Source: Bacteroidia bacterium (GTDB taxonomy: Bacteria > Bacteroidota > Bacteroidia > Chitinophagales > Chitinophagaceae). Taken from it: a stretch of 64,000 bases of DNA. The translations under genes and the position numbers were made by a program. The notes under the pieces were generated by a model. That model worked only from the letters and a program-made list of their open reading frames with translations. It ran no database searches and was not told the origin of the DNA. The stretch covers positions 186,001-250,000 of the forward strand of contig JAUICZ010000003.1 of assembly GCA_030429205.1 (NCBI GenBank), given 5' to 3'. Below, one piece after another: positions 1 through 64,000 of this stretch (the first letter of the stretch is position 1; each line of letters starts with the position of its first letter).

Positions 1-106
1 TGCGCTTTAAACTCTTGTGTACAAACAAATCCGACAAAGCTGTCCATGCCTCATCATCCATAGGTGCAAACTGCGATAGTGCCGTGCGTACTTGTGCTAA
101 TGCCAC
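1..106 (-). CDS. Crp/Fnr-type transcriptional regulator, N-terminal fragment
   Basis: The reading frame runs off the left edge, so only about 35 N-terminal residues are visible. They read like the amphipathic helix that opens Bacteroidota Crp/Fnr-family regulators (VRTALSQFAP, then DDEAWTALSDLF and KSLKR), which precedes the cyclic-nucleotide-binding-like fold. No ATG is in frame; the GTG at 104-106 is the likeliest start. The cNMP and HTH domains would lie outside the window, so the family call rests on a short stretch and is tentative. Confidence 0.5.
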   Translation of the reverse strand, partial: MALAQVRTALSQFAPMDDEAWTALSDLFVHKSLKR

Positions 107-137
107 ATTTAAAAATAGTGATTTTGGGGAGAAGGGT

Positions 138-162
138 GTGCGAGTGTGCGAAAACTCGCACG
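138..162. repeat. GC-rich inverted-repeat element, left copy
   Basis: Bases 145-162 (TGTGCGAAAACTCGCACG) recur as a perfect reverse complement at 1236-1253, on the other side of the gene at 192-1172. The unit is itself self-complementary: GTGCGAG (138-144) pairs with CTCGCAC (155-161). The matching region extends a few bases further on both sides with single mismatches. Confidence 0.75.
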
Positions 163-167
163 CCGCA

Positions 168-190
168 CATTTCATTCAATAAATGAAATG
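168..190. terminator. AT-rich hairpin after the 192-1172 gene
   Basis: CATTTCATT and AATGAAATG form a perfect 9-bp stem with a 5-base loop, immediately downstream of the minus-strand stop codon at 192-194. The stem is low in GC and has no strong U tract, so termination is only a possibility. Confidence 0.35.
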
Positions 191-191
191 A

Positions 192-1172
192 TTAAACTTC
201 AGCAAATAAATTAAAATTAATCCTCTGACTGGGAGAGAGGTTTTGAACATTCTCACTCCAATATTTTTTAAATTGTTTTAGATTCTTAGAAGAAATCTTC
301 TCATATACATCTGGAGATAGACACCACGTTTCAATTCTCGCAGCGATTAAATCAGTTAGCATATATTGCAATTGAAGTGCAGATAAATCATTCCAAGATT
401 TTGCATAATCTACAATCCAGGTATCGTTATATTTTTTATGATAACCAATAACTATATGTATTGATGATTTATCAGGTATTATATTAATTAATACATTGTT
501 TAACGGCTCTAATTGCGTAGCTTTTGCAGATGTAATAATATCAACGGGGCTAAATATTGCCGATGCACATATACCTATATATGGGTATTTATAATAGAAA
601 AAAGTAAAGTTCTGAACCTTATCCCCTCCAATTTCATTTTCCATTAATCTTTTATAACGAAGCATATCAGATATACCTTGCTTAAATCCACTTATTTGCT
701 GAAGTAATATAGCAGTATAATGCATTGGAGAGAGAATATTCATTCTAGGCGAATCGAGTAACCTTTCATATATCCGTACATTTCTTTGTTTTTTTCTTAT
801 TTCAGAACATAATCCACGATAAGAAAAAAGCAATTGAGATTTATAATCATTATAGTCTATTTTATCTTTTTCAATACTTGAGAATAAATCGGTATCGTGA
901 GTAGAACAAAATAATGGATAAGTCATTGCATTATTTATACCTGTCTTTTTGAATTCAATTTTATCTTCATCTACTTTAGTAAAATCTGGATAGTACATTG
1001 TTACCACATGTTTCTTTACAGCAATGCTACTTAAAACACCATTTTTTTGAAGCAAATGTGATTTAATCGAGTTTGCATTACATTCTTTAAACAAACACTT
1101 GTACGGTTCTTTAAATGCTTTTTTTCTAGCGTGTAGAAAAAGCTCATCGATTAATTGAAGGTTAGTTACCAT
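192..1172 (-). CDS. orphan protein with N-terminal Cys/His cluster, unknown function
   Basis: This 326-residue protein has no signal peptide or membrane segment. Near the N-terminus it has C26-x4-C31 followed by SH at 38-39, then FCSTHD at about 88-93. That gives a C-C-H...C-H arrangement suggestive of a zinc site, loosely like treble-clef or HNH-type folds. Residues 100-300 are mixed helical/strand sequence that I do not recognise. Proteins with the C..C/SH...FC..HD pattern occur sporadically as standalone hypotheticals in many bacteria (recollection, not searched). The gene is AT-rich compared with its surroundings and lies alone between inverted repeats, which fits horizontal acquisition. 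A nuclease or defence role is speculation. Confidence 0.75.
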   Translation of the reverse strand: MVTNLQLIDELFLHARKKAFKEPYKCLFKECNANSIKSHLLQKNGVLSSIAVKKHVVTMYYPDFTKVDEDKIEFKKTGINNAMTYPLFCSTHDTDLFSSIEKDKIDYNDYKSQLLFSYRGLCSEIRKKQRNVRIYERLLDSPRMNILSPMHYTAILLQQISGFKQGISDMLRYKRLMENEIGGDKVQNFTFFYYKYPYIGICASAIFSPVDIITSAKATQLEPLNNVLINIIPDKSSIHIVIGYHKKYNDTWIVDYAKSWNDLSALQLQYMLTDLIAARIETWCLSPDVYEKISSKNLKQFKKYWSENVQNLSPSQRINFNLFAEV

Positions 1173-1176
1173 TTCC

Positions 1177-1206
1177 CAATATTATAAAATTCAATACTGA
1201 AGTCAA
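1177..1206 (-). promoter_or_regulatory. candidate promoter of the 192-1172 gene
   Basis: On the minus strand a TTG (1204-1206), a 19-base spacer and TAATATTG (1177-1184) match the Bacteroidota pattern TTG-N19-TAnnTTTG with one mismatch. The -7 box ends only five bases before the ATG, so the transcript would be leaderless or nearly so. Confidence 0.35.
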
Positions 1207-1235
1207 GGGTAAAAACACCCATTCTCACTGTGCGC

Positions 1236-1253
1236 CGTGCGAGTTTTCGCACA
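1236..1253. repeat. GC-rich inverted-repeat element, right copy
   Basis: Perfect 18-bp reverse complement of 145-162, with further partial matching outside the core (GCGCAC and CCGCAC flanks). Together the two copies bracket the orphan gene 192-1172. Confidence 0.75.
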
Positions 1254-1285
1254 CCGCACAGTTTCGCACTCTTTTCTAAACATAT

Positions 1286-1358
1286 GTCATGCTGAACTTG
1301 ATTCAGCATGACAGGTGTTGTTGTGAGGTTGCTTCATCCTTACAGTCTTCGCAATGAC
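1286..1358. repeat. REP-like dispersed repeat, copy A
   Basis: It begins with a perfect hairpin, GTCATGCTGAA-cttga-TTCAGCATGAC (1286-1312), and continues through about 45 bases shared with copy B at 1582-1650 (ACAGGTGTTGTTGTGAGG and onward to CTTCGCAATGA). Elements of this kind are common between genes in Bacteroidota genomes. Confidence 0.7.
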
Positions 1359-1436
1359 CGTGGATAACTACCACCCCGCCCTTTGGGCACCTCCCGCTGT
1401 AGCAGGACAAGCTCTCCTAAAACAGGAGGGAAGTTA

Positions 1437-1550
1437 AAAAAGCCCGGCAGTGCTGAAGCCCTGTAGCCTATCAAGGTCGCAACCGCTAATCAGGAAGCTT
1501 TGATTAGCGGGGTCTTTTCTTTCGTTCTTTCTTTGGACAAGCAAAGAAAG
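1437..1550. repeat. 114-bp dispersed repeat, copy 1
   Basis: This 114-bp unit recurs in the same orientation at 3165-3278 at about 90% identity by eye. It contains a perfect 10-bp hairpin, CCGCTAATCA-ggaagctt-TGATTAGCGG, followed by a T-rich stretch, so it may also act as a terminator. The unit ends with CAAGCAAAGAAAG. Confidence 0.75.
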
Positions 1551-1581
1551 GACAACAATAAACAAATACTCATTACGCTAG

Positions 1582-1650
1582 ATGCTGAATCAAGTTCAGC
1601 ATGACAGGTGTTGTTGTGAGGTTGCTTCATCCATACAGGCTTCGCAATGA
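1582..1650. repeat. REP-like dispersed repeat, copy B
   Basis: Second copy of the repeat at 1286-1358. The hairpin here is ATGCTGAA-tcaag-TTCAGCAT (1582-1602). The following bases match copy A with two substitutions up to CTTCGCAATGA. Confidence 0.7.
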
Positions 1651-1736
1651 TGAGAAAAAACCCTCTCTTATACTTAAGTACAAAACATTACCTTTACTAC
1701 AGTTAAAATATTGTAAGCGTAATTGCTTTCTGTCTT

Positions 1737-1873
1737 GAGGAGAAACCTAGGAAATTTCAAAGCGTACAAGACGAAGTAAGAACGCTCACGCTAAGGCGTG
1801 GGCTCTCTTATTCGTGCGCGGGCCTCCTAGGGCCTCTCCTCGGTAAGTTGAGTTCCACGCCCGTTTTTTTACG
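1737..1873 (+). ncRNA. candidate structured RNA with pseudoknot and terminal T run
   Basis: Two long complementary pairs interleave. Stem A joins 1737-1752 (GAGGAGAAACCTAGGA) to 1825-1841. Stem B joins 1795-1805 (GGCGTGGGCTC) to 1850-1862 (GAGTTCCACGCC). Because stem B starts inside A and closes outside it, the fold is a pseudoknot. A G/T7 run follows (1863-1870) on the plus strand, as after an intrinsic terminator. No open reading frame or tRNA, tmRNA or RNase P signature is visible. I cannot assign it to a known family. Confidence 0.4.
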
Positions 1874-1937
1874 GTCGGTGCTCAGGTATCCTAAATAAGC
1901 CTATCAATTATTTATCGTGATACTAAACCGTAACTGT

Positions 1938-2174
1938 ATGAATACTTTCACCACCCGCTTTGCGGGGTTCCCGCACGATGCGTCCGAGCTGTCGGCGTAC
2001 CTCTATTGTCTGGATACATTTATCATCAGCCTGAAAAGCGGCACCATCATCCACCACGAAACACTGCAACCCATCCTGTTTTTGGAGTGGCTGCACTACC
2101 ACCGCATCCGCGATGTGAAGTTCACCCTTACAGAGGCGGCCTATAACAGTTACTTTAAAGAGAAGAAAAATTGA
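1938..2174 (+). CDS. small hypothetical protein
   Basis: This 78-residue frame starts at ATG 1938; a GTG at 1917 would add seven residues. Its composition looks protein-like (FPHDASELSAYLYCLDTFII, then a WLHYHRIRDVKF segment), and the codons are more GC-rich than the surrounding DNA. There is no signal peptide, membrane span or recognisable motif. It lies just after the candidate structured RNA and ends ten bases before the convergent membrane-protein gene. It could be a real small gene or a remnant of a mobile element. Confidence 0.45.
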   Translation: MNTFTTRFAGFPHDASELSAYLYCLDTFIISLKSGTIIHHETLQPILFLEWLHYHRIRDVKFTLTEAAYNSYFKEKKN

Positions 2175-2183
2175 GGGAGTATA

Positions 2184-2582
2184 TCAACCACGAAGTATTA
2201 GCGCTACAATTATTCCGCTTACAGGAACAGATATTGTAAATAATCTATACCATGTTTTTGCAGACCTGTCTGATACTTTATGCGAATACCTCTTTTCTAT
2301 TTTTATAAGGCGTTCATAGCTGTACCTTCTACCTATTGTTATAAATACGGTAGCAATAATTGTAGTAAGGATAGTAAGCGCCCCGTAATAAAACCATTTA
2401 CCAGGGATGCTATCGTTAATCATCCTTAGTGGAATAGCTGACAACATTACTACCAGCATTAAGTAATAACTAATAACAAAAGACAGAAATTCAATTGTCC
2501 CTTTTTTTCTGTTTCTATTGTATTTAGCCTTCTTAAATATCCTGCCCCTGTATATGATATAAAACAAGTAATCAAACACCAT
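2184..2582 (-). CDS. small integral membrane protein, unknown function
   Basis: A 132-residue protein with three to four hydrophobic segments: about 30-55 (FLSFVISYYLMLVVMLSAI), 62-85, and a C-terminal span near 110-130 ending in VSGIIVALILRG. Basic clusters separate them (KKAKYNRNRKK, GRRYSYER). I recognise no domain. It resembles its neighbour at 2663-3100 in size, topology and the aromatic N-terminal segment (YLFYIIYRGR versus LIYAYWLLYRR), and the two have matching upstream DNA. They are probably diverged duplicates. Confidence 0.6.
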   Translation of the reverse strand: MVFDYLFYIIYRGRIFKKAKYNRNRKKGTIEFLSFVISYYLMLVVMLSAIPLRMINDSIPGKWFYYGALTILTTIIATVFITIGRRYSYERLIKIEKRYSHKVSDRSAKTWYRLFTISVPVSGIIVALILRG

Positions 2583-2588
2583 TCAATA

Positions 2589-2645
2589 TTAATAAAATAT
2601 ACGCACAGGTAAACTAACCCGTTATGTGCGTTAAAAGCTTGGCAG
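2589..2645. repeat. duplicated upstream element, copy 1
   Basis: Starting at TTAATAAAATATAC just before the start of the 2184-2582 gene, this sequence matches 3120-3177, at the same place before the 2663-3100 gene, with scattered substitutions. The similarity ends near GGCAG, which in copy 2 is the beginning of the 114-bp dispersed repeat. Confidence 0.65.
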
Positions 2646-2662
2646 CGCATATCCAACACACT

Positions 2663-3100
2663 CTAACTTACCAACCATTTAACCCATGTAGACGAAGTAA
2701 TACCCAAAGCAAACAACACAACAGATAACACTATGTACTTTACAAGTATGGCATTTTTCTTTCCCCTTTCTTTCTTATCCATAGAATCATACAAAGCCAT
2801 TTCCCCCTCCACAATGTCTTTATTTATTCTGAAATATATAATCAGAATAATCAATAAGGGCAAACACAGTAATGGTATATAAACGAGCCTATCCATAACT
2901 CTGTCTTTACCCAGCAATCCATTTACATGACTTAAATCAGAAGCAAAAAAGGAGTCTGCTATAAATACGATTGAAAGAATATTAATTAATATAAAAAATA
3001 GCATTTGCACATAAGTCGTCGCTTTTCGAAAGAAAGCTGTACTAAAGTCATTATTCCTTCTATACAATAACCAGTAAGCATATATCAATAAATCTTTCAT
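2663..3100 (-). CDS. small integral membrane protein, unknown function
   Basis: A 145-residue protein with about three membrane spans: 30-50 (VQMLFFILINILSIVFIAD), 73-92 (VYIPLLCLPLLIILIIYF) and 122-142. A charged loop, KDIVEGEMALYDSMDKKERG, lies between the last two. No family is recognised; it probably belongs to the same small membrane group as 2184-2582. It is separated from that gene by an element duplicated from its own upstream region, so each gene may be transcribed separately. Confidence 0.6.
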   Translation of the reverse strand: MKDLLIYAYWLLYRRNNDFSTAFFRKATTYVQMLFFILINILSIVFIADSFFASDLSHVNGLLGKDRVMDRLVYIPLLCLPLLIILIIYFRINKDIVEGEMALYDSMDKKERGKKNAILVKYIVLSVVLFALGITSSTWVKWLVS

Positions 3101-3119
3101 GATACTAAGTCAGTACAAA

Positions 3120-3177
3120 TTAATAAAATATACACGCAAGTAATCTAACCCACTATGTATGTTCAAAAGCCCGGCAG
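3120..3177. repeat. duplicated upstream element, copy 2
   Basis: Counterpart of 2589-2645, located directly upstream of the 2663-3100 gene. It runs into the second 114-bp repeat (3165 onward), so copy 1 looks like a truncated version of the combined unit. Confidence 0.65.
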
Positions 3178-3278
3178 AGCCGAAGACCTGTAGCCTATCA
3201 AAGTCGCAACCGCTAATCAGGAAGCTTTGATTAGCGGGGTCTTTTCTTTGATTCTTTCTTTAGACAAGTAAAGAAAGA
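3165..3278. repeat. 114-bp dispersed repeat, copy 2
   Basis: Same unit as 1437-1550, with the identical CCGCTAATCA...TGATTAGCGG hairpin (about 3209-3236) and following T-rich stretch. Substitutions include AGAGCCGAAGA for AGTGCTGAAGC. Confidence 0.75.
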
Positions 3279-3292
3279 ATGGCAAAAAAGCG

Positions 3293-3373
3293 TATATTTG
3301 CTATAATAAACATACCATGAACACCCTATCCCTAATACAAGATATCCGTAAGCACCTACCCCGTTTTACATAG
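3293..3373 (+). other. promoter-like box and 18-codon frame, possible gene remnant
   Basis: TATATTTG (3293-3300) matches the -7 consensus and is followed at 3317 by an ATG opening MNTLSLIQDIRKHLPRFT before a TAG at 3371. The peptide recalls the first residues of some Bacteroidota transposases (recollection only), so this may be the 5' end of a lost insertion sequence. The rest of 3101-3636 holds the repeats above and the leader of sucC; I see no other gene. Confidence 0.3.
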
Positions 3374-3636
3374 TATTCGCCACTCAATAGCCGTTTATTA
3401 CCCGATATTTACCGTCATAATAGCAAAGCTGCAATTTCTGTGCTGCCAACCTGTCAAACCTGCAAATTTGGTGCAAAGTCCTTGCTCACAATCAGTTTCA
3501 CAATAAAAAAATTGTATTTCATAACAATACTTAACAAAACAGCAGCCAACACATTATACCGAACCCATATACATGCAAATTTCACCTGCATAAGTGGCTA
3601 TTTTCATTTATCTTCGCACAAAATTTTTCAGCTAAA

Positions 3637-4851
3637 ATGAATTTGCACGAATATCAAGCCAAAGAACTATTGAAGAGCTACAATGTACCTACGCAAGACG
3701 GTATAGCTGTAGAAAATGTTGACGACGCTGTAGCAGCTTACAATAAGGTTGCAGAAGAAACAGGAGCAAAATTTGCTGTTGTAAAAGCGCAAATACATGC
3801 AGGTGGACGTGGTAAGGGTACGGTGAAGGAAGCGCCTGAGCAACATGGTGTTGAAGTAATTAAAAGTGCAGAAGATGCACAGCGTGTAGCCAAAAACATC
3901 TTAGGCAATACACTGGTAACTTTGCAAACAGGCGATGCTGGTAAAGTAGTAAACAAGCTATTTGTAGCGCACGATATGTACTACGATGGTCCTAGCGAGC
4001 GCGAGGAGTTCTATCTGTCTATCTTGATGGATCGTGCTAAGAAGCAAAACGTGATCATGTACAGCACAGAGGGCGGTATGGATATTGAAGAGGTAGCGCA
4101 CAACACTCCTGAGAAGATATTCAAAGAGTGGGTAGAGCCTAATATGCCTTTACAACCTTTCCAGGCTAGAAAAATTGCTTTCAACCTTGGTTTGAGTGGT
4201 ACGGCTTTCAAAAACTGTGTGAAATTCGTTACCAACTTATACAATGCATACGTTGGTTTGGATTGTGAAATGTTGGAGATCAACCCGCTATTCAAATCAA
4301 GCGATGATAAAATATTGGCAGTTGACTGTAAGATGAGTGTTGATGAGAACTCTTTGTTCCGTCATAAAGACCTTGCAGAAATGCGTGATAAAACGGAAGA
4401 AGATCCAACAGAAGTTGAGGCTGGTGAGTTCAACCTGAACTATGTAAAGCTGGATGGTAATGTGGGTTGTATGGTAAACGGTGCAGGTTTGGCAATGGCT
4501 ACCATGGATATGATCAAACTTGCCGGTGGTGAGCCTGCAAACTTCCTTGATGTTGGTGGTACTGCAAATGCAGAAACAGTAGAAGCTGGTTTCCGTATCA
4601 TTATGAAAGACCCTAACGTTAAGGCAATTCTTATCAATATCTTCGGTGGTATCGTTCGTTGCGACAGAGTTGCTGCCGGTGTTGTAGAAGCTTACAAGAA
4701 CTTAGGTAATATTGAAATTCCGATCATTGTACGTTTACAAGGTACTAATGCAGAACAGGCTAAGGAGTTGATCGACAACTCTGGTCTTGAGGTACAGTCT
4801 GCTATACTTCTTAGCGAAGCAGCAGAGTTGGTACAAAAGGCTGTAAGCTAA
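3637..4851 (+). CDS. sucC: succinyl-CoA synthetase beta subunit
   Basis: The 404-residue product is a full-length ADP/GDP-forming succinate-CoA ligase beta chain, which with SucD interconverts succinyl-CoA and succinate in the cytosolic TCA cycle. It opens with MNLHEYQAKELLKSYNVP, followed by an ATP-grasp domain (HAGGRGKGTVK near 53-63, then the LEINPL segment near 213). The C-terminal CoA-ligase domain holds GGIVRCDRVAAGVVEA. No sucD is adjacent here. An upstream in-frame extension to 3440 is noncoding, and a strong terminator follows, so this looks like a single-gene unit. Confidence 0.97.
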   Translation: MNLHEYQAKELLKSYNVPTQDGIAVENVDDAVAAYNKVAEETGAKFAVVKAQIHAGGRGKGTVKEAPEQHGVEVIKSAEDAQRVAKNILGNTLVTLQTGDAGKVVNKLFVAHDMYYDGPSEREEFYLSILMDRAKKQNVIMYSTEGGMDIEEVAHNTPEKIFKEWVEPNMPLQPFQARKIAFNLGLSGTAFKNCVKFVTNLYNAYVGLDCEMLEINPLFKSSDDKILAVDCKMSVDENSLFRHKDLAEMRDKTEEDPTEVEAGEFNLNYVKLDGNVGCMVNGAGLAMATMDMIKLAGGEPANFLDVGGTANAETVEAGFRIIMKDPNVKAILINIFGGIVRCDRVAAGVVEAYKNLGNIEIPIIVRLQGTNAEQAKELIDNSGLEVQSAILLSEAAELVQKAVS

Positions 4852-4872
4852 GTTTATAAAATACTTGATACC

Positions 4873-4906
4873 AAAAGGCGCTACATCAGTAGTGCCTTTT
4901 TTATTT
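4873..4906 (+). terminator. intrinsic terminator of sucC
   Basis: AAAAGGCGCTAC-atca-GTAGTGCCTTTT followed by further T residues, 21 bases after the sucC stop codon. Confidence 0.85.
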
Positions 4907-4923
4907 GAAAAATCATAAAAATT

Positions 4924-4953
4924 TTGAGGTATCATATATTCTTCATTACTTTG
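4924..4953 (+). promoter_or_regulatory. candidate promoter of the creD cluster
   Basis: TTG (4924-4926), a 19-base spacer and TTACTTTG (4946-4953) match the Bacteroidota consensus with one mismatch in the -7 box. The -7 box overlaps the left arm of the palindrome at 4948-4964, so a protein bound there would block it. Confidence 0.5.
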
Positions 4954-4964
4954 AAACACAAAGT
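4948..4964. promoter_or_regulatory. palindromic operator candidate 1
   Basis: ACTTTG-AAACA-CAAAGT, nine bases before the start of the 4973 gene. The same arms with almost the same spacer occur before creD at 5974-5990. Only these two copies were noticed in the window. The winged-helix protein encoded at 5656-5955, between them, is the likely ligand. Confidence 0.6.
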
Positions 4965-4972
4965 GCTTTTCA

Positions 4973-5656
4973 ATGAAAGAAAAAACTCAATTAGAATCTG
5001 TACGTACGCTGGAGGAGATACGCAGTATCATGTCTCGCTCCGTACGCTTCTTCTCACTTAACGGGTGGAGCGGTGTATGGGCAGGTTGTGTAGGACTGGC
5101 AGGTGCATTAATAGCACGCAGCTGGATACAAGATCTACCACCAGTATACTATAACACTGTGAGAAAGATGCGTGGCTCTTACGATGGAGTAGTTAGTAAC
5201 GAAGTATACACAGGTGCTACTATTAAGTTTTTGATATTGGCGATACTGGTACTTGTAGTAGCCATAGCAGGTGGCTACTATTTCACTAATAGAAAGGCTA
5301 AGCAAACCGGGCAAAAGCTATGGAATAGCACGTCTAAACAAATGATACTGCACATGTCTATACCACTGGTTATGGGCGGTATATTCAGCCTATTCTTTTT
5401 AGCTAATGGACACGAGGCGTATATAGCACCTGCATGTTTAATATTCTATGGTATAGCACTATACAACGGTAGTAAATACACCTATTCTGATATTATGTAT
5501 CTGGGATATATGGAGATGGCTCTGGGAGTAGTTAATATGTTCTTTCTGGGATACGGATTAACATTTTGGGCTATAGGTTTTGGGGGGCTACATATACTCT
5601 ACGGTCTTATCATGTGGAACAAGTATGATAAAAAAGGAGCCAAGGCAACAGCGTAA
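4973..5656 (+). CDS. multi-pass membrane protein of the creD cluster
   Basis: A 227-residue protein with about six hydrophobic segments, including WAGCVGLAGALIA near 36-48, FLILAILVLVVAIAGGYYF near 86-105, IPLVMGGIFSLFFLA near 131-145 and two more before a basic C-terminus. I recognise no catalytic motif. Similar proteins in Bacteroidota sit directly before a small winged-helix regulator, as here, where the stop overlaps the regulator's ATG by one base (TAATG). That implies translational coupling and a shared function, perhaps envelope stress sensing, but the role is unknown. Confidence 0.75.
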   Translation: MKEKTQLESVRTLEEIRSIMSRSVRFFSLNGWSGVWAGCVGLAGALIARSWIQDLPPVYYNTVRKMRGSYDGVVSNEVYTGATIKFLILAILVLVVAIAGGYYFTNRKAKQTGQKLWNSTSKQMILHMSIPLVMGGIFSLFFLANGHEAYIAPACLIFYGIALYNGSKYTYSDIMYLGYMEMALGVVNMFFLGYGLTFWAIGFGGLHILYGLIMWNKYDKKGAKATA

Positions 5657-5955
5657 TGAAAGACCCGATACAACATCTGAATAAGATTTTTGACAGCCGG
5701 ATACGTATAGGCATCATGAGTGCACTGGCTGTAAATGAAAAGCTGAACTTTAACGACCTAAAGGGTATCATGGACGTTACAGACGGTAATCTGGCTACAC
5801 ATTTAAAAACATTGGAAGAACATGAATACATCAAAGTACAAAAAGGGTTTGTTGGTCGTAAAACGAATACCACCTACTCTATTACAAAAGCGGGACACAA
5901 AGCATTTACAGACCACCTGAATGCACTGGAAGAAATTATAAAGAAAATGAAATAA
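5656..5955 (+). CDS. winged-helix transcriptional regulator (MarR/ArsR-like, HTH_34 type)
   Basis: A 99-residue single-domain DNA-binding protein. The recognition region reads LNFNDLKGIMDVTDGNLATHLKTLEEHEYI (about 29-58), with a wing at VGRKTNTTYSITKAGHKAF. The length and the terminal helix (HLNALEEIIKKMK) fit the stand-alone winged-helix family often found next to membrane protein genes in Bacteroidota. It is coupled to 4973-5656 and followed by creD. Palindromes at 4948-4964 and 5974-5990 flank the pair and suggest autoregulation plus control of creD. Confidence 0.9.
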   Translation: MKDPIQHLNKIFDSRIRIGIMSALAVNEKLNFNDLKGIMDVTDGNLATHLKTLEEHEYIKVQKGFVGRKTNTTYSITKAGHKAFTDHLNALEEIIKKMK

Positions 5956-5973
5956 TATTTTTTTGCTCACCCT

Positions 5974-5990
5974 ACTTTGAAATACAAAGT
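5974..5990. promoter_or_regulatory. palindromic operator candidate 2
   Basis: ACTTTG-AAATA-CAAAGT, extended to TACTTTG...CAAAGTA, 20 bases upstream of the creD ATG. Arms and spacing match the copy at 4948-4964. Confidence 0.6.
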
Positions 5991-6010
5991 ACTTTTAAAA
6001 TATAAAAAAA

Positions 6011-7360
6011 ATGGAACCACAATCAAATCCAACTACGACACAAAGCTTCTTTGAAAAAAACAAGACACTTATTAAGGGCTTCCTTATCGGGTTTCTCATC
6101 ATCATTATGCTGATACCTACAGCTATGATAATGGGGTTGATAAATGAGCGAGAAGGCAGACAAAAAGAAGTAATACAAGACATTAGTAGTAAATGGGCAT
6201 CGGAGCAAACAGTTGTAGGTCCGGTACTTGCTATACCCTACTTGCGCAGAATAGTAGATAAGAACAATGAAGAAAGAATGGAGAAAAAAATAGCTTACAT
6301 ATTGCCGGAAGAACTAGAGATAAATGGTGAACTGCTACCCGAAAACAGGCACCGGAGCATTTATGACGTTACCGTTTATCGCTCACAACTTAGTTTAAAA
6401 GGTTCCTTCTCTCCTGAATATCTAAAAAAGATGAACATAGACAGCAGTGAAATATTATGGCACAAAATAGAGCTACTGGTGGGTATAGACGATGCACGCG
6501 GACTGGAAGAAGAAGTGAAACTTAAGTGGGGAAGTACAAAACATACACTTGAAGCAACACTGGAAACAATCGGGTTTATGAACACTGCGCTGGGCACTAC
6601 CATAACATATAGCGAGGATAACCCAACTAAATTTGAAATAGACTTGATGGTGAAAGGTACAGGCAAACTCTTCTTTGTACCATTTGGTAAAACAACAGTA
6701 GCCAACATAAAGTCTGACTGGAAAGACCCTGCATTTGGCGGGCAGTATTTACCTAACGATTATAAAATCACAGAATCTGGCTTTAATGCTAACTGGAAAG
6801 TACTGCAAGTATCTCGTGGCTATCCCCAGTTTTGGGAAAGCGTCAGGAATCCGCATATTTCTACTTCAGCATTTGGCGTAGAGTTATTGCAACCTGCTGA
6901 CGGTTATGCAAAAACAGAACGTTCCGTTAAGTATGCCATACTCATCATCGCTCTCACCTTTGTAGTCTTCTTCTTTATAGAGATCATGCAGAAAAAACAG
7001 ATACATCCTTTGCAATACATTCTCGTGGGTATCGCACTATGCATATTCTATACCCTGCTGTTATCTATATCAGAATACACAGGCTTCAACCCTGCATACC
7101 TAATTGCAGCTATAGCTACAGTGCTGCTCATTAGCTGGTATGTGTACAGTATCATCAAATCAGGTAAGGTAGCACTAGGTATAGGCTCCGCACTAACAGG
7201 ACTATACGTCTATATCTTCTTCCTTATTCAGCTAAAAGACTATGCACTACTATTTGGCAGCGTCGGACTCTTCATCATTCTATTCGTCATCATGTATTAC
7301 TCTCGAAATATTGACTGGTATCATACCGGCAAAAAGCTAAAAAATGAAAATCATGAATAA
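6011..7360 (+). CDS. creD: CreD-like inner membrane protein
   Basis: The 449-residue product has the CreD layout. There is an N-terminal membrane segment (IKGFLIGFLIIIMLIPTAMI, about 21-40), a long periplasmic region starting with EREGRQKEVIQDISSKWASEQTVVGPVL, and a C-terminal block of about five to six membrane spans beginning near residue 310. Family members are envelope-integrity proteins under the CreBC system in enterobacteria; here a winged-helix regulator replaces that system. Its 3' end overlaps dgkA by 17 bases, so the two are co-translated. Confidence 0.9.
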   Translation: MEPQSNPTTTQSFFEKNKTLIKGFLIGFLIIIMLIPTAMIMGLINEREGRQKEVIQDISSKWASEQTVVGPVLAIPYLRRIVDKNNEERMEKKIAYILPEELEINGELLPENRHRSIYDVTVYRSQLSLKGSFSPEYLKKMNIDSSEILWHKIELLVGIDDARGLEEEVKLKWGSTKHTLEATLETIGFMNTALGTTITYSEDNPTKFEIDLMVKGTGKLFFVPFGKTTVANIKSDWKDPAFGGQYLPNDYKITESGFNANWKVLQVSRGYPQFWESVRNPHISTSAFGVELLQPADGYAKTERSVKYAILIIALTFVVFFFIEIMQKKQIHPLQYILVGIALCIFYTLLLSISEYTGFNPAYLIAAIATVLLISWYVYSIIKSGKVALGIGSALTGLYVYIFFLIQLKDYALLFGSVGLFIILFVIMYYSRNIDWYHTGKKLKNENHE

Positions 7361-7715
7361 TATAAAAAAACAAATAACCGCAAGAAAGAACAGCATTTCA
7401 TATGCACTAAAGGGCATATCTAATATTATAAACAGCGAAGTGAATGCACGTATACATATGGCATCTACTATTGCAGTAGTGGTAGCAGGTGTTATCTGCG
7501 AACTGAGTATTGAAAAATGGATGGCTATTGCTTTTGCAATAGCCATTGTATGGATTGCTGAAACAATAAATACTGCAGTAGAAAAACTATGCAACCTTGT
7601 AGTAGACAACAAGTATCACCCTAAAGTAAAAGTGATAAAAGATATATCAGCAGGTGCAGTACTAATATCAGCCGTGCTGAGTGTGGTAATAGCAGTTTTA
7701 GTATTCTTAAAATAA
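7344..7715 (+). CDS. dgkA: diacylglycerol kinase family protein
   Basis: At 123 residues it has the usual size and three-helix membrane topology of prokaryotic DgkA-type kinases, which phosphorylate diacylglycerol or undecaprenol at the inner membrane. The signature AETINTAVEKLCNLV (about 72-86) contains the conserved E..NTA.E active-site pattern, and an earlier SEVNARIH segment matches the family N-terminal motif. The start at 7344 overlaps creD; an internal ATG at 7353 is an alternative. DUF1361 follows seven bases later. Confidence 0.9.
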   Translation: MKIMNNIKKQITARKNSISYALKGISNIINSEVNARIHMASTIAVVVAGVICELSIEKWMAIAFAIAIVWIAETINTAVEKLCNLVVDNKYHPKVKVIKDISAGAVLISAVLSVVIAVLVFLK

Positions 7716-7722
7716 CAGGTTT

Positions 7723-8355
7723 ATGAACTTTATAAATAAATACAGATGGATGCTTCCGTTACTAAGCTTCAGCATAGCATTGATATTGATAAGAGTAACC
7801 TTTACAGGCAGGTCCATGTTTATATTTCTGATATGGAATTTATTTCTTGCTACAGTGCCATTATATTTTAGCTATGTAACATTAACTACACAGGTACGCT
7901 TTAAACAATGGATATTTGGGTTGCTTTGGTTATTGTTCTTCCCCAATACTGTATATATCGTCACAGATCTGTTTCATTTAAAGGAACGAATGGAAATACC
8001 AATTTGGTACGACTTGCTGATTCTTTATACTTCAGCTTTGATGGGGCTAGTAATGGGGGTCCTTTCACTCAGGAATATTGAAAAGCTATTTGCTCGTTAT
8101 AGTCAGCGAAAAAGGGATCAATTTATATTTGTTGTTTCTGCACTATGCGGGTACGGCATTTACTTAGGCAGGTTCGAGCGCTGGAATAGTTGGGATATTG
8201 TGTTCCAGCCATATTACCTAGTTTATAATATAGTTCATGATGTGCTTCATCCATTTGTTAATATAGATGTATGGATGCTTAGCCTCTGTTTTGGTATTTG
8301 GGTGTATCTACTTTATAAATACCTTTCTAAGGCAAAGCAGCTCATTAGAGAATAA
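7723..8355 (+). CDS. DUF1361 family membrane protein
   Basis: A 210-residue polytopic protein with about six spans. Features typical of DUF1361 are the FPNTVYIVTDLFHL segment (about 67-80), the LGRFERWNSWD motif (about 148-158), and the aromatic LYKYLSK tail. Function is unknown. It is the last gene of the creD-dgkA run, starting seven bases after dgkA, with a noncoding stretch and the dps promoter after it. Confidence 0.88.
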   Translation: MNFINKYRWMLPLLSFSIALILIRVTFTGRSMFIFLIWNLFLATVPLYFSYVTLTTQVRFKQWIFGLLWLLFFPNTVYIVTDLFHLKERMEIPIWYDLLILYTSALMGLVMGVLSLRNIEKLFARYSQRKRDQFIFVVSALCGYGIYLGRFERWNSWDIVFQPYYLVYNIVHDVLHPFVNIDVWMLSLCFGIWVYLLYKYLSKAKQLIRE

Positions 8356-8425
8356 TGCGTAACATTAGTCACACTTAATATTGACTTTGCTTAACACAAC
8401 ATTAATAATGACTATCTATATAAAA

Positions 8426-8456
8426 TTGACACGATAAACATTTTGTGGTATTTTTG
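8426..8456 (+). promoter_or_regulatory. dps promoter
   Basis: TTG (8426-8428), a 20-base spacer and TATTTTTG (8449-8456) match the Bacteroidota promoter consensus fully. The dps ATG lies 30 bases further on. Confidence 0.65.
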
Positions 8457-8486
8457 TGTTATATCTATAAAGAAAAATTAAACACT

Positions 8487-8966
8487 ATGGCAAAAGCAAA
8501 GAAAAATCAGATAGGATTAGATGCAACGAAAGCAAAAAAATTAGCAACAGGCTTAAACACACTACTTGCTAACTATCAGGTGTTTTACATGAACATCAGA
8601 GGTTTTCACTGGAATATTAAAGGGGAAAAATTCTTTGAACTGCATATCAAGTTTGAAGAATTGTATAACGATATCATTCTTAAAATAGATGAGATCGCAG
8701 AACGTATTGTTACACTTGGCGAAACACCACATCATTCATACACTGCCTTTTTGAAGAACTCAAAAATAAAAGAGCATACAAACGTGACGGATGGTATGGC
8801 ATGTGTAAAGCATATTGTAACTGATTTTCAAACATTACTAGAACTTCAAAGAGAGTTGTTAGGAATGTCTGACGATACAAATGATGAAGGTACTAACTCT
8901 CTTATGAGTGACTACATCCGAGCACAAGAGAAAATAGTATGGATGTACAACTCGTACTTACAGTAA
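8487..8966 (+). CDS. dps: Dps family DNA-protection ferritin
   Basis: Dps dodecamers oxidise and store iron and shield DNA during starvation and peroxide stress. The 159-residue product (ATG at 8487; an upstream frame extension overlaps the promoter) carries the ferroxidase signature: HWNIKGEKFFELHIKFEELY (about 42-61) with the inter-subunit His/Asp/Glu ligands, then DEIAERIVTLGETP. A short lysine-rich N-terminus (AKAKKNQ) could contact DNA. It stands alone between its own promoter and a bidirectional terminator. Confidence 0.95.
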   Translation: MAKAKKNQIGLDATKAKKLATGLNTLLANYQVFYMNIRGFHWNIKGEKFFELHIKFEELYNDIILKIDEIAERIVTLGETPHHSYTAFLKNSKIKEHTNVTDGMACVKHIVTDFQTLLELQRELLGMSDDTNDEGTNSLMSDYIRAQEKIVWMYNSYLQ

Positions 8967-8988
8967 TAACAAAATGAATCCATTAAAT

Positions 8989-9019
8989 AATTAGCCCCGC
9001 AAATGCGGGGCTAATTATT
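8989..9019. terminator. bidirectional terminator between dps and the SprB-repeat gene
   Basis: AATTAGCCCCGC-aaat-GCGGGGCTAATT is a perfect 12-bp stem located between convergent genes. Confidence 0.88.
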
Positions 9020-9036
9020 TGTATCAATATCAACAA

Positions 9037-12000
9037 TTACCTTACCAAGGTAATCGTCCCTTTCTTCATCACATCATCCTGACCACATTTTCCTATCATA
9101 AAGTAATTATAAGTAGCAATGTCTTGCGGGCGATCTTGCCAAACACCATCCCAACCGTCTTCTTTATTAGATGTTGTAAACACACGCTCACCAAAACGAC
9201 TGTAAATAGAGAATACCTTTAGCTCAAACTCGCCATCGTGAAGTATCCTTATCTTATCATTCAGCCCGTCCCCATTCGGAGAGAACACTGTCGGGATAAA
9301 TATTCTACAACACACATCATATTTCATCTCTGCTCGGTTAGAGTCAATACAATCAGCAGCATCCGTTACATTCACCTGATATATGCCCTCTTTCAAATTA
9401 ATGATTCGATTGGTTTGAGATGCGTCACTATAGTCATACAAATTCCATGCGTACAGATACGGACCGGTACCACCACGTACAGAAGCTTCTATTATACCTG
9501 TATTTTCTTGCTTGTCGCAATTATTAGGCATTACATCCATTGTGATCTCAATCTTATCAGGAGAATTAATAAATGCATCTACTTCATCTGAACAGCCTAA
9601 TTTATCGAAAACAGTAATTGTGTATTCGCCTACTTTTAAACCCTTAAAATACCCGGAACTTATAGTTGAGTCTGCCCCGATAGTGTACATGAACGGTGGT
9701 ACACCTCCCGCTGCTTCTACCTCCACTGCTCCATTGCTATACCCATAACAAGTAGCGTCCTCTTCTACAATGCTTGTTTCTATTGGTGGCAGATCTTCTA
9801 TAGTGACAGTAGTATCAACTAAGCAATCGTTTGCATCTTTTACTTGTAATATATGAGTACCTGCGCCTAGTTTATCAAACAGATCACTGTTATTAAAGCC
9901 TTCGTTATTTACAGAGTATATATATAATGGAGTACCCCCGCTAGAGTATACCTGCAATGCACCATCTTTATAGTTGTGACATGTTGCATCTGTAACCGCT
10001 ACACTATCTAACAATAATTCTGAGGGCTCACCAATTTCAATCAAACTATCTTTCGAGCAGCCTTTACTATCCTTTATACGAATAGTATGTTGTCCCGGTG
10101 TTAGTTGAGAAATGGTAGCACCCGAATTAAAACTGCTACTATCTACGGCATACAGGTAACCCGGTGTGCCACCTAATGCTGTTATATCTACCTTACCGTT
10201 ATCATCACCAAAGCATTTCACATCTTCTATCACCACATCCACTTTCAAGGCATCAGCATCTTTCAAATTAATAACAGTATCTCTTTCGCAACCATTACTA
10301 TCAACAACTGTAAATGCATTAGCACCCGCCTTCAACTTGTTGTAAAAATTATTTGCGGTAAACGTTCCGCCGTTCATTGCTGTTTTATACCATGGAGTAC
10401 CACCTGCAGGTACAAACAAAACACTACCGTCGTCAGAGCCATTACAAGACGGATCTGTAACAGTTGCAGCAAGTGTAACTGGTGTTGGCTCTGTAATTGA
10501 AATATTGGTATCCGTTTCACAACCCAATGTATCTTTTACATACACGGTATAGGTACCTGCCGGTAAATTGTTAAAAATATTGCTACCACCAAAACTGCCG
10601 GTATTAATCGCATAACGATATGGTGTAGCACCGCCCGCAGCTGTAACTGTAATATTACCGCTACTGCTATCAAAACACAAAGCATCAGTAACAGAGAGCG
10701 TTGCCAATACGTCCAGCGAATCTGCAATCGTGATTGTAGTATCTTCTGTACAGCCATTATTATCCTTTACGTGCAATGTGTAAGTACCTGCACTTAAAGA
10801 AGAAAATACTTTATTAGTAGAATGCGGAGTAGTACCTATGGCATATGTATAGTTTGGAGTACCTCCATTTCCATTCAGGGTAATAACACCATTATTAAGT
10901 GTTTCACAATCGGGCTGGTCTGCAGATGCTAACAACACTACAGGTGTTGGCTCTTGCAATTGATATGCACTATCTGCAGTACAACCATTATTATCTTTTA
11001 TATGTAGCTGATAGGTACCTGCAGACAAACTACTGAACGTATTGTTGTTACCGTATGCTCCCGCGCCAATTGCATAAGTTATAGATGGCGTACCTCCACT
11101 ACCTGATATTTTTATCTGGCCGTTTTGATCACTGTTACACAACGGTTCTGTAGCTAATAAACTGTCAAATTGCAACACAGCAGGCTCAGTAATATTCACA
11201 CTGGTATCCTCAACACACCCGTTCTGATCTTTTAGCTTAAAGATATAACTACCTGCCGTTAGTCCGCCAAAGGTGTTGGCACTGCTGTAAGTACCACTAT
11301 TCATTGCGAATGTATAACCCGGTACTCCCCCACTACCAGACAGCATTGTACTACCTGTACTTCCCCCGTTACATAATGGCGGAGTAATCACTACAGCAGG
11401 AACAATAGGTGTTGGCTCTGCAACTGTTACAAAAGTATCGTGCAGGCATGATAAACTATCCTTGATAGTTATTGTATAACTACCTCCTGCTAAACCTGAG
11501 AATGTATTATTCGCACTAAACGGTTCTGAGTTGATTGCGTAAGTATAAGGATATCGGCCTCCTCCTCCATACGCGGTGATCAATCCGTTCTGATCTCCAT
11601 AACAAAGTAAGCCGGCAGATAATACACTATCAAACCTTAATGCAGCAGGGTCAATTATAGTGACTGAAGTATCCTTGATACAATTGTTATTATCCTTAAC
11701 CCGTAACGTATAAATACCTGCAGGTATATTGCTGAATGTATTTGAACTACTAAAGGTACTTGTGTTTATAGCATAAGTATAAGAAGGCGTGCCTCCTGTA
11801 GCATTTATTTTTGCTATTCCTGTACTATCACTACTGCACAAAGGCGGTGTAGCTGTTACAACAGGTATAATGTCTGTAGGTTGAGACAATACAGCAGCAC
11901 TATCATTGGTACAACCATTAGCGTCTTTGATGTATATCGTGTAACTGCCTGCTGTTAGGTTTGAGAATGTATTACCCGAAACAAACCCGCTGGTACCCAT

Positions 12001-14988
12001 AGCATAGGTGTACGGTAGTAACCCTCCTGTTCCTGTAAAAGTAATCTCCCCATCTTGCCCGTTAAAGCATAAAGGATCATCGTTAATAACACTGTCTACC
12101 AAAACTTTGGTCGGCTCTGTTAGCGACAATGAGGTATCAATAATACAATCGTTCTGGTCTTTTATTTTGAAGATATAATTACCCGCAGATAAATTGGCAA
12201 AAGAACTGTTTACGGTATATCCGCCTGAATTCATAGCATAGGTATATGCAGGTGTACCTCCGGATCCATTTACGGATATAGAACCTGTACTGTCTCCATT
12301 ACATAGAGGTTCTATAGCTGTTACCATTATACTGATGCCTGTAGGTTCTGTAATGGTAAACGCAGAATCATATTCACAACCTAAATCATCTGTTACATAA
12401 AATGTATAACTACCGGCAGCTAATCCGGTAAACGTGTTATTAGTACCGAAGCTACCGGCATTAACAGCAAATGTATAAGGAGACACTCCCCCTGATGCAC
12501 TGATGGTTGCTGTACCACTACTGCTATCTTTACAAAGTGCATCTGTAATACTTACGGTTGCCGACACATTCAAAGAGTCTTGTATCGTTACAGTAGTATC
12601 AGCTTCACAACTATTATCATCTTTTACGTGCAGTACATAAGTACCTGCAGCAAGGTTTGTAAATGTATTTGTCGATGCATATGATCCGGTATCTATAGCA
12701 TATGTGTAGGTTGGTGTACCTCCGCTACCGTTTACAAATAGTTTACCATTATTTAAAGCAGCACAATCGGGCCTGTCTATCGTTACCGCCGGTATCAAAA
12801 CTGAAGGTTCTGTAATGGTAAACGCAGAATCATATTCACAACCTAAATCATCTGTTACATAAAATGTATAACTACCGGCAGCTAATCCGGTAAACGTGTT
12901 ATTAGTACCGAAGCTACCGGCATTAACAGCAAATGTATAAGGAGACACTCCCCCTGATGCACTGATGGTTGCTGTACCACTACTGCTATCTTTACAAAGT
13001 GCATCTGTAATACTTACGGTTGCCGACACATTCAAAGAGTCTTGTATCGTTACAGTAGTATCAGCTTCACAACTATTATCATCTTTTACGTGCAGTACAT
13101 AAGTACCTGCAGCAAGGTTTGTAAATGTATTTGTCGATGCATATGATCCGGTATCTATAGCATATGTATAGGTTGGTGTACCTCCACTACCGTTTACAAA
13201 TAGTTTACCATTATTTAAAGCAGCACAATCGGGCCTGTCTATCGTTACCGCCGGTATCAAAACTGAAGGTTCTGTAATGGTAACTGTTGTATCTTCTAGA
13301 CAATCATTCTGATCTTTTATTTTAAAAGTATAAGTACCCGCCGGTAAGTTGCTAAAAGTGTCTGCACTAGAGAAGTTACCAGTACCCAATGCATATACAA
13401 AACTCGGCTTACCTCCACCGGCACTTACCACAGCCATACCTGTACTATCTCCATTACATAAAGCCGGAACTACAGTTATACCAGGTATAATTGCAGGCGG
13501 CGGGTCAATAACTAAAGAAGAATCTGAATAACAACCATTTGCATTGGTTACCCTTACAGTATAACTACCCGGACTTAAACTATCTGTTTGTGCAGACGTT
13601 ACGTTGAGAAAACTATCTATAATTGCTGAGCCCTGTTTTACATCTAACCTCCATGGTGATGGTGTTACAGATGGTGTCATAGTAAACACTTCTTTTTGGG
13701 TACAGGTAGCTTTGCTGATAGTATTAAATGTTACTCCGGGGTCTGGCAGCACATCTATTTTATATATTGATGTTTGCTTACTGGATATCGGGCAGCCATC
13801 ATCTACAAATGTTACCGTGAATGTATACTCACCAAGTGGCATTGTATTCAGCAACCAGGTAAACGCAGCAGTAGGTGCTGTAGAGTTATTATTCGAAATA
13901 GAGACAGAAGCCCCCGATGGGAGTCCTGATACAGACATGGTTATTTTATGTGTGTCAAGATCTGTGGGATTGATATTAAATGTCAGCGTGCCTGTAGACT
14001 TACAAACTTTAATCACAGAATTTACAGAATCTAAACTACCGATGTTATTATTACTCAAGAGTCCGCCCGGAGGATTGTTGTTACAGTTGTACACAACAAT
14101 GGTCATCTCTCTCATGGCAGTACCTACAAGTATACCATTCTTATACTCATCAACCCTGGTAACAACCAGCGACTGTTGAATGACATTGGGCGTAAAGTTT
14201 AGCTGCCCGTTAACAGTACTAAAAGTAAATGCATTGGTTGCTGTTGCCAACGGACTGGTTGCCGAGTAGCCTTGTGCTGTTCTGTAACTAACATTAGTAT
14301 TACCCGGCTGAATGCCCGGCACTAAACTATATACAAGACTATCACCATCAGAATTTGTTGTACCCGGGTTATACTGTGCCGGTTTATTGATACAGTAAAA
14401 CGGAGTAGGTATTGTGGTAAATACCGGAGAAGAGTTAGGCCCATTTGTATTATTCAGTGTGGCTTCTAACACCATTATAGAGTTACCGGTATTGTTGAAA
14501 ATATTAGTCATTTGAGCAGTTCGCCCCAGTTGCGTGGAAGACCCCATGTTTCCGGTAAACTGAAACTTCCAATTAGCAGAAGAGGTATTGAGTGTCACAT
14601 TTTTGGTGTAATAAAAACGCTTTACACCCGGCAGCGGATAACTGGGAGAAGAACATTTTGTATTGCCTGCCTGAGACGGACATATCGGCGTAACCTCTAA
14701 CCCGTTTGTAGGTGCCTGTACTGCAAGGGTAATGGTTGTGTAAAGAGAATTCCCGTTATATACTCGTACTTCAGGAGCACCGGGGTATGAAGGAAAAGCC
14801 TGCCCTGCACAATCACCATATATGTACATAGATACCTGGTAAGTATTACCGCTTATATGTGTGTAAAACAAGTCTGCACCATACATATGTGTTGCAGAAA
14901 CTTTTATTGTTGGCATACATATGAGCAACAACACTGCTGCGAACCTATATAAGCGCAAGAACCATAACATCAAGCCGTTGCTCATCAT
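9037..14988 (-). CDS. giant SprB-repeat surface protein with type IX secretion (type B) C-terminal domain
   Basis: This 1983-residue protein begins with a signal peptide (hydrophobic FAAVLLLICM, cleavage near VSA-THMYG). A roughly 500-residue N-terminal region has cysteines and the HMYGADLFY/VSMYIYGDC pattern seen in gliding-motility C-terminal proteins. About 18 tandem SprB-type repeats of roughly 75 residues follow, each with a C-x-G-D/S-x-G, GG-x-P-x-Y-x-Y-A, AGTYT and KDxNGC core ending in TITEP. The final 90 residues (FIPTVFSPNGDGLNDK, then SRFGERVF, GWDGVW and GTITLVR) are the CHU_C/gliding C-terminal domain, which sends cargo through the type IX system to the cell surface. SprB-like proteins act as adhesins in gliding; that role here is inference. 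Residues 574-882 are an internal duplication. Confidence 0.93.
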   Translation of the reverse strand: MMSNGLMLWFLRLYRFAAVLLLICMPTIKVSATHMYGADLFYTHISGNTYQVSMYIYGDCAGQAFPSYPGAPEVRVYNGNSLYTTITLAVQAPTNGLEVTPICPSQAGNTKCSSPSYPLPGVKRFYYTKNVTLNTSSANWKFQFTGNMGSSTQLGRTAQMTNIFNNTGNSIMVLEATLNNTNGPNSSPVFTTIPTPFYCINKPAQYNPGTTNSDGDSLVYSLVPGIQPGNTNVSYRTAQGYSATSPLATATNAFTFSTVNGQLNFTPNVIQQSLVVTRVDEYKNGILVGTAMREMTIVVYNCNNNPPGGLLSNNNIGSLDSVNSVIKVCKSTGTLTFNINPTDLDTHKITMSVSGLPSGASVSISNNNSTAPTAAFTWLLNTMPLGEYTFTVTFVDDGCPISSKQTSIYKIDVLPDPGVTFNTISKATCTQKEVFTMTPSVTPSPWRLDVKQGSAIIDSFLNVTSAQTDSLSPGSYTVRVTNANGCYSDSSLVIDPPPAIIPGITVVPALCNGDSTGMAVVSAGGGKPSFVYALGTGNFSSADTFSNLPAGTYTFKIKDQNDCLEDTTVTITEPSVLIPAVTIDRPDCAALNNGKLFVNGSGGTPTYTYAIDTGSYASTNTFTNLAAGTYVLHVKDDNSCEADTTVTIQDSLNVSATVSITDALCKDSSSGTATISASGGVSPYTFAVNAGSFGTNNTFTGLAAGSYTFYVTDDLGCEYDSAFTITEPSVLIPAVTIDRPDCAALNNGKLFVNGSGGTPTYTYAIDTGSYASTNTFTNLAAGTYVLHVKDDNSCEADTTVTIQDSLNVSATVSITDALCKDSSSGTATISASGGVSPYTFAVNAGSFGTNNTFTGLAAGSYTFYVTDDLGCEYDSAFTITEPTGISIMVTAIEPLCNGDSTGSISVNGSGGTPAYTYAMNSGGYTVNSSFANLSAGNYIFKIKDQNDCIIDTSLSLTEPTKVLVDSVINDDPLCFNGQDGEITFTGTGGLLPYTYAMGTSGFVSGNTFSNLTAGSYTIYIKDANGCTNDSAAVLSQPTDIIPVVTATPPLCSSDSTGIAKINATGGTPSYTYAINTSTFSSSNTFSNIPAGIYTLRVKDNNNCIKDTSVTIIDPAALRFDSVLSAGLLCYGDQNGLITAYGGGGRYPYTYAINSEPFSANNTFSGLAGGSYTITIKDSLSCLHDTFVTVAEPTPIVPAVVITPPLCNGGSTGSTMLSGSGGVPGYTFAMNSGTYSSANTFGGLTAGSYIFKLKDQNGCVEDTSVNITEPAVLQFDSLLATEPLCNSDQNGQIKISGSGGTPSITYAIGAGAYGNNNTFSSLSAGTYQLHIKDNNGCTADSAYQLQEPTPVVLLASADQPDCETLNNGVITLNGNGGTPNYTYAIGTTPHSTNKVFSSLSAGTYTLHVKDNNGCTEDTTITIADSLDVLATLSVTDALCFDSSSGNITVTAAGGATPYRYAINTGSFGGSNIFNNLPAGTYTVYVKDTLGCETDTNISITEPTPVTLAATVTDPSCNGSDDGSVLFVPAGGTPWYKTAMNGGTFTANNFYNKLKAGANAFTVVDSNGCERDTVINLKDADALKVDVVIEDVKCFGDDNGKVDITALGGTPGYLYAVDSSSFNSGATISQLTPGQHTIRIKDSKGCSKDSLIEIGEPSELLLDSVAVTDATCHNYKDGALQVYSSGGTPLYIYSVNNEGFNNSDLFDKLGAGTHILQVKDANDCLVDTTVTIEDLPPIETSIVEEDATCYGYSNGAVEVEAAGGVPPFMYTIGADSTISSGYFKGLKVGEYTITVFDKLGCSDEVDAFINSPDKIEITMDVMPNNCDKQENTGIIEASVRGGTGPYLYAWNLYDYSDASQTNRIINLKEGIYQVNVTDAADCIDSNRAEMKYDVCCRIFIPTVFSPNGDGLNDKIRILHDGEFELKVFSIYSRFGERVFTTSNKEDGWDGVWQDRPQDIATYNYFMIGKCGQDDVMKKGTITLVR
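12344..13267. repeat. 462-bp tandem duplication inside the SprB-repeat gene
   Basis: Copies 12344-12805 and 12806-13267 are in tandem and in frame (154 codons each, two SprB units). Comparing by eye I find only two differences, both G/A changes near the ends of the copies. Such identity against much more diverged neighbouring units points to recent unequal crossover. Confidence 0.92.
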
Positions 14989-15456
14989 CAGAGATCTTTT
15001 TTCTTTTATACATGCATCAACACAGGTTTACCTGTGTGACATAAAACAAGCATACATTCCAAACTACCTAGCAGCAATGCATACTAAGTGTATGAGTAAT
15101 CATCGTTATAATAATTAAGCACTGTGGGGTACACTTGTTTCACAGTAAGTGGGGGCTGTATATTGTTATCTCTTATCGCTTGTGGGGGTGGTTTAATGTA
15201 ATATCACTCTATATGCTATTAGCTATTAAACTCCTTACTGCAATTTAAAGATATTTATCAATATTGAAAATACTAATATTGATTTTTAATATTAAAAGAT
15301 CAACTGTTGCAAAAGCTCTCCGGTAAAGAAACAGCTCACAGGCAACCTTTTCATTAGTATCAAGGTAACAGAACTATAATTATTATTATAAAACGATGTC
15401 GCCATTTTACATCAACATGACATTGCTCATTTGCACGATTGTCTGCACAACTCATT
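14989..15456. other. intergenic leader region of the SprB-repeat gene
   Basis: About 470 bases with no supported gene. It contains a 7-bp palindrome near the start codon (15020-15037) and an AT-rich inverted repeat (TCAATATT...AATATTGA, 15258-15282). GTGGGGG-type short repeats lie near 15125 and 15180. I could not find a clear consensus promoter. Confidence 0.5.
15020..15037. promoter_or_regulatory. palindrome upstream of the SprB-repeat gene
   Basis: ACACAGG-ttta-CCTGTGT, a perfect 7-bp inverted repeat 31 bases before the start codon of the minus-strand gene. It could be an operator or a 5' UTR hairpin. Confidence 0.45.
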
Positions 15457-15458
15457 AA

Positions 15459-15483
15459 AAAAGCCCCGCTATGCGGGGCTTTT
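15459..15483 (-). terminator. intrinsic terminator of dsbD
   Basis: AAAAGCCCCGC-tat-GCGGGGCTTTT, five bases after the dsbD stop on the minus strand, with flanking A/T runs suited to either direction. Confidence 0.88.
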
Positions 15484-15487
15484 CAAT

Positions 15488-17536
15488 TTATCTGTTGTTG
15501 TAATTTTCTACCACTTTATCTAAATGGTCTATAAATGCTTGCACATCGGGGTCGTAACCATAACCACCTTCTATTAACAAGTTTTCATCGTCGTCAATAA
15601 AGAAATAATAAGGCTGTGCATTAGAACCATATTTTGACGCTTGCAGGTCTGAGTTCCTATTACCCAATGTTGTTACATCTTTCTTCAAAAACTCTGAGTA
15701 GTATTGTTCATTTTCAGGGATCTTAACATTCTGAGCATCGCAATACAAAGACGCAACTATAAAATCATTTTTCATGCGCTTCATTACTCCCGGATCTGAC
15801 CATACCTGCCCTTCCATTTTACGACAGTTGATACAGTTAATACCCGTAAAATCCAGCATGATCGGCTTACCTTGCTTTTTAGACGCCTCCAGCGCCTCAT
15901 TATAATCGTAGTAGGTAACCAAACCATATTTTACTGCAGCTTCCGGCTCGTATATCTTCATATCAGCTACATACCTTTCAGGTCCTTCTCCATCAAGCGT
16001 AGCGTGTCCGCCGCCTGCTGAACCTCCGCCTGCACCTAAAACAAAATCTTGCGTACCCATTGGTGGCACAAAAGCACTCAAGCCTTTTAATGGTGCTCCC
16101 CACATACCCGGCAACATGTATACTGAAAAAGAGAAGCAGCCTATAGCCAGAAATAGTTTGAATATAGACACATACTCCTGCCCAAATAGATTTTTAGGGC
16201 TCTCACTATCATGAGACAACTTCAATTTACCTAACAAGTATAAACCTAATAGAATTGATAGTACGATCCACAATGCAATGAACACTTCTCTATCCATGAT
16301 CCTCCACCCCATTTGCAGGTCAGCATTCGATAAGAACTTCAATGCCAACATCAACTCGATGAAACCAAGGGTTACTTTTACTTGGTTCAACCATCCACCT
16401 GACTTTGCAAGATTATTCAACAAACCCGGAAATACCGCAAACAGTGCGAAAGGCATAGCCAAGCCTATAGAGAAGCCCAACATACCTAATATAGGCCCCT
16501 GAAAACCTCCCATTGCTGCCCCTACGATCAACGGACCAATGATAGGACCTGTACAAGAGAATGATACAATCACTAAGGTCAATGCCATAAAGAAGATACC
16601 TCTAAAGCTCTTCGTATTGGCTTTGGCATCTGTTTTATTTGTCCATGAAGATGGTAGTGTGATTTCGAATGCTCCAAGGAAAGAGATACCAAACACAACA
16701 AATATTATGAAGAATATAAGGTTCGGTATCCAGTGTGTAGATATAATGTTTAACGTATCTGCACCAAATATTGCTGATATAGCAACACCCAGCACTGTAA
16801 AAATGATGATGATAGATAGAGAGTATTGAAATGCATTTCTGATACCTTCTGCTCTGGATGCACTCCTTTTAGTAAAGAAGCTTACTGTTATCGGTATCAT
16901 AGAAAACACACAAGGTGTCAATACCGCTAACAAACCACCAATAAGTGCCAAAAAGAAAATGGCTATCAGAGATCTTTGTTGCTCTTCACCATTATCCGTT
17001 GTATTGCCGGCATCAATTACTGCTTCTTCATCATTTTTTTTTTCCGATGCAGCCGGTGCAGCTGCTCCTCCATTACCAATACGAATAGAGTACTCTTTTG
17101 TTGTTGGTGGCAAACAGGTTTCGTCGTTACAAGTCATGTAACTATACTCACCAGTAATATCAATATCTTCTTTAGCTAGTTCTACTCTTTGTATGAAATC
17201 TACATCTTCAAAGTAATGTACTGTGCCTATATCCTCGTCAATTTCTTCATGAATCACATCACCTTCTTCACGCACATCTCCAACCAGTTTTATGTCTGCG
17301 CTTTCAGTAACAGTAAAACCAGGTGGCAAGAAAGAGCCATCTCCTCCGGGATCTAACGCATAAATATGCCAATGGTCATTTACGTGACAGTGAAAGATCA
17401 GGTCATATACGTTACCCTCAACTTTTTTTGCTGAAAATGTCCACTCGGTGGGATCCTCTATCATCTGTGCTTGTGAGCTGAAAGACGTGAACATCGTCAG
17501 CAAAACAAACGGAAGCAGTTTAAACAGTTTTTTCAT
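15488..17536 (-). CDS. dsbD: thiol:disulfide interchange protein DsbD
   Basis: DsbD passes electrons from cytosolic thioredoxin across the inner membrane to periplasmic thiol enzymes. Starting at ATG 17536 the protein has 682 residues with a signal peptide (LLPFVLLTMFTSFSSQAQ). An N-terminal DsbD alpha-like domain (WHIYALDPGG, CNDETCLPP) and a poly-K/N linker follow. The membrane core of about eight spans holds the redox cysteines CVFSMIP and CTGPIIGP. The C-terminal thioredoxin domain has the INCINCRKME active site (about 545-555). Frame upstream to 17659 would invade purQ and lacks the signal peptide start. An A10 run interrupts the linker at codons 165-168. Confidence 0.93.
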   Translation of the reverse strand: MKKLFKLLPFVLLTMFTSFSSQAQMIEDPTEWTFSAKKVEGNVYDLIFHCHVNDHWHIYALDPGGDGSFLPPGFTVTESADIKLVGDVREEGDVIHEEIDEDIGTVHYFEDVDFIQRVELAKEDIDITGEYSYMTCNDETCLPPTTKEYSIRIGNGGAAAPAASEKKNDEEAVIDAGNTTDNGEEQQRSLIAIFFLALIGGLLAVLTPCVFSMIPITVSFFTKRSASRAEGIRNAFQYSLSIIIIFTVLGVAISAIFGADTLNIISTHWIPNLIFFIIFVVFGISFLGAFEITLPSSWTNKTDAKANTKSFRGIFFMALTLVIVSFSCTGPIIGPLIVGAAMGGFQGPILGMLGFSIGLAMPFALFAVFPGLLNNLAKSGGWLNQVKVTLGFIELMLALKFLSNADLQMGWRIMDREVFIALWIVLSILLGLYLLGKLKLSHDSESPKNLFGQEYVSIFKLFLAIGCFSFSVYMLPGMWGAPLKGLSAFVPPMGTQDFVLGAGGGSAGGGHATLDGEGPERYVADMKIYEPEAAVKYGLVTYYDYNEALEASKKQGKPIMLDFTGINCINCRKMEGQVWSDPGVMKRMKNDFIVASLYCDAQNVKIPENEQYYSEFLKKDVTTLGNRNSDLQASKYGSNAQPYYFFIDDDENLLIEGGYGYDPDVQAFIDHLDKVVENYNNR

Positions 17537-17648
17537 TTCTAAAGAGTTGATATCTTTTTCAAAGAAACCTCTTTTTATAAAAAGGTTAGTTTCCGGTGCT
17601 TGTTTTAGGAAAACTTTAGCGGTACGCCGCCAAAGTAAATATAGTAAA

Positions 17649-18341
17649 TCAATTAACACTACTCAAAGCAGCAAGTATCAACCTACCATCTATATTATTC
17701 AAACTATCGCTGCATGCCCTTTCCGGGTGCGGCATCATACCAAATACGTTTTTACCTTCGTTACACACACCTGCAATATCATCGATAGCACCATTAGGGT
17801 TAGCCCCCTCTGCCACACTTCCATCGGCATCGCAATATGTAAACAATACCTGGCCGTTATCTTTCAGCTTCTTTAGCGTATCAGCATCTGCATAATAGCG
17901 CCCCTCGCCATGAGCTATAGGTACTTTAAGTACTTTATCACCCACGGTTTCGCCTATAATGTTATCATTACCGGCAGACTTTAAAAACACATTTTTACAG
18001 GTAAAATTCTGATGATCGTTCAGCAACAAAGCTCCCGGCAACAAACCAGACTCGCAAAGCACCTGAAAACCATTACATACCCCAAATACTTTCCCCCCTT
18101 TGTTCGCGAACTCTATCACACTTTCCATCATAGGGCTGAAACGAGCAATAGAACCACAACGCAGGTAATCCCCATAAGAGAATCCTCCGGGCAGTATAAT
18201 ACAATCATCAGTAGTAAAATCGCTCAGGTCTCTATCTTTATGCCAAAGCACTACTACTTCTTGTTTCAGATCATCTCTAAGTGCGTATATCATATCGTTA
18301 TCGCAATTAGAACCGGGAAAGACTACTACTCCAAATTTCAT
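17649..18341 (-). CDS. purQ: phosphoribosylformylglycinamidine synthase subunit PurQ
   Basis: The glutaminase subunit of FGAM synthase, which supplies ammonia for the fourth step of purine synthesis. The 230-residue class I amidotransferase shows VVVFPGSNCDNDM at the start, LPGGFSYGDYLR (about 50-61), the nucleophile motif GVCNGFQVL (about 92-100), and the His/Glu pair of MMPHPERAC near the end. The small-subunit form implies separate PurL and PurS elsewhere. It is 12 bases downstream of the DUF6427 gene and likely co-transcribed. Confidence 0.96.
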   Translation of the reverse strand: MKFGVVVFPGSNCDNDMIYALRDDLKQEVVVLWHKDRDLSDFTTDDCIILPGGFSYGDYLRCGSIARFSPMMESVIEFANKGGKVFGVCNGFQVLCESGLLPGALLLNDHQNFTCKNVFLKSAGNDNIIGETVGDKVLKVPIAHGEGRYYADADTLKKLKDNGQVLFTYCDADGSVAEGANPNGAIDDIAGVCNEGKNVFGMMPHPERACSDSLNNIDGRLILAALSSVN

Positions 18342-18353
18342 CTATAATCGTTA

Positions 18354-19337
18354 TTAACTGTGCATAACCTTACAAAAGATCAACAACAGTAGTGTAAAAT
18401 AAAACGCAAAATTACTAAATGCTTTCTTCTTTTCGGCATTATATGCATTGGCTATAAACAATGCTAATGGTGGCATTACTACCAACCAAGCCGATTTGAT
18501 AGTTATATCTGTAAGTATAGCTACAATTATTGATACAATGAAGTACACCCCTATACTCGTCCACCCTCTGCGGATAAACACATTTACCCTGTTTATACCC
18601 GACTGTAGCATGTATACACCCATTACAAAAAGTATTAATAAACCTAATATTAGCACTATTGTATATAGCGGGTTTTCGAGGGAAGAAGGTAGATTCACAC
18701 CAACCACTACCCAATCCGGCAGCCAACTTAAAACATCAAAAAGGAATAGCAACCCTGCCGCCACATATAGTGTTACCCCAAACCCTAGTATTGCAATCAG
18801 CAGGTCTGTAATATTCATATTACGCATCAGGCTTATAGATATTAGCAATAGCACCAAGTATAGTGTCGAAGGGAAATGTATCAATGCCGCTACAGCAATG
18901 CTACACCCGGCATTAAAAACATATTTTTTAGCATTAGTGGCATGCCCCAGCTTTAATATTATATCCAGACATAATATCAAGAACCAGTTAGCCAAAAGTG
19001 GCTGATTGAAATATATAAAATCGGGATATAAAGATACAATTGATATATATACAAATGCAGGCAAGTAGGTAGCGTGTACAAATGCCTTATTCTTCATTAC
19101 AATACTATTAAGGTAAATACCTTGAAGAAAGATCATGAGTATACCTAGTAATGTAAACCCGAAGGGGCTATCGAACAGAATTACATTCAAAAAGCCTACC
19201 AGTATGTAATAAAGAAAGCTTTCCTCTTGTGCTACAGGTAGCTGAGGGTGAAACAGCGCATAGCCATTTATGACTATTGCATAAATAAGCAGAATAATAA
19301 CCGTAAATGGGCTGTTATTACGAATTAGCTGCAGCAC
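18354..19337 (-). CDS. DUF6427 family membrane protein
   Basis: A 327-residue polytopic protein with about ten membrane segments. The N-terminus RNNSPFTVIILLIYAIVI and the central YFNQPLLANWFLI match the Bacteroidota DUF6427 family, which I recall lying next to purQ or upp in this phylum. No function is established. The start codon is GTG. Fourteen bases separate it from the upstream 484-residue gene and twelve from purQ, so these form one transcription unit. Confidence 0.75.
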   Translation of the reverse strand: MLQLIRNNSPFTVIILLIYAIVINGYALFHPQLPVAQEESFLYYILVGFLNVILFDSPFGFTLLGILMIFLQGIYLNSIVMKNKAFVHATYLPAFVYISIVSLYPDFIYFNQPLLANWFLILCLDIILKLGHATNAKKYVFNAGCSIAVAALIHFPSTLYLVLLLISISLMRNMNITDLLIAILGFGVTLYVAAGLLFLFDVLSWLPDWVVVGVNLPSSLENPLYTIVLILGLLILFVMGVYMLQSGINRVNVFIRRGWTSIGVYFIVSIIVAILTDITIKSAWLVVMPPLALFIANAYNAEKKKAFSNFAFYFTLLLLIFCKVMHS

Positions 19338-19351
19338 AAGCTTCTTTTGGG

Positions 19352-20806
19352 TTAAAATACAACTTTACCAAAACAGATTTGATTTCTTTTCAGGCAAGGA
19401 ACCAAATATTCGTTAGAACTGATTTGTTTGCCGGAGCGTGGTAACCAATCTGTATTATTTATTACCTCTACACCTAAAGTCTTTGTATTGATGTTCCCTT
19501 CAATATCCAGGCTGGCAACTCTTACTCGCGAACTATTCATACTAAAGTCGTTGTATAAGAACCCAATTGCCCCGCCGGTATTTACCAACCCGTAAGAAGA
19601 GAAGATACCTCCATCTTCTTGAGAGTATTGAAACTTCCTGATAAACTTAGTCCATTCTGGTTTCCCGTTTCCGTCGCAAGAAATAGATATAATATCTCCA
19701 TAGTTGTATTCTCTTACTGAGGATGCCATTGTTGGGTAGTACCAGGAGTAGTAACCAAAACCAGACGAGTAACCCGTGCGTGTTGATATGAAAAAGTCTT
19801 CCGCAATCATCACAAAGCCGCCGTCATTTTTTACAACCAACTCTTTAACCTTGAAATCGTTGAACGCTCTTTTTTTGTTTCGCTCGCCGGTAGCGGCTCG
19901 TAAATTGTCAGAAAAAGGTATGGCCTTAAATTCTTTAAACTCTTCAGCAGTTATATCATAGTAGCTGTATATAATTCCTTCAAAGTGACCATTTTTCTTG
20001 TCAGAATAAAAGCCACCTACATACAACTTCCCATCAGCCTTGTCTACTTTCATATACAACCCTGCGGCATACAATTCACCAATTGGTAATTCCACCTGAG
20101 TAAGTGTTGTTCCACCTACAGGCAAAGACAGTAACCAAACCTGATCTGCATACCCTCTACTACCATTGGGAGTATATGCAGAGATGAAGAACTTTCCATC
20201 ATCACCAGTAATGGCCTCGCCAACGTCCATTCTATTATCTGTTGTGAATGTTACCTGCGATGAAGATTGTTTTTGTAACTGATCGTCCAGCCATACTACT
20301 CGCAAATCCATCTCATCTACCTTCACCCCGGTTGCATATACGGCTATATGTTCTTTGTTTTTAGATACCGCATAGTTATAACGGCCATTACGCCCTCCTA
20401 CAAATCCGGCGTCTACTCTATCCAGTTCTTTGGGTTTATGTGCCATTCTACCCATTTCATCCAGAGTTACTCCATACTGCACTATATCTCTACCATCGTT
20501 TCTTTGATACAGTAATAATATTTTATCGGCATAGGTGTAAAACTCTACGCCAAATGCCTTGCGCGGAAGAAAATCTAAAATTACGGTTGCCAGGTGCTCC
20601 ATTCGGTCATCATAGGCATCCAGGTAATACCCCTCCGCAGAGCCTCTGTATGTGTACGTTCTGTCACCTACATTTCCTACCACAGAAAAGCTTCCTGTTC
20701 TAAAATCTATTTTATTGAAAGGAGAATAAATTACTTCTTGCGCAGTGGCAGGCAATAGAGTAAAGCAACTTAAAAGCAGTAATAAACCTAACGACCTGTA
20801 TATCAT
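19352..20806 (-). CDS. secreted beta-propeller-like protein, unknown function
   Basis: A 484-residue protein with a clear signal peptide (LGLLLLLSCFTLLPATAQ). The mature part consists of strand-rich segments of about 50 residues with recurring aspartate/glycine turns (DGKFFISAYTPNG, DGKLYVGGFYSDKKNG, DGGFVMIAEDFF), as in propeller-type sensor or scaffold proteins. There is no type IX tail and no lipobox. I do not recognise the family. It heads the DUF6427-purQ run on the minus strand. Confidence 0.7.
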   Translation of the reverse strand: MIYRSLGLLLLLSCFTLLPATAQEVIYSPFNKIDFRTGSFSVVGNVGDRTYTYRGSAEGYYLDAYDDRMEHLATVILDFLPRKAFGVEFYTYADKILLLYQRNDGRDIVQYGVTLDEMGRMAHKPKELDRVDAGFVGGRNGRYNYAVSKNKEHIAVYATGVKVDEMDLRVVWLDDQLQKQSSSQVTFTTDNRMDVGEAITGDDGKFFISAYTPNGSRGYADQVWLLSLPVGGTTLTQVELPIGELYAAGLYMKVDKADGKLYVGGFYSDKKNGHFEGIIYSYYDITAEEFKEFKAIPFSDNLRAATGERNKKRAFNDFKVKELVVKNDGGFVMIAEDFFISTRTGYSSGFGYYSWYYPTMASSVREYNYGDIISISCDGNGKPEWTKFIRKFQYSQEDGGIFSSYGLVNTGGAIGFLYNDFSMNSSRVRVASLDIEGNINTKTLGVEVINNTDWLPRSGKQISSNEYLVPCLKRNQICFGKVVF

Positions 20807-20840
20807 GAATAAACTTTAGTGCCAATAATGTTTTTGGCTG

Positions 20841-21254
20841 CTAATCTAAGAACCGGGTTTTCAATTCAGGTGATGGCACCATGCATTCATCTCTTTTACC
20901 AAACCACTTATACCGCCTTTTTGCTACAAAACTATATATAGCATCTCGTATCTGTTTGGGTAACATATATCCAACTGTAAGGCATTTGTATATCCCGCCC
21001 AGCAAGTTTGCTGTTTTTAATACCGCATCCGATTTTGTGTAGTATCTGCCGTTGTGCAGCAACACCACACTATCCGGCATGGCACCAATGTCATTTTCAA
21101 TATGCTTCTGCAATTGTTCGCCAACTACAGACTGCAAAGAGGCGAACCGAATTTGTTGTTTTGCATCTCTTTTAATTATGTATTGTACATAACCATTACA
21201 TAGGTTACATACACCATCAAAAAACAAAATCGGTTCTTTACTATCGGGTAGCAT
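20841..21254 (-). CDS. DCC-type thiol-disulfide oxidoreductase family protein (DUF393)
   Basis: At 137 residues it matches the DCC family: the opening ILFFDGVCNLCNGYVQYIIKRD contains the defining DGxCxxC motif (about 14-19) on a thioredoxin-like fold. The central DSVVLLHNGRYYTKSDAVLK and the YSFVAKRRYKWFGKRDEC tail are also typical. Family members are thought to be soluble redox proteins; substrates are unknown. It lies 21 bases beyond the small lipoprotein gene on the same strand. Confidence 0.9.
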   Translation of the reverse strand: MLPDSKEPILFFDGVCNLCNGYVQYIIKRDAKQQIRFASLQSVVGEQLQKHIENDIGAMPDSVVLLHNGRYYTKSDAVLKTANLLGGIYKCLTVGYMLPKQIRDAIYSFVAKRRYKWFGKRDECMVPSPELKTRFLD

Positions 21255-21275
21255 GGTTGCCCCAAGTATGGTTTT

Positions 21276-21506
21276 TTATTTAACCGTACCTTCTTCTATC
21301 ATCTTATCGGCAAGAGGTTTCACTTCTATAGCGATCCTTTTTTCAAGGTCTTCTTTATACTCTTCTTTCAACTCCATTTCCTTCTCGGCAACAATAGAGT
21401 CAACCTTTGCCATGATCATGTTATCATCCATTTGCGCAGGTGCATTATTGTTACATGCAGTGAATAAAAACGATGCGCTGATAGCTGTAAAAAGTACTTT
21501 TTTCAT
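21276..21506 (-). CDS. small lipoprotein, unknown function
   Basis: Starting at ATG 21506, the product is 76 residues with a lipoprotein signal (VLFTAISASFLFTAC, Cys about 18). A strongly charged, mostly helical mature region follows (VDSIVAEKEMELKEEYKEDL), possibly coiled coil. An upstream frame extension to 21608 covers the promoter region and is unlikely. It is divergent from the DUF4294 gene, with paired TTTTGCAAAA palindromes between them. Confidence 0.7.
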   Translation of the reverse strand: MKKVLFTAISASFLFTACNNNAPAQMDDNMIMAKVDSIVAEKEMELKEEYKEDLEKRIAIEVKPLADKMIEEGTVK

Positions 21507-21564
21507 AATTATTGTTTTGCTACAACAAAGTAACACAATATCATCGACAATAGGTTTAAACTTG

Positions 21565-21600
21565 TTTTGCAAAACTAATTTTAACTTGTTTTTGCAAAAA
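21565..21600. promoter_or_regulatory. paired TTTTGCAAAA palindromes with minus-strand promoter
   Basis: AACTTG-TTTTGCAAAA occurs twice in direct repeat (palindrome centres at 21569/21570 and 21594/21595, 25 bases apart). On the minus strand TAGTTTTG (21570-21577) matches TAnnTTTG with a TTG 17 bases upstream (21595-21597), so the first palindrome overlaps the likely promoter of the lipoprotein gene. Confidence 0.45.
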
Positions 21601-21653
21601 AACTGCACACCATTTGTTATTATTCACATATAAAAAGAGAGCTTTACAAATAG

Positions 21654-22328
21654 GTGATCAGAAAAATATACATATATACCCTTCTACTACTATCCACGTT
21701 AATTATCTGTATACCTGCCTCTGCACAACCAAGAGGTAATGACACCCTTCTTTTAGGTGCTGTAATAGTAGGTGCAGACACCATACCTATGGTTTATATG
21801 CAAGATGTAGAGGTGCACGCACAACTAACACGCAAACAAGCCAGAAAATGGAAAAGAAAACGTGCCCGATACGACAGGTTGAAACACAATGTATACAAAG
21901 TGTACCCTTATGCTGTAATTGCCGCAGATGTTCTAAAAGACGTAGACTCTAACCTGCTGGCTATTGGAGATGATAAGAAAAAGCAAAAAGAATACCTTAA
22001 ATCTGTTGAGCTCGAGCTGCGAAGCCGTTTTAAAGGAGAGCTGGAAGATATGACTGTAACACAGGGACACATACTTGTAAAGCTGATAGACCGTCAAACA
22101 GGAAAGAACTGTTACAACATCATCAAAGAACTTAAAGGAGGCTTCTCTGCTGTTGTCATTCAATCTGTAGCGGTACTATTTACCCATAACCTGAAAAGAG
22201 AATATGAACCTGATGGTGCAGATAAAGACATGGAGAAAATAGTACGAGACCTGGAAGCCACTCGCAGTTATAATTACCAATACCAATTACAACAGTCAAG
22301 GCTAAACGGTAAAAAGAAGAAAGGCTGA
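21654..22328 (+). CDS. DUF4294 family secreted protein
   Basis: A 224-residue exported protein starting at GTG, with a signal peptide (YTLLLLSTLIICIPASAQ). The body contains a basic stretch RKQARKWKRKRARYDRLKHN followed by VYKVYPYAVIAADVL, then GHILVKLIDRQTGKNCYNII, which is the pattern of the Bacteroidota DUF4294 family. Function is unknown. It precedes bshB1 by 32 bases on the same strand and is probably co-transcribed with it. Confidence 0.82.
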   Translation: MIRKIYIYTLLLLSTLIICIPASAQPRGNDTLLLGAVIVGADTIPMVYMQDVEVHAQLTRKQARKWKRKRARYDRLKHNVYKVYPYAVIAADVLKDVDSNLLAIGDDKKKQKEYLKSVELELRSRFKGELEDMTVTQGHILVKLIDRQTGKNCYNIIKELKGGFSAVVIQSVAVLFTHNLKREYEPDGADKDMEKIVRDLEATRSYNYQYQLQQSRLNGKKKKG

Positions 22329-22360
22329 TGGATTGCCACAAAAGAAACTAATTTTACAGC

Positions 22361-23095
22361 ATGCAAAAACTGGACATACTGGCTATTGGCGTACACCCGG
22401 ATGATATAGAACTATCTTGCGCCGGTACACTGATAAAACATGTACAAAAAGGACAAAAGGTTGGCATTGTAGACTTAACTCGTGGCGAATTAGGAACAAG
22501 AGGTACTCCAGAACTGCGTATAGAAGAGGCAAAAGCCGCTGCGAAGATCATGGGTATTGATATAAGGGATAACCTGGGGATGGCAGATGGATTCTTTCAA
22601 AACGATAAGGCACACCAGTTGAAACTAATAGAATACATAAGGAAATACCAACCGGAAGTAGTGATTGCCAATGCATTAGAAGACCGGCACCCAGACCATG
22701 GACGAGCCGGAAAGCTGATTGCTGATGCTTGTTTTTTAGCAGGGTTACGTAAAGTAGAAACCACACATAATAATGAAGTGCAAATGGCGTGGAGGCCCAA
22801 AAGGGTCTACCATATGATACAAGACCGTTTTATAAAGCCGGACTTTATTGTAGATATATCTGATGTAGCAGACATTAAGATAGAGGCTATTAAAGCTTAT
22901 AAAAGCCAATTTCATGACCCTAACTCTAATGAACCACTTACCTACATAGCAACAGACGCTTTTCTAGGTAATGTTCAAAACAGAGCATCGTTGTTAGGGA
23001 AACGTATAGGAGTACAGTATGGAGAAGGTTTTATTAGCCAAAATGCCGTTGGGTTAACCGACCTGGACGCCTTATTACTACCGGATATGTCCTGA
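22361..23095 (+). CDS. bshB1: bacillithiol biosynthesis deacetylase BshB1
   Basis: BshB1 removes the acetyl group from GlcNAc-malate in bacillithiol synthesis. The 244-residue LmbE-type metal-dependent deacetylase shows IGVHPDDIELSCAGTL (zinc ligands HPDD near 11-14), DLTRGELGTRGT (about 38-49) and the third ligand region EDRHPDHGRAGKL (about 107-119). Length and motifs match Bacteroidota BshB1 rather than mycothiol-type MshB. Other bsh genes are not in the window. Confidence 0.93.
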   Translation: MQKLDILAIGVHPDDIELSCAGTLIKHVQKGQKVGIVDLTRGELGTRGTPELRIEEAKAAAKIMGIDIRDNLGMADGFFQNDKAHQLKLIEYIRKYQPEVVIANALEDRHPDHGRAGKLIADACFLAGLRKVETTHNNEVQMAWRPKRVYHMIQDRFIKPDFIVDISDVADIKIEAIKAYKSQFHDPNSNEPLTYIATDAFLGNVQNRASLLGKRIGVQYGEGFISQNAVGLTDLDALLLPDMS

Positions 23096-23118
23096 TTTAA
23101 TTTTTTTGCGAAATTATT

Positions 23119-23148
23119 TTGTGATTACGTAAAAAAAAATGACCTTTG
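23119..23148 (+). promoter_or_regulatory. promoter of rpmB-rpmG-DUF4295
   Basis: TTG (23119-23121), a 19-base spacer and GACCTTTG (23141-23148), a strong match to the ribosomal-gene form TAccTTTG with one mismatch. It is followed by GCAGTCCC, as at several Bacteroidota stable-RNA promoters. Confidence 0.6.
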
Positions 23149-23169
23149 CAGTCCCAAAAAATCTAAAGT

Positions 23170-23406
23170 ATGGCACGTGTTTGTCAGGTAACAGGCAAAA
23201 AACCACTAACTGGTCACAAAGTATCTTTCTCTAACAAGAAAGCAAAGCGTCGTTTTCTTCCAAACTTACAGAAGAAGCGCTTCTACCTTGCTGAAGAAGA
23301 TCGTTGGATAACATTGAAATTAACAGCTGATGCTATCCGTACCATCAATAAAAATGGTTTATATACAGTAGTTAAACAACTTCGCGCACAAGGCGAAAAA
23401 ATATAA
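23170..23406 (+). CDS. rpmB: 50S ribosomal protein L28
   Basis: The 78-residue protein is a complete bL28: ARVCQVTGKKPLTGHKVS at the start, NKKAKRRFLPNLQKKRFYL in the middle, and a KLTADAIRTINKNG segment near the end. Length is normal. It is the first of three small genes in one operon with rpmG and DUF4295. Confidence 0.97.
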   Translation: MARVCQVTGKKPLTGHKVSFSNKKAKRRFLPNLQKKRFYLAEEDRWITLKLTADAIRTINKNGLYTVVKQLRAQGEKI

Positions 23407-23428
23407 TATTAGTTAAACACTATATACA

Positions 23429-23611
23429 ATGGCGAAGAAAGGAAATCGCGTTCAGGTAATTTTGGAATGTACAGAGCATAAAGAAACTGGTATGCCGGGT
23501 ACAAGCCGTTATATTACTACGAAAAACAAAAAGAATACGCCTGAGCGTATAGAATTGAAAAAATACAACCCCATCTTAAAAAAGATGACGGTTCATAAAG
23601 AAATTAAGTAA
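23429..23611 (+). CDS. rpmG: 50S ribosomal protein L33
   Basis: A 60-residue bL33 ([19 protein letters not shown], then [20 protein letters not shown] and [14 protein letters not shown]). It has a single cysteine and so lacks the two CxxC pairs of the zinc-binding form. It lies 22 bases after rpmB. Confidence 0.97.
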
Positions 23612-23631
23612 AATATTTAAATACATAAGTC

Positions 23632-23802
23632 ATGGCAAAAGCTGCAAAAACGGCGATTAAAACAAGTGCTAAAGGTGGTGCTGAATCGAAGAACTACACA
23701 AAAGTGATCAAAACGGTTCGCAGTCCTAAAACTGGTGCCTACACTTTTAAAGAGTCAATGGTACATAAGGATAAGGTTAAAGAGTTTTTAAGCGCAAAAT
23801 AA
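23632..23802 (+). CDS. DUF4295 family protein (ribosome-associated candidate)
   Basis: A 56-residue basic protein starting MAKAAKTAIKTSAKGG, with KVIKTVRSPKTGAYTFKES and a KDKVKEFLSAK tail. Size, composition and position after rpmB-rpmG match DUF4295, a Bacteroidota-specific small protein always seen with these ribosomal genes; ribosome association is inferred. A terminator follows 49 bases later, so ftsY, a common next gene in related genomes, is absent here. Confidence 0.9.
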   Translation: MAKAAKTAIKTSAKGGAESKNYTKVIKTVRSPKTGAYTFKESMVHKDKVKEFLSAK

Positions 23803-23851
23803 GCCTGCCTCTGTAAACCAGAGACTTATAAACAATACTTATAGACAAGAG

Positions 23852-23876
23852 CCACTCATTTTTGAGTGGTTTTTTG
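23852..23876 (+). terminator. terminator of the rpmB operon
   Basis: CCACTCA-tttt-TGAGTGG followed by T6. The loop and right arm also supply the TTG of the next gene's promoter. Confidence 0.85.
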
Positions 23877-23891
23877 TTTTTGGTAACTTTG
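23862..23891 (+). promoter_or_regulatory. promoter of the 23909 gene, overlapping a terminator
   Basis: TTG (23862-23864), 19 bases and TAACTTTG (23884-23891) fully match the consensus. The ATG follows 17 bases after the -7 box. Confidence 0.6.
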
Positions 23892-23908
23892 TAGCCCAAT
23901 ACTATACT

Positions 23909-24310
23909 ATGAAAAAACGGTTCTTATTTATAGCTATAATTATATCCGGTAATATTTGCTCTGCCCAAACGCAAAAAATAGACTTGAGTAAGGCCCCAAA
24001 CACCGGTAAAAAACCGATGCACACAAAAAGCAATGCAGAAATACTGTCCGAAGTAAAAAATGCTCCACCTGCAGTAAAAGAACAAAAGGCATACACACCA
24101 CCTGCAATCACAAACAGCACAGGCTCTTATAACCAACATTTACAGATAGCACCCAGCCCCAACAATATAAATTTAGGTACAGAGCCTATTATGCTGAATA
24201 CCCAGCAAAGCAATACCAAAATCGGGAACATGAACACTAATTCCACCATATACTATGATAATTCAGGAAAAATAAGAAGTACCAACACCTCCATTAAGTT
24301 GGGCAAATAA
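23909..24310 (+). CDS. small secreted protein, unknown function
   Basis: 133 residues with a signal peptide (FLFIAIIISGNICSAQ). The remainder is low-complexity, rich in N, T, S, P and K, with no hydrophobic or catalytic pattern (for example NINLGTEPIMLNTQQSN and a C-terminal STIYYDNSGKIRSTNT). It is likely exported and largely disordered. It has its own promoter and is followed by an unrelated type IX cargo gene. No family is recognised. Confidence 0.65.
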   Translation: MKKRFLFIAIIISGNICSAQTQKIDLSKAPNTGKKPMHTKSNAEILSEVKNAPPAVKEQKAYTPPAITNSTGSYNQHLQIAPSPNNINLGTEPIMLNTQQSNTKIGNMNTNSTIYYDNSGKIRSTNTSIKLGK

Positions 24311-24420
24311 AGCCGCCTTTAACTTTAAATTAATATTATAAATACTACCCACTGTATTATAAACCTGTATAAATTTAATTTTCTATCTTTATTGTAGAAA
24401 CACTTAAATTATAAGCGCTT

Positions 24421-25230
24421 ATGAAACGTATTTTACTATTATCTTGTACTGCAACAGTACTTTACCTAAGTTTAACCAGCTCAAGCAACGGCCCATCTCT
24501 TACAGGACATGCCACGGCAGCTTTAGGTTGTGATAACGGGGGAAGCTGTCATGGTGGAGCAAGCTCTGCTACCACAGCTACTTTGATACTTATCGAACAG
24601 TCTACCGGAGACACTGTAAAAGATGGCAAATACAAGCCGAGCGAACCTTACACCGTCGCAGTAGCCGGTTCAAACGCAACTGCCACACACTATGGCTTTA
24701 TGCTTCGTGCATCAAAAAACAGCGCAGCAGATCAGGCAGGTAGCTTTGCTAACCCAACACCGTCTATGTACACTAAAACACAACCAATTTCACCATCTCC
24801 ATTTACAGTATTTGAGCATAAAGCACCTGTTCCGGCTATGTCTAATGCTTTAGAAGCAACCGTACAGTGGACGGCTCCTGCGACTGGTACCGGAGATGTT
24901 GTTATGCATTTATCTGTGAATGCAGTAAATAACAATGGTAATACCAGTGGAGACCAATGGGCTAGTACCTCTACAACATTTGCAGAAAAACCAGCATCTG
25001 TTGCTTCAGTTAACAAGAGTGACATTAACATCTTCCCTAACCCTGTTAGCAACACATTATATATCAACGCTAATAAAAACTATCAGTATACTGTAGTTGC
25101 AATAAACGGTAGTGTTGAACTAAATGGTAACAGCAACCAAATAGACGTAACAGGTCTTGCTACAGGTATGCACATATTAAGAATAACTGACGGTCAAAAT
25201 GTACAGATATTCACTTTCAACAAATTGTAA
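24421..25230 (+). CDS. type IX-secreted protein with choice-of-anchor V-like domain
   Basis: A 269-residue exported protein with an N-terminal signal region (ILLLSCTATVLYLSLTSS). The segment GCDNGGSCHGG (about 38-48) recalls the Cys/CH motif of choice-of-anchor V or Reeler-like domains, and the strand-rich middle (HYGFMLRASK, TVQWTAPATGTGDVVMHL) fits that fold. The last 75 residues (INIFPNPVSNTLYI, GLATGMHILRITDG) are a type A T9SS tail, so it is secreted or anchored on the cell surface. Whether the CH motif binds haem or metal is unknown. Confidence 0.85.
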   Translation: MKRILLLSCTATVLYLSLTSSSNGPSLTGHATAALGCDNGGSCHGGASSATTATLILIEQSTGDTVKDGKYKPSEPYTVAVAGSNATATHYGFMLRASKNSAADQAGSFANPTPSMYTKTQPISPSPFTVFEHKAPVPAMSNALEATVQWTAPATGTGDVVMHLSVNAVNNNGNTSGDQWASTSTTFAEKPASVASVNKSDINIFPNPVSNTLYINANKNYQYTVVAINGSVELNGNSNQIDVTGLATGMHILRITDGQNVQIFTFNKL

Positions 25231-25250
25231 TACAAACTAATAACCATAAA

Positions 25251-25280
25251 TAAAAAGGGCTGCAATTGCAGCCCTTTTTA
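25251..25280. terminator. bidirectional terminator
   Basis: A perfect 30-bp palindrome (TAAAAAGGGCTGCAA and its complement) between convergent genes, with A and T runs on both sides. Confidence 0.9.
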
Positions 25281-25303
25281 TTTATAACTTATACATTCAG
25301 AAA

Positions 25304-26890
25304 CTATACCAGCATTGTAACCGGGTTTTCTAAATGTGCTTTTAATGTTTGTAAGAAACGAGCGCCTACAGCACCATCTACTACCCTATGATCACAACTT
25401 AGTGTAATTTTCATTTGTTGAAGAACAACTATCTCTCCATTTTCTACAACCGGTGTTGGTTCTATTTTACCTACTGCCAGTATACAGCTGTCTGGCGGGT
25501 TAATAATTGCAGTAAACTCATCTATATCCATCATACCCAGATTGGATACTGTAAACGTATTTCCTGTAAACTCCGGTGGTTGTAATTTTTTATCTCTGGC
25601 CTTACCTGCTAAAGTCTTAGACTCTTCTGCTATTTGAGATAATGACTTTTGATCTGCAAACTTGATAACCGGAACTATCAAACCATCGTCAATAGCTACG
25701 GCGCTACCTACATGTATATGCTTATGCTGACGGATAGAATCTCCCATCCAGCTGCTGTTCACATATGGATGTTGCCTCAACGCCATTGCACAGGCTTTTA
25801 TCACCATATCGTTAAACGAAACTTTAACCGGAGAAAGTTCGTTAATTGCTTTTCTAGACGCTATCGCATTATCCATATTTATGGTCATGCGTAGGTAGAA
25901 GTGAGGTGCAGTAAACTTACTTTCACCCAACCTGCGTGCAATAGCACTTCTCATTTGAGAAACAGGAACATCTGTATGCCCTTCTTCACCAACAGCAACA
26001 GGTTGTGTAATTGCAGTTGATGCAGCAGGAGCTGCCTGGCTTGGTTTATAATTATCTATGTCTCTTTTGATAATTCTACCATTATCGCCTGTGCCGGAAA
26101 CATTACTCAGGTCAATACCTTTTTCTTCTGCTAACTTCTTAGCTAATGGCGAAGCCTTTACTCTGCCATTATCATCAGAAGAAGTTGATGTATTTGAAGT
26201 AGAAGCTGCTACTTCCGGAGCAGAAGCTTTTGGCTGTTCTTTATTTTCTTCCTTTTTATCGCCACCACTATTTTTCTCAGCACTTAAAAACGCCTGAACA
26301 TCAGTACCTTCTTCTCCAATTATCGCAATAATGTCATTTACCTTAGCTGCCTCACCTTCATTTACTCCTAAATACAATAATGTACCATCTACATAAGGCA
26401 TAACTTCCATAGTTGCCTTATCGGTTTCTACATCTGCTATTACATCATCGCTATTTACTTTATCGCCTACCTTTTTATGCCACGCTACTATTTTACCTTC
26501 GGTCATAGTATCGCTCAACAATGGCATACGTACCACAGTTGCACTATCAGGCAATGCTACATCCTCGGTAGCCGGTGCTGAGGCTTCTTCAGTAGCAGGT
26601 TTTTCTTCCGGTGTGTCATTCTCTTCTTCTAAAAGAGCTTTGTAATCCTCACCTTCATCACCAATAATTGCGATAACCTCATTAACCTTTGCAGCTTTAC
26701 CTTTTTCTACCCCTACGTACAACAAAGTACCTTCCACATATGGTAATACCTCCATGGTAGCTTTATCGGTTTCTACCTCAGCTATCACGTCATCACCTTT
26801 CACCTTGTCTCCCACCTTTTTATGCCACTCAGCTATTACACCTTCTGTCATGGTGTCGCTTAGTAGCGGCATCCTGATCACTTCTGCCAT
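25304..26890 (-). CDS. pdhC: pyruvate dehydrogenase E2, dihydrolipoamide acetyltransferase
   Basis: The E2 core of the pyruvate dehydrogenase complex, which transfers acetyl groups to CoA. Starting at ATG 26890 it has 528 residues: two lipoyl domains (each with METDKATMEV-like EVETDKATMEV, lysines near 43 and 164), an Ala/Ser/Glu-rich linker, a peripheral-subunit-binding domain (KASPLAKKLAEEKGIDLSNV), and a catalytic domain ending in CDHRVVDGAVGARFL with the active-site His. The extra frame up to 26923 is unlikely. A TAnnTTTG match lies at 26921-26928 (minus strand). Confidence 0.93.
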   Translation of the reverse strand: MAEVIRMPLLSDTMTEGVIAEWHKKVGDKVKGDDVIAEVETDKATMEVLPYVEGTLLYVGVEKGKAAKVNEVIAIIGDEGEDYKALLEEENDTPEEKPATEEASAPATEDVALPDSATVVRMPLLSDTMTEGKIVAWHKKVGDKVNSDDVIADVETDKATMEVMPYVDGTLLYLGVNEGEAAKVNDIIAIIGEEGTDVQAFLSAEKNSGGDKKEENKEQPKASAPEVAASTSNTSTSSDDNGRVKASPLAKKLAEEKGIDLSNVSGTGDNGRIIKRDIDNYKPSQAAPAASTAITQPVAVGEEGHTDVPVSQMRSAIARRLGESKFTAPHFYLRMTINMDNAIASRKAINELSPVKVSFNDMVIKACAMALRQHPYVNSSWMGDSIRQHKHIHVGSAVAIDDGLIVPVIKFADQKSLSQIAEESKTLAGKARDKKLQPPEFTGNTFTVSNLGMMDIDEFTAIINPPDSCILAVGKIEPTPVVENGEIVVLQQMKITLSCDHRVVDGAVGARFLQTLKAHLENPVTMLV

Positions 26891-27008
26891 AAACAGTGCT
26901 CTTTTTTTAAAATTAGTAGTCAAAAGTAAGCATTTCCACCTTTTATTTCATGCTAATTTAACTGCTGAATTTACAGGCCTGATAATAACTATAGTAAATT
27001 CACATATT

Positions 27009-28364
27009 ATGTTTTTAAACAGGTTTCTACTAGCAGTTATATCGACTCTTATCTTCAATATTTGCAGCGCCCAAAAGCTTATCATTTCGGGCCCTATGCA
27101 GGGATATACAGAGTACAGAACAGCTCAGATATGGGTATCAGTTTCTCGTCATGCCGAAGCAGTGCATATTGAGTACTGGAATACAAAAGACTCTGTATCT
27201 GATATCGCTATTTATAAGCAACCATTAGGTAATGAAGTAAACCCCATAAGTATTGAGTTAACAAACCTGCAGCCTAATACTGTTTATGAATATGTAGTTA
27301 TAGCAAATAGATTTAACGGAAAACCATCGCAATCTGTAAAAGGTCGGTTCAAGACTATGGAAATTAAGGGTTATAAAGAAGCTCCTGATTTTAGTTTCAT
27401 AACAGGATCTTGTGCTTTTTTTCCGGATGACATGAATAGCGACTATGCCAAAAAGCACATTGGTGATCAAAAAATATTTACCACAATGAGTACCACAGGG
27501 GCTGACTTTATGCTCTGGCTGGGCGATAATTGGTATACGCTGGCGCAAGACTATCATAGCGCATGGGGACTAGCCGACCGTGCCCGAAGAGTAAGAGCAA
27601 CAGAAGAGTTGCAACCACTACTATCAAGCATGCCTAACTATGCCATTTGGGACGACCATGATTATGGGCCTAATAATGCAGGCAGCTCATATATCTTAAA
27701 AGAAGAAACAAGAGAAGTGTTTAAAAATTACTGGTGTAACCCCACTTATGGCGAAAATGATAAAGGCATATACACGATGCTTCAATACCACGATGTTTCT
27801 TTTATAATGCTGGATGACAGAACATGGCGTAGCTCTGACAATATGAAAGACAGTGTAGGCGGTAAACCCAACCCCGAAAAAGTAATGTTTGGACCTCAAC
27901 AAATGAGGTGGTTGAAAGATGTGTTACTCCAAAGCAACAGCAGCAGTTTTAAGATAATTACTACAGGTAGCCAAATGTTGAATACCTACTCTCCCTACGA
28001 CTGTTTTTACCACTTCCCTATAGAGTTCAAAGAGCTGATTGACTTTATAGCGGATAATGATATAGAAGGAGTAGTTTTCTTAACCGGAGACAGACACCAC
28101 AGCGAAGTATTGAAATATAAACGCAATGGTAAATACCCTCTTTATGAGATGACCGTTTCACCACTTACATCAAGACTGTATGATGCGGGCGGTGTTGAAA
28201 AAGGTATGCCGATCCGTATTAAAAAAGTAGAGGGTATACACAACTTTGGCAAAGTGAGTATTACAGGAGCATATGGTAACAGACAATTAAAACTTAGCTA
28301 TTATGATAAAGAAGGAAACGAATTAGACAGCTGGATTGTAAACCAAAAAGAGCTAAAAGACTAA
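27009..28364 (+). CDS. PhoD-like alkaline phosphatase family protein
   Basis: Starting at ATG 27009 the product has 451 residues, with a signal peptide (LLAVISTLIFNICSAQ). A fibronectin-like N-terminal domain is followed by a PhoD metallophosphatase domain: FITGSCAFFPDD, LWLGDNWYTL, YAIWDDHDYGPNNAG and FLTGDRHHSEV carry the metal ligands. Family members hydrolyse phosphodiesters or monoesters outside the cytoplasm. The open frame extending back to 26754 overlaps pdhC and is rejected. Its stop codon overlaps the convergent dnaX stop. Confidence 0.9.
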   Translation: MFLNRFLLAVISTLIFNICSAQKLIISGPMQGYTEYRTAQIWVSVSRHAEAVHIEYWNTKDSVSDIAIYKQPLGNEVNPISIELTNLQPNTVYEYVVIANRFNGKPSQSVKGRFKTMEIKGYKEAPDFSFITGSCAFFPDDMNSDYAKKHIGDQKIFTTMSTTGADFMLWLGDNWYTLAQDYHSAWGLADRARRVRATEELQPLLSSMPNYAIWDDHDYGPNNAGSSYILKEETREVFKNYWCNPTYGENDKGIYTMLQYHDVSFIMLDDRTWRSSDNMKDSVGGKPNPEKVMFGPQQMRWLKDVLLQSNSSSFKIITTGSQMLNTYSPYDCFYHFPIEFKELIDFIADNDIEGVVFLTGDRHHSEVLKYKRNGKYPLYEMTVSPLTSRLYDAGGVEKGMPIRIKKVEGIHNFGKVSITGAYGNRQLKLSYYDKEGNELDSWIVNQKELKD

Positions 28365-30133
28365 TAATCTATTTGCAAACCGAGTGCGTCTTTCAGTTTT
28401 CCGAGTGCGGGGTTCTTTTTTACCATATCGTCCAAGACCTCTTGCTTGCTCCTCACTTTATCTCCCTGTTGTGCCTGCACTTCTTCATTCAGTTTAACCT
28501 CTGTTGTTACCCTGACCATGACACCGGTTTTCTCTCTATAGAATTCAAGGATATCATTCCTTTGTTCCAGCGCATAAGTTTCTGTAAGGTCTGTAGGATT
28601 AATGATACGCACCTCATTCGGTGGATGAAACTCAGGCACCATCAACAACAGCTGGGCATGTAGCATCATTTTATTACTCTCAAGAATATCTTGTTTAAAC
28701 TCTTCAAATAACTGAGTAACTAATGTCTGTGTCAACTCCTTATCTTCTACCTTCTGCTCAACCGCATTGTTCACCACATCATCTATCTCACTCAGCATAT
28801 TGCTGGATATCCTGCGGGATGCACCTTGCGTTCGTTTTGCATTAGCAGTTTTTACTGGGGCTGATTGTATAGCCTGCTCAACTGAAGGTTTTGGTATAGG
28901 CTTTTCTGTAGGAGAAAGTGCTGGTGGAGGTGAAGGCGGAGGTGGTGGCTCCTCCGGTTGAACCTGTTCTTGCTTTTTAGGTGGCGGAGCTGCTGCTACC
29001 TGACTATCGTTTTTTTTTACCGCGTCAGGTTGTGTAGCCTGCAGTAAATAACATAGCCTGATGAAACACATCTCTACATGCAGCCTTTTATTCTGGGCAT
29101 TCCTGTAGTTTAGTATCGCATCACTCAACACATTGAGTGCAGAAACAATGAATGATGGGGGCATTTGCCCGGCCTTCTCATTATATATTGGTTTATGGTC
29201 GTTAGGCACATCCAACAACCTTGCCATACGCGTATCTTTGCACAATAGCAAGTTTCTGATGTGGTCTGCCATACCTTCCAATATAACATCCCCCTCAAAA
29301 CCTCGTTCCAGAGCACTGTCAACCTGCAAAAGCGTTTCACTGACATCCTGCGCCAATACATGGTCTACTAAACCAAAATAGTAGTCTGCATCCAGCAAAT
29401 TCAGATGCTCCATCGTATTATTATAAGTCAGCTTGCCATCTGTAAAGCTGACAATACGATCGAACATACTCAGCGCATCACGCATAGCGCCCTCACTCTT
29501 TTGAGCGATAACATGCAATGCTGCTTCATCAGCTTCCACCCCTTCTTTAAGGGCAATGGCCTGCAGGTGTGCGCTAATGTCATCAGATGTAATTCTTTTA
29601 AAGTCGAATATCTGACAGCGACTGAGTATTGTCGGTAGTATTTTATGCTTCTCTGTAGTCGCCAGAATGAATATCGCGTAAGACGGCGGTTCTTCCAGCG
29701 TTTTCAGAAAAGCATTAAAGGCAGAGGCACTCAACATGTGTACCTCATCTATAATGTATATTTTGTATTTACCTGCCTGCGGTGCAAACCTTACCTGGTT
29801 CACCAACTCTCTGATATCATCTACAGAGTTGTTACTGGCAGCATCCAGCTCAAATACATTGAACGAAGTATGGTTATTAAAATTCTGGCAGGTAGCACAT
29901 TCACCGCAAGCCTCCACTTCAGAAGTAGGGTTCTCACAGTTAATAGTTTTAGCCAGTATCCTGGCACAAGTAGTTTTACCAACACCACGCGGCCCGCAAA
30001 AAAGGTAGGCATGCGCCAGGTGTTCAGACTTAATGGCATTCTTCAGCGTAGTGGTAATATGCCCCTGACCAACCACAGTGTCAAATGTCTGCGGGCGGTA
30101 CTTACGTGCTGATACAATATAATTCTCTGCCAT
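28361..30133 (-). CDS. dnaX: DNA polymerase III subunit gamma/tau
   Basis: The clamp-loader ATPase. Starting at ATG 30133 it has 590 residues: Walker A GPRGVGKTT (about 43-51), a zinc site (NCENPT...CGECATC, about 64-84), DEVHMLS Walker B (about 124), the SRC sensor, and domain III to about residue 365. A proline-rich linker (PPPPPSPPP) and a tau-specific C-terminal region follow. A run of nine A residues at codons 372-375 marks the boundary between the ATPase core and the linker and may allow a shorter gamma form. An ATG four codons upstream is less likely. Confidence 0.96.
   Translation of the reverse strand: MAENYIVSARKYRPQTFDTVVGQGHITTTLKNAIKSEHLAHAYLFCGPRGVGKTTCARILAKTINCENPTSEVEACGECATCQNFNNHTSFNVFELDAASNNSVDDIRELVNQVRFAPQAGKYKIYIIDEVHMLSASAFNAFLKTLEEPPSYAIFILATTEKHKILPTILSRCQIFDFKRITSDDISAHLQAIALKEGVEADEAALHVIAQKSEGAMRDALSMFDRIVSFTDGKLTYNNTMEHLNLLDADYYFGLVDHVLAQDVSETLLQVDSALERGFEGDVILEGMADHIRNLLLCKDTRMARLLDVPNDHKPIYNEKAGQMPPSFIVSALNVLSDAILNYRNAQNKRLHVEMCFIRLCYLLQATQPDAVKKNDSQVAAAPPPKKQEQVQPEEPPPPPSPPPALSPTEKPIPKPSVEQAIQSAPVKTANAKRTQGASRRISSNMLSEIDDVVNNAVEQKVEDKELTQTLVTQLFEEFKQDILESNKMMLHAQLLLMVPEFHPPNEVRIINPTDLTETYALEQRNDILEFYREKTGVMVRVTTEVKLNEEVQAQQGDKVRSKQEVLDDMVKKNPALGKLKDALGLQIDY
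29010..29018 (-). other. A9 slippery run in dnaX, candidate gamma-form site
   Basis: On the coding strand GCGGT-A9-CGATAG is read GTA AAA AAA AAC GAT. Adding one A or shifting -1 gives GTA AAA AAA AAA CGA TAG (376 residues). Losing one A also terminates, after 378 residues. The site lies at the end of domain III. Confidence 0.55.
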
Positions 30134-30210
30134 CTTGAAACTCAAAAATAGAAACTAATCAGTCAAAAGGAAAAACAAGTTATGCAGAATATACTTTAGC
30201 TTATCAACAG

Positions 30211-31719
30211 TTACTCTTTGGTTATTTCAGGATAACGTATCCCTTTTCTCATAAAGTGAGGAAAGTTCGTTGCCAATTTCTTCAACTCTACCACGCCATC
30301 ACCTCTTTCAGCCACATCTTCTGTATACCCTACATAATTTACATACAGATAAAAAATAAGCACTCTATTAAACAGATCAACTTCATCATCGTTAATGATA
30401 GATGCCATTTGCTGTTTAAAACTATTCTTGTATTTAGACTCTGCTATCGACCTGCCCAGCCTGTGTACAGATCCATAGTAATGAAAGCCGGATGGTTCTT
30501 TCATCCTCAATGCGACACCTAATATTAATGATGGCACATCAAAATCCAGCTCCTCCAGTTCTTTTATATATGTCTGCCTGAATTCGTCAGCAATACTGCT
30601 GTAAGCTACACTTTCAAACCTGTCATTCATGATATCGAGATGAGCTCTTAGAAACACCTCCCACTTCACCGTTTTTGCTGAAAGTTTTGCAATCTCCACC
30701 GCATGCAATCTGGGCCTCTGATCTTGACTACATCCCCCTATTACCCTTCTCGACCTTTTCATTACAAGGGCTTCTTCTGCAAAATTGTACCTCGCGGCAT
30801 AGTACTCCACACCTGCATCACCCGTTTTATTAGCTATTGTTTCTTTTACCGCACTTTCCAGCAGCCTTTTAAACTGCTCTTCTTTCGAAAGGATTTGCTC
30901 CGTATAGGCTTCCCTTTTAACCCTATATTTTTCTACTGAATCATAATACCCTTTATCTTGGTAATTAAGCCCTTCAGGCAAGTCGAATTGCTTAGTTTTT
31001 TCATCTACAAACTCAAAAAAAGCATCTCTGTGTTCTGTTATCACAGGTGCCTTTTCATCATCATAAAGTCGCCAGCCTCCGTCTCGCTTTGCATCTTTTA
31101 AAAGCACCTGCTCATTAGTATCTATCATGCAATCAACATATTGTATCAGCTTCGAACATTTTTCGTTCAACTTTATCGACTTAAACCCATCAGGAATATA
31201 AAAGGCATATAAAGATGTTTGCCCGTCATACTCGTAAGAATCATATATCCATTTGCCTTTCATCTCATCATCATACTGCCCTGTATCTACCTCGTCAACA
31301 TCAGGGTTACTCCATCTACCCGGCACTACTCCCTCATAGCGAATCATTTTTTCATCTTCATAACTGGTGTATTTGAACTTGACTACCAACATTTTCTCTG
31401 ACTGTGCCAATGGATATCGCTGCATAAAATCATCCAGAGGAATATCATACTTTAAATCCTCTATAGCTCTGTCAACATTTCTCCCTGTATCAAGCGTGAC
31501 ATAATAGCCAAATGTTTGAGGCATGGAATAATAGTCTCGCCACGGGTCGCAATGTTTATATTTTAAGTTCATAGAATCCACTATAAACTTCAGTTGAGAC
31601 ATAGTGGTATCACTATATATCAAACCATTCTTGTATTCTGTAAACTCATACTCTTGTGCTTTGGAAACAAACGAAGGGACGCATAGCGCAAATAGCAAGG
31701 AAAAAAGTAAGGGTTTCAT
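30211..31719 (-). CDS. secreted protein, unknown function
   Basis: With the start at ATG 31719 the product has 502 residues and a signal peptide (LLFSLLFALCVPSFVSKAQ). The mature part is rich in charged and aromatic residues, with a Cys pair region (EKCSKLIQYVDC) and a helical second half (EEQFKRLLESAVKETIANKT). There is no lipobox, type IX tail or membrane span. I cannot place it in a family. It lies downstream of the divergent acyltransferase region and 77 bases before dnaX on the same strand. Confidence 0.7.
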   Translation of the reverse strand: MKPLLFSLLFALCVPSFVSKAQEYEFTEYKNGLIYSDTTMSQLKFIVDSMNLKYKHCDPWRDYYSMPQTFGYYVTLDTGRNVDRAIEDLKYDIPLDDFMQRYPLAQSEKMLVVKFKYTSYEDEKMIRYEGVVPGRWSNPDVDEVDTGQYDDEMKGKWIYDSYEYDGQTSLYAFYIPDGFKSIKLNEKCSKLIQYVDCMIDTNEQVLLKDAKRDGGWRLYDDEKAPVITEHRDAFFEFVDEKTKQFDLPEGLNYQDKGYYDSVEKYRVKREAYTEQILSKEEQFKRLLESAVKETIANKTGDAGVEYYAARYNFAEEALVMKRSRRVIGGCSQDQRPRLHAVEIAKLSAKTVKWEVFLRAHLDIMNDRFESVAYSSIADEFRQTYIKELEELDFDVPSLILGVALRMKEPSGFHYYGSVHRLGRSIAESKYKNSFKQQMASIINDDEVDLFNRVLIFYLYVNYVGYTEDVAERGDGVVELKKLATNFPHFMRKGIRYPEITKE

Positions 31720-31890
31720 ATTCTCAGATTTGGTTACTATGGTTAAAACGGTCACCAAGCCTGAGATATTATCTTCCGGAATAATGTTAACAAATAACCA
31801 GTGCTTAAATAACACTTTGTTATTCATATAGAAACATTTCTCAATCTTAATTATTATCACTTAGTTTGGTGCAAGTTTAAAAGACAAGGG

Positions 31891-32961
31891 ATGATAAAGC
31901 CACTTACATCGCTGCGATTCTTTTTCGCATTCATGGTTTTCCTGAGCCATCTTTGGCTATTAAAAGATGAGTCTCCTTTTTTAAGAGACCTGTATAACAA
32001 TATATTTTACGAAGGATATATTGGCGTCAGCTTCTTCTTCATCCTTAGCGGCTTTGTACTTAGCTATAATTATTATGACAGGCTTTCAACTGGAGAAACA
32101 AAAGTTCGTCAATTTGGACTAGCCAGGTTTGCAAGAATATACCCTTTACACTTGCTTACCCTGTTGGTAGCAATACCTTTGTCTTTTGGAGAAAATTTAT
32201 ACTCTTGGGTTACAAAACTCTTTTTGAACCTATTCTTATTACAAAGCTTTGTACCATCAGACAATATATACTTTTTCTTTAATTCGGTTTCTTGGAGCAT
32301 ATCAGATGAATGGTTCTTCTACTTGATGTTCCCCCTCATCATATATTTTCTTTTAAAAAGAAAGAATTTGATGGTGATACTTTCATTTATTCTACTCATC
32401 CCATTGATGCTGTTATTTACAGATGAAGGGTATCATGAAAAGTTGTTTTACATAAGTCCGCTCTTCAGAATTGCAGACTTTACGCTTGGAATACTATTAT
32501 ATAAAGTATACAAGAAAAGAAAAAACACGGCATGGCTCAATAATAAACGTAATGCAACAATTGCAGAAATCGGCTCCATCCTACTGTTATCTCTTTTTGT
32601 AGTATTACATAATTACATACCACAGGGCTATAGATATTCTTGCTACTACTGGACACCAATGATATTGTTGATTTATACCTTTTCTTACTCAAAAGGTGCT
32701 ATATCCAATATTCTGTCAAACAAAATACTAGTGTTTCTGGGAGAAATCAGCTTTGGCTTTTACATGATACACATGCTTGTCATCAGGTATTATGAATACC
32801 TGCCTCAAAAATTTGCTGCACTAAAATACTTGTTCCCCAAAAACTACATTGAAGCTATCGTTGTGTTTTTTGTAACACTGATACTAAGCATGATAACGTA
32901 TAAATGGTACGAAACACCGGCAAACAAATTCATCAAAAAGAAGCTGGGGCCCAAGCCATAG
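31891..32961 (+). CDS. acyltransferase 3 family membrane protein, copy 1
   Basis: A 356-residue member of the OafA/YrhL-type acyltransferase 3 family, which O-acylates sugars or other envelope components. It has about ten membrane spans. LRFFFAFMVFLSHLW (about 8-22) carries the conserved R and catalytic-type His, GVSFFFILSGFVLSYNYYDR (about 45-64) is the second signature, and RFARIYPLHLLTLL (about 80) the third. The substrate is unknown. A paralogue of the same length follows 127 bases later; their 3' ends are very similar. Confidence 0.92.
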   Translation: MIKPLTSLRFFFAFMVFLSHLWLLKDESPFLRDLYNNIFYEGYIGVSFFFILSGFVLSYNYYDRLSTGETKVRQFGLARFARIYPLHLLTLLVAIPLSFGENLYSWVTKLFLNLFLLQSFVPSDNIYFFFNSVSWSISDEWFFYLMFPLIIYFLLKRKNLMVILSFILLIPLMLLFTDEGYHEKLFYISPLFRIADFTLGILLYKVYKKRKNTAWLNNKRNATIAEIGSILLLSLFVVLHNYIPQGYRYSCYYWTPMILLIYTFSYSKGAISNILSNKILVFLGEISFGFYMIHMLVIRYYEYLPQKFAALKYLFPKNYIEAIVVFFVTLILSMITYKWYETPANKFIKKKLGPKP

Positions 32962-33088
32962 AGCCTTATTAAAATTTATAGTAAACCCGACATGTTATAT
33001 ACGTACCAATAAAAATAAGACATTTTTTATTGTATGAAACAATTTCACCAACCGACTAACTATTAGTTTAGTAAAACCTTTAAACCCA

Positions 33089-34159
33089 ATGATTAAACCC
33101 CTCACATCACTACGATTTTTTTTCGCTTTTATGGTTTTCCTCCATCACCTCTGGTTTCTATTAGATGAAAATCAGTTTTTGCATGATCTATATGATAATG
33201 TACTTAAGGAAGGTTTTATTGGCGTTAGTTTTTTCTTTATACTTAGTGGTTTTGTATTAAGCTATAACTATTACGACAAGTTCATTAATGGAGAAACTAA
33301 ATTCAGGCAGTTTAGTCTGGCACGTATAGCAAGAATATACCCCCTACATTTATTAACATTACTCATTGCCATTCCGCTGTCTCTTGGCGAAAATGCAATT
33401 AGTTGGGGTACAAAATTCATGCTCCACTTATTCCTCCTGCAGAGTTTTGTTCCTTCCGGGGACACCTACTTCTTCTTTAACTCGGTTTCCTGGAGCATAT
33501 CAAACGAAATGTTTTTCTATTTAATGTTTCCTCTATTAGTTTTTTTTCTATTAAAAAAGCAAAATGTAAAAATTGCACTAGGGTATATACTACTTATTCC
33601 GATACTCATATTTATTACGAACGATAGTTATCACGAAGCAATATTTGATGTAAACCCATTAACAAGAATAGCCGACTTCATCATTGGAATAATTCTGTAT
33701 AAAATTTACATCAAGAGAAAAGATACTGAGATACTCAACCGAAAGTCAATTGCTAGTATTGTTGAAATAGGGTCTATTGTGCTGCTAGCGGTTTTTCTGT
33801 CATTTCATCAATACATTCCAATAGGTTACCGATACTCTTGCTACTATTGGCTACCAATGACACTTTTGATCTATACATTTTCATACTCAAAAGGTATTAT
33901 ATCCAATATACTGTCAAACAGAATATTAGTGTTTCTGGGAGAAATCAGCTTTGGTTTTTACATGATACACATGCTCGCTATCAAGTATTATGAGTACCTA
34001 CCTCAAAAATTTGCCGCACTAAAATATTTACTGCCCAAAAGCTACATTGAAGCCATTGTTGTATTTGTTGTAACCCTGATACTAAGTATGATAACGTATA
34101 AATGGTACGAAACACCAGCTAACAAATTCATCAAAAAGAAGCTGGGTTCTAAATTATAG
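33089..34159 (+). CDS. acyltransferase 3 family membrane protein, copy 2
   Basis: The second 356-residue acyltransferase 3 protein, with the same motifs (LRFFFAFMVFLHHLW, GVSFFFILSGFVLSYNYYDK, RIARIYPLHLLTLL). It is moderately diverged from copy 1 in the middle but nearly identical over the last 90 residues. Both copies keep the catalytic-type His and look intact. It clearly arose by tandem duplication; different acyl or sugar specificity is possible but not shown. Confidence 0.92.
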   Translation: MIKPLTSLRFFFAFMVFLHHLWFLLDENQFLHDLYDNVLKEGFIGVSFFFILSGFVLSYNYYDKFINGETKFRQFSLARIARIYPLHLLTLLIAIPLSLGENAISWGTKFMLHLFLLQSFVPSGDTYFFFNSVSWSISNEMFFYLMFPLLVFFLLKKQNVKIALGYILLIPILIFITNDSYHEAIFDVNPLTRIADFIIGIILYKIYIKRKDTEILNRKSIASIVEIGSIVLLAVFLSFHQYIPIGYRYSCYYWLPMTLLIYTFSYSKGIISNILSNRILVFLGEISFGFYMIHMLAIKYYEYLPQKFAALKYLLPKSYIEAIVVFVVTLILSMITYKWYETPANKFIKKKLGSKL

Positions 34160-34206
34160 ACAGTTCATGCTATCAATATTTACTACATTTAATAGAAATT
34201 GAGTGT

Positions 34207-34329
34207 ATGAAAGCCATATTCAGATCTTTAATAGCCCTTGCCACTTTGTTGTTCATTTTTGAGAGTTGCCATAAACCGCCAATGAGTACAGGGCATAAAA
34301 GCTACAGACACAGCAAAAGAAATAGATAA
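34207..34329 (+). CDS. 40-residue lipoprotein-like peptide
   Basis: A short gene with a lipoprotein-type leader: KAIFRSLIALATLLFIFESC, the Cys at residue 20, then a basic tail (HKPPMSTGHKSYRHSKRNR). It lies 47 bases after the second acyltransferase. The lipobox is non-standard (Phe-Glu-Ser before Cys), but Bacteroidota lipoboxes are relaxed. The function is unknown and it could be a chance frame. Confidence 0.5.
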   Translation: MKAIFRSLIALATLLFIFESCHKPPMSTGHKSYRHSKRNR

Positions 34330-34420
34330 ACACAGCTGCTTTAGCAACTAATAATCATCTGATTGTATTTGTTTAAACAGCTTTTTAGATTATTTTAGCT
34401 TAAAATCAACTGCATAGACA

Positions 34421-35272
34421 ATGAGAAATAAAGCCGCATGGTGCTTATTGGCCGTTTTTTTACTATCATATCTACCTTCAGAAGCTCAGTTTATTACTAG
34501 CTTAAACAGGTACCGCAAACACGACAGAAAGGAAAATAAGATGAGACTGCAGTTGCACAAACGCATTTATCTTGGTGTTTACGGTCAGCATTTTATGAGT
34601 AATTCACTCTCTATGAGAATCAGGGATACTACATACCCTGACCAACAGTCTTTTACAGATAAAGTAAATAAAGGCAGCATAGACACTACGGTTCAAACTA
34701 ACGCAAGGCTAGGAAAATCTATTACTGCATACTTGGGTGTATCTGTACCCCTTGCTATGCTGAACAGCAAAAGCATGCTATGCCTGGATATTGAAGGGAA
34801 CATATTAATGGGCGAAATAACTCATGACACTATTAATATTCCATTGATATATAAAGACAACCCGGTTCAAGAAAACATGCCTTTCATGATGATGTCTGCT
34901 CCGATTAGTTTTAACTATAAGTTCGGTGGAGATGCCTCTTTAAGCAAAGACAACAGAACCATGCTATCTGCAGGTGCAGGTATTGCAGCCTCTTATACTA
35001 CTATAACAGGTATTGCAGAAGGTTACACTGCCGATCCGATTATTAACGCAGTACCATTTGTAAAAGCAGAGGTAGGCTTTTTAATGGGAGTTGCTGTAAA
35101 AATAAGAGGTACTGCTTATATGGGTAACTACAACTTTATTGACTACAAGGCAAAAGACTTGGGTAGTGCCAGTGGTGTTATCAGTAAAAACTATTCTGGC
35201 AGAATGGGATATAACCTATCTGTAATCATTATGCCTTTATCATTTACCTGGGATAGAAGGTATATTAGATAA
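34421..35272 (+). CDS. exported outer-membrane-like protein, unknown function
   Basis: 283 residues with a signal peptide (WCLLAVFLLSYLPSEAQ). The mature part has alternating amphipathic strands with glycine and aromatic girdle residues (KSITAYLGVSVPLAML, MLSAGAGIAASYTTITG, VEVGFLMG-type segments and a final LSVIIMPLSFTWDRRY), which suggests a small beta-barrel. No specific family is recognised. It has its own terminator 20 bases downstream. Confidence 0.7.
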   Translation: MRNKAAWCLLAVFLLSYLPSEAQFITSLNRYRKHDRKENKMRLQLHKRIYLGVYGQHFMSNSLSMRIRDTTYPDQQSFTDKVNKGSIDTTVQTNARLGKSITAYLGVSVPLAMLNSKSMLCLDIEGNILMGEITHDTINIPLIYKDNPVQENMPFMMMSAPISFNYKFGGDASLSKDNRTMLSAGAGIAASYTTITGIAEGYTADPIINAVPFVKAEVGFLMGVAVKIRGTAYMGNYNFIDYKAKDLGSASGVISKNYSGRMGYNLSVIIMPLSFTWDRRYIR

Positions 35273-35292
35273 TATTTTCTGAAAAATTATTT

Positions 35293-35318
35293 AAGCACCT
35301 TTTTATAAGGTGCTTTTT
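35293..35318 (+). terminator. intrinsic terminator after the 34421 gene
   Basis: AAGCACCT-ttttata-AGGTGCTT followed by T residues. Confidence 0.85.
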
Positions 35319-35369
35319 TGTGGATATTCATTAAGATTAAATAATTTTAGAGTATTGCAGGAACTAATA

Positions 35370-36257
35370 ATGGACTTTACAAAAACATACGACCTTATAG
35401 TTGAAAAACTGAGTAGCTGGGTTGAAGAGCTTGTTCAACTGCTACCCAACATGGTGCTTGCTGCTTTGGTTTGTGTACTGGGTGTGTTTGCATCTAAATG
35501 GTTGAGAAGAGCTGCCAAGAAACTAATAGATAGAGTTTCTAAACAGCAAACCATCAATAACCTTTTTGTATCATTCATATACATTACAGCAATAGGTATT
35601 ACCATTTTTGCCGCCCTCAGTATTTTAAAACTTGACAAAGCTGTAACCTCTATTTTAGCCGGTGCGGGTATTATAGGCTTGGCTTTAGCATTTGCCTTTC
35701 AGGATATTGCTACCAACTTCATTTCAGGCATATTCATCTCGTTCAGACGACCGATACATATAGGTGACATCGTAAAGCTGGGCGACTATATGGGTACTGT
35801 TGAAGATATCAACCTAAGGGATACTGTATTACTAACATTCGAAGGGCAAAGAGTTATTATTCCTAATAAAGATGTTTTTCAAAATGCAATTGAGAACTAT
35901 AGCTTATTGGGAAAAAGACGTATGGATCTTATTGTAGGAGTATCATACGGAGATGATCTTGAAAAAGTGAAGCGAGTTGTTCTTGAGGCCGTTCAAAAAG
36001 TATCAGTCCGAACGAAGGATGAGATTACATTTTTCTATACAGAATTTGGAGACAGCTCTATCAATTTTGAGCTGCGTATATGGATCAACAATCCGGACCA
36101 GCCGATATATCTACAAGGGCAAAGCGAGGCTATTATGTACATAAAAGAAGCCTTTGATCAAAATGATATTACCATACCTTTCCCAATACGCACTTTGGAC
36201 TTTGGTATAAAAGGCGGCGAAAAACTGGCAGATATTAGCTACTTCAATAAACACTAA
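35370..36257 (+). CDS. small-conductance mechanosensitive channel, MscS family
   Basis: Starting at ATG 35370 the protein has 295 residues, close to E. coli MscS. It has three membrane segments, the last being the pore helix with the Ala/Gly pattern SILAGAGIIGLALAFAFQDI (about 98-117). The beta domain holds RRPIHIGDIVKLGDYMGTVEDI (about 128-149). The channel opens under membrane tension to release solutes on hypo-osmotic shock. An MlaD-like gene follows 31 bases later on the same strand. Confidence 0.95.
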   Translation: MDFTKTYDLIVEKLSSWVEELVQLLPNMVLAALVCVLGVFASKWLRRAAKKLIDRVSKQQTINNLFVSFIYITAIGITIFAALSILKLDKAVTSILAGAGIIGLALAFAFQDIATNFISGIFISFRRPIHIGDIVKLGDYMGTVEDINLRDTVLLTFEGQRVIIPNKDVFQNAIENYSLLGKRRMDLIVGVSYGDDLEKVKRVVLEAVQKVSVRTKDEITFFYTEFGDSSINFELRIWINNPDQPIYLQGQSEAIMYIKEAFDQNDITIPFPIRTLDFGIKGGEKLADISYFNKH

Positions 36258-36288
36258 AAGCCGCGTAATTACGTAGCTTTGTAACTCA

Positions 36289-37206
36289 ATGTCATTAATT
36301 AAAAGAACAGGCATAGTTACGGTAGTAGTAGTTGTTTTGGCAATAACTACTGTATTGGTATACAATTACGCATACCTGGTATATCAGGATTATGACTACC
36401 ATACCAGTTACAAAGACGTTCATGGTCTGCAACGTTCATCGCCTGTTTTTTTAAATGGTGTTCGTATAGGAGAAGTAACGAAGATCAAGCTTAACAAAGA
36501 GTTACACCATGTAGATGTGGTGTTATCGGTAAAAAAAGAGGTACCTATCCCAAAGGGCTCTATCGCACTGATAGCATCAAACAATCTGGTAGACACCAGA
36601 ATGATTTACATAAGAACGACTGATAATCCGGAAATACTAAAACATAACGACAAGATCATAGGAAAGTATGATACCACAGTTCTTGAAATGCAAGACCAGA
36701 TAGCTCCAATAATCGACGGTGCAAAGTATATCTTGAATACGGCAGAAAAGAACTTTAACAACTTCAATAGAAAACTTGACCAGGGACTAGTTGAAAAAAC
36801 GCAAACAGATATCCGTACAATGGAAAGGGATATGAATAGCTACAGAAAACAAGTAGCATCCATTGAGGAAAGTGCAAATAAGGTTGTTAAATCGCTCTCG
36901 TCATTAAAGGCAGCAACCTACAGCATTAAACAAAAGAAAGACACAATTAACTCATCAATAGAAAATGCTGTTGAACAAACCAATACAATTGCTTCAGTAA
37001 AAATCGCTGATAAGACAACAGAGTTAAAACAGAACCTGGATAGTGTTAACCAACAAATCAGCACTACAACACAAAACCCAACCCTACAAAAATACCTGAA
37101 CGACAATGCTCTTTATAAAAGCACAACAGAAAGTGTACATGATGCAAACGAAAGCATGAAAGAACTAAAGGAAGCGCCTCCAGGAATTAGTTTGATTGGA
37201 AATTAA
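36289..37206 (+). CDS. MlaD/MCE domain lipid-transport protein
   Basis: A 305-residue protein with one N-terminal membrane anchor (VTVVVVVLAITTVLVYNYAY). A single MCE domain follows (about 40-115; YKDVHGLQRSSPVFLNGVRIGEV), then a long helical, coiled-coil-like tail. MCE proteins form hexameric rings that carry lipids between inner and outer membranes. No mlaE/mlaF ATPase genes are adjacent. A TAgcTTTG box (36274-36281) upstream could be its own -7 element. Its stop overlaps that of the convergent barrel gene. Confidence 0.88.
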   Translation: MSLIKRTGIVTVVVVVLAITTVLVYNYAYLVYQDYDYHTSYKDVHGLQRSSPVFLNGVRIGEVTKIKLNKELHHVDVVLSVKKEVPIPKGSIALIASNNLVDTRMIYIRTTDNPEILKHNDKIIGKYDTTVLEMQDQIAPIIDGAKYILNTAEKNFNNFNRKLDQGLVEKTQTDIRTMERDMNSYRKQVASIEESANKVVKSLSSLKAATYSIKQKKDTINSSIENAVEQTNTIASVKIADKTTELKQNLDSVNQQISTTTQNPTLQKYLNDNALYKSTTESVHDANESMKELKEAPPGISLIGN

Positions 37207-37895
37207 TTCCCAATCAGGTAAAGCAGCCTTAAACTAAATAGATCGTTAAACTGCTTACTCTCTCCCTGCCAGACAGGAATGTTCTGAAACGCTCTTATTG
37301 TTTTAACAGACCTTTGGTACCGTGCGTTCAAGAACCACCTATTTGCAATCTGCACCCCGTAGTTTATTACAAAGTTGATATCCTCATCATTAAAGCGAGT
37401 TTCATCAGGATTGATGATGACCGGCTGGTCTGTATATATCTCTTCTTTCGACTTCAGCAACCTTGCGTAACTGGCGCCTGCTCCTAAGTGCATATTCCAT
37501 TTTGCAGGTATTTTACAATGAAAGATGACCGGTATCTCTACATAGTTCAAATCCAGCCAGTACCGCTCAAAGAAATCACCTGAATAAAATGATGTTTTAG
37601 CAACAACTCCCCTGCTGCCCTTTTGGGTATACAGCAACTCTATATTCACGAAAAAATCAGAAAAAAGGTGTGCATATACAGTACCGCCAACTACCCATCC
37701 GGCTTTTTTATATCCTCCATAACTATCGCCGTCTACAGTAGAGAAATTACCTCCGGCTGTTAACCCTCCATAGAAAGTACGATCATCATTTTCTGAAAAA
37801 ATATCTACAAGCTGTGCGTTTGCAGTATAGGATGCTCCGGCTACAATGATGATAGCGAAAGTAAACTTGTGTATTTTTCTGAAAAGTCTGTTCAT
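37203..37895 (-). CDS. PorT-like outer-membrane beta-barrel, third in tandem
   Basis: A 230-residue protein with a signal peptide (FTFAIIIVAGASYTANAQ) and the 8-strand barrel pattern of the PorT/OMP_b-brl_2 group: TFYGGLTAGGNFSTVDGDSYGGYKKAG, VNIELLYTQKGSRG, LNYVEIPVIFHCKIP and a C-terminal FSLRLLYLIGN with terminal aromatic/hydrophobic residues. It starts one base after the stop of the preceding barrel gene (37897). It is paralogous to 37897-38565 and 38616-39293. The function is unknown. Confidence 0.87.
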   Translation of the reverse strand: MNRLFRKIHKFTFAIIIVAGASYTANAQLVDIFSENDDRTFYGGLTAGGNFSTVDGDSYGGYKKAGWVVGGTVYAHLFSDFFVNIELLYTQKGSRGVVAKTSFYSGDFFERYWLDLNYVEIPVIFHCKIPAKWNMHLGAGASYARLLKSKEEIYTDQPVIINPDETRFNDEDINFVINYGVQIANRWFLNARYQRSVKTIRAFQNIPVWQGESKQFNDLFSLRLLYLIGN

Positions 37896-37896
37896 A

Positions 37897-38565
37897 TTAA
37901 TCATCAAAACCAAAGTAGTACACCAACCTCATAGAAAACACACTACTAAATTGAGAGTTTCCGAAAAAGTAAGGTGGCACATCACTGTCTGCTCTTACTT
38001 TTACTAAAGAATATTGATAACGAGGGTTTAGGAAAAGTCCCTTTGTCAGTTTTAGATTAGCATCCAGCACTAAGTCAAAAGCATTCTGTTTGAATGGATG
38101 ATCATCAGAGTCGAAGTTCTGATCCGGATTTGTTTTCCCTCTTTCTGAAGATTGTACTAAACGCGCATAAGAAATACCACCGCCAATATGTGTTTTATTC
38201 TTCATTACGTAATACAATACAACAGGCACCTCTGCATAATCCAGCGAAATACCATAATCCCTTACAGACACTCCTTGTACCTTACCTGCGGTAATCACTT
38301 CTTTACCTCGGCTACCACGCTGTGTATATAATATTTCTACACCGGCCGCTACATCATTACCAATAAACATCAGCACCTTACCGCCAACGTTCATACCTGC
38401 TTTATCAAAACCTTTATAGTTATCTCCTGATATTTGAGAGAAGTTAGCACCAGCTATTAAACCTCCGTAAAAAGTACGACCATTACTAACATAATAGTTC
38501 TGTGCATCAGATGGCAACGCTACAAAACATAATAAACCAATTGCTATACACTTTAATAACCGCAT
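37897..38565 (-). CDS. PorT-like outer-membrane beta-barrel, second in tandem
   Basis: 222 residues from ATG 38565; an upstream frame extends into the previous gene and lacks the signal peptide. Signal CIAIGLLCFVALPSDAQ, then TFYGGLIAGANFSQISGDNY, AGVEILYTQRGSRG, LDYAEVPVVLYYVM and a final FSMRLVYYFGFDD. The architecture is the same as in its two neighbours, with sequence diverged mainly in the loops. Confidence 0.87.
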   Translation of the reverse strand: MRLLKCIAIGLLCFVALPSDAQNYYVSNGRTFYGGLIAGANFSQISGDNYKGFDKAGMNVGGKVLMFIGNDVAAGVEILYTQRGSRGKEVITAGKVQGVSVRDYGISLDYAEVPVVLYYVMKNKTHIGGGISYARLVQSSERGKTNPDQNFDSDDHPFKQNAFDLVLDANLKLTKGLFLNPRYQYSLVKVRADSDVPPYFFGNSQFSSVFSMRLVYYFGFDD

Positions 38566-38615
38566 AGTAAACCTATTAAGATTAGAACGAAAATAACGCC
38601 TTAGAATTGTATCAC

Positions 38616-39293
38616 CTAATTGAAAAGGTACATTAAGCGCACAGCCCACAAATTGTTGCTTTGCCTTGATGCACCAGACCTTGCAAACTCAGGATGGTAT
38701 GAATTTCTGATAGAGAGCAATGAATATTGGTAACGTATATTCAAAAAGAATCCTTTGTATAAATGAAGGTTTACACTCGCAATACCATTGATATCACTAC
38801 TCCTGAAAGGGTATTTTGCAAAATCTACAGTATCAGTAATAGAAGGTGTTGTAGTTGCCGTTTCTTTTTGACTCACCAGTTGAGAATATGATATACCTGC
38901 TCCAAAATGGCTTTTGCGTTTGTCGAAATAGTTAAGCAATACAGGTATTTCGGCATAATCCAGCCTTATATCATAGTTATTGATCTCGGCATTTTTACTT
39001 TGGGTCAGCTGTCTTTTATTAGACTTACTGCCCCTTTGGCTATATAACAGCTCTACGCTAACGGCAAAATGCGGCGCAAACTCAGTATAAACAATACCAC
39101 CGCCTGTTAAGCCAAACTTATGGAACCCCGCATAACTATCCCCGTCTATCTGTGCAAAAGTGCCACCTGCCACTAAACCACCGTAAAAAGTTCTTTTATC
39201 GTCTTTATAGTAGTTTTGTGCATATGTATTTTGTACACCAAGTGTTAATAAGACAATAGCAGTAAGTAATACGAATTTTCTAAATTTGTCCAC
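38616..39293 (-). CDS. PorT-like outer-membrane beta-barrel, first in tandem
   Basis: 225 residues with signal VLLTAIVLLTLGVQNTYAQ, followed by TFYGGLVAGGTFAQIDGDSY, AVSVELLYSQRGSKSNK and LDYAEIPVLLNYFD, ending LWAVRLMYLFN. It is the promoter-proximal member of three head-to-tail barrel paralogues. Its start lies 17 bases from the divergent 39311 gene, so promoters must sit inside coding sequence. Confidence 0.87.
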   Translation of the reverse strand: MDKFRKFVLLTAIVLLTLGVQNTYAQNYYKDDKRTFYGGLVAGGTFAQIDGDSYAGFHKFGLTGGGIVYTEFAPHFAVSVELLYSQRGSKSNKRQLTQSKNAEINNYDIRLDYAEIPVLLNYFDKRKSHFGAGISYSQLVSQKETATTTPSITDTVDFAKYPFRSSDINGIASVNLHLYKGFFLNIRYQYSLLSIRNSYHPEFARSGASRQSNNLWAVRLMYLFN

Positions 39294-39310
39294 TGAAACA
39301 GGATTTGCTA

Positions 39311-39619
39311 ATGAGCTTCAAATATACTGCAAACACCCTTAAAAAAATGGAACAGCTTTTTGAAGAAGCTAACTATACCATTAGATACGAGAAGGGAACA
39401 TTTAATTCGGGATATTGTATTCTTGAAGACAGGCGTGTAGCCGTGATCAATAAATTCTTGAGCATGGAAGGCCGCATCAATGCTCTTTTAGAAATACTAC
39501 CCAGCGTGAGCATTGATGAAGAAACCTTGAGTACTGAAATGCAGAAGTGGTACGGACAGGTACGCAACATCACTCCTGATAACAACTCATCAGTACAATC
39601 AGAAATAGACGCTAAGTAA
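39311..39619 (+). CDS. small conserved hypothetical protein
   Basis: A 102-residue cytosolic-looking protein from ATG 39311 (the frame opens at TTG 39305). SFKYTANTLKKMEQLFEEAN is helical and is followed by a strand-turn-strand GTFNSGYCILEDRRVAVINKF. No domain is recognised. The stop overlaps the start of the MBL hydrolase by one base (TAATG), so the two are translationally coupled. A perfect TAaaTTTG box lies at 39281-39288, inside the divergent barrel gene. Confidence 0.75.
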   Translation: MSFKYTANTLKKMEQLFEEANYTIRYEKGTFNSGYCILEDRRVAVINKFLSMEGRINALLEILPSVSIDEETLSTEMQKWYGQVRNITPDNNSSVQSEIDAK

Positions 39620-40383
39620 TGAAGATCTCTTTTTTAGGTACCGGCACATCGCAAGGTGTACCTTTAATAGGTTGCGATTGCGAGGTATGTACGTCAGATG
39701 ACAAACGCAACAACCGTTTGCGCTCATCTATTTGGGTAGAAACCCCTGAAGCCAGCATTGTTATTGACGCCGGGCCAGACTTCCGATACCAAATGTTGAG
39801 GCAAGAAGTAAAAAAACTGGATGCTATTGTCTTTACACACGGACATAAAGACCATGTTGCGGGGTTGGATGATGTGAGGGCCTATAACTTCTTTAGCAAA
39901 AAAGCCATGCAGGTGTATGCTACAGAAGAAACACAGGAAGTTTTAAAAAGAGAGTTCTCTTATGTATTTAGCGGAGTAAGCTATCCGGGCATACCTCAAA
40001 TAACGCTTAATACTATTAATGAGCATGATCCATTCTCTATAAACGGAGTAGCGCTTACGCCCATACTGGTTAAGCATATGTATATGGATGTTCTTGGCTT
40101 TCGTATTGGCGACTTTACCTACATAACTGATGCCAATTACATAGCTGATGCTGAAATAGAAAAAATAAGAGGCAGTAAAGCACTCGTACTAAATGCTTTG
40201 CGTCACGAGAAGCACCCTTCTCATTTTACACTAAAAGAGGCTATAGAAGTAGCACAAAATATAGGAGCAGAGCACACTTACTTTACACATATTAGTCACC
40301 AACTGGGTACTCATGAGGCTATAGATAGCCAACTACCGGAGGGGATACACCTGTCTTACGATGGACTAGAACTTACTTTTTAG
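39619..40383 (+). CDS. MBL-fold metal-dependent hydrolase (PhnP-like)
   Basis: A 254-residue metallo-beta-lactamase-fold enzyme. The N-terminus KISFLGTGTSQGVPLIGCDC and CEVCTSDD with paired cysteines resemble PhnP-type cyclic phosphodiesterases. The metal motif HGHKDHVAGLDDVR (about 74-87) and later His/Asp residues (ITDANY, HEKHPSHFT, FTHISHQLG) complete the two-metal site. The substrate is not predictable. It is coupled to the small upstream gene. Confidence 0.9.
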   Translation: MKISFLGTGTSQGVPLIGCDCEVCTSDDKRNNRLRSSIWVETPEASIVIDAGPDFRYQMLRQEVKKLDAIVFTHGHKDHVAGLDDVRAYNFFSKKAMQVYATEETQEVLKREFSYVFSGVSYPGIPQITLNTINEHDPFSINGVALTPILVKHMYMDVLGFRIGDFTYITDANYIADAEIEKIRGSKALVLNALRHEKHPSHFTLKEAIEVAQNIGAEHTYFTHISHQLGTHEAIDSQLPEGIHLSYDGLELTF

Positions 40384-40441
40384 TTTAATTAACATTTGCA
40401 TCCATTAACTTTACAGGATTACATAGCAATAAACATTTATA

Positions 40442-40993
40442 ATGAAACAATTTATATACATCACTTTTATTACCCTATTTATTACAAGTGCAGCCAATGC
40501 CCAGTACCAAAATACCAAGATAAAAGTTGGCGAAATAGCACCTGAATTGGCTTTTGAAAACCCTGATGGTGATACACTACGCCTTTCTGAAATTAATGAC
40601 AAAAGAATTGTGTTGATCGACTTCTGGGCTTCATGGTGTGGTCCTTGTCGCAGAGCTAACCCAAGGCTGGTAAAAATGTACGAAGAGTATAAAGACCAGA
40701 AGTTTGAAGGGGCAAAAAAAGGATTTACTGTATTAAGTGTATCGCTGGATAAAGACAAAGACAAGTGGAAAGGAGCTATTGCTAAAGATAACCTGACATG
40801 GGAATACCATATAAGCGACCTTGGCGGATGGCAATCTAAACCTGCACAAGACTATGGCGTTCAATACATTCCGCAAGCTGTATTAGTAGGCCCTGACGGT
40901 AAAATAATAGCACATTACAACTCTGCAGAACGTGCAGAAACAGAGCTAAAAAAGCGCCTGAAGGAAAAGAAGAAGTTCTTGGGTATTTTTTAG
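40442..40993 (+). CDS. TlpA-like thiol-disulfide oxidoreductase
   Basis: 183 residues with a signal peptide ([15 protein letters not shown]) and a thioredoxin fold: [16 protein letters not shown] (about 61-76) is the WCxxC active site, and a later cis-Pro motif [12 protein letters not shown] completes it. It is likely a periplasmic reductant, for instance for DsbD partners or cytochrome maturation. The family is clear, the partner unknown. Confidence 0.93.
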
Positions 40994-41000
40994 ATTATTT

Positions 41001-41031
41001 TTGTCAAAATTCGAAAAACATTCTACCTTTG
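41001..41031 (+). promoter_or_regulatory. rpmE promoter
   Basis: TTG (41001-41003), 20 bases and TACCTTTG (41024-41031) match the consensus perfectly. The start codon is 47 bases further on. Confidence 0.65.
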
Positions 41032-41078
41032 CACACCTTGTAACACATGGCAAAATCCATGTATCAAAATATATAATA

Positions 41079-41333
41079 ATGAAAAAAGAAATACATCCAG
41101 AAGATTATCGTTTAGTAGTGTTTAAAGACATGTCTAACGATTACGCGTTTTTGACTCGCTCTACGGCTCCTACAAAAGAAACTATTCAATGGGAAGATGG
41201 TAATGAATACCCATTGGTAAAAGTGGAGATCTCTCACAAATCTCACCCTTTCTACACTGGTAAGTCTGTATTTGTAGATACAGCAGGACGTATCGAGAAA
41301 TTCAAGCAGCGTTACGGAAACAGAAAGAAATAA
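41079..41333 (+). CDS. rpmE2: 50S ribosomal protein L31, type B
   Basis: 84 residues from ATG 41079: [19 protein letters not shown], then [27 protein letters not shown] and a [11 protein letters not shown] tail. It has no cysteines, so it is the zinc-independent type B form. The longer upstream frame includes the promoter and is rejected. It is flanked by its own promoter and terminator. Confidence 0.96.
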
Positions 41334-41366
41334 TTGTACTTTATACAATATTTGCATTAAGCATGA

Positions 41367-41394
41367 AAAATCCCGACTTTTGTCGGGATTTTTT
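41367..41394 (+). terminator. rpmE terminator
   Basis: AAAATCCCGAC-tttt-GTCGGGATTTT followed by T residues, 33 bases after the stop. Confidence 0.9.
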
Positions 41395-41452
41395 CATTAA
41401 AAGCACATCTCTATCCCGCTAAGCGGTACTACGAAGAGTGGCAATTAATAGT

Positions 41453-42658
41453 ATGAATTATATACTCTTTGATGACGATGTGCGTTATCAACTTTTGCCA
41501 TTCACGCACACCAGACCGATAGCAGACATTCGTTGCGGTATTATGACCATGCGCGAGCGTTGGGAACATTTCACTAGGTCTGCTACTAGCACACTTACAG
41601 AAGATTACTTACAAAACGTCTTTCCGCTAAAAAGCACCGATGATAACTTGTTTATCAACGGCAGTGTTTTTGCAGATAAAGCCCTGTATGAGAAAATAGC
41701 CGAGCTAAAGCCGCAGGAACAACTAATAAAAGATGGTGTTATCATAGCATCGAGAGTAACAGATGGTGTAATAACCTTTGGAGAAGGTATTAAGATAAAT
41801 ACCGAACTCAATGATATAGAATACACGGGGGAAGTAAAAAAACTGAACCGTGTTTGGGACATCTTCTCATTAAACGGAGCTGCAATAAGAGCAGACTTTG
41901 AACTACTAACAGCCGGCAGAACCAGCCAACCTATACCTGAACACGTAACCGTTTCCGATAAAGAAAACTTATTTATTGAAGAAGGTGCCGAAGTAAGTGC
42001 GGGCGTTATTATCAACGCGAGTACTGGCCCTGTATACATAGGCAAGAACGCCACCGTACTGGAAGGCGTATTAATGAGGGGGCCAGTAGCATTATGCGAA
42101 AATGCAGCCTTAAAAATGGGGTCAAAAATTTATGCTGACACTACTATTGGCAATGGCTGTAAAGTAGGTGGTGAAAACAGCAATGTTGTTTTTTTTGCCA
42201 ACAGCAACAAAGGTCACGACGGCTACCTGGGCAACTCTGTAATAGGAGAATGGTGCAATCTGGGTGCTGATACAAACTCATCTAACCTGAAAAACAATTA
42301 CGACAGCATAAAGATCTGGGATGAACACCAATTTAAATCCATACAATCCGGCTTAACATTTTGTGGCCTACTGATGGGCGACCATTCTAAATGCGGTATC
42401 AATACAATGTTCAATACAGGTACCGTGGTAGGAGTATCTGCCAATATATTTGGTGGTGGATTTCCCGAGAAATTTATTCCTTCATTTGCCTGGGGTGGTA
42501 GCGATGGCATGACGACTTACAAGATAGAACGTGCCATAGAAACGGCGAACCGAATGATGAATCGCAGAAGTAAAAGCCTTTCAGACGATGAGATAAAGAT
42601 GTATGAACATATCTTTGCACTCACTCAAAAGCAAAGGGATCTGTTTGCTAACAATTAA
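41453..42658 (+). CDS. GlmU-like sugar nucleotidyltransferase/acyltransferase
   Basis: 401 residues from ATG 41453. The N-terminal part (YILFDDDVRYQLLPFTHTRP, then IRCGIMTMRERW) matches the Bacteroidota putative sugar-nucleotidyltransferase group. The C-terminal part is a left-handed beta-helix of hexapeptide repeats (ASTGPVYIGKNATVLEGVLM, KIYADTTIGNGCKVGGE). Such two-domain proteins resemble GlmU, which makes UDP-GlcNAc, but whether this one does is unproven. tpiA follows 23 bases later, suggesting co-transcription. Confidence 0.85.
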   Translation: MNYILFDDDVRYQLLPFTHTRPIADIRCGIMTMRERWEHFTRSATSTLTEDYLQNVFPLKSTDDNLFINGSVFADKALYEKIAELKPQEQLIKDGVIIASRVTDGVITFGEGIKINTELNDIEYTGEVKKLNRVWDIFSLNGAAIRADFELLTAGRTSQPIPEHVTVSDKENLFIEEGAEVSAGVIINASTGPVYIGKNATVLEGVLMRGPVALCENAALKMGSKIYADTTIGNGCKVGGENSNVVFFANSNKGHDGYLGNSVIGEWCNLGADTNSSNLKNNYDSIKIWDEHQFKSIQSGLTFCGLLMGDHSKCGINTMFNTGTVVGVSANIFGGGFPEKFIPSFAWGGSDGMTTYKIERAIETANRMMNRRSKSLSDDEIKMYEHIFALTQKQRDLFANN

Positions 42659-42681
42659 TAACATAAATCAATACAATATAC

Positions 42682-43440
42682 ATGCGTAGAAAAATAGTTG
42701 CAGGAAACTGGAAAATGAACATTGAACATGCAGAAGGCAAGGAGCTTATAAATGACATATTATCAGGTTTATCTAATGTAGAAGAATCTAAACAAGTAAT
42801 CATCTGTCCTCCATTTATACATCTACAACAAGCGGCAGAGCTGGTTCATGGTACTTCGCATGTTTCTATTGGTGCTCAAAACTGTTATACAGAAGCATCT
42901 GGTGCATATACCGGTGAGGTTTCTGCCGCTATGATTAAAAGTACCGGAGCGGGGTCCGTTATCCTGGGTCACTCTGAACGTAGAGAATACTTCAACGAAA
43001 GCAACGAAATGCTGGCGCAAAAAGTAAACATTGCATTAGAGAATGGCCTTCAGGTTATTTTCTGTTGCGGAGAAGCTAAAGAAATAAGAGAAGCCGGCAC
43101 ACAAAACAGCTTTGTAGAAGGACAAATAAAAGACAGCCTTTTCCACCTGAGTGCAGAACAAATGGCGAATGTAGTTGTAGCCTACGAACCAATTTGGGCT
43201 ATAGGAACAGGACTTACAGCATCGTCTGACCAAGCACAGGATATGCATGCACATATACGCTCTGTACTTGCTGCAAAATACGGACAAGAACTTGCCAATA
43301 ATACCAGCATTTTATATGGGGGTAGTTGTAAACCAACAAATGCAGCCGAGCTTTTTGCTTGTCCTGATGTGGACGGAGGCCTGATAGGTGGAGCATCTTT
43401 AAAAGCGGCTGATTTCCAAGGGATTATTGCTGCCATGTAA
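42682..43440 (+). CDS. tpiA: triosephosphate isomerase
   Basis: Interconverts dihydroxyacetone phosphate and glyceraldehyde 3-phosphate in glycolysis. The 252-residue TIM barrel has RRKIVAGNWKMN with the active-site Lys, the catalytic His in VILGHSERREYF (about 94-105), the catalytic Glu in VAYEPIWAIGTG (about 164-175), and the phosphate loop YGGSCKP. Length is standard. Confidence 0.97.
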   Translation: MRRKIVAGNWKMNIEHAEGKELINDILSGLSNVEESKQVIICPPFIHLQQAAELVHGTSHVSIGAQNCYTEASGAYTGEVSAAMIKSTGAGSVILGHSERREYFNESNEMLAQKVNIALENGLQVIFCCGEAKEIREAGTQNSFVEGQIKDSLFHLSAEQMANVVVAYEPIWAIGTGLTASSDQAQDMHAHIRSVLAAKYGQELANNTSILYGGSCKPTNAAELFACPDVDGGLIGGASLKAADFQGIIAAM

Positions 43441-43466
43441 TTCTGAAAAAATTCTGGAAATAAATT

Positions 43467-43496
43467 TTGAATAGAATTTAAAGCGTACTATCTTTG
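43467..43496 (+). promoter_or_regulatory. tRNA-Glu promoter
   Basis: TTG (43467-43469), 19 bases and TATCTTTG (43489-43496), 20 bases before the tRNA. A similar TACCTTTG (43669-43676) precedes tRNA-Arg, without a clear TTG. Confidence 0.6.
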
Positions 43497-43516
43497 CAAT
43501 CCCAAAAACGAGGAAT

Positions 43517-43588
43517 GCCGCGTTGGTCAAGGGGTTAAGACGCCTCCCTTTCACGGAGGAATCACGGGTTCGATTCCCGTACGTGGTA
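43517..43588 (+). tRNA. tRNA-Glu (anticodon TTC)
   Basis: 72 nt fold cleanly: acceptor GCCGCGT/ACGTGGT, D stem GTC/GAC, anticodon stem CCTCC/GGAGG with loop CTTTCAC, and T arm ACGGG-TTCGATT-CCCGT, with A as discriminator. CCA is not encoded. Confidence 0.95.
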
Positions 43589-43591
43589 CGA

Positions 43592-43619
43592 AAAGCAGCT
43601 CAATTGAGCTGCTTTTTTT
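43592..43619 (+). terminator. terminator after tRNA-Glu
   Basis: AAAGCAGCTCAA/TTGAGCTGCTTT perfect hairpin followed by T residues, four bases after the tRNA. Confidence 0.88.
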
Positions 43620-43685
43620 GTTTATTCATATCTAACTCAAGCATTACCTGATACTTAAAATAAGATTTTACCTTTGCAGCAGTTT

Positions 43686-43757
43686 GGCCTCGTAGTACAA
43701 TGGATAGTATAAGAGTTTCCGAAGCTCCAGATCCAGGTTCGATTCCTGGCGAGGCCG
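43686..43757 (+). tRNA. tRNA-Arg (anticodon CCG)
   Basis: 72 nt: acceptor GGCCTCG/CGAGGCC, D stem GTA/TAT, anticodon loop TTCCGAA, and T arm CCAGG-TTCGATT-CCTGG, with G as discriminator. The top pair of the anticodon stem (27-43) is A-C and 31-39 is T-G. CCA is not encoded. Confidence 0.92.
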
Positions 43758-43758
43758 C

Positions 43759-43800
43759 TAAATGATAAAGGCTCAGCAAATGCTGAGCCTTTATCATTTA
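43759..43800. terminator. bidirectional terminator at the end of the polysaccharide operon
   Basis: A 42-bp palindrome: 20-base arms beginning TAAATGATAAAGGCTCAGCA around AA. It separates tRNA-Arg from the convergent glycosyltransferase gene. Confidence 0.9.
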
Positions 43801-43816
43801 ATATATTTCAAACTAA

Positions 43817-44785
43817 CTATTTAACGATTTTCAATACCCTCACTTTAATAATGATATAAATGATGATAGCGACTGCAAATAACAGCACTATGCCCAATAC
43901 GTTTATGTCTACACTTACCAAAAACAGGTTAATACCTAGCTGTATTACAGCGTAGATCATGGTGACCCTCATATGCGGCTGTTTCAGCTCATTGGAGAGT
44001 ACCTGGAACAGATGCTTTCTATGCGCCTCTAACACCTTATCTCCTTCTCTCATCCGCTGTATAATGGTCAACCCGGTATCTGCCAGATATAGCGTTAAAA
44101 AACACAAATAACGATAATCATTTGTTGCTATGATCTTTTGTGCTATTAAAAAACACATCAACACCGCCATGGTTACACTACCCACATCACCTGCAAAGCA
44201 TTTAGCCTTCTTCCTTGCATTGAAAAACAAGAAGATGACAAGTGATATAAATATCACTTTCTCTAGTGCTAGCATTGACGCAGACTCTTCAACAAGCATT
44301 AATGGTATCAGTATCGATAAGCTATAAAAGCCTGTAATACCATTAATACCATCCATAAAGTTGTAGGCATTAATTACGAATACAATAAACACAAAGGCTA
44401 ACACGCCCATAATTATGGGTATAGAGAGTACACCTGCTTCGTATAGTATCAAACATGCAGAAAGAATATGTACTAAGAATCGCACTGATCGTGGCAAGTC
44501 CTTTAAATCATCTAAGAAGCTGATAAAGCCGGTAAGCAGAACAGCGATAGTCAAATAAGGGTAAGAAAAACCACTCATAATGGCATAGCATAAAACAGCT
44601 ATAGGAAATATAATTCCACCTCCACGTATGGTTGGTTTTGTATGAGAACTTCTATCGTTGGGCTTATCTATTATTTTATACCTGATAGCTACCCTGAAGT
44701 AAACAAACATGATCGCTAACAACAGCACGGCCAGAATGCCGTGCTCAATAGAAAAGCTCAATATTTCAGAATAGTTAAACGTCAT
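43817..44785 (-). CDS. WecA/WbpL-like polyprenyl-phosphate sugar-1-phosphate transferase
   Basis: A 322-residue MraY/WecA-superfamily membrane enzyme that probably loads the first sugar phosphate onto undecaprenyl phosphate. It has about ten spans with DKPNDRSSHTKPTIRGGGI (about 41-59), FLDDLKDLPRSVRFL (the Mg-binding DD motif), NAYNFMDGINGIT (about 138-150) and FAGDVGSVTMA. Start chosen at ATG 44785, overlapping the epimerase by 11 bases; a TTG at 44791 is possible. It is the last gene of the operon. The epimerase-plus-transferase pair resembles wbpV-wbpL. Confidence 0.9.
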   Translation of the reverse strand: MTFNYSEILSFSIEHGILAVLLLAIMFVYFRVAIRYKIIDKPNDRSSHTKPTIRGGGIIFPIAVLCYAIMSGFSYPYLTIAVLLTGFISFLDDLKDLPRSVRFLVHILSACLILYEAGVLSIPIIMGVLAFVFIVFVINAYNFMDGINGITGFYSLSILIPLMLVEESASMLALEKVIFISLVIFLFFNARKKAKCFAGDVGSVTMAVLMCFLIAQKIIATNDYRYLCFLTLYLADTGLTIIQRMREGDKVLEAHRKHLFQVLSNELKQPHMRVTMIYAVIQLGINLFLVSVDINVLGIVLLFAVAIIIYIIIKVRVLKIVK

Positions 44786-45710
44786 CTTCAAAAGAGGCTA
44801 CTGTTCTCATTATACCTTGTTTCGTATCTGTTGGCAGCTTAGCAATACCTAATGCTTTTTTTAACTTGGCATTATCTACTACATAGTTCTCTGTTAGCTT
44901 ATCCAGCCTTTCTGTATTTACAGGTAGTTTTAATATATCGCCGAATTTTGCAATGGTATCTATCATCCCTTTTGATACATTCCAGATCTTTGCCTTTTTA
45001 CCCGCAGCTTCTGCAATTATCTCAAACAGTTCTTGTGTAGATAAACTATCATCGTCTGATATGTTATATACCCCACTCTCTACCTTACTCAACAATAATT
45101 TTTCTATTACATAGCAGAAGTTATCAATCGCTAAAAACGATCTGCTGTTATTATATGCCCCTAAAGGATATGGAAAACCCTTTTTCACAAACTTGTAAAA
45201 AAGATTCAGGTTGCCTTTGTTATTAGGACCATGAACCATACATGGCCTTAGTATATAATAATCTTTACCTTCCTGCTTGCTGATCTCAATATACTCTTCG
45301 GCTTTCAGCTTAGATTTGCCATAAGCAGTAATTGGGTTAGGGGTAATCTCCTCAGTAAGAACACCTTCAACCTTATCTGTCACTGCCTTTACACTACTGA
45401 CATATACAAACTTTGTAGCCTCGCTATCTAAATAGCAATCATACATATACTTTGTCAACTCAAAGTTGACATCGTAATACGCCTCTTCATCTACTGTATT
45501 CTTAGTATCATGCGCCAACCCTGCTAAATGTATCACAGCATCTATGCCATCAAAGCTGCTGCTCTTTAGCTCATTCCATGATATTTTATTAATACCGGTA
45601 TCTTTCTTACGACCGACAAGGCTGATTGCTATACCTGGAATCTGCTCCTTTAGATACGGAATTAAATTAGAACCAATAAATCCGGACGACCCGGTAATTA
45701 ATATATGCAT
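44775..45710 (-). CDS. NAD-dependent sugar epimerase/dehydratase (SDR)
   Basis: 311 residues with the extended-SDR Rossmann motif ILITGSSGFIGSNL (about 3-16), VIHLAGLAHDT (about 60-70) and the catalytic AYGKSKLKAEEY (YxxxK, about 131-142). It is related to UDP-sugar 4-epimerases and 4-reductases such as WbpV. Coupled to the WecA/WbpL-like gene, it probably makes the activated sugar that enzyme uses (for example UDP-FucNAc or UDP-QuiNAc; inferred). Confidence 0.9.
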   Translation of the reverse strand: MHILITGSSGFIGSNLIPYLKEQIPGIAISLVGRKKDTGINKISWNELKSSSFDGIDAVIHLAGLAHDTKNTVDEEAYYDVNFELTKYMYDCYLDSEATKFVYVSSVKAVTDKVEGVLTEEITPNPITAYGKSKLKAEEYIEISKQEGKDYYILRPCMVHGPNNKGNLNLFYKFVKKGFPYPLGAYNNSRSFLAIDNFCYVIEKLLLSKVESGVYNISDDDSLSTQELFEIIAEAAGKKAKIWNVSKGMIDTIAKFGDILKLPVNTERLDKLTENYVVDNAKLKKALGIAKLPTDTKQGIMRTVASFEDDV

Positions 45711-46474
45711 CAGTTACTCGACTGATTATTTAGGATAAACTCAAACGGTTTGAACACGTATTTCGTGTATATCTTCAAGAAGTTAGTAGGCAGTTTATTT
45801 TCCCGACAAGCCCTCTTTATCTCTTTATTAAGAGTGAGTATGCTATTCAAGTTACGCGTACTAACTCCCCCCATTCTCATGCGCGTTGTTTTCATTGGCA
45901 AGTATTTAAAGTTGATATTATTCACCAATAAATACCTGATGAGCAGCTCGTAGTCAGCGGCTATTTTATAATCTGTTTTGTAATACCCCAGCTTATCAAA
46001 CATTTCTCTCTTACAGAAAAAAGAAGGGTGCGGAGGCATAAAACCCCAGGCAAATTTAGATGGACGCCATTTAGCTGCATTATAATGCCTGAGCACTCGG
46101 GTATTTGTATCGTTTACAAATACAATATCCGCTATTGTCGCTTCCAGGTCTGCATCTTCTTTAAATGCTTTCGCTATTTTGCTAAGGGTATCATTACTAT
46201 AGAAAAAATCGTCTGCATTTAAGATACCTACCACATCTCCTGTAGCTGCTTTTATGCCTTTATTCATGGCATCATAAATACCATTGTCTTTTTCAGATAT
46301 AAACTTTGATATCTTATCACCATACTCCTTCACTTTGTCAATAGTACCGTCCTTAGACAATCCATCAACAATAATGTATTCAACATCGTTATAGTCTTGC
46401 GCTAAAACACTGTCGATACAACCCTGTATGGTATCTGCACAATTATATACTACAGTAACAATACTGATCTTCAT
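45710..46474 (-). CDS. glycosyltransferase family 2
   Basis: 254 residues with a GT-A fold: ISIVTVVYNCADTIQGCIDS at the N-terminus, VDGLSKDGT nucleotide-sugar segment (about 36-44), the DXD-like LNADDFF (about 84-90), and an acceptor-side stretch GFMPPHPSFFCKREMF. It belongs to the WcaA-like group acting on polysaccharide repeat units. It overlaps the epimerase by one base. Confidence 0.93.
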   Translation of the reverse strand: MKISIVTVVYNCADTIQGCIDSVLAQDYNDVEYIIVDGLSKDGTIDKVKEYGDKISKFISEKDNGIYDAMNKGIKAATGDVVGILNADDFFYSNDTLSKIAKAFKEDADLEATIADIVFVNDTNTRVLRHYNAAKWRPSKFAWGFMPPHPSFFCKREMFDKLGYYKTDYKIAADYELLIRYLLVNNINFKYLPMKTTRMRMGGVSTRNLNSILTLNKEIKRACRENKLPTNFLKIYTKYVFKPFEFILNNQSSN

Positions 46475-46489
46475 TCGCCGTAACTATTA

Positions 46490-48223
46490 CTAGTCTCTTT
46501 TCTTTTCTAAAATAATATTCTCCATTACCAACATATCCATATCTGTTCTCAAATAACAGTCTAACGCTTCGGCAGGAGTATTCACTATTGGCTCATTCTC
46601 ATTGAAAGATGTATTCAAGAGAATTGGCGTTCCCGTTTTCTTTCTGAAAGTATCTATCAGGTTATAATAACGAGGACTAACGTCTTTCATTACTGTTTGC
46701 AACCTTCCAGTACCATCAACGTGAGTTACTGCAGGTATCTCATCATATTTCTCCGGCTTAATAGGCAACACTTTTTCCATAAACGGAACATCCTCTACCT
46801 TAGTGAAGTATTCACCTACATACTCTTTTAATATAGATGGGGCAAATGGTCTGAAGCTCTCTCTTCTTTTGATCTTACTATTTAAAAGTTCTTTTGCTTT
46901 GTCGTTGCGCGGGTCTGCAATAATACTTCTTCCACCCAATGCCCTCGGGCCAAACTCTGCTCTGCCAGAGAACCAACCTACAACACCCGGCTCCAACAAT
47001 TTATCTGTAACTCTATCGTATAACTCATCATCACTCAACTTCACATAATCTACACCCTTTTCTTTCAAATAGGCTTCTATCTCATCATTCGTAAAACGGC
47101 TGCCAGTATACGCGCTATATATTGCTTCCGAACGAGGGTTCTCTAATACATGATTATATAAGTATAAACCAGCGCCCATTGAGATACCGGCATCATGACC
47201 TGCAGATGGTATATACACTTTCTCGAATGGTGTTTGTGATAAAATCTTACCATTTGCCACAGAGTTCTGAGCAACACCACCCGCAACACATACATTTTTA
47301 AGTCCTGTACGTTCTTGAAGTTTATTCAGGATATGCATAATCAACTCTTCACACACTCTTTGTACAGATGACGCAAGATCTTTATGGTGTTGTGTCAGCT
47401 CATCACCTTTACTTCTTGCAGGTCCAAAGAGGTCTTCAATTTTAGAAGAATACAGTTGAGATACTGTCGGGATATTATTTTCGTAATCGAGCTTGATCTT
47501 GGTTGCTGGTGTAAAGTATTTTTGATCCCAAGTGAATAACCCGTTATCCGTAAACTTCAACACCTTCTTTATTTCATCAACGTATTTTGGTTCACCATAC
47601 GGAGCTAGCCCCATTACTTTATATTCATCGCCATAATGAGGGAAACCTAAATATTGTGTAAATGCCGTATAAAACAACCCTGCAGAAACCGGGAAGTCTA
47701 CAGAATCTAAAACTTCTATTTTATTACCTCTACCAACACCTATCATGGTTGTAGTAAAATCACCAGAACCATCTATAGACAAAATTGCAGATTCCTCAAA
47801 CGGGCTCGCAAAAAATGCAGATGCTAAATGACTTCTATGGTGCTCAATCTGGTGAATCTTTGGTTTGATCATCTCTGCGTCAACGCCAAACTCTTTAGCA
47901 AATTCATCTTCAAGAGAAGATACACTTTTAGCATTCTTGAGCCTGTCCATCACCATGCCTACATTAGCTAATGGATTTTTAGCTAAAAAGGCCATCTTAT
48001 TTTTCAGCTTTGCTTTGGGATCTCTACCTATCGCAATATGATCTAACTCCTCAAGCGTGATACCTGCTTCTTTTAAACAGAAAGCAATAGCCTTTGCCGG
48101 AAAGCCAGCCCAGTGCTTTACTCTGGTAAAACGTTCTTCTTCGGTAGCTGCTATTAGTTTTCCGTCTACAAATATCGCAGCACTCGAGTCTGCATGGTAA
48201 CCGTTAATTCCTAAAATTGTCAT
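46490..48223 (-). CDS. carbamoyltransferase, NodU/CmcH/TobZ family
   Basis: 577 residues with the two-domain layout of O-carbamoyltransferases. An N-terminal Kae1-like domain holds ILGINGYHADSSAAIF, HQIEHHRSHLASAFFAS (metal-binding His cluster, about 124-140) and LSIDGSGDFTTTM. The YrdC-like C-terminal half has VAGGVAQNSVANG, FGPRALGGRSI and a closing TPAEALDCY segment. The enzyme transfers carbamoyl from carbamoyl phosphate to a hydroxyl; here the acceptor is probably a sugar of the surface polysaccharide. Gaps of 15 and 20 bases put it within the operon. Confidence 0.94.
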   Translation of the reverse strand: MTILGINGYHADSSAAIFVDGKLIAATEEERFTRVKHWAGFPAKAIAFCLKEAGITLEELDHIAIGRDPKAKLKNKMAFLAKNPLANVGMVMDRLKNAKSVSSLEDEFAKEFGVDAEMIKPKIHQIEHHRSHLASAFFASPFEESAILSIDGSGDFTTTMIGVGRGNKIEVLDSVDFPVSAGLFYTAFTQYLGFPHYGDEYKVMGLAPYGEPKYVDEIKKVLKFTDNGLFTWDQKYFTPATKIKLDYENNIPTVSQLYSSKIEDLFGPARSKGDELTQHHKDLASSVQRVCEELIMHILNKLQERTGLKNVCVAGGVAQNSVANGKILSQTPFEKVYIPSAGHDAGISMGAGLYLYNHVLENPRSEAIYSAYTGSRFTNDEIEAYLKEKGVDYVKLSDDELYDRVTDKLLEPGVVGWFSGRAEFGPRALGGRSIIADPRNDKAKELLNSKIKRRESFRPFAPSILKEYVGEYFTKVEDVPFMEKVLPIKPEKYDEIPAVTHVDGTGRLQTVMKDVSPRYYNLIDTFRKKTGTPILLNTSFNENEPIVNTPAEALDCYLRTDMDMLVMENIILEKKRD

Positions 48224-48243
48224 TTCTGTATTTGTTTTTCTCC

Positions 48244-49356
48244 TTAGTTAGAAGAGAACATGTTTATATATTCTGATTGTACTTTTTCAATATCAAATTG
48301 CTGCAACACATACTTTCTGCTATCCTCCGATTGTTTCCTGTATGCTTCATTATCTACTTCTGCCATCTCACTCAAAGTAGCAGCAAATTCTTCTATATTT
48401 TCCGGTGTCAGGTTGTAGCCCGCATCAGCTGCCCTCAACCCATTCCATGGCGTTTTATGACTGGTTAATACCGGTCTGCCGGCAGATAATGCTTCATATA
48501 TCGCATGCCCGAAATTTTCACTTTTACTTGGCAGCACAAAATAGTGATATTCTTTCAGGGCATTTAATACCTCTTGAGGTTTAACCTCACCTTTATATTG
48601 CACCGTTACATTAAACCTCAGTTCCTTAATCTTTGTTTTGCAGGTGTCCCAATAAGCCGCATCTTTCACCGGTCCGTATATATCGTAAATAATATCAGCC
48701 TCACATTCGTTCAGGGCCTCTAACACCAGCAATATGTTTTTCATGGGGCTGATCAATGATATACTGACCAGTTTCACTTTACCCTTTTCTTTATGTACTG
48801 GCAAAACGTAATCATTCAAATTAGGCAGGTTGGTCACGTTCCACACATGAGCACTATTGCCCATTTCATCTTTTATATAACCTACTTCCTCATCGGCTGT
48901 AGCGTGAAAAGAGCATTTTTTATGCAACCCAAGCAATTTAAATGCAGTTAAAAACAACTTCTTCTTCAAACTCTTTTGCGACAGAGCTCCCGGATGAAGC
49001 ATCCCTCTTGCAGACAAGATTTTGCGACTGCGCTTATACATTAGAGGGTATATTGTATAAGTTAATGAGTACAGCCCATTTATAAATATCACATCAGGAT
49101 TTACATCATTAATGATCTTATGAGTTTGTTTTTTATTGAGTTTTGTATTGTTGTAATATACCTTAACACCATCTACATCTACCCAACTATTACATGTTAC
49201 ATCCAAAGACACGTTATTCAAGTCACTACTTGAGCAAAACACATAAGCTTCATGACCGCTACTAGCTAAATACTTTGCCAGATTACTGATAGATTGTATA
49301 GGGCCTCCGGCGCGAAATGCCGGTAAGTAATATTGATATGAAATCAGTAGCCTCAC
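48244..49356 (-). CDS. glycosyltransferase family 4
   Basis: 370 residues, GT-B fold. The N-terminal acceptor domain begins RLLISYQYYLPAFRAGGPIQ with a GGP loop. The C-terminal donor domain has the EX7E-type LPSKSENFGHAIYEALSAG (about 276-294). The start is GTG, overlapping the upstream polymerase stop (TAGTG-type junction). The nature of the linkage is unknown. Confidence 0.93.
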   Translation of the reverse strand: MRLLISYQYYLPAFRAGGPIQSISNLAKYLASSGHEAYVFCSSSDLNNVSLDVTCNSWVDVDGVKVYYNNTKLNKKQTHKIINDVNPDVIFINGLYSLTYTIYPLMYKRSRKILSARGMLHPGALSQKSLKKKLFLTAFKLLGLHKKCSFHATADEEVGYIKDEMGNSAHVWNVTNLPNLNDYVLPVHKEKGKVKLVSISLISPMKNILLVLEALNECEADIIYDIYGPVKDAAYWDTCKTKIKELRFNVTVQYKGEVKPQEVLNALKEYHYFVLPSKSENFGHAIYEALSAGRPVLTSHKTPWNGLRAADAGYNLTPENIEEFAATLSEMAEVDNEAYRKQSEDSRKYVLQQFDIEKVQSEYINMFSSN

Positions 49357-50780
49357 TATTTTTCTGTAATGTACTTCTCTATTTTAGGGAATAGGTATAC
49401 ATAGCCCAGAACCAATAACGCAATGTTATTTCTTACTGTGCCCAAAAAGAAGATCGTATCAGACTCAAATGTTCCTAAACTCAGGAATATACCTATTAGT
49501 AAAGAAAATGTAAATAGTGGATTATAACCCGGCTTTATCAGTATATACTTCATTATATACCCCAACATGGCAATAATAAGCAACAATGGGATAAACATAA
49601 AGTATAGCCCAAAGTCAATATACAAATCGCAAAAATATCCCATAGATATTGAGGTCCCTTTAACGGCACTGCTAAATATACGCCCGGTATAGTATGAAGT
49701 TCTTATGGATGCATCTTTAACTCCTTTGTCCGGGTTTAGAAAGCGTGGAATCAACAAAAACTTAAGGGACTCAATCATGTCAGCACCTTCCTGATGATCA
49801 ATCTGCGATGGAACTCTATTATATACCTCTGTATAGCGTTCCATATACTGTATTCTCGATAAGAATATCTTTCCCCCTTCTTGTATGGCATTCATGTCCG
49901 TTTCTCCGAACTGATCAAAAATATACATCAGAGCCTCTGTATTGCTAACATTGACTTCTTGCATCTTACTACCCTGATTTAAGAACTGCCTATAATCACC
50001 CTTTATGTAGGACCAGAAAGAAAAGAATATGAATATCAATATAAATGCCGGGGCAATCCTAACAATAACTCTCGATTTAATAACAGGATATACTGTGAAG
50101 TACACGATGATAATGAGGAAAAGCGTCTCCTTAAAATCAGAGAAAAACGAAGCAAAGCTTAACACAAAATCAAATATCACAATCCCTAATATTATCCTGT
50201 TGGCTTTTGTTTTAGTAAGCAGTAGTACAAATACCAACACTGCTACAAACAAAGTCTTTACACTATTAAGTGTTTGTGCCAATTGGTATAATGAAGGGCT
50301 TACCCTGGAAACTGATATCAATACGGGGATCACTACGATTGATGCCACATAGCAGATAATCACATTTTTTACATTAATCTGTTCGGCATACTTCTGCAAC
50401 CGTTCTAAACCCAAAGAACTATTATCTATTCTTTGCAAATACCGTCCGGCTACTATTCCCATTATCATAATCTGCAAGAGCGTCATAAAAAACAGGAACT
50501 CCGTATCCTTACTCTCATACGCAACATCCAATGTTGCCCCCTGAAAGTCTGCATATAATATACAGGCAAATATCTGTACCCAATGAAACGTTAAGAAAAA
50601 CAACATGACAGGCGGCACATAAGGCTTCCATAATGCTTTTATCAAAACAATCAACACGAAACCAGACAGTAAACAAAGTAGAAAATGGTGCGAGAAAACA
50701 CCATATATGCCAAAGAGCAACATGAAGATTCCTTCTATTCCACTTACCTCTTCTTGTATTTGTTTTATCGTATTATTCAC
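49356..50780 (-). CDS. O-antigen/oligosaccharide repeat polymerase, Wzy-like
   Basis: A 474-residue membrane protein with about eleven to twelve spans and a long extracytoplasmic loop between about residues 260 and 370 (QFLNQGSKMQEVN, RIQYMERYTEVYNRVPSQI). This is the Wzy pattern. The family is poorly conserved, so the call depends on topology and its place among glycosyltransferases. The start is GTG. It would join undecaprenyl-linked repeat units in the periplasm. Confidence 0.8.
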   Translation of the reverse strand: MNNTIKQIQEEVSGIEGIFMLLFGIYGVFSHHFLLCLLSGFVLIVLIKALWKPYVPPVMLFFLTFHWVQIFACILYADFQGATLDVAYESKDTEFLFFMTLLQIMIMGIVAGRYLQRIDNSSLGLERLQKYAEQINVKNVIICYVASIVVIPVLISVSRVSPSLYQLAQTLNSVKTLFVAVLVFVLLLTKTKANRIILGIVIFDFVLSFASFFSDFKETLFLIIIVYFTVYPVIKSRVIVRIAPAFILIFIFFSFWSYIKGDYRQFLNQGSKMQEVNVSNTEALMYIFDQFGETDMNAIQEGGKIFLSRIQYMERYTEVYNRVPSQIDHQEGADMIESLKFLLIPRFLNPDKGVKDASIRTSYYTGRIFSSAVKGTSISMGYFCDLYIDFGLYFMFIPLLLIIAMLGYIMKYILIKPGYNPLFTFSLLIGIFLSLGTFESDTIFFLGTVRNNIALLVLGYVYLFPKIEKYITEK

Positions 50781-50785
50781 GAACT

Positions 50786-51952
50786 CTACTTACTGCTTTT
50801 TAGTAATTTACTAATCGTGGACACTATACTACTAAACGAATATATATTCAGCTTAGCAATATTCTCTGCCTTTACACTCTTCTTCAGAGTATCACCCTGC
50901 ATGTAGCTTTGTACAAACTTCGCGGCTTTATCATAACCATCTATATCTACAACCACTCCATTCTTCCCTTCGGTTATCATATCCGGCGCACAACCTGTTT
51001 TATGGGTGGTTATAACTGCTCTACCGCATGCCATAGCTTCGTTTATTGCCAGCCCCCATGTTTCCCCGGGCCCTACAGATGGCAACACAAAGATATCTGC
51101 CAATCTGTAAACCACAGGCATATTCGTTTGGTTTTGGAAACCTAAGAATATAAATCGATCATCTTCACTAACTTTTGTTTTTAACTCCTCTTCCAGCTCA
51201 CCATTACCAACAAAAACAAACTTCAGGTTATCATTACCCAACAATTTAGCAAGCTCAATTAAAAAGAAAGGGTTCTTTTTCTTATTAAACTTTCCTGCAA
51301 ACAGTAACACCGTATCATTCTCCTTTATCCCTAATTCAGTTCTCCACTTCCGGGCTGCTTGTTCCTGTTCATCACTGTTTTTAGAAAAACGTTCATTATC
51401 TACTGCATGTGGTGTAAATACAAGCTGACGCTCTTTCACGCCATGTGCTAAAAAGTAATCTTTATTATTCTGACCAACATAGAGTGCATAATCAATAAAT
51501 GAATACACATACTTTAAAAACATCCTCCTGAGCATGCGTTTCAGCCCGCCTTGCTCATCCAACAATGTTGAATCCCCCCTGAAGAGAACCGGGATTTTAT
51601 TCTTAAAATATCTCAGGCATTTTAGATGGCTTTTAAATGCCCAGCCAAAAACTAATACCGCTTCTGCTCCCCAATTTTCAATCTCCTTATTTAAGCTTGG
51701 GTTATCTATACCTTTAAAATGATGTGAGCCCGGCTGCGTCGAGATGTTTTTCACAAAGCTATAGTCATAACCTGTTAACAAAGGTATATCCCATTTCACC
51801 ACTCTGCCAAAACCGGGGTCATACTTCTCACTGGTTTCTGACTGCTCCCAGGTATAAAAAACCTTTACTTCTACACCTTCTTCTTCCGACAAAAGCTGAA
51901 ACCAAGGTGCATTATACTGTATAGGGTGGGTAGAAACTACTGCCAGCTTCAT
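50786..51952 (-). CDS. glycosyltransferase family 4
   Basis: 388 residues: N-terminal VVSTHPIQYNAPWFQLL, a linker, and the C-terminal VLLFAGKFNKKKNPFFLIEL donor segment. The GT4 motif is LPSVGPGETWGLAINEAMAC (about 291-310), with the two spaced glutamates. The start overlaps the stop of the preceding gene by one base. Donor and acceptor are unknown. Confidence 0.93.
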   Translation of the reverse strand: MKLAVVSTHPIQYNAPWFQLLSEEEGVEVKVFYTWEQSETSEKYDPGFGRVVKWDIPLLTGYDYSFVKNISTQPGSHHFKGIDNPSLNKEIENWGAEAVLVFGWAFKSHLKCLRYFKNKIPVLFRGDSTLLDEQGGLKRMLRRMFLKYVYSFIDYALYVGQNNKDYFLAHGVKERQLVFTPHAVDNERFSKNSDEQEQAARKWRTELGIKENDTVLLFAGKFNKKKNPFFLIELAKLLGNDNLKFVFVGNGELEEELKTKVSEDDRFIFLGFQNQTNMPVVYRLADIFVLPSVGPGETWGLAINEAMACGRAVITTHKTGCAPDMITEGKNGVVVDIDGYDKAAKFVQSYMQGDTLKKSVKAENIAKLNIYSFSSIVSTISKLLKSSK

Positions 51953-53220
51953 TATGATGTTGCTCTGTTTAACAATTCAACTAATTGTTTTGTAACACTT
52001 CTTGCACTGTACTTATCAAAAGCCTCGTAATCTACTTTTGCTGTATCAAACGTAGCGATAAAACCTTCGTAAGACTTGTATAAACTGGTAAATTCTTTAG
52101 CTATCTTCTCTAACTCATCCGGATAAAAAGCATACCCCATACCTGCATGTGTAGTTTGTACTACTTTAAGTGCAGTTGACTCGTGATGCAATAATGCCAA
52201 TATTGGTTTCTTTGACAATACTCCCTGATACACTTTTGATGGCGTGTAGTGAGGCTCTGTACTACCCAAAATAAACACACCCGTTGCTGCATCTAAATGA
52301 ACCAACACGTCCAGATAAGGTATCCTTGCGGGATATTCAAACACAACATCCTGCCAGATATTATACTTCTCAGCCAGAGGTTTTATGTTATAACTTTCTG
52401 AGCTATTGGTATTACTACCAGTACCAATAAAATGAATCTCCAGTTTATTGAATTGCTCCTTATTATTACTGATTGCTTTAAATATTTCCTCTAGTGGCGC
52501 ATATGCTTTCGGTAACATAGCCCCCGCGTATACTAATTGAATCTTACCTTCTTTCTGCTGAAATAAGTAAGGCTTTATGTTTAATGAGGGTACAATCTCA
52601 TAATCTTTTTTCTCACCACCATATGGCATTGCACCAGCTATACACTGTTCTTCTAGATGCGGATTACGATCATATACTCCTTTGTAATAACCTGCTGCCA
52701 CACCTGTTATGACCGATGCTTTTCTTACTGCTATCGGCTCCAGTATATTGGCTACCAACTCACTCAATTTATGCCTCCATGATGTTTTACTATCAGGAAA
52801 AGGGTGCACCCATGGGTCTATAAAATCGATACCATACATTATTCCGGTACTGCTGTGCAGCATCCTACCCAACAGAGCTACATAAAAAGATGGTATTGGA
52901 ATATATAAGAAGTCATAGCCTTCTGTTTTGATCAGCTGTTTTGCTCTTCTATACAATTGGAAAAAGCCACGCAATCCAATATCTCCAATCAATCTGGGCT
53001 TGGTAACATTATATGCTTTTACTTTTTCTATTCGTTGACTTTCGGGTAATAATTTTACCAGATTCCAGTCGTGCTTCTCCTCATAATAATCTTCATGAAC
53101 AGCAAGAATGGTTGGCTCCCAGCCAAAATCAGGTAAATGTTGTGCAAATAACCTAGATCTGTGTACCGCTGCTAAGTTTGATGGTGGATAGTGTGGTGTT
53201 ATGATTAATATTTTCTTCAT
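51952..53220 (-). CDS. glycosyltransferase, GT4-like
   Basis: 422 residues. The N-terminus ILIITPHYPPSNLAAVHRSR and the MYGIDFIDPWVHPFPDSKTS region are typical of GT4-like enzymes with a GT-B fold. The donor domain has IQLVYAGAMLPKAYAPLEEI and FILGSTEPHYTPSKVYQGVL, which lacks the canonical EX7E spacing, so the subgroup is uncertain. Confidence 0.85.
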   Translation of the reverse strand: MKKILIITPHYPPSNLAAVHRSRLFAQHLPDFGWEPTILAVHEDYYEEKHDWNLVKLLPESQRIEKVKAYNVTKPRLIGDIGLRGFFQLYRRAKQLIKTEGYDFLYIPIPSFYVALLGRMLHSSTGIMYGIDFIDPWVHPFPDSKTSWRHKLSELVANILEPIAVRKASVITGVAAGYYKGVYDRNPHLEEQCIAGAMPYGGEKKDYEIVPSLNIKPYLFQQKEGKIQLVYAGAMLPKAYAPLEEIFKAISNNKEQFNKLEIHFIGTGSNTNSSESYNIKPLAEKYNIWQDVVFEYPARIPYLDVLVHLDAATGVFILGSTEPHYTPSKVYQGVLSKKPILALLHHESTALKVVQTTHAGMGYAFYPDELEKIAKEFTSLYKSYEGFIATFDTAKVDYEAFDKYSARSVTKQLVELLNRATS

Positions 53221-53225
53221 TCCTT

Positions 53226-54020
53226 TTACTTGAATGCAGACTTTAATTTTGAATATTTCTTATACATGGCCCTTAAAAGAGCGGGCTTCCATATACGCCA
53301 TTTATCAGCAAACGATCGGTACAAACCATAGTTTGAAGATAGCTTTTCCTTGAGTGTACTTAATGTATCTGTATTATCGTACAACCACCTCCTTATTGCA
53401 TACTTACTTTCCCATGGAGTGTAAACACTTAACCCATACTTGTACCCTGCTTGCGGTACAAGCATGTTATATTTTGGAGGTAATGAACCGTATGGATAAA
53501 CTATAGAGAGGATTTCCTTATTAATAATACCTTCTAGTTTTTCCTTGCTTTTTGTTATTTGCTCAGTAGCTTCTTCCACGTTCAGCTCTTCCATCATCAC
53601 ATGATGGTACCCATGAGAACCCACTTCCATACCTACTTCAGAAAGCTTTGCTATCTGCTCTGCATCCATCAGATCAATTCTAGACAAACCTGACTCTGTA
53701 TTCCAATAATTATAACCACCAATATGACCGCCTAATAAATAGAATACTGCTTTCATATTTCTTTTTTGCAGCTCCGGGATAGCATAGTCCCACAAATGCT
53801 TCGGGCAATCATCAAAGGTGATGATAATTTCTTTTTCATACCTATTGCCACGCTCAATATCCTCGAATGTGACAGTGTGATAACCTTCTGCCTCAAGATA
53901 GTTGAGTAATTGATCAAATGCTGCTGTAGTTATATTCCACGGCTCATGTTCAGTTAGCTTTTCATCATCACTAACATAATGTAACATTACTATGGATGGA
54001 AGTTTATTTTTCCAGCGCAC
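53226..54020 (-). CDS. polysaccharide deacetylase family protein
   Basis: 264 residues with the NodB-homology domain: IVMLHYVSDD near the start, IITFDDCPKHLWDYA (TFDD metal/catalytic motif, about 69-83), and VGSHGYHHVMMEELN supplying the metal His pair. It has no signal peptide, so it may act on cytosolic or lipid-linked intermediates rather than exported polymer. The start is GTG at 54020, overlapping the upstream gene by 17 bases; an ATG at 53987 is an alternative. Confidence 0.9.
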   Translation of the reverse strand: MRWKNKLPSIVMLHYVSDDEKLTEHEPWNITTAAFDQLLNYLEAEGYHTVTFEDIERGNRYEKEIIITFDDCPKHLWDYAIPELQKRNMKAVFYLLGGHIGGYNYWNTESGLSRIDLMDAEQIAKLSEVGMEVGSHGYHHVMMEELNVEEATEQITKSKEKLEGIINKEILSIVYPYGSLPPKYNMLVPQAGYKYGLSVYTPWESKYAIRRWLYDNTDTLSTLKEKLSSNYGLYRSFADKWRIWKPALLRAMYKKYSKLKSAFK

Positions 54021-55224
54021 ACTTAACTATATCTAGCAGTTTTTGATGCTGGGCTTCAAAGGAATATATTTTGTTATAAAGTGCTACAGTTCCTTTCCTG
54101 TCAACTTCTGTACTTAGAACGTCTGTAATCGCCTTTGACCATAAGTCGACATTATTATTAGGCATAACCTTAATGGCATTACCAACTCTTTCAGCTACCT
54201 CTTGCTGACCTAAAGTATCTGTTGCCAGTATTTTCAACCCGGCTTGCATATACTGTAATATCTTATTGGTAATAGTCGTATTTCTGCTTTGCGGGTAATT
54301 GCTTTCCAGCGCTAAACCAACATCGCATGAACTTAGTAAACTATGCAACTCATCGTGCTTAACCGGTTTCAGCAACTCCAGTTCGTGTTGCTGCTCATAC
54401 GGGAACAAGGACTCTAATGTCTTCTTATACTCATCATTACAATTACCAACAATCCTCAACACTACAGGCTCTTTCACATCTTTCAAAGCTGCTAAGAACT
54501 TCTCTAGTCCCCTGCCTGCCCCTACGGTTTGCGAAAACCAAACAAGGACAGGTTTTTTATTTTCAGGTGCTTCTATAAATTCTGCCTGTGGGAAACCATT
54601 GTATATCACCTCTGGCTGTTTATTGGCATTATACCTTTCGGTCAGTGCCTTTGCCATACTTTCAGAAGGACAGTAAGAAGCAATACCTTCATTAATAGCA
54701 AAGTTTTCCAGCTGACTTAAATATTTTACCGGACGGGTAGGCACTAAATAATCTTCAGAATGCCAGTCTTCAAAATCGAATATTACACGTTCTCCGCTTT
54801 GTGCCAGTTTTCTGCCGGCATAAAAGCCACACTCAACATGAGCAATGTATAGATCGGCCTGCTCTTTTTTAGCTGCAGCGTATATCGCATCGGGGTCTGT
54901 ACTCACCAAATACTTTGTTTCTACCCCCATTTTTTTTAGCAACAATGCTTCTTCATGCCTCAGCTTATATAAAGCCTTTTTCACAAAACCTATCTCGCTG
55001 ACAATAGTATTTACAGCTGCTTTATATTCAATATTGGGATGTAACCGCTTTAAGATCTCTTCATCACGTTCTTTATGTGCCTTAGAGTTAAACCTTGTTA
55101 CAATAACAACACTATAACCATTAGATGCCAGTAAATCTGCCTCTTTCCAAACTCGAGGGTTGGCACTAAGGTGTTGGTCTGATACTATACAGATTTTCAA
55201 TTCGTTTGCTTTATGCTTGTGCAA
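54004..55224 (-). CDS. glycosyltransferase family 4-like
   Basis: About 406 residues, GT-B type: ICIVSDQHLSANPRVWKEAD at the start, a middle IFDFEDWHSEDYLVP, and a donor region VLVWFSQTVGAGRGLEKFLA with NTTITNKILQYMQAGLKIL. No ATG is available: TTG at 55224 (overlapping the upstream stop) or TTG at 55200 must be used. The family is clear, the specificity unknown. Confidence 0.85.
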   Translation of the reverse strand: MHKHKANELKICIVSDQHLSANPRVWKEADLLASNGYSVVIVTRFNSKAHKERDEEILKRLHPNIEYKAAVNTIVSEIGFVKKALYKLRHEEALLLKKMGVETKYLVSTDPDAIYAAAKKEQADLYIAHVECGFYAGRKLAQSGERVIFDFEDWHSEDYLVPTRPVKYLSQLENFAINEGIASYCPSESMAKALTERYNANKQPEVIYNGFPQAEFIEAPENKKPVLVWFSQTVGAGRGLEKFLAALKDVKEPVVLRIVGNCNDEYKKTLESLFPYEQQHELELLKPVKHDELHSLLSSCDVGLALESNYPQSRNTTITNKILQYMQAGLKILATDTLGQQEVAERVGNAIKVMPNNNVDLWSKAITDVLSTEVDRKGTVALYNKIYSFEAQHQKLLDIVKCALEK

Positions 55225-56344
55225 TAAACTCTTCTATTCTGGTAATATTACCCTCGTAAGTATGGTTGCTTGCATACTGTAATCTCTTTGCCTGCCTGTC
55301 TGCACTATTATATTCAGCAATATTGCTGACAACATTTGAGAACAGTGCTGCCAGCTTACTGTTATTCCTTTCTGTCGGCATCTCTATAAAACCGTCCGTA
55401 TCGTTATAGGTAGTAATGTTGTTCGATACGATCACCCTGCCTGTAGCCATATACTCCAGAACCTTATGGTAATTGGTACCACCACTCTGGTCTTTATCAA
55501 TATCGTAACAGATCAAAAAGCCATCCATCTTATGTAACTCTTCTGCTAGTTTTGACGGAGGTACCGAACCATGTAGTATTACATTCTTCTTATTACTCAC
55601 ATCCGGATGGTTGGCTTCTCCAGAATAAGCATCGCCTATCATGTTGGTTTTCTGCCCTGCAACTGCACCCCAAAAATTAAACGTAACTGTTGGGTTCTCA
55701 TCAATAATCTTCAATAGAGTTGGCCAGTCAATATCCGGTCTGAAAAAATTACCGGAAAGGCCTATTTGAATATTTTGTTCATCACAAGTGTAGCCTGTAT
55801 CCTTCAAAAAAATATCGCTGACACCATGATTAGTAAATAGCTTAGGAGTATCAAACTTATTGTACTTCTGTAATATCTCATTAGTTACAGAAAAAATAAC
55901 GTTCGCTGATGTTGCAGCATCTACGCCTGTAGGTATTGCAGGTTCATCAACGGGCATAAATATTTTGTAACAACTAGCAGGGAAAGACCTTAATGAAATA
56001 GTATCAGAGATATCAAACGACCAAACTACATCTATACGCTTGCCAATCTTGCTAATAATTTTATTGATGTGTGTTTTCAATAAAAGCCGATGCAACCACT
56101 TTGCTTTATACTTAATAATGTAAGGATAGAAAAGCTTATGCTTTATTTGATGCAGATGTTCGTACTGAGTAGATTCTATAATTACCTCTCCCGATTTTAA
56201 ATCTCCCGACTGTGACGGACTATTTAAAAAGTACACCTCATTTCCCAAGCGCGACAAAGCCAAGGCATAATGATGTTTTGAAATAAACATCTTGCCCCAA
56301 TCTTGCTGCGAAACTATAAGTATGGTCTTATTACGGAGCTTCAA
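55211..56344 (-). CDS. glycosyltransferase (GT-B fold)
   Basis: 377 residues beginning at a TTG (56344) with ILIVSQQDWGKMFISKHHYA. The donor half contains IQIGLSGNFFRPDIDWPTLL and SGGTNYHKVLEYMATGRVIV, as in GT1/GT4 relatives. It probably transfers a sugar to the growing repeat unit. Its 3' end overlaps the next glycosyltransferase by 14 bases. Confidence 0.83.
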   Translation of the reverse strand: MKLRNKTILIVSQQDWGKMFISKHHYALALSRLGNEVYFLNSPSQSGDLKSGEVIIESTQYEHLHQIKHKLFYPYIIKYKAKWLHRLLLKTHINKIISKIGKRIDVVWSFDISDTISLRSFPASCYKIFMPVDEPAIPTGVDAATSANVIFSVTNEILQKYNKFDTPKLFTNHGVSDIFLKDTGYTCDEQNIQIGLSGNFFRPDIDWPTLLKIIDENPTVTFNFWGAVAGQKTNMIGDAYSGEANHPDVSNKKNVILHGSVPPSKLAEELHKMDGFLICYDIDKDQSGGTNYHKVLEYMATGRVIVSNNITTYNDTDGFIEMPTERNNSKLAALFSNVVSNIAEYNSADRQAKRLQYASNHTYEGNITRIEEFIAQA

Positions 56345-56353
56345 ACCCTTCCG

Positions 56354-57460
56354 CTAGTTGTTGTAAAAGCTTTTAATGCATTCTGCAACATATTTGATCG
56401 CCTCTTCTGTAAGCTCCGGATACATTGGTAAAGACAATGAAGTGCTTTCCAAACCTGTTGCTACAGGAAAATCAGAAGGTTGAGTATTCAAATAATCGTA
56501 TGCAGGAAGATTAGGTAATGCATGAGGATAGTGAATAGTAGTAGCCACTCCTTTATCTTGAAGATATGCAGTCAATTCATCACGCTTTTCTGCACGTATC
56601 ATGTACAAATGGTAAGTATGCTTTGAGTTTGGCCTTACCTTAGGTGTTATTATTTGATCAATACCCGCAAGATGTTGATCGTATAAAGCAGCATTAGCAA
56701 TTCTCTGCTCTGTCCACTCTATTATATACGGAAGCTTCGCTGTAAGTATTGCAGCTTGCAACCCATCTAATCGGCTATTAATACCTTCCATCAAATGATG
56801 GTGTTTTTTCAACGCACCATGGTTCGCAAACATTCTGCACTTATCTGCAAAATCGCTATCGTTAGTTATAATACAACCTGCGTCTCCGTATGCACCCAAG
56901 TTCTTACCCGGATAAAAACTAAAGCTACCTGCTATACCCCTTACTCCTGAACGGATACCATTATATTCTGAGAAGTGCGCCTGTGCGCTGTCTTCTATCA
57001 GATGGATACCTTTTTCCTTACACAATTCGTGAATTGCTTCAATATCGGTCATCTGGCCCTGCAAGTGCACTGCCATAACAGCTTTCGTATTTTCTGTTAT
57101 TGCATTCGCAACCGCTTCAGCACTCATACTCAAGTACTCGCTGTCCGGATCTACAAATACAGGTTTTGCACCGGTTTCTGATATTGTTTCAGAGCTGGAT
57201 ATCCAACTATTAGCAGCCGTTATCACCTCATCACCTGCGCCTATGCCTAACATCGTCATAATAATGTACAGACTATCTGTACCATTAGCACAGGCAACAA
57301 CATGGTTTACACCGTACAACTCTGCAAACTTCTGTTCGAACTCTTTTACATATTTACCACCGATGAAAGCTGTTTCATCAATAACATCGCTGATCGCTTT
57401 ATCAATATCAGCTTTAATGTTTTGGTATTGTAATTTTAAATCAACAAATGGCACTTGCAT
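56354..57460 (-). CDS. DegT/DnrJ/EryC1 sugar aminotransferase (WbpE-like)
   Basis: A 368-residue PLP-dependent aminotransferase that converts a 3-keto or 4-keto nucleotide sugar to an amino sugar. It begins QVPFVDLKLQYQNIKADIDK, has CANGTDSLYIIMTMLGIGAG, the EDSAQAHFS aspartate region, and the PLP lysine in FSFYPGKNLGAYGDAGCI (about 180-197). Flanked by WbpD-like and WbpB-like genes, it most likely acts at C3 of UDP-GlcNAcA-derived sugar. Confidence 0.93.
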   Translation of the reverse strand: MQVPFVDLKLQYQNIKADIDKAISDVIDETAFIGGKYVKEFEQKFAELYGVNHVVACANGTDSLYIIMTMLGIGAGDEVITAANSWISSSETISETGAKPVFVDPDSEYLSMSAEAVANAITENTKAVMAVHLQGQMTDIEAIHELCKEKGIHLIEDSAQAHFSEYNGIRSGVRGIAGSFSFYPGKNLGAYGDAGCIITNDSDFADKCRMFANHGALKKHHHLMEGINSRLDGLQAAILTAKLPYIIEWTEQRIANAALYDQHLAGIDQIITPKVRPNSKHTYHLYMIRAEKRDELTAYLQDKGVATTIHYPHALPNLPAYDYLNTQPSDFPVATGLESTSLSLPMYPELTEEAIKYVAECIKSFYNN

Positions 57461-57462
57461 CT

Positions 57463-57927
57463 TTATAGATCTTTTATTTTTCTTGCAGGGTTACCCGCGT
57501 ATATTCCTGATTCTGTTATGTTTTTTGTCACTACCGCACCCGCGCCAATTACTACGTTGTCGCAAATATCTATCGGTAATATAGTGGCGTTTGAGCCAAT
57601 GGACACATGGTTACCGATATGTGTTTCTTTCCAGTAATCTTTGTTTCCACCCGCAGGGCCGCCTTTCTGAAACAGATCGTTTATAAACATTACTCCATGT
57701 CCAACAAAACAATCTGAACCGATAGTCACCAACTCGCATATAAAACTATGCGACTGTACTTTTGTTCTGTCTCCAATTGTTACATCTTTTTGTATCTCTA
57801 CAAAAGGACCAACGAAACAGTTGTTACCAATTTTACAGCCATAGATATTTGCAGGCTCTACAACCTTAACCCCTTCGCCAAACTCTACGTTGACAATTTT
57901 GGATTGATATAATGTAGGTTCGTTCAT
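57463..57927 (-). CDS. sugar N-acetyltransferase (WbpD-like, left-handed beta-helix)
   Basis: A 154-residue hexapeptide-repeat acyltransferase: YGCKIGNNCFVGPFVEIQKD, HSFICELVTIGSDCFVGHGV and IDICDNVVIGAGAVVTKNIT are imperfect hexapeptide turns, with a C-terminal YAGNPARKIKDL. It matches WbpD/WlbB enzymes, which N-acetylate the C3 amine of the diamino sugar. It lies two bases from the aminotransferase and one from the dehydrogenase gene. Confidence 0.92.
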   Translation of the reverse strand: MNEPTLYQSKIVNVEFGEGVKVVEPANIYGCKIGNNCFVGPFVEIQKDVTIGDRTKVQSHSFICELVTIGSDCFVGHGVMFINDLFQKGGPAGGNKDYWKETHIGNHVSIGSNATILPIDICDNVVIGAGAVVTKNITESGIYAGNPARKIKDL

Positions 57928-57928
57928 T

Positions 57929-58942
57929 TTATTTTTCTACTGAAGAGTATATCTTATCAATGATTTCTACGGTTTTCAAACCTTCAAATGCACTGGTAGA
58001 GATCGCAGCATTGTTACTTAAAACATCTACCAGGTTTTGATATACCATGTCATGGTTTGACATAGATCCCTGGTAATTACCATAGCTATTTGCTTTGTTA
58101 CCCTCCGGCAGGTTCTCTATTTTATAGTCTTCAATATTTTGATACTCCATTTCATTCAGGTACTGGCCGCCTATCTTCACGGTACCTTTCTCACCAAATA
58201 TGGTCAATGAACCTTCCATGTTCTTGCCATAACTATTTACTGTATAGTTTACAGTACCGATAGCTCCGTTATAGAACTCCAGAATCACAGCACCCGTATC
58301 TTCAAACTCAATAATATCTTTATGATCATAGTTACCTAAGTATGCTTTGGCAGATTTTACATCACCTACCAACCAATATAACAAGTCAATAAAGTGAGAG
58401 AACTGTGTATACAAGGTACCGCCGTCTAGATCTTTTGTGCCCTTCCAGGAGTTCTCGTAATACTGAGGATTCCTGTTCCAGAAACAACTAAGCTGCACAC
58501 TGTATATCTTACCCAATTTACCATCTTCTATAGCTTGTTTAACAGCAGCTACCGGAGGATTAAACCTGTTTTGCTTAATAGCAAACAACCTCTTGTTAGC
58601 TTGCTCTGCCGCTTTGATCATCTCACCACAATCATGCACGTTTGTAGCCAATGGTTTTTCACAAAGCACATGGTAGCCTGCTTTTAATGCAGAAATACTA
58701 TGCGATGCATGTAACCCGTTGGGTGTGCAAATAGATACTACATCTACTTCATTTTCATTAGCCAGCAAGTCATCAATATCGTAATAGGCTTTCACCCCAT
58801 ACTGCTCTGCTAAGGCATCTGCTTTTTCTTTTTCCACATCGCAAACTGCTTTCAATTGTGCAATGTTATTGATGTGTTCTGCGTGCCTGTTCGCGATTCT
58901 TCCACAGCCAATTAATGCAAACTTCAGGTTGCTCTTTTCCAT
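57929..58942 (-). CDS. Gfo/Idh/MocA oxidoreductase (WbpB/WlbA-like)
   Basis: 337 residues: an N-terminal Rossmann motif FALIGCGRIANRHAEHINNI, the CEKPLATNVHDCGEMI signature (about 93-108), then a C-terminal alpha/beta domain (QLSCFWNRNPQYYENSWKGT). In WbpB/WlbA this enzyme oxidises C3 of UDP-GlcNAcA before amination. Context with WbpE- and WbpD-like genes supports that assignment. No UDP-GlcNAc 6-dehydrogenase (WbpA) is in the window. Confidence 0.92.
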   Translation of the reverse strand: MEKSNLKFALIGCGRIANRHAEHINNIAQLKAVCDVEKEKADALAEQYGVKAYYDIDDLLANENEVDVVSICTPNGLHASHSISALKAGYHVLCEKPLATNVHDCGEMIKAAEQANKRLFAIKQNRFNPPVAAVKQAIEDGKLGKIYSVQLSCFWNRNPQYYENSWKGTKDLDGGTLYTQFSHFIDLLYWLVGDVKSAKAYLGNYDHKDIIEFEDTGAVILEFYNGAIGTVNYTVNSYGKNMEGSLTIFGEKGTVKIGGQYLNEMEYQNIEDYKIENLPEGNKANSYGNYQGSMSNHDMVYQNLVDVLSNNAAISTSAFEGLKTVEIIDKIYSSVEK

Positions 58943-58953
58943 CGTAATTGTTG

Positions 58954-59703
58954 TTAACCTTTTATTGTTACTCCCGTAGGGAAACTAATTAATACACCCA
59001 TGCCTTTCTTCTGAAAGACAAACATACTACCCGCAGCTACTGCCGATGCTCCGGATGCTACGGCTTCTTTCATATCATCTACAGAACCGGCACCTCCACA
59101 AGCAATAACAGGTACTGTTACCTGTTCAGTAATTTTATTTATTAATGCAAGATCATACCCATCCCATGATCCGTCTCTGTCTACACTATTCACCATGATC
59201 TCGCCTACTCCATGCTCTTCCAGCTTCATCGCCCACTCCAGCGGATCGTATTTTGTTTTCTTAGAGCCTGATGCGGCAAACACCTTATTCTTACCCAGTA
59301 AGGTTTTCTTTACATCCATACTACCAACCACAGCCTGTGCACCATATATCCCTGCAATCTCATCTATCAAACCTATATTATCAAAAAAGGCAGAGTTGAT
59401 GACAACCTTTTCGAAACCACAATCAAAAACACGCTTTGCATCGTCCAACGATTTTATACCACCGCCGTATGCCATTGGCATAAATGCCTCGCCGGATATT
59501 TCTTCTATCCTTTTAAAATCTATTCCTCTTTTATCTACTGTTGCATTATAATCCAACAGTATTAACTCGTCAGTTTCTTTTTCATTAAAGATCTTCACCG
59601 CATTAGTAGGGTCGCCTATATACTTAGGGTTCTTGAACGAAATGGTTTTATACAAACCACCATTTTTCAATAACAGAACCGGAATAACTCTTATTCTTCT
59701 CAT
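58954..59703 (-). CDS. HisF-like synthase subunit of acetamidino-sugar formation
   Basis: 249 residues, a TIM barrel of the HisF family: RIRVIPVLLLKNGGLYKTIS at the start, MAYGGGIKSLDDAKRVF, EIMVNSVDRDGSWDGYDLAL and VPVIACGGAGSVDDMKEAV carrying phosphate-loop glycines. The divergent N-terminus (LLLKNGGLYKTISFKNP instead of the histidine-pathway sequence) and the pairing with a WbpG-like enzyme place it in the sugar-amidination branch. It overlaps hisH by four bases. Confidence 0.92.
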   Translation of the reverse strand: MRRIRVIPVLLLKNGGLYKTISFKNPKYIGDPTNAVKIFNEKETDELILLDYNATVDKRGIDFKRIEEISGEAFMPMAYGGGIKSLDDAKRVFDCGFEKVVINSAFFDNIGLIDEIAGIYGAQAVVGSMDVKKTLLGKNKVFAASGSKKTKYDPLEWAMKLEEHGVGEIMVNSVDRDGSWDGYDLALINKITEQVTVPVIACGGAGSVDDMKEAVASGASAVAAGSMFVFQKKGMGVLISFPTGVTIKG

Positions 59704-60317
59704 CCTTGCACTTTATTAAAGTTCTCCAAAACTTTCATCCCAAATTTGTGGCTTTTTTCGGGATGAAACTGCGTTCCGTATATATTATTTTTTTGGAAAG
59801 CACAGGCAAAGTCATACCCATAATGAGCCGTTGCTGTCACCTGTTGCTGATCTTCAAACTTAAAGTGAAACTCATGCACAAAATAAAAGCGTGGTTCTTC
59901 CTGCAGATCTGTCCACAACTCGCTGTTATTTACCGTTGTAATGTCCGACCATCCCATATGCGGTATCGGTAGCTTACCCAGTTGCTCTTTATCAAACCTG
60001 ATGGTTTGTGCATCTACCCAACCTAAACCATCTACATCGCCTTCTTCACTATGCTTTGTCAATAATTGCGCACCAAGACAAATACCCAGTATCGGCTTCT
60101 TTTCTTCTAATACCTGTTGAGTCAATAGCTCTACCAATCCACTCTCCTGCAGGTTTGCCATACCTCTTTTAAAGTGCCCTACCCCTGGCAGTAACAGTTT
60201 CGATGCTTTCTTTATCTCATCGGGGTCTTCTGTGATCACAGCATCAATGCTGAGCCGTTTGCACATGTTCTTTATAGAGGTAAGGTTTCCTAAACCGTAA
60301 TTTATTATTGCTATCAT
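59700..60317 (-). CDS. HisH-like glutaminase subunit
   Basis: 205 residues, class I glutamine amidotransferase: IAIINYGLGNLTSIKNMCKR at the start, LLPGVGHFKRGM, the nucleophile motif ILGICLGAQLLTKHSEEG (Cys about 79) and the FHPEKSHKFGM His/Glu pair near the end. It supplies ammonia to the HisF-like partner and, through it, to the WbpG-like enzyme. Four-base overlaps with both neighbours imply tightly coupled translation. Confidence 0.93.
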   Translation of the reverse strand: MIAIINYGLGNLTSIKNMCKRLSIDAVITEDPDEIKKASKLLLPGVGHFKRGMANLQESGLVELLTQQVLEEKKPILGICLGAQLLTKHSEEGDVDGLGWVDAQTIRFDKEQLGKLPIPHMGWSDITTVNNSELWTDLQEEPRFYFVHEFHFKFEDQQQVTATAHYGYDFACAFQKNNIYGTQFHPEKSHKFGMKVLENFNKVQG

Positions 60318-61450
60318 TTTACAGGAAATAGTATTCTATATATCTTTTTGATAGGCTTCAGTATCGGATACCTTTTATCTATCGGCATCTCATGGTCAAA
60401 GTCATAATGGCTACGCGGTGGCTGTGCCATTATCTTTTGAAACTCCTCATCCGTCCACCCAAACTTCTTCAATACAAATTCATAGTCTTGCTCAAACACC
60501 TCCTGCGGATAAATAGGCTGCTCCAGTTCTTTTAAAGCCTGCTCTTTTGTTATCTGCTTACTAAATATCAAGTCGCTCAAATGAGCTTTCCTTTTATCTA
60601 TTTTAAATTTAGTCGGTAAAATGTATCCCTGATAAAAACGTGTCCATACGCTCTCATAGTGTTTACCACCATAATCCCTCCAACCCAATTCTTCCTGAAT
60701 CAGTTTCTTTACGTTCGCTTTGTTATAGTCGACATAGTTAAGTATAGATACTGACTGAACACCTTTCATTTTTTGGTAATAACGCTTCACCTTGGCATCC
60801 ATAAATGGAAAGGTCTTCAACTCTACCGTACCATATTTTTTATGAATTGCTTTGATATTGATATGGTCAGCCTTAGGGTGTATCCAGCTCTTAGGTAAGG
60901 TATTTTCAGTTTGCACATTCGTACCGCTCAAAATGTACTTATACCCTTTCTCTCCGGCGTATCTGTATAGTGTTGCAAAAATTGCATGGTCTGTAATCGC
61001 TTCAATATCTACAACCGACGCTTTTAAGTATGATTGCTGGATATCTTTAAACTCCTCCCAGTTGATCACATAGGTATGCAGATCAAAACCCAACCTACTA
61101 ACTATATTCTCGATATTCTTAACCGCCAGCTCACTGTTCCAACCATTATCAAAATGTATTGCCATAGGGCGCAAGCCATACTTCTTGGCAAGGTATGCCA
61201 CGTACGTACTATCTACACCTCCACTAAGCCCCATCACACAATCGTATGGCTTACCTTTTCCGTCTTCTTTTATCTTCTTAACTATCTCTGCTAGTTCTTT
61301 TTCACCTTCCTCTCCGCTGCACACTTTTTCTTTATAGCTTTCCTGAAACTCGTAATAGTAATTACAAATCCCTTTCTCATCAAAAGTAATGTCAGGATCA
61401 GCAATATTATCCATTACAGAAATGGAACATTGTTGATAGTTATCTTGCAT
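60314..61450 (-). CDS. N-acetyl sugar amidotransferase (WbpG/PseA-like)
   Basis: 378 residues from ATG 61450 (a TTG four codons upstream is less likely; AAAGGT lies just before the ATG). It has the ITFDEKGICNYY opening and a PP-loop ATP motif VMGLSGGVDSTYVAYLAKK (about 92-110), with a HFDNGWNSE segment after it. WbpG/PseA enzymes turn an N-acetyl group into an acetamidino group with ammonia from HisH/HisF. Pairing with those genes makes the call solid. The N-terminal CxxC zinc cysteines of some relatives are only partly present. Confidence 0.93.
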   Translation of the reverse strand: MQDNYQQCSISVMDNIADPDITFDEKGICNYYYEFQESYKEKVCSGEEGEKELAEIVKKIKEDGKGKPYDCVMGLSGGVDSTYVAYLAKKYGLRPMAIHFDNGWNSELAVKNIENIVSRLGFDLHTYVINWEEFKDIQQSYLKASVVDIEAITDHAIFATLYRYAGEKGYKYILSGTNVQTENTLPKSWIHPKADHINIKAIHKKYGTVELKTFPFMDAKVKRYYQKMKGVQSVSILNYVDYNKANVKKLIQEELGWRDYGGKHYESVWTRFYQGYILPTKFKIDKRKAHLSDLIFSKQITKEQALKELEQPIYPQEVFEQDYEFVLKKFGWTDEEFQKIMAQPPRSHYDFDHEMPIDKRYPILKPIKKIYRILFPVK

Positions 61451-61483
61451 ACCTTTATTCAATTACTCCTTGTTTATTTTATT

Positions 61484-62710
61484 TCACGAGTCACTCACAA
61501 GAAACTCGCCCATTTCCTTTGCCAGTTGTACTGCATTACACATTTCACGATGCTTTGCCACAGCATTACTTCTTTTCTGTTCTTTCTCCTCAACTGAAAG
61601 GCTATTATATTTCGTCAACTCTACAGCAAGAGCTTCACCTGTTATATCTTTATCCAGCAAACCACCTACTGCATCATCCACAATCTCACTAGTCCCTCCT
61701 ACATCTGTCGCTAATACCGGTATACCTACCGAGAACGATTCCATGATAGATACAGGCACTCCTTCAGCACTGCTTACATTCACAAAAATATCAAAACTAT
61801 GTTGGGCGTAAAACTCAATTATCTTATCGCTCTTAATAAAACCCTGAAAGGTGAATTTATCACCCAGATTGTACTGGCGATGCAGTTCCCTTAACTCATC
61901 TTCCAAAGGCCCATCACCCACATGCGTCCACTCAACAGAAATATCTAAATGCTTAACTGCTTCCAGCATCAAGTGTATTCTCTTAACCGGTGCCATTAGC
62001 GAGCAGCTCACTACTCTCAACACGCCATCAGTTGATGGCTTTGAGATAGCACCTGTCGCATTGATCGAACCTAACCTCATCAATTTAAGTTTCGACACAC
62101 TGAACGGGTACCTCTCTGCAATATATTGCTTACCATTTTCAGCAATAGGCACCATGTAAGAGATGCTTTTCAATAATGGTTTTCTGTATGGAATATAACC
62201 GTGATGACGCTCTTCGTAAAGGTCAAAATTATGCACCCTTACTATCGACTTTTTCAGTTTACCAGAGTCAACAAACGGCATGATCTCACAACTACCTATA
62301 CCCCAATAAAAATACCATACAGTATTTTCATTCATCTCACTCACTACATTTTTAATAATCGGATGGTCCAACAGCCTAATTATCTTCAGACTAACTGTTG
62401 CCCAAGAAATGAAGTGGTTTTTATTAGCGTATACTTTCTTATCGAAAAACTCTGCAAGAAAGCGAGACCTATGCTTATGCAGGAATATTTTCAGTATATC
62501 TGCTTTCTTTAATGGCTCACCCCATTTTTTAAATAAAGGAGGCAATACTTTTATTCCTTCAGGCACATCAACATTAGTTGTTGTCTCGCTACTGCTGTAA
62601 GGAATAATGGTTATATCGTCGAAGTAATGAACCAGCTCTTTCAGCTCATTCGTCTTCCACTGTTCACCTAAATTATACGGGTATGCGCTTGTAAAGTATA
62701 TCAGTTTCAC
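61484..62710 (-). CDS. glycosyltransferase family 4
   Basis: 408 residues, starting at GTG. The N-terminus KLIYFTSAYPYNLGEQWKTN has the acceptor-domain form. The donor domain has RVVSCSLMAPVKRIHLMLEA and the GT4 motif NVSSAEGVPVSIMESFSVGI (about 314-333), followed by PVLATDVGGTSEIV. Similar enzymes transfer the second or later sugar of a repeat unit. Confidence 0.93.
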   Translation of the reverse strand: MKLIYFTSAYPYNLGEQWKTNELKELVHYFDDITIIPYSSSETTTNVDVPEGIKVLPPLFKKWGEPLKKADILKIFLHKHRSRFLAEFFDKKVYANKNHFISWATVSLKIIRLLDHPIIKNVVSEMNENTVWYFYWGIGSCEIMPFVDSGKLKKSIVRVHNFDLYEERHHGYIPYRKPLLKSISYMVPIAENGKQYIAERYPFSVSKLKLMRLGSINATGAISKPSTDGVLRVVSCSLMAPVKRIHLMLEAVKHLDISVEWTHVGDGPLEDELRELHRQYNLGDKFTFQGFIKSDKIIEFYAQHSFDIFVNVSSAEGVPVSIMESFSVGIPVLATDVGGTSEIVDDAVGGLLDKDITGEALAVELTKYNSLSVEEKEQKRSNAVAKHREMCNAVQLAKEMGEFLVSDS

Positions 62711-62734
62711 TGTCTGAAATAGACGTGTTTGCTA

Positions 62735-63457
62735 TTACTGTTGGCTAAGCTCCATCACTAAGCCCTCCCTCAACATTGGGAATTTCTTGATCAGCATGTT
62801 CCTCATAAAGCCTTTTTGTCTGTAGTTTTCACAATAAAAGAAAGACTCTGTATGATAACCTGCCTGGTTAGCTATTTTAGCCAATGTATATGGTGTAAAC
62901 CAATACCTGTGATCGGTATTGATGAACTCAATATTCCTTCTCACTAACCACATATTACTAAAGCAAGTGGCGTTTGGAACAGTAATGATCATTTTCTTAA
63001 AATTCTTACCATAACGCTTTTTAATATCGTTCAGGAAAGAAACAGGGTTGTCGATATGCTCCAATATCTCACCCAATATGATGTAATCGTATGTATCACT
63101 AGTCAACACATCTAATACGGGGTCGTTAATAATATCGTGGCAGTATATGTCCGGAATATTGTATTTGTTTGCTATTTCTTCAACAGCCTCTTTGTTGATA
63201 TCAATACCAATACATTTTTCCGTATGCTCAAGAAACAAACCATGCAACCAGTTGCCCTCATCCATTTTTTGCTGAACCAATGGTAAGTGGTCGCAAAAAC
63301 CAAGGTGAATGATCTTTTTACCTTTTGCAAATTCGATCAGTTTATCCATGCGGGCTTCAACAACCTTGCTGGATGCAGTGTCAACATACTTAACAAACCT
63401 ACTATTAGAAAACAGCTCTCCTGTTAAGTATTTGTCTGTTCCTTGTTCAAATTTCAT
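62735..63457 (-). CDS. class I SAM-dependent methyltransferase
   Basis: 240 residues with a Rossmann methyltransferase core: KKIIHLGFCDHLPLVQQKM (motif I-like), CIGIDINKEAVEEI, the acidic CHDIINDPVLD and IILGEILEHIDNPVSFL with FKKMIITVPNATCF after. It probably methylates a sugar or lipid-linked intermediate; the residue modified is unknown. Its neighbours are 24 and 36 bases away. Confidence 0.9.
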   Translation of the reverse strand: MKFEQGTDKYLTGELFSNSRFVKYVDTASSKVVEARMDKLIEFAKGKKIIHLGFCDHLPLVQQKMDEGNWLHGLFLEHTEKCIGIDINKEAVEEIANKYNIPDIYCHDIINDPVLDVLTSDTYDYIILGEILEHIDNPVSFLNDIKKRYGKNFKKMIITVPNATCFSNMWLVRRNIEFINTDHRYWFTPYTLAKIANQAGYHTESFFYCENYRQKGFMRNMLIKKFPMLREGLVMELSQQ

Positions 63458-63493
63458 GACTTGATTTTTATACTGTTTATGTACAATTATAGA

Positions 63494-64000
63494 CTAACGT
63501 AGCAGCATTTTCTTTACTACAGATAGTAACATGTTTTTTTGATCTAACCTTTTCTTATTCTTATTGATCTGCTCTATCTCTTCTTTACTAAGCGGGCAGT
63601 CTTTATGATTGAAGTAACGTTCCAGCACCATTTTACGCAACCTTGGGTATTCTTTTTTTGCGTAGTCAGAGCTGCGCTCCTGATCATCGTGCGTTCTATC
63701 CCAATATAAATGGCTGGACACTTTCACCATAGGGTAATACATAGCTATCCTGAACCACAGGTCTGTATCGCCAATCATCCTTTCGCCACTAAAGCGCCCC
63801 ACCTTATCAAAAGCTTCTTTTAATATTATTGATGATCCTGGTGCTCTATGAAAATGGGCATACCCATTAAAGTGCTCCATGTAAGTATCATGCGAGTTCA
63901 ACATTACAGGGTATGTTGTTTTAGGGTCCGGAAAAATGGCACATAAACCAAAGCCCGCATCGGGAAACGTCTCCATACTTCTTACCATCACGGGTAAACA
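63494..64000 (-). CDS. glycosyltransferase family 2, C-terminal part
   Basis: The frame is open to the right edge, so the 5' part is missing; about 168 residues are visible. LMVRSMETFPDAGFGLC-type sequence (seen as VMVRSMETFPDAGFG), HRAPGSSIILKEAFDKVGRF and MIGDTDLWFRIAMYYPMVKV are the acceptor half of GT2 enzymes, including the ED-like metal/catalytic region GDTDLW. The remaining DXD motif should lie beyond 64000. Confidence 0.85.
   Translation of the reverse strand, partial: CLPVMVRSMETFPDAGFGLCAIFPDPKTTYPVMLNSHDTYMEHFNGYAHFHRAPGSSIILKEAFDKVGRFSGERMIGDTDLWFRIAMYYPMVKVSSHLYWDRTHDDQERSSDYAKKEYPRLRKMVLERYFNHKDCPLSKEEIEQINKNKKRLDQKNMLLSVVKKMLLR

Follow-up and report, generated by a model that had tools for sequence, protein, structure and literature searches.

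The window, a stretch of 64,000 nucleotides from a Bacteroidia genome, holds a dnaX gene with a run of nine consecutive adenines, and the question this raises is whether the run allows one gene to supply both the gamma and the tau forms of the clamp loader. By its profile matches, the gene is dnaX, encoding a Bacteroidetes-type DNA polymerase III gamma/tau protein (28361–30133, minus strand): the product scored 684.2 bits against NCBIfam PRK14971, just below the curated cut-off of 685, and its residues 5–361 matched TIGR02397 above cut-off. Translation from the ATG at 30133 gave an uninterrupted tau of 590 residues, as the first-pass annotation had stated. Pfam matches to the AAA+ ATPase, lid and domain III cover the core common to gamma and tau (residues 1–370; 29024–30133, minus strand), and the tau-only C-terminal stretch, scanned as residues 412–590 (28364–28900, minus strand), matched PRK14971 positions 459–614.

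The run appears as T9 on the forward strand (29010–29018), and the coding strand reads GCG GTA AAA AAA AAC GAT AGT CAG G, with GTA as codon 372, AAA as codons 373–374 and AAC as codon 375. Because the Pfam domain III match (residues 244–370) ends at residue 370, we place this candidate slippage run at the core/linker boundary, directly behind domain III, where the first-pass annotation had put it. Its two predicted truncations were likewise confirmed by translation. With an additional A, or after the ribosome shifts by −1, the sequence reads V-K-K-K-R and then TAG (29006–29004, minus strand), for a predicted gamma of 376 residues. With one A removed or two added, it reads V-K-K-T-I-V-R and then TAG (28998–28996, minus strand), for a predicted gamma of 378 residues.

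We consider it very likely that the A9 is a programmed slippage site at which RNA polymerase slippage yields gamma beside tau. RNA polymerase would slip on A9/T9 and produce a mixture of dnaX mRNAs with 9, 10, 8, 11 or other numbers of A's. Messages in the templated frame would give tau (590 residues), and translation of slipped messages would end at a TAG a few codons past the run, leaving gamma (376 or 378 residues), that is, the clamp-loader motor without the tau tail. From the sequence we infer that slippage occurs in vivo, as well as its transcriptional nature, its efficiency and the use of both products.

A single A9 is unremarkable in this genome, because the 3.64 Mb assembly holds 45 distinct A9+/T9+ sites (48 overlapping matches), which also rejects any idea that the run is unique there; 23 of the other 44 sites lie inside some open reading frame (ORF) of at least 100 amino acids. 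One of the window's own sites, an A10 at 17034–17043 on the coding strand of a 723-residue DsbD-like ORF (15488–17659, minus strand), sits between the DsbD_N and transmembrane matches and is another slippage candidate. Elsewhere in the same genome, a locus at C4:1070500–1073700 (L395) has one ORF of at least 896 codons with two A9 runs. What makes the dnaX A9 significant is its conservation among relatives.

To describe that conservation we used 235 dnaX loci, made up of the best 80 of at least 594 matches, the window gene, one congener and 153 loci from further genomes; dropping 2 duplicates left 233 distinct genes. From a family sample (60 genomes) they include every one of the 58 dnaX matches, and from a phylum sample (198 genomes) 102 of 196 dnaX matches, the latter picked non-randomly to span families; shares among the 233 genes describe this chosen set and are not prevalence estimates. 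The sequences are related, so the counts are not independent, and homopolymer errors are possible in individual draft genomes.

Across the phylum, a run of at least nine A's stood at the core/linker boundary in 189 of the 233 genes (A9 in 57, A10 in 122, A11 in 9, A12 in 1), starting at about residues 363–402 in window numbering; the remaining genes had A8 (1), A7 (5) or at most six A's (38). In the dnaX cores of the same set there was no such run in 219,669 bases, nor at any of the 102 Lys-Lys codon pairs counted (235 rows), and the flanks of the 80 best-match loci contained 21 A9+/T9+ sites in 398,907 bases. Within the family sample, 55 of 58 dnaX genes had the run, the exceptions being L169 (A7), L174 (A8) and L183 (A7), and all 58 were single ORFs. 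All three members of the genus with an assembled linker (the window's own genome, L086 and L087) had A9; the fourth genus genome gave no real dnaX match. Retention of the A run in relatives, an alignment check named beforehand, was thus observed at both the family and the phylum level. Thirty further loci, found with another query and lying outside the 233, comprised 21 one-ORF genes with at least ten A's, 5 one-ORF genes without a run, 3 two-ORF genes and 1 gene cut by a contig end; two of these loci repeat genomes already counted. One ORF was kept without a run in 38 of the 233 genes, including L169, L174 and L183 of the window's family, and therefore gamma cannot be needed everywhere by the slippage route.

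The stop codons that follow the run were also conserved in relatives. Among the 138 run genes with a single ORF, both off-frames were closed within 8 codons in 88%, compared with 16% when the codons after the run were shuffled (300 shuffles, highest joint value 25%), a null that ignores relatedness. The −1 frame was closed within 3 codons in 93% of these genes (24% expected), and in 88% a stop followed within 8 codons in the +1 frame (36% expected). Genes with two ORFs and the tau tail at −1 (n = 48) gave the same picture, with both off-frames closed in 88% compared with 16% in shuffles (highest shuffle 35%). There was no excess of closed off-frames in 37 one-ORF genes without a run (5% versus 10% in shuffles). 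The layout of stops and run looks selected as a whole, and the suggestion in the first-pass annotation that it serves programmed gamma synthesis gains support from the conserved run and the conserved stops, with transcriptional slippage favoured over ribosomal frameshifting.

The frame of the tau tail varied among the 189 run genes: it was 0 in 138, −1 in 48 and +1 in two (L077 and L191), and one gene (L057) reached a contig end. In the 50 genes with a shifted tail, gamma is encoded in frame and tau requires a shift. On a gene tree of 290 core sequences (FastTree, dnaX alone), we counted at least 22 changes of tail frame among run genes, a pattern that constant sampling of all frames would produce. 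The two-ORF genes are not simply errors, since they also occur in the single-contig genomes L190, L194 and L201; these genomes, together with the many related species that share the two-ORF state, disfavour assembly error as its general cause. L059 and L360 lack a long A run; their dnaX zero frame closes with TAA and the tail follows at +1, reflecting either an error or another shift site.

Gamma might instead arise by −1 ribosomal frameshifting on A_AAA_AAA or A_AAA_AAC, as in Escherichia coli dnaX on A_AAA_AAG. The window gene has the first two heptamers in frame and lacks the E. coli one. An in-frame heptamer is contained in every run of at least nine A's, the tail lies at −1 in 48 of the 50 two-ORF run genes and the −1 stop is the closer one, all of which would suit this route; we nevertheless judge it unlikely. 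Frameshifting by −1 never enters the +1 frame, so the excess of +1-frame stops favours slippage, and the two +1-tail genes also speak against the ribosomal route. The run occurs in all three codon phases with an identical floor of nine A's in each, including phases 1 and 2, where 8 or 7 A's would suffice for a −1 heptamer; nine is the length reported for efficient slippage by bacterial RNA polymerase (PMC5009743). The base after the run is mostly C, not G (84 C, 71 G, 34 T). A scan of RNA structure in ten windows of 40 nt, all lying no more than about 150 nt from the run, showed no peak there (186 genes; mean z between −0.04 and −0.32, standard error about 0.08), though it could miss weak or unusual structure; on the downstream side of these genes, where mean z was −0.13 to −0.32, it revealed no stem-loop stimulator. 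In the window gene itself, the 60-nt flanks gave z 0.77 (downstream) and 1.01, and neither folded better than shuffles. With a run in all phases, no structure peak and repeated changes of frame, RNA polymerase slippage fits better than E. coli-type frameshifting, which is disfavoured by the phase-independent floor, the +1 stops and the missing peak.

Two further readings deny the run a role in RNA-level recoding. If the linker were simply lysine-rich and the A run a by-product of AAA codons without a role, the many A9+/T9+ sites of the genome, about half of them within ORFs, and the 38 one-ORF relatives that manage without a run would be readily understood. We regard this as very improbable: chance lysine codons do not account for a run that recurs at one place in 189 of 233 genes but is absent from their cores, in three different codon phases, with off-frame stops far above the codon-shuffle null and with 50 genes that have no full tau unless shifted. 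The run might also be a hypermutable homopolymer that drives DNA-level phase variation of tau, a reading to which the variation in run length between species (A9–A12) and the frequent changes of tail frame would conform. Tau is expected to be essential, and an off state would consequently be lethal; moreover, stops in both off-frames define a gamma-sized product, and the two-ORF state is common to many related species. Phase variation therefore seems barely credible, and slippage by RNA polymerase remains our preferred explanation for the A-run genes.

Some Bacteroidales dnaX genes had a different element at the same place. In L047, L051 and L062, which lack the run and come from metagenome-assembled genomes, a TAG stands at the dnaX boundary and the tau tail continues in the same frame, making these candidate readthrough sites (L047:2788–2790, L051:4096–4098 and L062:4105–4107, with 46 more loci among L298–L349). 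The family sample of L051 comprised 121 genomes, 114 with a dnaX match, of which we examined 91 (the 30 best first, then rows selected by ORF length). A same-frame TAG was present in 48 of the 91 loci and a run of at least nine A's in 20 (16 two-ORF, 4 one-ORF); the rest were 16 one-ORF genes with neither, four genes without a run and with the tail at +1 (3) or −1 (1), and 3 contig ends. Together with L047's genome, which lies outside the family sample, 49 species have the element, and the stop is TAG in 49 of 49. Agreement among 49 species means that the UAG is not a sequencing error.

The sequence after the UAG was strongly constrained. Positions 4, 5, 7, 8, 10 and 11 were invariant in 49 of 49 genes (A T. 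G C. A G), position 6 was T or A, position 9 was A in 45 of 49 and position 12 was A or G in 48 of 49, for a consensus of UAG AUW GCA AGR. A hairpin of 3–4 pairs is possible from position 14 or 16 in all 49, each in one or another of three registers picked after viewing the sequences; it fitted 34 of 34 distinct segments, compared with a mean of 25.4 and a maximum of 32 when the 3′ arms were reassigned at random 2000 times, and its folding energy was no better than that of shuffles (mean z −0.31). Between 30 and 100 nt past the UAG, predicted structure exceeded that of shuffles (mean z about −0.9 to −1.1, n = 49), unlike in the flanks of the A runs. The UAG-gene tails were 186–259 codons long, and the three that were scanned matched the tau end of PRK14971 (E = 4e-17, 1e-12 and 2e-8). 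Across 11 close pairs, 59% of tail changes fell at third codon positions.

Several other accounts of the UAG were considered. Because tau itself terminates in TAG in 9 of the 49 genes, release factor RF1 was above cut-off in 24 of 25 UAG-gene genomes and PylS was below cut-off, the UAG is not simply a sense codon. Global reassignment of UAG is rejected on the first two of these counts, and pyrrolysine is not supported, with PylS above cut-off in 0 of 25 UAG-gene genomes, weak matches in 10 of 25, and 1 of 14 controls above cut-off. Separate initiation of the tail is disfavoured, as the first ATG, GTG or TTG past the UAG lay 11 to 90 codons on, at no fixed place. Nor does the motif look like a genome-wide repeat: with at most one mismatch it was found at dnaX in 20 of 25 genomes, the other 5 dnaX copies deviating from the pattern, and only 4 one-mismatch sites occurred elsewhere in the 25 genomes. 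Those UAG genes whose cores were complete, 28 in number, grouped as a single clade on the gene tree (support 97), next to genes lacking both the run and the UAG.

We read the UAG of these Bacteroidales dnaX genes as programmed UAG readthrough in place of slippage. Among the papers searched, we found none that describes it. In L328 and L348, of the same family sample, the zero frame ends CYT AGC TAG and an LARSPQAEH-like tau tail follows at +1; this may be a +1 frameshift with a link to the UAG element. L316, L320, L322, L325 and 12 other loci of the sample have a one-ORF dnaX with neither run nor UAG, as do several Bacteroidales among L001–L080; such genes may lack a gamma product or obtain it by another route.

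Taken together, it is likely that Bacteroidota have long used recoding, under selection, to produce gamma and tau, robustly enough for the frame of the tail to drift (0, −1, +1) around the poly-A, and that one Bacteroidales lineage lost the run and gained UAG readthrough with the AUWGCAAGR context and perhaps a small hairpin. Changes between slippage, tail frames and apparent UAG readthrough at one spot suggest that having both products is what is selected for. Under laboratory conditions, E. coli can do without gamma. If the proposed scheme is true, cells across much of the phylum express a replication enzyme through built-in errors of RNA polymerase, and the genome sequence by itself yields only tau or only gamma. 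Should UAG readthrough hold true, the ways of obtaining gamma and tau would include a stop codon in addition to slippage, frameshifting and proteolysis. Natural experiments are at hand in related species, some of which have the run, some the UAG and some neither. The window's A9 is ordinary in kind; what would come as a surprise to specialists is the UAG in Bacteroidales dnaX.

For the UAG genes, the closest parallel we draw is with murine leukaemia virus gag, where readthrough of UAG involves an 8-nt spacer (PMC4178896). In both, an in-frame UAG is followed by a short spacer (8 nt there, 10–12 nt here) and then an RNA hairpin, a candidate one in Bacteroidales. Unlike gag, dnaX is a bacterial chromosomal gene, with a 3–4 pair hairpin chosen by eye and no pseudoknot shown; the comparison implies no common descent.

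The A-run genes have nearer counterparts. E. coli dnaX, which combines A_AAA_AAG with a Shine-Dalgarno-like stimulator and a hairpin (PMC3711429), is the same gene recoded at a comparable place with comparable products, and differs from the genes described here in that these have no structure peak beside the run. Thermus thermophilus dnaX makes gamma by transcriptional slippage on an A9 (PMC1088944, PMC5009743); the window gene resembles it in having A9 in the tau frame with close stops in both other frames. Gamma comes from slipped mRNAs in Thermus, and the same origin is proposed for the window on sequence grounds. Three features that mark the Thermus type were found for the window dnaX, namely at least nine A's at the core/linker boundary, stops in both frames and conservation beyond codon need. 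Bacteroidota differ from Thermus, a member of another phylum, in that the run is widely kept, varies from 9 to 12 A's, occupies all codon phases and is accompanied by changes of tail frame. A 2016 review also mentions a reversed form of dnaX slippage and proteolytic gamma in Caulobacter (PMC5009743). In the sections drawn on here, Antonov et al. (2013) describe 17 two-ORF dnaX genes from 12 genera, nine of them with 10 A's, with poly-A between the gamma ORF and the tau tail, and propose transcriptional realignment (PMC3711429). Two-ORF members of our set share this arrangement. All 17 genes of Antonov et al. shift by −1, whereas ours comprise 48 run genes at −1 and 2 at +1; three Chlorobi are named in section 23 of that paper, and Bacteroidetes may be among the rest (PMC3711429). 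Their genes have two ORFs, and the one-ORF form, including the window gene, was the commoner here (138 genes in a non-random set). No phylum-wide account of dnaX slippage in Bacteroidota was found in the literature searched, which reached few subscription papers. The window gene is thus of a kind already known from Thermus and from Antonov et al. (2013), and what is striking is the breadth of its conservation.
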